In this document: piece by piece, positions 1 to 12,519 of the stretch
Layout of the letters: each line of letters begins with the position of its first letter
Numbering within the stretch: position 1 is the first letter of the stretch
Assembly: GCA_003476595.1 (NCBI GenBank)
Contig: DMTU01000347.1
Span: 1 to 12,519 of the forward strand
Length of the DNA stretch: 12,519 nt
Direction of reading: 5' to 3'
From: Acidimicrobiaceae bacterium
GTDB taxonomy: Bacteria; Actinomycetota; Acidimicrobiia; Acidimicrobiales; Salinilacustritrichaceae
Translations under genes and position numbers: made by a program
The notes under the pieces: generated by a model
Seen by the model: the letters and a program-made list of their open reading frames with translations, nothing else
Told to the model about the DNA's origin: nothing
The model's database searches: none

Positions 1-176
1 TCGGGCGCGAGTGCCTGACCGTCGACGAACTCCCCGGTCTCGACGAGGCGGTCGGCGAAGTCGCGCATGAACTGGATGTGGGCGTCCACGGCGTCGGGCG
101 CCCACTCGCTCATCGGGACATCGGTCGCCATCGGCGGTGCGCCCCGGTAGTGCTTCAGGAACAGGTACTTGGCCAC
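1..176 (-). CDS. YCII-related (DGPF-type) domain protein, partial at the left edge
   Basis: The minus strand reads from a GTG at 176-174 and runs off position 1, giving 58 residues that begin MAKYLFLKHYRGAPP. A hydrophobic first strand (KYLFLKHYRG), followed by a Trp-Ala-Pro-containing segment (MSEWAPDAVDAHIQFMRDF) and then a phrase of the 'G.l.DGqaL' kind (TGEFVDGQALAP), is the standard N-terminal half of YCII-like proteins of the actinobacterial PhnB/YCII group. These are small ferredoxin-like-fold proteins of unclear role, often encoded beside ECF sigma factors. The start is supported by a strong Shine-Dalgarno, AAGGAGGATCC, ending 4 bases before GTG. The C-terminal half and any partner gene lie outside the window. 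The family call is fairly sure; a specific function cannot be given. Confidence 0.8.
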   Translation of the reverse strand, partial: MAKYLFLKHYRGAPPMATDVPMSEWAPDAVDAHIQFMRDFADRLVETGEFVDGQALAP

Positions 177-300
177 GGTGGGATCCTCCTTCGGTGGTGG
201 CGACGCCGTTCGTCGCCATCACCCCTGAGACGGAGCCGGCTGCTGGATCTCGACATGTGCAGGAAGATCTTCTCGGATCTCTCGACAGCGGTGCTCGATC

Positions 301-732
301 CGTGCGGCCCTGGCGAACGATCTCGAGGCGGTGCCCGGCGTGGAGCGAGCCATCGACGCCATCGAGCAGGCCGGCATCGCGACCTGCGTGGCGTCGAGCG
401 GCAGCCACCAGAAGATGGCGCTCACGCTGGGCAAGACAGGTCTGCTCGATCGGTTCCGAGGCAGGATCTACAGCGCGACCGACCCCGACGTCGCCGTGGG
501 CAAGCCGGCTCCCGACCTGTTCCTCCATGCCGCCGAGCGCATCGGCGTCCCACCGACCCGGTGCGCGGTCATCGAGGACAGCCCGCACGGCATCGCAGCC
601 GCGATCGCCGCAGGCATGACGCCCTATGGGTTCTCCGGCAGCGTCATCCCTGCGAGTCGCCTCGCGGGGGACGGGGTCACGGTCTTCGAGTCGATGGCCG
701 ATCTGCCCGAGCTCGTCATCGCGCAGCCCTGA
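301..732 (+). pseudogene. HAD-superfamily phosphatase, N-terminally truncated remnant
   Basis: From GTG 331 this encodes 133 residues matching the C-terminal two thirds of a subfamily IA HAD hydrolase (YieH/beta-phosphoglucomutase-like). HAD motif II is VASSGS (around residue 22), the motif III lysine is K58 in VGKPAPDLF, and motif IV acids are E82-D83 in CAVIEDSPHG. The reading frame carries family-like sequence slightly upstream (RAALANDLEA, from about 304), but a TGA at 226 closes it and no start codon lies between 229 and 331. The nucleophile motif I (DxDGxL) and most of the cap domain are missing, and only about 140 bp separate this from the YCII gene, so a 5' deletion is likely. Without motif I it cannot be a working phosphatase. 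Convergent with the thioesterase gene. Confidence 0.7.
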
Positions 733-742
733 CGGACCGTCC

Positions 743-777
743 CGCTGACCCGGCGCATCGGACGCCGATGGTCAGCG
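743..777. terminator. Bidirectional hairpin between convergent genes
   Basis: CGCTGACC (743-750) pairs perfectly with GGTCAGCG (770-777). Inside it CGGCG (751-755) pairs with CGCCG (763-767), leaving a 7-nt loop and a 2-nt bulge, so the stem totals 13 bp. It lies 10 nt after the HAD stop and overlaps the thioesterase stop codon (772-774). There is no T tract on either side, so it is a terminator by position and structure only. Confidence 0.5.
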
Positions 778-1179
778 CAGGACCGCTTGCGTCTGGGTGG
801 TGGTGGCCGCGAGGCGACCGTCGGCCCGGTGCAGCTCGGTGCGGACCGTGATGAACCGCGAGCCGGCGTGCTCGACGACGGCGCGGCCGGTCACCGTCCC
901 GTCCGTGACCGCTGCCAGCAGCGTCGTGTTGGACGTGACGGTCGCGGTGCTCGCACCCTCGGGGAGCCGGAGGAACGCAGCGATCGCTCCCAACGAGTCG
1001 GCGAACGCCATGAGCGCGCCGCCGTGGAGCACGCCACCGATGGTGCACAGGTCCGGACGCCAGGCGAGCGATCCTTCGACGGCCTTGTCGCTCGCTGCGG
1101 TGACCCGGACGCCGAGCAGCTCGGTCAGCGGCATCGTCCGACCGAGTGCGTCGGCGTCATGGGCTGGGGTTGCGGTCAT
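772..1179 (-). CDS. PaaI-type hotdog-fold thioesterase
   Basis: The protein has 135 residues and starts at ATG 1179 (MTATPAHDADAL). Hotdog-fold acyl-CoA thioesterases of the PaaI/YbgC-like group hydrolyse cytosolic acyl-CoA esters. The defining helix-entry motif is IGGVLHGGALMAFADS (about residues 47-62), preceded by the usual LLGVRV and WRPDL strands and followed by the expected TSNTTLLAAV and GRAVVEHAGSR strands. The length fits the family (about 130-150). The chosen start has GAGGA 8 bases upstream on the minus strand; the frame stays open to 1329, but that extension (MRAVRAPGRAP...) is low-complexity and not family-like. It is divergent from the DUF971 gene and convergent with the HAD remnant. 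The substrate is unknown; aromatic or medium-chain acyl-CoA is possible. Confidence 0.85.
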   Translation of the reverse strand: MTATPAHDADALGRTMPLTELLGVRVTAASDKAVEGSLAWRPDLCTIGGVLHGGALMAFADSLGAIAAFLRLPEGASTATVTSNTTLLAAVTDGTVTGRAVVEHAGSRFITVRTELHRADGRLAATTTQTQAVLR

Positions 1180-1394
1180 CCGACCATCCTCGCGACGGGA
1201 GGTCGCCGTGGCCACGACCTCCGAGGTCATGGGTCGGGTGAGGTCCGAGCGTACGCGGGGAGTTCCGGCGGCTGATCTGTCGTTGTGGTCGCCGGACGGC
1301 GCTCGGCCCGGGGCTCGGACAGCTCGCACCAGCTTTCTTGGGATGTCCTTCCCGCTCGGGTGGTCTGCGCCTGGGGATCGGGCAGCCTGGGGGT

Positions 1395-1712
1395 GTGGAC
1401 GACAGCAACGAGCCGGTGGATCTCGAGATCAAGCGTGAGGAGGGCATCACGGTTCGGTTCGCCGATGGCCACGTCGCACGGATCGGGCTGATGGAGCTGC
1501 GGCAGGGATGTCCGTGCGCGACGTGTCGCGCGCTGCGGGAGCGTGGAGAGGACGGGTGGCCACGGCCCGGAGCTCCAGACCCGTTGCGCATCACCGACGC
1601 GCAGTTCCATGGCGCGTATGCCCTGCAGATCACGTGGAACGACGGCCATCGGACCGGGCTCTATCCGTTCGAGGCGCTGCGCCGCTGGAGCGTCTCGGGG
1701 CCACCTCGCTGA
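1395..1712 (+). CDS. DUF971 / gamma-butyrobetaine hydroxylase-like N-terminal domain protein
   Basis: From GTG 1395 this encodes 105 residues. The C-terminal signature WNDGHRTGLYPFEALRRW (about 81-98) and the opening EIKREEGITVRFADGHVARI are hallmarks of DUF971 (PF06155). That domain occurs alone in bacteria and is fused to 2-oxoglutarate-dependent oxygenases in gamma-butyrobetaine hydroxylases. A CPCATC motif at residues 39-44 provides three cysteines that could bind metal, as is often seen in the stand-alone versions. An in-frame TTG at 1338 would add 19 low-complexity residues and is less likely; GTG 1395 has only a weak G-rich leader upstream. The aldo/keto reductase begins 51 bp downstream on the same strand, so the two may be co-transcribed. 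Biochemical role is unknown. Confidence 0.8.
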   Translation: MDDSNEPVDLEIKREEGITVRFADGHVARIGLMELRQGCPCATCRALRERGEDGWPRPGAPDPLRITDAQFHGAYALQITWNDGHRTGLYPFEALRRWSVSGPPR

Positions 1713-1763
1713 TCCCGACGTCGTCACGTTGCGACCCCTGCCGGCAGCAGCGACCATGGCCCC

Positions 1764-2807
1764 ATGCAGCAGCGACGCCTCGGCGACAGCGGCCTGGTGG
1801 TCAGCAGCCTCGCCCTCGGGACCATGACCTTCGGAGCCGAGACCGACGAGGAGGGCGCTCATGCCCAGCTCGACCGGTTCGTCGAGGCGGGCGGGACGCT
1901 GATCGACACCGCCGACGTGTACTCCCGGGGTGCGTCCGAGACGATCGTCGGTCGGTGGCTGCAGCGGCGCGGGCGCACCGACGACGTCGTGCTCGCGACG
2001 AAGGGCCGCTTCCCGATGGGCGACGGCCCGCTGCACCAGGGGGCCGGGCGCCGGTACCTGCACCGGGCCGTCGAGGCCAGCCTCCGCCGGCTCGGCGTCG
2101 ACGCCATCGACCTCTACCAGCTCCACGGGTGGGATCCGACCGTCCCGCTGGAGGAGACGTTCTCCACGCTCGACGACCTCGTCCGGGCCGGCACGGTGCG
2201 CCACGTCGGGGTGTCGAACTACACCGGCTGGCAGCTGCAGAAGGCGCTGCGCCTCGCAGATCAGCACGGCTGGACGGCCCCGATCTCGCTGCAGCCGCAG
2301 TACAACCTGCTGGCACGCGAGATCGAGTGGGAGCTGCTGCCGCAGTGCCTGGAGGAGGGCGTCGGCGTCCTGCCCTGGGGGCCGTTGGGGGGCGGCTGGC
2401 TCACCGGCAAGTACCGGCGGGACCAGCGACCCACCGGCGCCACCCGCCTCGGCGAGGACCCCGGCCGCGGCGTCGAGGCCTACGACCGGCGCAACACCGA
2501 GCGCACGTGGGACGTGCTCGACGCCGTCGAGGCGATCGCCGACGAGCGAGGGTGCTCGATGGCGCAGGTGGCGCTCGCCTGGGTGCACCAGCGCCCCGGC
2601 GTGACGTCGGTGATCCTCGGCGCCCGCACCTCCGGTCAGCTCGAGGACAACCTCGGTGTCGCCGACCTGGTGCTCGGTGACGAGGAGCTCGACCTGCTGT
2701 CGGTCCGCTCGTCCCCCGGCGTGCCCGACTACCCGTACGGGATGATCGCCGATCACTGCGGCGTCGACGTCTGGGACCGACACCGCACGCGGATCGCCGA
2801 GGACTGA
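1764..2807 (+). CDS. Aldo/keto reductase
   Basis: This 347-residue protein is a typical single-domain NADPH-dependent aldo/keto reductase (TIM barrel, cytosolic) of the YajO/potassium-channel-beta-like branch that reduces aldehydes or ketones. The catalytic tetrad is visible: D48 and Y53 in [15 protein letters not shown]80 in VVLATKGRF and H121 in YQLHGWDP. Also present are the N-terminal [21 protein letters not shown], the [17 protein letters not shown] strand-helix, [10 protein letters not shown], and the C-terminal cofactor segment [18 protein letters not shown] (about 284-301). ATG 1764 gives the canonical N-terminus; its upstream Shine-Dalgarno is weak. DUF971 lies 51 bp upstream, and a strong hairpin begins 39 bp after the stop. 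Long open frames on the opposite strand here are shadows of this gene. Substrate cannot be deduced. Confidence 0.93.
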
Positions 2808-2845
2808 CCTGGTCGCCCTGGTCGACGGCGCAGGCACTGGAGCCG

Positions 2846-2881
2846 ACCTCCGGCACCTCCTGATCCGGAGGTGCCGGAGGT
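2846..2881. terminator. 15-bp perfect hairpin downstream of aldo/keto reductase
   Basis: ACCTCCGGCACCTCC (2846-2860) is the exact reverse complement of GGAGGTGCCGGAGGT (2867-2881), with the 6-nt loop TGATCC. It lies 39 bp after the aldo/keto reductase stop, in the convergent gap with the VOC gene. No T tract follows, as is common for actinobacterial hairpin terminators. Confidence 0.7.
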
Positions 2882-2898
2882 GTCCGTCAGTGGCTGTT

Positions 2899-2918
2899 GC
2901 GTTGCGCCAGCGCAACGC
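2899..2918. terminator. 8-bp hairpin downstream of the VOC/ArsR operon
   Basis: GCGTTGCG (2899-2906) and CGCAACGC (2911-2918) form a perfect stem around a CCAG tetraloop. On the minus strand it lies 23 bp past the VOC stop codon, so it probably ends the ArsR-VOC transcript, back to back with the larger hairpin serving the opposite strand. Confidence 0.5.
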
Positions 2919-2941
2919 CCCGGCGTTCGAGGGTGCTCAGC

Positions 2942-3328
2942 TCAGCGCGTGACCAGCTGGATCAGGTTGCCGCAGGTGTCGTCGAACACGGCGGTGGTCA
3001 CCGGCCCCATCTCGGTCGGCGGCTGCGTGAAGGTCACGCCGGCTTGCACGAGTCGATCGTGCTCCCCGTGGATGTCGTCGACCGCGAACGACGCCAGCGG
3101 GATGCCGTCGCCAGCGAGTGCGTCGCGGTACGGCGGGACCGCGGGGTGTCCGGCCGGTTCGAGCAGCAGCTCGACGTCTTGCCCCGGCGCTCCGACCGTC
3201 AGCCAGCGGTCCCCGTTCCCGATCGGGATGTCGGTGCGGGGCTCGAATCCGAGCACCTCGGTGTAGAAGCGGAGCGCGTGCTCCTGGTCGTCCACGAAGA
3301 CGCTCGTCACGTGCAGGCGAATGCTCAA
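2942..3328 (-). CDS. VOC (glyoxalase/bleomycin-resistance fold) protein
   Basis: This gives 128 residues from TTG 3328 (LSIRLHVTSVFVDD). The phrase VDDQEHALRFYTEVLGFEP (about 12-30) is the classic first-module signature of the vicinal oxygen chelate superfamily, and the C-terminal VFDDTCGNLIQLV (about 114-126) is the closing strand. In metal-dependent VOC enzymes the last strand usually supplies a Glu; here it is Gln (LIQL), so an enzymatic role is uncertain. The start is set by a strong AAGGAGGAG 5 bases upstream, and TTG overlaps the upstream regulator's TGA as TTGA (3328-3325), implying translational coupling. Likely a small-molecule binding or detoxifying protein controlled by the ArsR protein. 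Reaction unknown. Confidence 0.85.
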   Translation of the reverse strand: MSIRLHVTSVFVDDQEHALRFYTEVLGFEPRTDIPIGNGDRWLTVGAPGQDVELLLEPAGHPAVPPYRDALAGDGIPLASFAVDDIHGEHDRLVQAGVTFTQPPTEMGPVTTAVFDDTCGNLIQLVTR

Positions 3329-3618
3329 GGGTTCTCCTCCTTGTCGAGCCACCGGGACACCGCGCTGCGAAGCGGTGTGACGTCGATGGAATGGAACTTG
3401 TAGCGGCCATCTCGGCGGGTCGACACCAGACCGGCGTCCTCGAGGACGCCGAGGTGCTGCGAGATCGCCTGCCGGGTCAGATCGACGTCATGCTCCGCCG
3501 CGAGGCGGCCACAGAGCTCGAACAGGGTCTGTTCGTCGCGATCGGAGAGCACGTCGAGGATCGCGCGTCGGGCTGGCGCTGCGAGGGCGTCGAAGACATC
3601 AGCCACCTCCGGAACCAT
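3325..3618 (-). CDS. ArsR/SmtB-family winged-helix transcriptional regulator
   Basis: The protein has 97 residues from ATG 3618 (MVPEVADVFDALAAPARRAIL). The opening helix with the 'ALA.P.RR.IL..L' phrase, the helix-turn-helix at about 35-61 (FELCGRLAAEHDVDLTRQAI, then SQHLGVLEDAGLV) and the wing TRRDGRYKFHSID (67-79) are typical of the ArsR group that in actinobacteria sits beside VOC, DHFR-like or SRPBCC genes. Only one Cys (C36) is present, so the metal-sensing ELCVC site is absent and a metal ligand is unlikely. ATG 3642 would add eight residues but lies inside the operator palindrome; ATG 3618 gives the family-like N-terminus. Neither start has a good Shine-Dalgarno. It is the first gene of an operon with the VOC gene, divergent from the RibD_C-like gene and probably autoregulated. 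Confidence 0.85.
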   Translation of the reverse strand: MVPEVADVFDALAAPARRAILDVLSDRDEQTLFELCGRLAAEHDVDLTRQAISQHLGVLEDAGLVSTRRDGRYKFHSIDVTPLRSAVSRWLDKEENP

Positions 3619-3656
3619 AGGCAAGTGGCTGCTTGCATGCAAGCGAACACTTGCCT
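3619..3656. promoter_or_regulatory. Operator-like two-tier palindrome at the ArsR gene start
   Basis: A perfect 14-bp palindrome GCTTGCATGCAAGC (3631-3644) is flanked by AGGCAAGT (3619-3626) and its exact complement ACTTGCCT (3649-3656). Both palindromes share the same centre (3637.5), so the whole 38 bp is symmetric except for four unmatched bases on each side. The repeated unit is CTTGC/GCAAG. It abuts ATG 3618 of the regulator and faces the divergent gene at 3782, as expected for an autoregulatory operator. Confidence 0.7.
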
Positions 3657-3781
3657 GTGGGTCCTTCCCGCCGCGCTCGTCCCTGTCCGACGCGTGGGGC
3701 CACCGATGAGAAGTGGCGCCGCTCGCCGTCTGGGTACCGTCCGGTGAACGCGTGGGACGCGTCGAGGGGAGAACAACCCAG

Positions 3782-4363
3782 ATGAGACCGCTTCGCTACT
3801 CGATCAACGTCACGCTCGACGGTTGCTGCCATCACGAGGCAGGGCTCGCCCCGGGCGAGGAGTCGATGCGCTACTGGACCGCGGAGATGGAGCGAGCCGA
3901 CGCCCTGCTGTTCGGCCGGGTCACCTGCGAGATGATGGAGTCGGCGTGGCGGCGGCCGGTCTCGGGCAGGTGGCCGGACTGGATGGGCGAGTGGGAGGTC
4001 CCCTTCGCCGAGGCCATCGACGCCACGAAGAAGTACGTCGTGTCCAGCACGCTGGACGCAGTCGATTGGAACGCAGAGCTGGTGCGGGGCGACGTGGGCG
4101 AAGCGGTGCGTCGGCTGAAGCAGGAGGCGGGCGAGGGCTTGTCGGTGGGTGGCGTGACGCTCCCGTCGGCGCTGGCTGATCTCGGGCTGATCGACGAGTA
4201 CGAGTTCCTCGTGCAGCCGGTCCTCGCCGGACACGGCCCGACGTTGCTCGCCGGTCTGCGGGAACGCATCGAGCTCGAGCTGGTGGATCGCCGCGAGCTG
4301 CAGTCGGGGGCGGTGGCCCTGCGCTACCGACCCGTGCGCGCGACGACGCGGATCTCGGGATGA
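3782..4363 (+). CDS. Dihydrofolate reductase family protein (RibD C-terminal domain fold)
   Basis: This 193-residue protein starts at ATG 3782, with GAGGGGAG about 11 bases upstream. It begins MRPLRYSINVTLDG, followed by the family blocks ALLFGRVTCEMM (41-52, the FGRxTyE motif), KKYVVSSTLD (83-92) and LSVGGVTLPSALADLGLIDE (120-139), then FLVQPVLAGHGPTLL (142-156). These are the standard blocks of RibD_C/YwjB-like reductases, which share the DHFR fold and bind NADPH; the stand-alone actinobacterial members have mostly unknown substrates and are not true DHFR or RibD. It is divergent from the ArsR-VOC pair across a 163-bp gap that includes the operator palindrome, so it may belong to the same regulon. 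An upstream extension to 3713 in the same frame lacks family-like sequence. Confidence 0.88.
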   Translation: MRPLRYSINVTLDGCCHHEAGLAPGEESMRYWTAEMERADALLFGRVTCEMMESAWRRPVSGRWPDWMGEWEVPFAEAIDATKKYVVSSTLDAVDWNAELVRGDVGEAVRRLKQEAGEGLSVGGVTLPSALADLGLIDEYEFLVQPVLAGHGPTLLAGLRERIELELVDRRELQSGAVALRYRPVRATTRISG

Positions 4364-4478
4364 CGGTCGATCCCGGTCAGGGGTCCGAGGACGCGACGTT
4401 CGTGCGGACGAGCCTCCGGGGCGAGCTGAGCGATGCTCATCCGCATAGGACCCCGCAGGAACCGTTCGGTCGCGGCGA

Positions 4479-4679
4479 TCACCCTCCCAGGCGGTGCACG
4501 AGGAGGGCGAAGTGGTCGCCGAGCCGGGCGCCGTGGAACTCGGGGGAGTCGAGCTCGCGCATCGGCCGGCCGGTGGCCGCGCCCCAGAACGAGGTCTCCT
4601 CCGCGTGGTCGCCGGCGGGGACGTCGATGACCGCCACGAACAGCCTGCTCCGGTGGGCCACGGCCGAGACGGTACGCAA
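4479..4679 (-). pseudogene. Half-length VOC/glyoxalase-like protein (N-terminal module only)
   Basis: From TTG 4679, eight bases after an AGGAGA, this encodes 66 residues. The segment SRLFVAVIDVPAGDHAEETS followed by FWGAATGRP and HFALLVHRLGG matches the first half of the roughly 120-residue VOC proteins of the glyoxalase-like (PF18029-type) group. A TGA at 4479-4481 stops it where the second module, usually with an HLD..t.D phrase, should begin. None of the three minus-strand frames from 4364 to 4478 shows that second half, so this is a 3' deletion and not a simple frameshift. It may be an expressed single-module fragment, given its good ribosome binding site, or a decaying gene. The RibD_C-like gene ends 115 bp away on the other strand. 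Confidence 0.6.
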
Positions 4680-4733
4680 CGGCTGATCTCCTAGCACCCG
4701 CGCGCTGAGGTGGTGCACGGGGGCTCAGGGGCG

Positions 4734-5075
4734 TCAGCTCGTGAGCGCGGCCCGGACCGGAGCCGGGTCGTCGACGCCCACGACCACGGCCCGGTAGTGC
4801 TCGCCCTCGAGGGTGATCCGCACGGCGGGTTGGTTGCGGCGGACGCTGACGAGCTGCTTGCCATGGCGGCCGCGCCACGTGCCGACGCGGCGGACGCGCG
4901 GGATGCCGAGTCCGGGGGCGCGGATGCCCTTGGTCGCGTCGAGCCCGTCGTCGAAGACCTCGACGGACTCGATGGCGTGGCGCGGGAAGCGGTAGTCGCC
5001 CCGGAGGGCGAAGAACTTCTCGGCCCGGGTGAGGCGCACGTCCACGTGGTCGTCGGTGATGTGCAGGTGTGCCAT
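4734..5075 (-). CDS. Small conserved actinobacterial protein, possible PH-like fold
   Basis: This gives 113 residues from ATG 5075 (MAHLHITDDHVDVRLTRAEK), with AGAAGGAGA eight bases upstream. The order is two short beta strands, then FALRGDYRFPRHAIESVEVF (about 22-41), GIRAPGLGIPRVRRVGTW (50-67) and a C-terminal ITLEGEHYRAVVVGVDDPAPV (about 87-107). That is the layout of a widespread but unnamed actinobacterial family of roughly 110-120 residues, in which an Arg-Ala-Pro-Gly-like turn precedes a G(T/V) strand and the last strand ends in a DDP motif. I recognise the pattern, but no function is established; a pleckstrin-homology-like beta barrel is a guess. No signal peptide or membrane segment. 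Divergent from the wHTH regulator at 5161, which may control it. Confidence 0.75.
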   Translation of the reverse strand: MAHLHITDDHVDVRLTRAEKFFALRGDYRFPRHAIESVEVFDDGLDATKGIRAPGLGIPRVRRVGTWRGRHGKQLVSVRRNQPAVRITLEGEHYRAVVVGVDDPAPVRAALTS

Positions 5076-5079
5076 GTCG

Positions 5080-5108
5080 TTGTCTCCTTCTGGTGGGAGC
5101 CGTATTGT
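5080..5108 (+). promoter_or_regulatory. Candidate sigma-70-type promoter for the wHTH gene
   Basis: TTGTCT (5080-5085) and TATTGT (5103-5108) are separated by exactly 17 bp, in one of the few AT-richer spots of the left half. A start near 5115 would give a leader of about 45 nt before GTG 5161. It overlaps the leader and Shine-Dalgarno of the divergent gene at 5075, so the two promoters probably overlap. Confidence 0.4.
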
Positions 5109-5160
5109 TATCAAGCGTGAGAACGGTTGTCGATGTGGTGTCGGTCACGGTGGTCCGGCA

Positions 5161-5712
5161 GTGGAGCTGAGCGATGTGGTGCTGCATCCGGTGCGGCTGC
5201 GAGTCGTGCAGCAGTTCCTCGGCGACCGGCACCTGACGACCCGCGATCTCCAGGACGCGATGCCAGACGTGCCGACCGCCTCGCTGTACCGCCACGTCCG
5301 CGTGCTCGCCGAGCACGATGTCCTCGCCGTGGTGCAGGAACGCCAGGTGCGCGGGGGCACCGAGCGGACCTACGAGCTGCGGAGCGCGGTCGTGGGCCCC
5401 GAGGACGCCAGGGTGCTCACGCCCGCCGAGCACCGCCAGGCGTTCCTGTGGTTCGTCAGCACCCTCGTCGCCGACTTCGACCGCTACCTCGCCGGCCCGA
5501 ACCTCGATCCGGCGGAGGATCGCGTCGGCTATCGGCAGGTCGGGCTGCACCTCTCAGATGCCGAGCTGGACCAGCTGATGCAGGAGATGTCCGCGGTGCT
5601 CGTGCGCTTCTTCGGCCGGGATGCGTCTCCCGAGCGTCGGCTCCGGATCCTCTCCACCGTCTTGTTGCCGGTCGACCCACCGATCTCCTCGACCGGCACG
5701 GGGGGTGCGTGA
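5161..5712 (+). CDS. Winged helix-turn-helix transcriptional regulator (ArsR/HTH_20-like)
   Basis: This gives 183 residues from GTG 5161 (VELSDVVLHPVRLRVVQQFL). Residues 5-70 form a wHTH: LHPVRLRVVQQFLGDRHLTT, then RDLQDAMPDVPTASLYRHVR as HTH and recognition helix, then EHDVLAVVQERQVRGGTERTY as wing. The 'P.aslYRHvr.L.e.dvL.vv.er.vrG..Er.Y' pattern is typical of an actinobacterial family annotated as helix-turn-helix/ArsR regulators. The C-terminal part (about 85-175: FLWFVSTLVADFDRYLAGPN ... LDQLMQEMSAVLVRFFG) is helical and probably dimerises or senses a ligand. No good Shine-Dalgarno precedes GTG 5161, but no other conventional start lies in frame after the divergent gene's start. Probably an autoregulator and regulator of the divergent gene. 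Confidence 0.82.
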   Translation: MELSDVVLHPVRLRVVQQFLGDRHLTTRDLQDAMPDVPTASLYRHVRVLAEHDVLAVVQERQVRGGTERTYELRSAVVGPEDARVLTPAEHRQAFLWFVSTLVADFDRYLAGPNLDPAEDRVGYRQVGLHLSDAELDQLMQEMSAVLVRFFGRDASPERRLRILSTVLLPVDPPISSTGTGGA

Positions 5713-5807
5713 CGCGGCGCTCGAGGACGTCGAAACCGGCGGCGGCGCACCGGATGGGTTCGCCGAGGTGGCCCTGCAGGATTGGGGTTCCGGTTGGCTC
5801 TGGCCAG

Positions 5808-5849
5808 CGCGCCAGAAGGGAATCGAACCTCGAACCTTCTGATCCGTAG
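5808..5849 (-). other. tRNA-Arg(ACG) 3' half: attachment-site (attR-like) remnant
   Basis: Read on the minus strand from 5849, the sequence begins with the anticodon loop CTACGGA (anticodon ACG), then the stem strand TCAGA and variable loop AGGTT, a T arm with loop TTCGATT, and an acceptor strand CTGGCGC followed by discriminator G. This is the 3' half of actinobacterial tRNA-Arg(ACG). Beyond 5849 the partner stem TCTGA, the D arm and the 5' acceptor strand are absent. The next three bases after the discriminator are CTG, not CCA, and the T stem has two mismatches, so it is not a functional tRNA. Starting exactly at the anticodon loop is the classic crossover region of tRNA-targeting integrases. 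The missing half points right, so the inserted element should lie at higher coordinates. Confidence 0.65.
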
Positions 5850-5954
5850 GAACCGACAGCGTGTCCGTCAGGTGTTGTTGAGAGGCAAACTACCAGGTCA
5901 TAGCCTTGCGGCCGTCCGGTGAGGGTGTCCGAATCCCGCTAGATCCGGGCCGTG

Positions 5955-5976
5955 GATTGCCAAGAGATTGCCAAGG
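5955..5976 (+). repeat. Two tandem 11-bp repeats near the att-like site
   Basis: GATTGCCAAGA (5955-5965) is followed directly by GATTGCCAAGG (5966-5976), identical at 10 of 11 positions with an 11-bp period, about one helical turn. They lie 106 bp inside the proposed island from the tRNA fragment. Position and period suit arm-type integrase sites; chance duplication is possible. Confidence 0.4.
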
Positions 5977-6014
5977 ACGGCGCCTTCGCCAAGGTCGGAT
6001 GGTCACCGGAGCGT

Positions 6015-6341
6015 TCAACGTGGACGCGATCGCCAGGTTGCGCCATACACCGAGCGAGCCTCCGCGATGACCTGTTCCCGAAAGTGGCGACTCAGGTCCC
6101 GGATGGTCCGGAGATCGACCTCGCGCCCGACCACGTCACCGAGGTCGAGCTCGAGCTGAGCGATGGTGAGCAGGCCTGGCGTGCGGCCGAGCTCAAACTC
6201 GACGAGCAGGTCGATGTCACTGTCTGGCTCGAGCGTCCCATGGACGGCCGAGCCGAAGAGCCGCAGGCTTCTAATGCCGTGAGCCGTGCAGAACGCGCAA
6301 AGTCGCACGTCGTCGACGGCGACTCCCTCGGCCAGGTCCAC
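6015..6341 (-). CDS. mntA: MntA-type minimal nucleotidyltransferase (antitoxin-like), without HepT
   Basis: This gives 108 residues from GTG 6341. The polymerase-beta-fold signature is complete: LFGSAVHG (G30-S31), SDIDLLVEF (D42 and D44) and the third acid D76 in REVDLRTIRDLS. This is the minimal MNT nucleotidyltransferase group that, as MntA, transfers AMP groups onto the HEPN RNase HepT and neutralises it. Length and the ending LSRHFREQVIAEARSVY are normal for MntA. HepT normally lies adjacent, but nothing HepT-like (RX4-6H motif) is found between 5850 and 6014 or between 6342 and 6520, so it is an orphan here. It may be the relic of a toxin-antitoxin pair, or it may act on another protein. 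The gene symbol rests on family resemblance only. Confidence 0.82.
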   Translation of the reverse strand: MDLAEGVAVDDVRLCAFCTAHGIRSLRLFGSAVHGTLEPDSDIDLLVEFELGRTPGLLTIAQLELDLGDVVGREVDLRTIRDLSRHFREQVIAEARSVYGATWRSRPR

Positions 6342-6487
6342 GGTCGAAGTCTCGCAGGCCGGCGATGACCTAACGCCGGTTCGTCTGCGGGGAGCGGTGC
6401 CTGAGATCGACCGAGATGGGCGTCGATAGGTGAGCGCGACGTCATCCGGTGCGACGTCTTGCGAGGCGGCCGCGCGAGTGTGTTGAT

Positions 6488-6515
6488 GTGTTCGCCATCA
6501 CCGTCCACCGAACAC
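6488..6515. promoter_or_regulatory. Inverted repeat upstream of the NACHT gene
   Basis: GTGTTCG (6488-6494) and its complement CGAACAC (6509-6515) are separated by 14 bp, ending five bases before the preferred ATG 6521. Spacing of 21 bp centre to centre (two helical turns) suits a dimeric regulator. If translation starts at an upstream GTG, the repeat is coding. Confidence 0.35.
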
Positions 6516-6520
6516 TTCGG

Positions 6521-9500
6521 ATGCGATCGGACGAGCAAACGGACCTTCCGATGCCTTTCGATGGCAACGGATTCCTGGACGACGCAATTCGCACCTACGA
6601 CTCCCTCGACGCTGCCAAGGCGGGAGATCTCCTGACCACCGCTGCAGCTTGCCAAGAACAGGTGGTGCTCATCCTTGGCGAACCTGGTCTGGGCAAGTCG
6701 ACGCTTCTCAGCGAAGTTGAGGCGATTCTCCGCTCGATGAGCCGTACGGTCGCCACTGTCGACGGGGCCGATTTGACCGAGGAGTCATTTGACCGGGAGA
6801 TCCGAGACGCTCTCTCTGACCTCGGTACGGCTGGGGAGACGGCAGCGCCCCCGATGAGCCTGATCGTCGACTCCCTAGACGAGAGCCCGATGGTCTTACG
6901 CTTCGCCCGTCGTCTCCGAAGGTTGCTCGAGTCATCGGACCTGCCGTCGCTCCAGCTCATCCTCGGCTGTCGAACTGCTGACGTTCCTGCCGACCTGCTC
7001 CCTACCTTGCGCCAACTGTTCGATCGGACGCCCTTGGTTGCAGATCTTGCCCCGCTGCGACGCTCAGATGCAGTCGATCTGGCGGCAAGCGCTGGGGTCG
7101 ATGGTGAGAGTCTGGTGACAGCTGCCATTGCTCGCGGGGTGGGATCGATGGCTGCGGTACCACTGACCCTCGGGCTGCTTGTCCGGGAGTATTCCCAGAA
7201 GAGCGGGCTCGACGCACCCCCAAGGGAGCTGTTCGAAAGCGGAATTTGTGAGCTTCTCGAAACGACATCGGCATCGTCCATCTCGACGCTCGACCAGCGT
7301 CGGGCAGTTGCCGAAAGGATGGCTGCGATAGCGCTGCTCACCGGAAAGAGGACGATCTTCGTCGGAAGAAGTGCTGACGCGGCTGCCCACGATCTCAGAG
7401 ACTCACAAGTCGCAGACGGCACCGAGACCACAACGGGCGGTGGCCAGTTCGAGGTCACTCCCTCGCACGTCAGGGAGACCATTGCCACTGCCCTCTTCAG
7501 CGGACGCGGCCCCGATCGCGTGGCGTTCGTCCATGCCTCGCAGGCGGCGTTCCTTGCCGCCTGCTTTCTCGCCCGACAGGAACCCCCACTACCCCGACAG
7601 CAGCTTCGGAGCCTCCTCCTCGTAGCCGCCCCCGACGGCGCCGAGTCAGTGCCCACGTCACTCCGGGAGGTCGCCGCGTGGCTCGCAGCCCTGAGCCCGC
7701 CGGCCGGAGATTGGCTCGCTCGCATCGACCCCGAGAGCCTGGTCAGCCACGAGTCCTACCTCGACAGCCCGCAGCTCAGGTCGCTCGTCGTGGAATCGCT
7801 CCTCGACCGCGCTGCCGACTTCGAACTCGGGAACCGCTACGGGTTCCGGGGCCTCGACCTCGCTCATCCCGGGTTGGCCGATCAGATCATCGAGACGCTC
7901 GGACCCTTCGACTGTCAGCCAACCGACTACCCGGACTTCGCTCGATGCCGCGTGGCATTGCGGCTCGCCGAGCACGCTCAATCTCTTGAGCTGACTGAGC
8001 GCCTGTTTGAGATCGCTCGAAGTCCGAACTGGAACTCCCATCTCGGTTCGCTTGCCGTCGAGGCTCTCCTCAAGGCTGACGGCACCGACGACCGCCTCCG
8101 CGACCTGCTCCGGGCGCTAGACGACGGGGAGTACGCAAGAGCGCGCGACGGCGATGACGAAGTTCGCGGGCACCTACTCGACGGGCTCTGGCCGAGCCGC
8201 ATCAGCTTGCCCAACGTGCTGATGTCGCTACGGCCTCGCCAAAGCGCCCTCTTCGGCTCCTACTGGAGGTTCCTTCGAGAGTTTCCTTCGCGCCTCACCG
8301 ATAGCGACGTCGCCGAAGTCATGCGCTGGGCAGCGAAGTCGTCGAGCGAGGCCGAACCCACCTCACGCCCAGGCGATGAGATTGACATCAGCGAAGAACC
8401 CATCGGTCTTGTCGATCCGATGCTCGCAGAGGCGCTCGTGGGGCGCGCCCTGGAGAGCTCAGTCGGCCACCAGCTTCTGCGAGAAGCGGCAAGGCTCACG
8501 TGGCCCCGTCTTGATCGCTACGACCACCTCGATGTCCCCGAAGCCCTGGACGAGCACCAAAGCGGCGAGACGGCGGTCCTGCTTCGGCACGACTTCGTGG
8601 AGGCGCTGGTTAGGGAACGACCCACGGCTGATCTCGACCAGGCCGATGTGTGGCACCTGGTCAGCTACTGGCGCAGCCGGCGCAACGGGATGCCTAACGA
8701 CGAGGCGGCAAGGTCAAGGCTGGTCGACTCCTCCGACTTCCCGTGGGCCGCGGAGCGTCAGCGAGCCCTCGCCCACGCAGATCCTCCGCTCGCAGAAGGC
8801 CTCGCTCAGCTTGCTGCGTTCCTGTTCGACGCCTCGGACCCTGACCACATCGAGACAGCGTGGAACGCCCACGACACACCGCTGTGGGCGCACATCGGTC
8901 ATTGGTTCGACGCCATCGATCTCGACAGCCCACTGGCCGAACGACTCCGGGAGGTCGCAAGCTTCACTGCGGACGAGGACCTGGACGAGCCGGACCTGGC
9001 TGAGCAAGTGGTGGCCCTTCGTAGCGACGTGCTCGAGCACTACGAAGCAGCAGTTGCCGGTGGGACGGACCACTTCTGGCGACTGGCATATCTCTTGCAG
9101 TTCGAGCCGAAGTCCACCCGGCGGCGGGGACACTCGTTCACCGACCGACTCTTCGAACTCCCAGGCGCTACCGCCCTTCCTGCAGACGCGCGCAGCCACC
9201 TGACGGACGCGGCCCTGAAGTTCCTCATCGAGGAGCACGACCACGCCGACGACTGGCTCGGTTCTGATCGCTACGACCGACGTGCTTGGGCTGGCTACCT
9301 GGCATTGGCCCTACTCGACGAGGCTGGAGCACTCCCGCTGCTGCCGTCGGAGCGCTGGACTCAATGGTGCGGAGCGATCCTCTGGTTCTGGACGTCTGAG
9401 ACCGACGGCGGCGACCCCGACCTGAAGGCGCGACTTCTCGCCCGTGCCACCGCCTTCGCCAGCGAACGAATGGCCGCGCTGTTGAGGCAGTTTGTACGCA

Positions 9501-10906
9501 CGGAACTTCGGAGGGGCGGTCTCGCCTCCGAGGTTGAGTCCTTCCCCGCTCCTTCCGTCCTCGGCATCAAAGCAACATGGATCGACATAACGCAGGAGAC
9601 GCGAGATGCGCTCCTGTCACGTGCAGGCCAAGATCACGACGAAGGCGATCGATCCGGCTCCGTTCAAATCCCGACGGACGAGGGGGCTCGAGGCAACGCA
9701 CGCTTCACGCTCGAGCGGCTCGTCTCAAGACTCATCGTGGCTGACCCGGTGGAGGCTGAGAGCCTCGTCCTCGAATGGCTTCGCAGTGCTGACAGCACCG
9801 AGAGCCTTGGCTTGGCCGCGAGCGCCGCCGCCCAGTTGATCGCCAAGCATCCGAACTCCTGGCAGAGGGTGCGTCCGATTGCTCAGGCTTCCGCCGACAA
9901 CGGGCGAGCGATCGCCCTGGCCTTGAGCGACCAGCGCTGCGGCTCCGCCCTCGAATCTGAGGCTGACGAGTCCGAACTCATGCTTCTGTACGAGTGGCTT
10001 GCGACCCTGTACCCGCCTGACAGCGACCCTCCGGACACGCTGGGCGCCGGATGGGTTTCAGCAGAGGCGCAGACGAGCCGCTGGCGCGACGGCGTTCTAT
10101 CAACGATCGCCAACCGCGGGACGGAACGCGGGCTTCTCGTTCTGGCTCAACTGAGGGAGCGCTACCCGACGCGAACCGTTGTGCTCGCGAACCTCGTACG
10201 AGCCCGAATCGCCGTTTTCGGATCGGCATGGACTCCTCCGACTCCCGGCGACCTGCAAGCTCTGATCGCCGACCACCGTCGACGCCTCGTCCGCAGCGCG
10301 GAAGAACTCAGCGCGTTGATACGCGATGCCTTGCACGAACTCCAGGACGACTTGCCAAGGACCGGTCAACTGCTGTGGGACCAGGTCGCCAAGAGGGGCG
10401 CGGCGCCAATCTGGCGGCCGAAGCCAGAGGCCGCGCTTTCGGCATTCGTGGCGCATGAACTCCGGCTTCGCCTAGTCGGTAGGGGACTCGCAGTCCACCA
10501 GGAGGTGCTCGTCAAGCCCACAGACGCCAAGGGTTCGGGCGACCAGCCAGACATCCTGATCGAAGCCACAGCGAGTAGGAGTTCAAGCTACGGGCCGACC
10601 GCGTTTCGCGTAGCAGTGGAGCTCAAGGGGTCATGGAACGACGAGGTTCTCGCGGCCCAGGGCGACCAACTGGCCGCCCGGTACCTGCCCGAGTCGAACA
10701 CAAGCGTCGGCATCTACATCGTGGGTTGGTACCCGCTCGACCAGTGGGCCACCGACGACGGCCCGAGGAAGAAGGCGAAGAAGCACAAGAGCGCCGAAGG
10801 CTTGGGCGAAGCACTTTTGCAACAGGCGGATGAGATCCGAGCTGAGTGCGAGCTCCTGGTCATCCCGGTCGTGCTGACGATTCCGAGGCCGGCTCCGAAT
10901 GACTGA
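6521..10906 (+). CDS. NACHT-like STAND NTPase with C-terminal PD-(D/E)XK-type nuclease domain
   Basis: From ATG 6521 this encodes 1461 residues. The frame is open to GTG 6449 and 6488, and ATG 6551 is also possible; none has a clear Shine-Dalgarno. An N-terminal NTPase (about 15-350) has Walker A GEPGLGKST (53-61, K59), the NACHT-style Walker B LIVDSLDES (114-122), a sensor-like LILGCRTAD (147-155) and AVPLTLGLL with the winged-helix Pro (P214). About 350 to 1270 is long, helical and repeat-like without a named domain, probably an alpha-solenoid that senses the trigger. At about 1290-1410 a restriction-fold signature appears: GDQPDILIEA (D1344) and VAVELKGSWN (E1367, K1369), then YIVGWYPLDQW. 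It is not an Avs protein, whose nuclease is N-terminal. Likely a cytosolic defence ATPase that cuts DNA when triggered; that role is inferred. Codon use is looser than in genes left of 5800. Confidence 0.85.
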   Translation: MRSDEQTDLPMPFDGNGFLDDAIRTYDSLDAAKAGDLLTTAAACQEQVVLILGEPGLGKSTLLSEVEAILRSMSRTVATVDGADLTEESFDREIRDALSDLGTAGETAAPPMSLIVDSLDESPMVLRFARRLRRLLESSDLPSLQLILGCRTADVPADLLPTLRQLFDRTPLVADLAPLRRSDAVDLAASAGVDGESLVTAAIARGVGSMAAVPLTLGLLVREYSQKSGLDAPPRELFESGICELLETTSASSISTLDQRRAVAERMAAIALLTGKRTIFVGRSADAAAHDLRDSQVADGTETTTGGGQFEVTPSHVRETIATALFSGRGPDRVAFVHASQAAFLAACFLARQEPPLPRQQLRSLLLVAAPDGAESVPTSLREVAAWLAALSPPAGDWLARIDPESLVSHESYLDSPQLRSLVVESLLDRAADFELGNRYGFRGLDLAHPGLADQIIETLGPFDCQPTDYPDFARCRVALRLAEHAQSLELTERLFEIARSPNWNSHLGSLAVEALLKADGTDDRLRDLLRALDDGEYARARDGDDEVRGHLLDGLWPSRISLPNVLMSLRPRQSALFGSYWRFLREFPSRLTDSDVAEVMRWAAKSSSEAEPTSRPGDEIDISEEPIGLVDPMLAEALVGRALESSVGHQLLREAARLTWPRLDRYDHLDVPEALDEHQSGETAVLLRHDFVEALVRERPTADLDQADVWHLVSYWRSRRNGMPNDEAARSRLVDSSDFPWAAERQRALAHADPPLAEGLAQLAAFLFDASDPDHIETAWNAHDTPLWAHIGHWFDAIDLDSPLAERLREVASFTADEDLDEPDLAEQVVALRSDVLEHYEAAVAGGTDHFWRLAYLLQFEPKSTRRRGHSFTDRLFELPGATALPADARSHLTDAALKFLIEEHDHADDWLGSDRYDRRAWAGYLALALLDEAGALPLLPSERWTQWCGAILWFWTSETDGGDPDLKARLLARATAFASERMAALLRQFVRTELRRGGLASEVESFPAPSVLGIKATWIDITQETRDALLSRAGQDHDEGDRSGSVQIPTDEGARGNARFTLERLVSRLIVADPVEAESLVLEWLRSADSTESLGLAASAAAQLIAKHPNSWQRVRPIAQASADNGRAIALALSDQRCGSALESEADESELMLLYEWLATLYPPDSDPPDTLGAGWVSAEAQTSRWRDGVLSTIANRGTERGLLVLAQLRERYPTRTVVLANLVRARIAVFGSAWTPPTPGDLQALIADHRRRLVRSAEELSALIRDALHELQDDLPRTGQLLWDQVAKRGAAPIWRPKPEAALSAFVAHELRLRLVGRGLAVHQEVLVKPTDAKGSGDQPDILIEATASRSSSYGPTAFRVAVELKGSWNDEVLAAQGDQLAARYLPESNTSVGIYIVGWYPLDQWATDDGPRKKAKKHKSAEGLGEALLQQADEIRAECELLVIPVVLTIPRPAPND

Positions 10907-10928
10907 CCCTGAGCACGCCGAGTCAAGG

Positions 10929-10950
10929 ACCGAACATCACAGTGTTCGGT
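10929..10950 (+). terminator. Hairpin after the NACHT gene
   Basis: ACCGAACA (10929-10936) pairs perfectly with TGTTCGGT (10943-10950) around TCACAG, 23 bp after the stop codon, and is followed by GTTGTGG. Position suits a terminator. The arms repeat the TGTTCG/CGAACA motif of the inverted repeat at 6488-6515, so a regulatory site is the alternative. Confidence 0.5.
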
Positions 10951-11149
10951 GTTGTGGAGGCGCTTGGGGCGACCCCGTTCTCCCGGTGAGGAACCTATGT
11001 CAAGCGACCACAGCCGCAGTCACGGGGCTAGCCACCGCAGACCACTCCGTCCTGCTGGAGCCCGGCCTGACGTATCGCAGCTCGCCATTATCAGCCGGCC
11101 CGACTGTCGCTCGAACGACAGGGTCCAACGCGTCTCTCTCGGCGCACCG

Positions 11150-11236
11150 TTCCTCGTGCTGCAGGAGCGCGTCGGCCACTCGACGGCGAACCTCACGCTG
11201 AACGGGTCGCCACGTGTCGCCAAGGATGCACGCTGA
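11150..11236 (+). pseudogene. Tyrosine recombinase (phage-type integrase) C-terminal remnant
   Basis: The last codons before TGA 11234-11236 read VLQERVGHSTANLTLNGSPR, then VAKDAR. This resembles the 'vLQErLGHSsa.lTLn.Y.HV.kdA' end of phage-type tyrosine integrases, in which the GHS histidine and the following Tyr are active-site residues. The His is kept, but the Tyr position reads G-S-P-R where R-Y-x-H is expected, so catalysis is lost. Upstream codons in this frame lack the Arg boxes. Only about 27 residues are recognisable, so the call rests on one motif, but an integrase scar fits the att-like site at 5808. Confidence 0.45.
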
Positions 11237-11299
11237 GGCGGCGAACCACCAGGCTGCGCTATTCCTTAGTTCGATGTATCCCTAGGCCCGGCACACGAG

Positions 11300-12519
11300 A
11301 TGGCACTCGAAGACAACATCGTCCAGATCCTCAGAGACGCCAGCGACTCGCACTGGCGCGCCGCGGAAATGCTTCTACGGCTATGGATCGACAGTGGGAA
11401 CTCGATTTCGCCGTGGCACGACGACACGATGCGGGAAGACGCCGAGCAACTCGCAACCGCAGCGTTAGACCACATCGGCGAAGCCTCGATCGCCGTGGAG
11501 CCGATCGCAGCACTTACTTCGCCGCTCTCTGCCAATCATCAGGCGTATGCGCTGGGCATGGCGATCGATCGCGCAGCGGCAGGGAAGTTCACAGCCCAGT
11601 GGCTCAACGAACGCGGCGAACAGTTCCTACTTGAGCCGGGCCAACTGTACCCGGTGTCGAACATGAGCCTGAAGGGCACTTCCGGCTACAGCACTCGGCC
11701 GCATCGGCTGTTCTTGCCGCCGAGCGAGCTCCCTCACGTCCGACAGCTTCGGCGTGACGACGTCGACGTTGTGATCGATGCCAGATGGGGCCGGCTCCTT
11801 GATGCATTGATCGCACAAAGCCCGTTGACAGTCGCAGCCGTTCTCCCAAACGAAGACTGGTCTGAACTAACGCCCATCGATGCATTCCCGGTCGGGGCCG
11901 CTGACGAAGATGCGCAGATCGCCCGGATCCGGGCCGCTGTCGAACATGCTCTCCGAAACCACGTTGCGGCGATCGTCGTCCCCGAACTCGCGACTCCTCA
12001 CCCGGCGCTCACCGTGCTCCAGCAACTGATCTCGGATGCGCCCGATATCTGCCTCGTGTACGCGGGATCTGAGCATGTCACCGTCGCCGACGCTCCCAGG
12101 AACCGAGCATCCGTCTTGCTCACCGACGCTGCGACCCCTGCGTGGGAGCAGGAGAAGGCGGTCCCCTTTGAGGATCGCGACGGCAACGTGGAACCGATCG
12201 AGCGACAGCGCCTGGTGCTCCGAATTGCGACCGGCAACCATGTTCGCGTTGCTGCTCTTGTATGTAAGGACTACCTCAGCGAGAACTTCGCCGACCTCCT
12301 GGGAGATCTTGGAGTCCACCTCGTCGGGGTTCCCGCCGCTTCCGCCGGACTGGGAGATTTCGGCAGTGCCGGCCAATCCCTGATCAGACGGTCGCAAGGC
12401 TCATCGATCGTCGCCAACGGACCGCGAGTTTGGGACGGCGAACCTGCAGAGCACGCCGTCATCGTTCACCCAGTGTCGAGCCCCGATCGCGTCGCAGTGA
12501 AGCGCCCCGGGTCTGGTGG
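11300..12519 (+). CDS. Nitrilase-superfamily (carbon-nitrogen hydrolase) protein, partial at the right edge
   Basis: ATG 11300 opens a frame without stops to the window end (406 codons). The first 200 or so residues (MALEDNIVQILRDASDSHWR onward) match nothing I recognise. From about 205 the nitrilase fold appears with its triad: E229 in AAIVVPELATP, K286 in WEQEKAVPFED (compare the usual 'rKrhLvPFgE') and C322 in AALVCKDYLSENFADLLGDL, followed by GVHLVGVPAAS. Spacings of 57 and 36 residues fit the family. Nitrilase enzymes cleave non-peptide C-N bonds; the same domain is fused to reverse transcriptase in DRT type 1 defence, but no RT motif is seen here. Roughly 50-60 residues should remain past the edge. 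It lies 394 bp after the NACHT gene on the same strand with a similar base composition. Shine-Dalgarno is weak. Confidence 0.78.
   Translation, partial: MALEDNIVQILRDASDSHWRAAEMLLRLWIDSGNSISPWHDDTMREDAEQLATAALDHIGEASIAVEPIAALTSPLSANHQAYALGMAIDRAAAGKFTAQWLNERGEQFLLEPGQLYPVSNMSLKGTSGYSTRPHRLFLPPSELPHVRQLRRDDVDVVIDARWGRLLDALIAQSPLTVAAVLPNEDWSELTPIDAFPVGAADEDAQIARIRAAVEHALRNHVAAIVVPELATPHPALTVLQQLISDAPDICLVYAGSEHVTVADAPRNRASVLLTDAATPAWEQEKAVPFEDRDGNVEPIERQRLVLRIATGNHVRVAALVCKDYLSENFADLLGDLGVHLVGVPAASAGLGDFGSAGQSLIRRSQGSSIVANGPRVWDGEPAEHAVIVHPVSSPDRVAVKRPGSG

Follow-up and report, generated by a model that had tools for sequence, protein, structure and literature searches.

A NACHT protein with a C-terminal nuclease domain: a probable anti-phage suicide switch in the EruA/HyoA superfamily

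The gene at positions 6488..10906 (forward strand) of the window, the whole stretch of 12,519 nt that was analysed, encodes a product related to animal NLR immune sensors. As judged from alignments and structure models, its domain order is an N-terminal NACHT NTPase, a helical solenoid and a C-terminal PD-(D/E)XK domain. It probably encodes an anti-phage suicide switch, and sequence comparison places it as a third branch of the named EruA/HyoA superfamily. We give a probability of roughly 0.7 to the reading that this single gene, probably horizontally acquired, encodes an immune switch against phage of NACHT (NLR-like) type, with its effector last, that works as follows. The resting protein would hold a nucleotide in a closed state until the helical middle binds a phage product or a phage-induced host signal. 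It would then open and oligomerise through the NACHT module in an NTP-dependent manner, so that the nuclease domains at the C-termini meet, become active and cut DNA of the phage, the host or both; the infected cell would halt or die ahead of phage release. The role in phage defence is suggested by relatives and context.

The forward ORF at 6521-10906 translates into 1461 amino acids without an internal stop. The earlier note had the gene start at ATG 6521, but an alignment of 18 homolog N-termini points to GTG 6488 as the probable true start, which gives 1472 amino acids. Methionine stands exactly at the GTG position in four homologs (P0003, P0006, P0009, P0011) and the stretch upstream of 6521 is common to further homologs; contrary to this, the start of the database copy P0002, and likewise of P0004, P0007 and P0008, is called at the position of 6551. 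Residue numbers throughout count from ATG 6521 (1461 aa), and on this numbering GEPGLGKST is found at 53-61, the Walker B stretch is D117-S-L-D120-E121, and D1344, E1367 and K1369 lie where the earlier note placed them.

Conservation was scored by aligning P0001 and 119 homologs (120 proteins) with MAFFT; each count is given over the sequences that have no gap in the column. The NACHT NTPase module with its winged-helix part spans 6578..7555 (residues about 20-345). It carries the Walker A motif at 6677..6703 (K59 in 113/113) and a D-x2-D-E Walker B motif at 6869..6883 (D117 and D120 each in 116/116, E121 in 115/116), and the predicted fold is that of a NACHT/STAND NTPase with winged helix, so that the claim of a NACHT fold is borne out. 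The helical middle (7556..10387, residues 346-1289) would be the sensor. In the structure model, which reaches residue 1190, strands of three or more residues are absent beyond model residue 326 (protein residue 336), in agreement with the long helical middle described before.

The C-terminal domain (10388..10903, residues 1290-1461) has a predicted alpha-beta3-alpha-beta core whose strands 2 and 3 carry D and ExK, as in PD-(D/E)XK enzymes, and restriction enzymes are its closest nuclease folds. D1344 (10550..10552), a predicted metal ligand, is kept in 115/116 sequences, and in the E1367-L-K1369 motif (10619..10627) E1367 is kept in 114/117 and K1369 in 113/116; all three are invariant in 31 C-termini. 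Q1383-L1384 and Y1388 (10667..10684; Q1383 in 114/115, Y1388 in 113/116) lie on a helix that follows the catalytic strand in the model, and E1303 is kept in 115/116. Since K59, D117, D120, D1344, E1367, K1369, E1303 and Q1383 are near-invariant, the motifs are not due to chance, and a chance D...ExK match is ruled out by this conservation together with the structure model. Sequence searches of the PDB gave nothing relevant (one match at E 0.07, a plant enzyme; otherwise none at E <=5 and none at E <=0.01). A search with residues 1290-1461, which could find only proteins of 0.55 to 1.75 times the length, returned 64 proteins; the 40 previously unseen ones all share the helical core and tail and 37 of them also the NACHT module, so within this range the tail did not occur in other architectures. 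We infer that the domain is a metal-dependent DNA nuclease that acts as the effector.

Homologs were drawn from 7993 scored candidates (120 of 156 homologs listed), and a scan of genome contigs gave at least 39 loci. In relatives the same C-terminal slot is filled by TIR, CHAT or GT4-conflict domains (GT4 in L005), which are effector types in conflict systems. A tree of 83 rows (31 P rows hand-picked; L006, L010-L012, L024, L035 and L039 excluded) was built by a quick method that leaves 32 of 80 inner branches open. Tails were labelled PDEXK by default unless a swap was listed, including L046 (tail truncated) and L019 (tail on a second ORF). With five rows of absent or cut tail excluded from the count, seven tail changes were found; these are just seven singletons, as each of the seven non-PDEXK states occurs in a single row. 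The long row L043 was placed on the EruA-HyoA side.

A restriction-like function, in which the NACHT module is a motor and invading DNA is cut directly without killing the cell, as in McrBC or type IV systems, is unlikely. It would suit the restriction-enzyme folds closest to the C-terminal domain, and restriction genes adjoin some homologs, with a PLD-helicase in L021. Yet the NTPase is of the NLR type rather than a translocating motor, the protein showed no recognisable methyltransferase or recognition domain, and the TIR and CHAT swaps better fit a cell-killing output. PD-(D/E)XK folds can also bind DNA without cutting it, and the C-terminal domain could thus be a sensor of DNA ends or modified DNA while a NACHT ring or an unknown partner acts. 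We consider this rather improbable. The metal-site residues are present in at least 97% of sequences, which mere binding would not call for; relatives carry domains of effector type in that slot; and an N-terminal effector would have little room, with Walker A beginning at residue 53 (64 from GTG 6488). In its favour, the sensor is the C-terminus in published bacterial STAND proteins, according to excerpts of PMC12169576 and PMC10907252.

Among 148 genomes of the class the only full match is the source genome itself, which rules out a housekeeping locus. Two further genomes gave weak matches, one at E 4.3e-4 over 82 N-terminal residues and one at E 8.8e-4 over 151, and their loci hold no ORF matching the helical or C-terminal profiles. 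The annotated phage collection had no match to P0049. Neighbour genes were picked by greedy longest-ORF choice (150-1250 aa, within 4 kb, at most six per locus); 140 were picked, three large ones dropped and 137 scanned, and the control covered 131 of the 154 genes from 18 stretches of nine of the genomes. Named phage-defence genes are among these neighbours. The homologs are sporadic in distribution, occur on plasmids and partly beside defence genes, and keep the D/E/K residues. This speaks for the earlier note, as does the restriction-nuclease-like C-terminal fold; none of the three results that would have counted against it turned up, namely homologs confined to conserved housekeeping loci, homologs lacking these residues, or an unlike fold.

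The same note had described a tRNA-bounded island. One end stands: a 46-bp stretch at 5804..5849 on the reverse strand, 42/46 identical to the 3' half of tRNA-Arg(ACG), is a probable relic attachment site, and contig C170 of the source genome carries the intact tRNA gene. The window itself holds no tRNA by ARAGORN or by Rfam (0 matches at E 0.5), and the island's right boundary lies out of view, as the window stops inside a gene; a contig of 20,199 bases also carries the NACHT gene. The gene was probably acquired horizontally. Cargo with another conflict role, such as plasmid exclusion or toxin-like island stabilisation, is the least probable account: it would suit the relic upstream and the homologs on predicted conjugative plasmids (11/14 and 23/45 records), but NCBIfam names both EruA and HyoA antiphage and phage-defence genes are among the neighbours.

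No conserved partner was found in the branch of this gene among 318 neighbour ORFs from 45 loci, a set that lies outside the window's own neighbours. For the downstream gene at 11300-12519, tblastn against the loci compared gave nothing at E 1, so a partner role is not supported. The sole wide neighbour cluster, of five loci, is a gene of the EruA branch: it adjoins or overlaps upstream in 5/12 loci, is AAA_14-DUF4143 in both of the two copies scanned among these five, and had no visible counterpart beside the window gene. A three-locus cluster that includes L028 resembles ABC transporters (Pfam on L028 only).

Avs4 and other AVAST/bNACHT proteins likewise combine a STAND-type NTPase, a helical solenoid and a PD-(D/E)XK nuclease, and Avs4 is the top Foldseek match of the NACHT-helical model (E 5.1e-8). 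These systems carry the effector at the N-terminus and the sensor at the C-terminus, according to excerpts of PMC12169576. The window protein reverses this order, as claimed before, with Walker A from residue 53 and the nuclease at 1290-1461, which is not the Avs order; no PADLOC Avs model was significant (best Avs2, E 0.051). STAND-GT4 fusions were described earlier, in which the predicted GT4 effector follows NACHT and other STAND modules on their C-terminal side (PMC8195603, in part); the window protein has a nuclease in that slot. The excerpts of PMC8195603 do not describe the NACHT-helical family or a nuclease in the C-terminal slot, and no general account of NACHT proteins with a nuclease effector at the C-terminus was recognised in open-licence PMC literature.

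The closest likeness is to EruA (NCBIfam NF058535, 'NACHT domain-containing antiphage protein EruA'), which has the same order of NACHT, helical middle and C-terminal D..ExK..QLxxxY nuclease. Its model, of 1318 positions, aligns to the window gene at both ends (profile 23-555 and 992-1315), and members above the 1000-bit cut-off (L040, L047, L051) show the invariant tail residues of the window's family, including Q and Y; the window protein scores 165.8 bits, below that curated cut-off. HyoA (NF058534, 'NACHT domain-containing antiphage protein HyoA') also has NACHT first, and D..ExK..Q(L/I)xxxY is found in 10/10 fetched proteins (7 over the cut-off), but the C-terminal profile from the window's family matches only 7/10 HyoA tails (4/7 over the cut-off); the window protein scores 93 bits against a curated cut-off of 1200. 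EruA (12 rows, SH-aLRT 98) and HyoA (10 rows) form separate clades. An E. coli regulator also named EruA is unrelated, and no literature on a defence role of EruA or HyoA was found in open-licence PMC. The 'separate class' of the earlier note does not hold as worded, since both share the order, and the window gene thus represents a third branch within a superfamily that already has a name. We lean towards a broad superfamily of NLR-like proteins from bacteria with the effector last, made up of EruA, HyoA and this large third branch, with a sensor solenoid between the NACHT switch and a swappable C-terminal cartridge that is usually PD-(D/E)XK and alternatively a TIR, CHAT, GT4-conflict, hydrolase, membrane or second-NTPase module. 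If so, the textbook order of effector, NTPase and sensor would not be universal and the output would pass through the sensor. The nuclease-last family with its swapped tails is a clear and testable exception to that order, and a natural protein set that separates sensor from output, including P0025 (35% identical) of the laboratory strain Streptomyces venezuelae ATCC 10712.

Excerpts from earlier work give the domain order of bacterial NACHT/STAND proteins as effector first and sensor last (PMC12169576), which is 'usually' the case in such proteins (PMC10907252), while GT4 was described C-terminally in STAND proteins (in an excerpt of PMC8195603). The group of the window gene forms a third branch, beside the already named EruA and HyoA, of a bNACHT superfamily with the effector last. 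NCBIfam labels both as NACHT domain-containing antiphage proteins, a naming that presumably rests on experiments; no report on either was found among the open-licence PMC papers searched. The window protein matches EruA with an E-value of 1.5e-48 (165.8 bits) and HyoA with 9.6e-27 (93 bits), far under the NCBIfam cut-offs of 1000 and 1200, and at a threshold of 1e-5 EruA was matched by 30/30 and HyoA by 24/30 aligned family members. The EruA model matches the window gene at both ends (profile positions 23-555 and 992-1315 of 1318), and among 31 aligned C-termini the EruA members over cut-off (loci L040, L047 and L051) have a tail with the same invariant D, E, K, Q, L and Y. HyoA was over cut-off in 7/398 genomes of a sample from one phylum. 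All ten HyoA-type proteins fetched have a D..ExK..Q(L/I)xxxY pattern near the C-terminal end, although a profile built on tails from the family of the window gene matched only seven of them. Since these tail features are common to the EruA and HyoA types, having the NTPase first and the nuclease last is a trait of a superfamily with three or more branches and does not support the 'separate class' that the earlier note had proposed.

When 83 NACHT-helical cores were placed in a quick maximum-likelihood tree, the EruA-branch rows (12 rows, SH-aLRT 98) and the HyoA-branch rows (10 rows, SH-aLRT 100) each formed one group. The window gene belongs to a weakly supported set (81) of 60 rows including its own, and inside that set to a subset of 17 rows with support 98. 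One Methylobacter genome (loci L038, L047, L084) contains one member per branch: a window-type member, an EruA over cut-off and a HyoA-like protein under cut-off (1087 bits, part of the protein). At five EruA-branch loci (L044, L045, L048, L049, L051) a conserved gene lies directly upstream of the NACHT gene, adjoining or overlapping it; the copies at L045 and L051 contain Pfam AAA_14 and DUF4143, and this gene is likely an EruA-branch partner.

The window corresponds to positions 1-12519 of contig C207 of a 4.24 Mb genome (79.8% complete). The ORF at 6521-10906 (+) encodes 1461 aa without interruption as the earlier note had it, but its start is probably different. When the N-termini of 18 homologs are aligned with that of the window protein, P0003, P0006, P0009 and P0011 (P0003 and P0006 being 81% and 64% identical to it over the protein) have their Met start exactly at the position of GTG 6488, and P0004, P0007, P0008 and the database copy P0002 have their called start at that of 6551. 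GTG 6488 is thus the likely start and the gene probably has 1472 codons; residue numbering was nevertheless kept from 6521. The Walker A motif GEPGLGKST (residues 53-61), Walker B D117-S-L-D120-E121 and the nuclease signature D1344, E1367 and K1369 are all present, as first read. In an alignment of 120 proteins (the window protein and 119 homologs listed), counted over sequences with a letter in the column, K59 (113/113), D117 and D120 (both 116/116) are invariant, and D1344 (115/116), E1367 (114/117), K1369 (113/116), E1303 (115/116) and Q1383 (114/115) nearly so. Averaged over blocks of 50 residues, the commonest residue of a column has a share of 0.42-0.59 for residues 1-600, 0.35-0.38 for 601-850, 0.45-0.49 for 851-950, 0.35-0.40 for 951-1150 and 0.43-0.57 from 1151 onward. 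Variability is thus greatest in stretches of the middle, which would be expected if a sensor sat between two catalytic parts.

The nuclease tail is present in 114 of the 120 database proteins listed and absent from P0042, P0043, P0100, P0114, P0116 and P0120. After the same core, a viral-contig gene (L005:7809-12818) has a GT4-conflict glycosyltransferase (E 2e-106), L022 a CHAT domain (2.5e-9), P0120 a TIR domain (1.2e-13) and L033 a weakly matched alpha/beta-hydrolase (5e-5). By eye, L020 ends in a hydrophobic membrane-like segment, L039 in a CHAT-like tail, and P0042 (2552 aa, Streptomyces) continues into an apparent second NTPase and further sequence. On Rhizobium plasmids, five proteins with matches across 85% of the distant member P0049 are annotated as glycosyltransferases, consistent with the GT4 form. 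No tail type was recognised in P0043, P0100, P0114, P0116, L029 or L036, some of which may be cut or frameshifted. At L019 (Actinokineospora) and L039 (Nostoc) the family gene lies in two ORFs, through frameshift, decay or assembly error. CHAT is an effector domain of conflict systems, and GT4 and TIR are described as such in an excerpt of PMC8195603. That such effectors occupy the same position speaks for an effector role of the nuclease. A tail-only search found no other architectures with this tail; 40/40 new proteins carry the same core.

A scan of neighbouring genes is supportive of a defence role. PADLOC was run on 137 neighbouring genes of 30 loci and on 131 control genes. Among the 25 families listed for each, those of the neighbours included ThsA, ThsB, type IV methyl-directed restriction, CARF-HEPN, DrmC, AbiLi, RmrA, PbeA, mad3 and AriA, the last two in the same numbers as in the control, which gave mostly PD-T4-6 (one gene), RtcR, HEC-01A and mad6. 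Totals were 144 versus 74 families. The excess favours a defence context but is no clean statistic, since the models overlap in what they match and the totals count families and not genes. Upstream, an MntA-like nucleotidyltransferase (6015-6341, minus; PF01909 3.9e-13) matches the PADLOC candidate PDC-S09 (3e-23) and is under the NCBIfam MntA cut-off; no HepT-like partner ORF was seen beside it by eye. Downstream, P0122 (11300-12519, +, cut by the window end; 411 aa in the database) has no Pfam or NCBIfam match. Its small family (6 database matches including itself) has invariant E229, K286 and C322, which we take to be a nitrilase-type Glu-Lys-Cys triad.

The G+C content drops from about 0.69-0.73 to 0.62-0.67 at the window gene. 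Upstream, 5804-5849 (minus) repeats the 3' half of tRNA-Arg(ACG) with 42/46 positions identical and is likely a relic attachment site; the intact tRNA gene lies on contig C170 of the same genome. The 'tRNA-bounded island' of the earlier note therefore finds support at one end; neither a second one nor an integrase was recognised in the window, which stops inside the next gene. A short ORF (10949-11236, +) has a tail, LQERVGHSTANLTL, reminiscent of the C-terminal end of tyrosine recombinases, and because it has no Pfam match it is only possibly an integrase remnant, or chance. A full match to the window gene occurs in 1/148 genomes of the class, namely its own. The window protein matched 14 plasmid records (11 predicted conjugative) and P0049 matched 45 (23 conjugative) and no annotated phage records; relatives are encoded on six viral contigs.

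As the most likely scheme, a phage signal would bind the helical middle, upon which the NACHT module would exchange nucleotide and oligomerise. With the C-terminal nuclease domains thereby drawn together, DNA would be cut and the infected cell sacrificed. The sequences establish the parts of the protein and their conservation; trigger, oligomerisation, DNA target and cell death are inferred. In STAND proteins with an N-terminal effector, the effector adjoins the NTPase, whereas in the window protein the signal would have to travel about 900 residues to the tail, through or around the sensor. This long signal path is the mechanistically interesting difference between the two.
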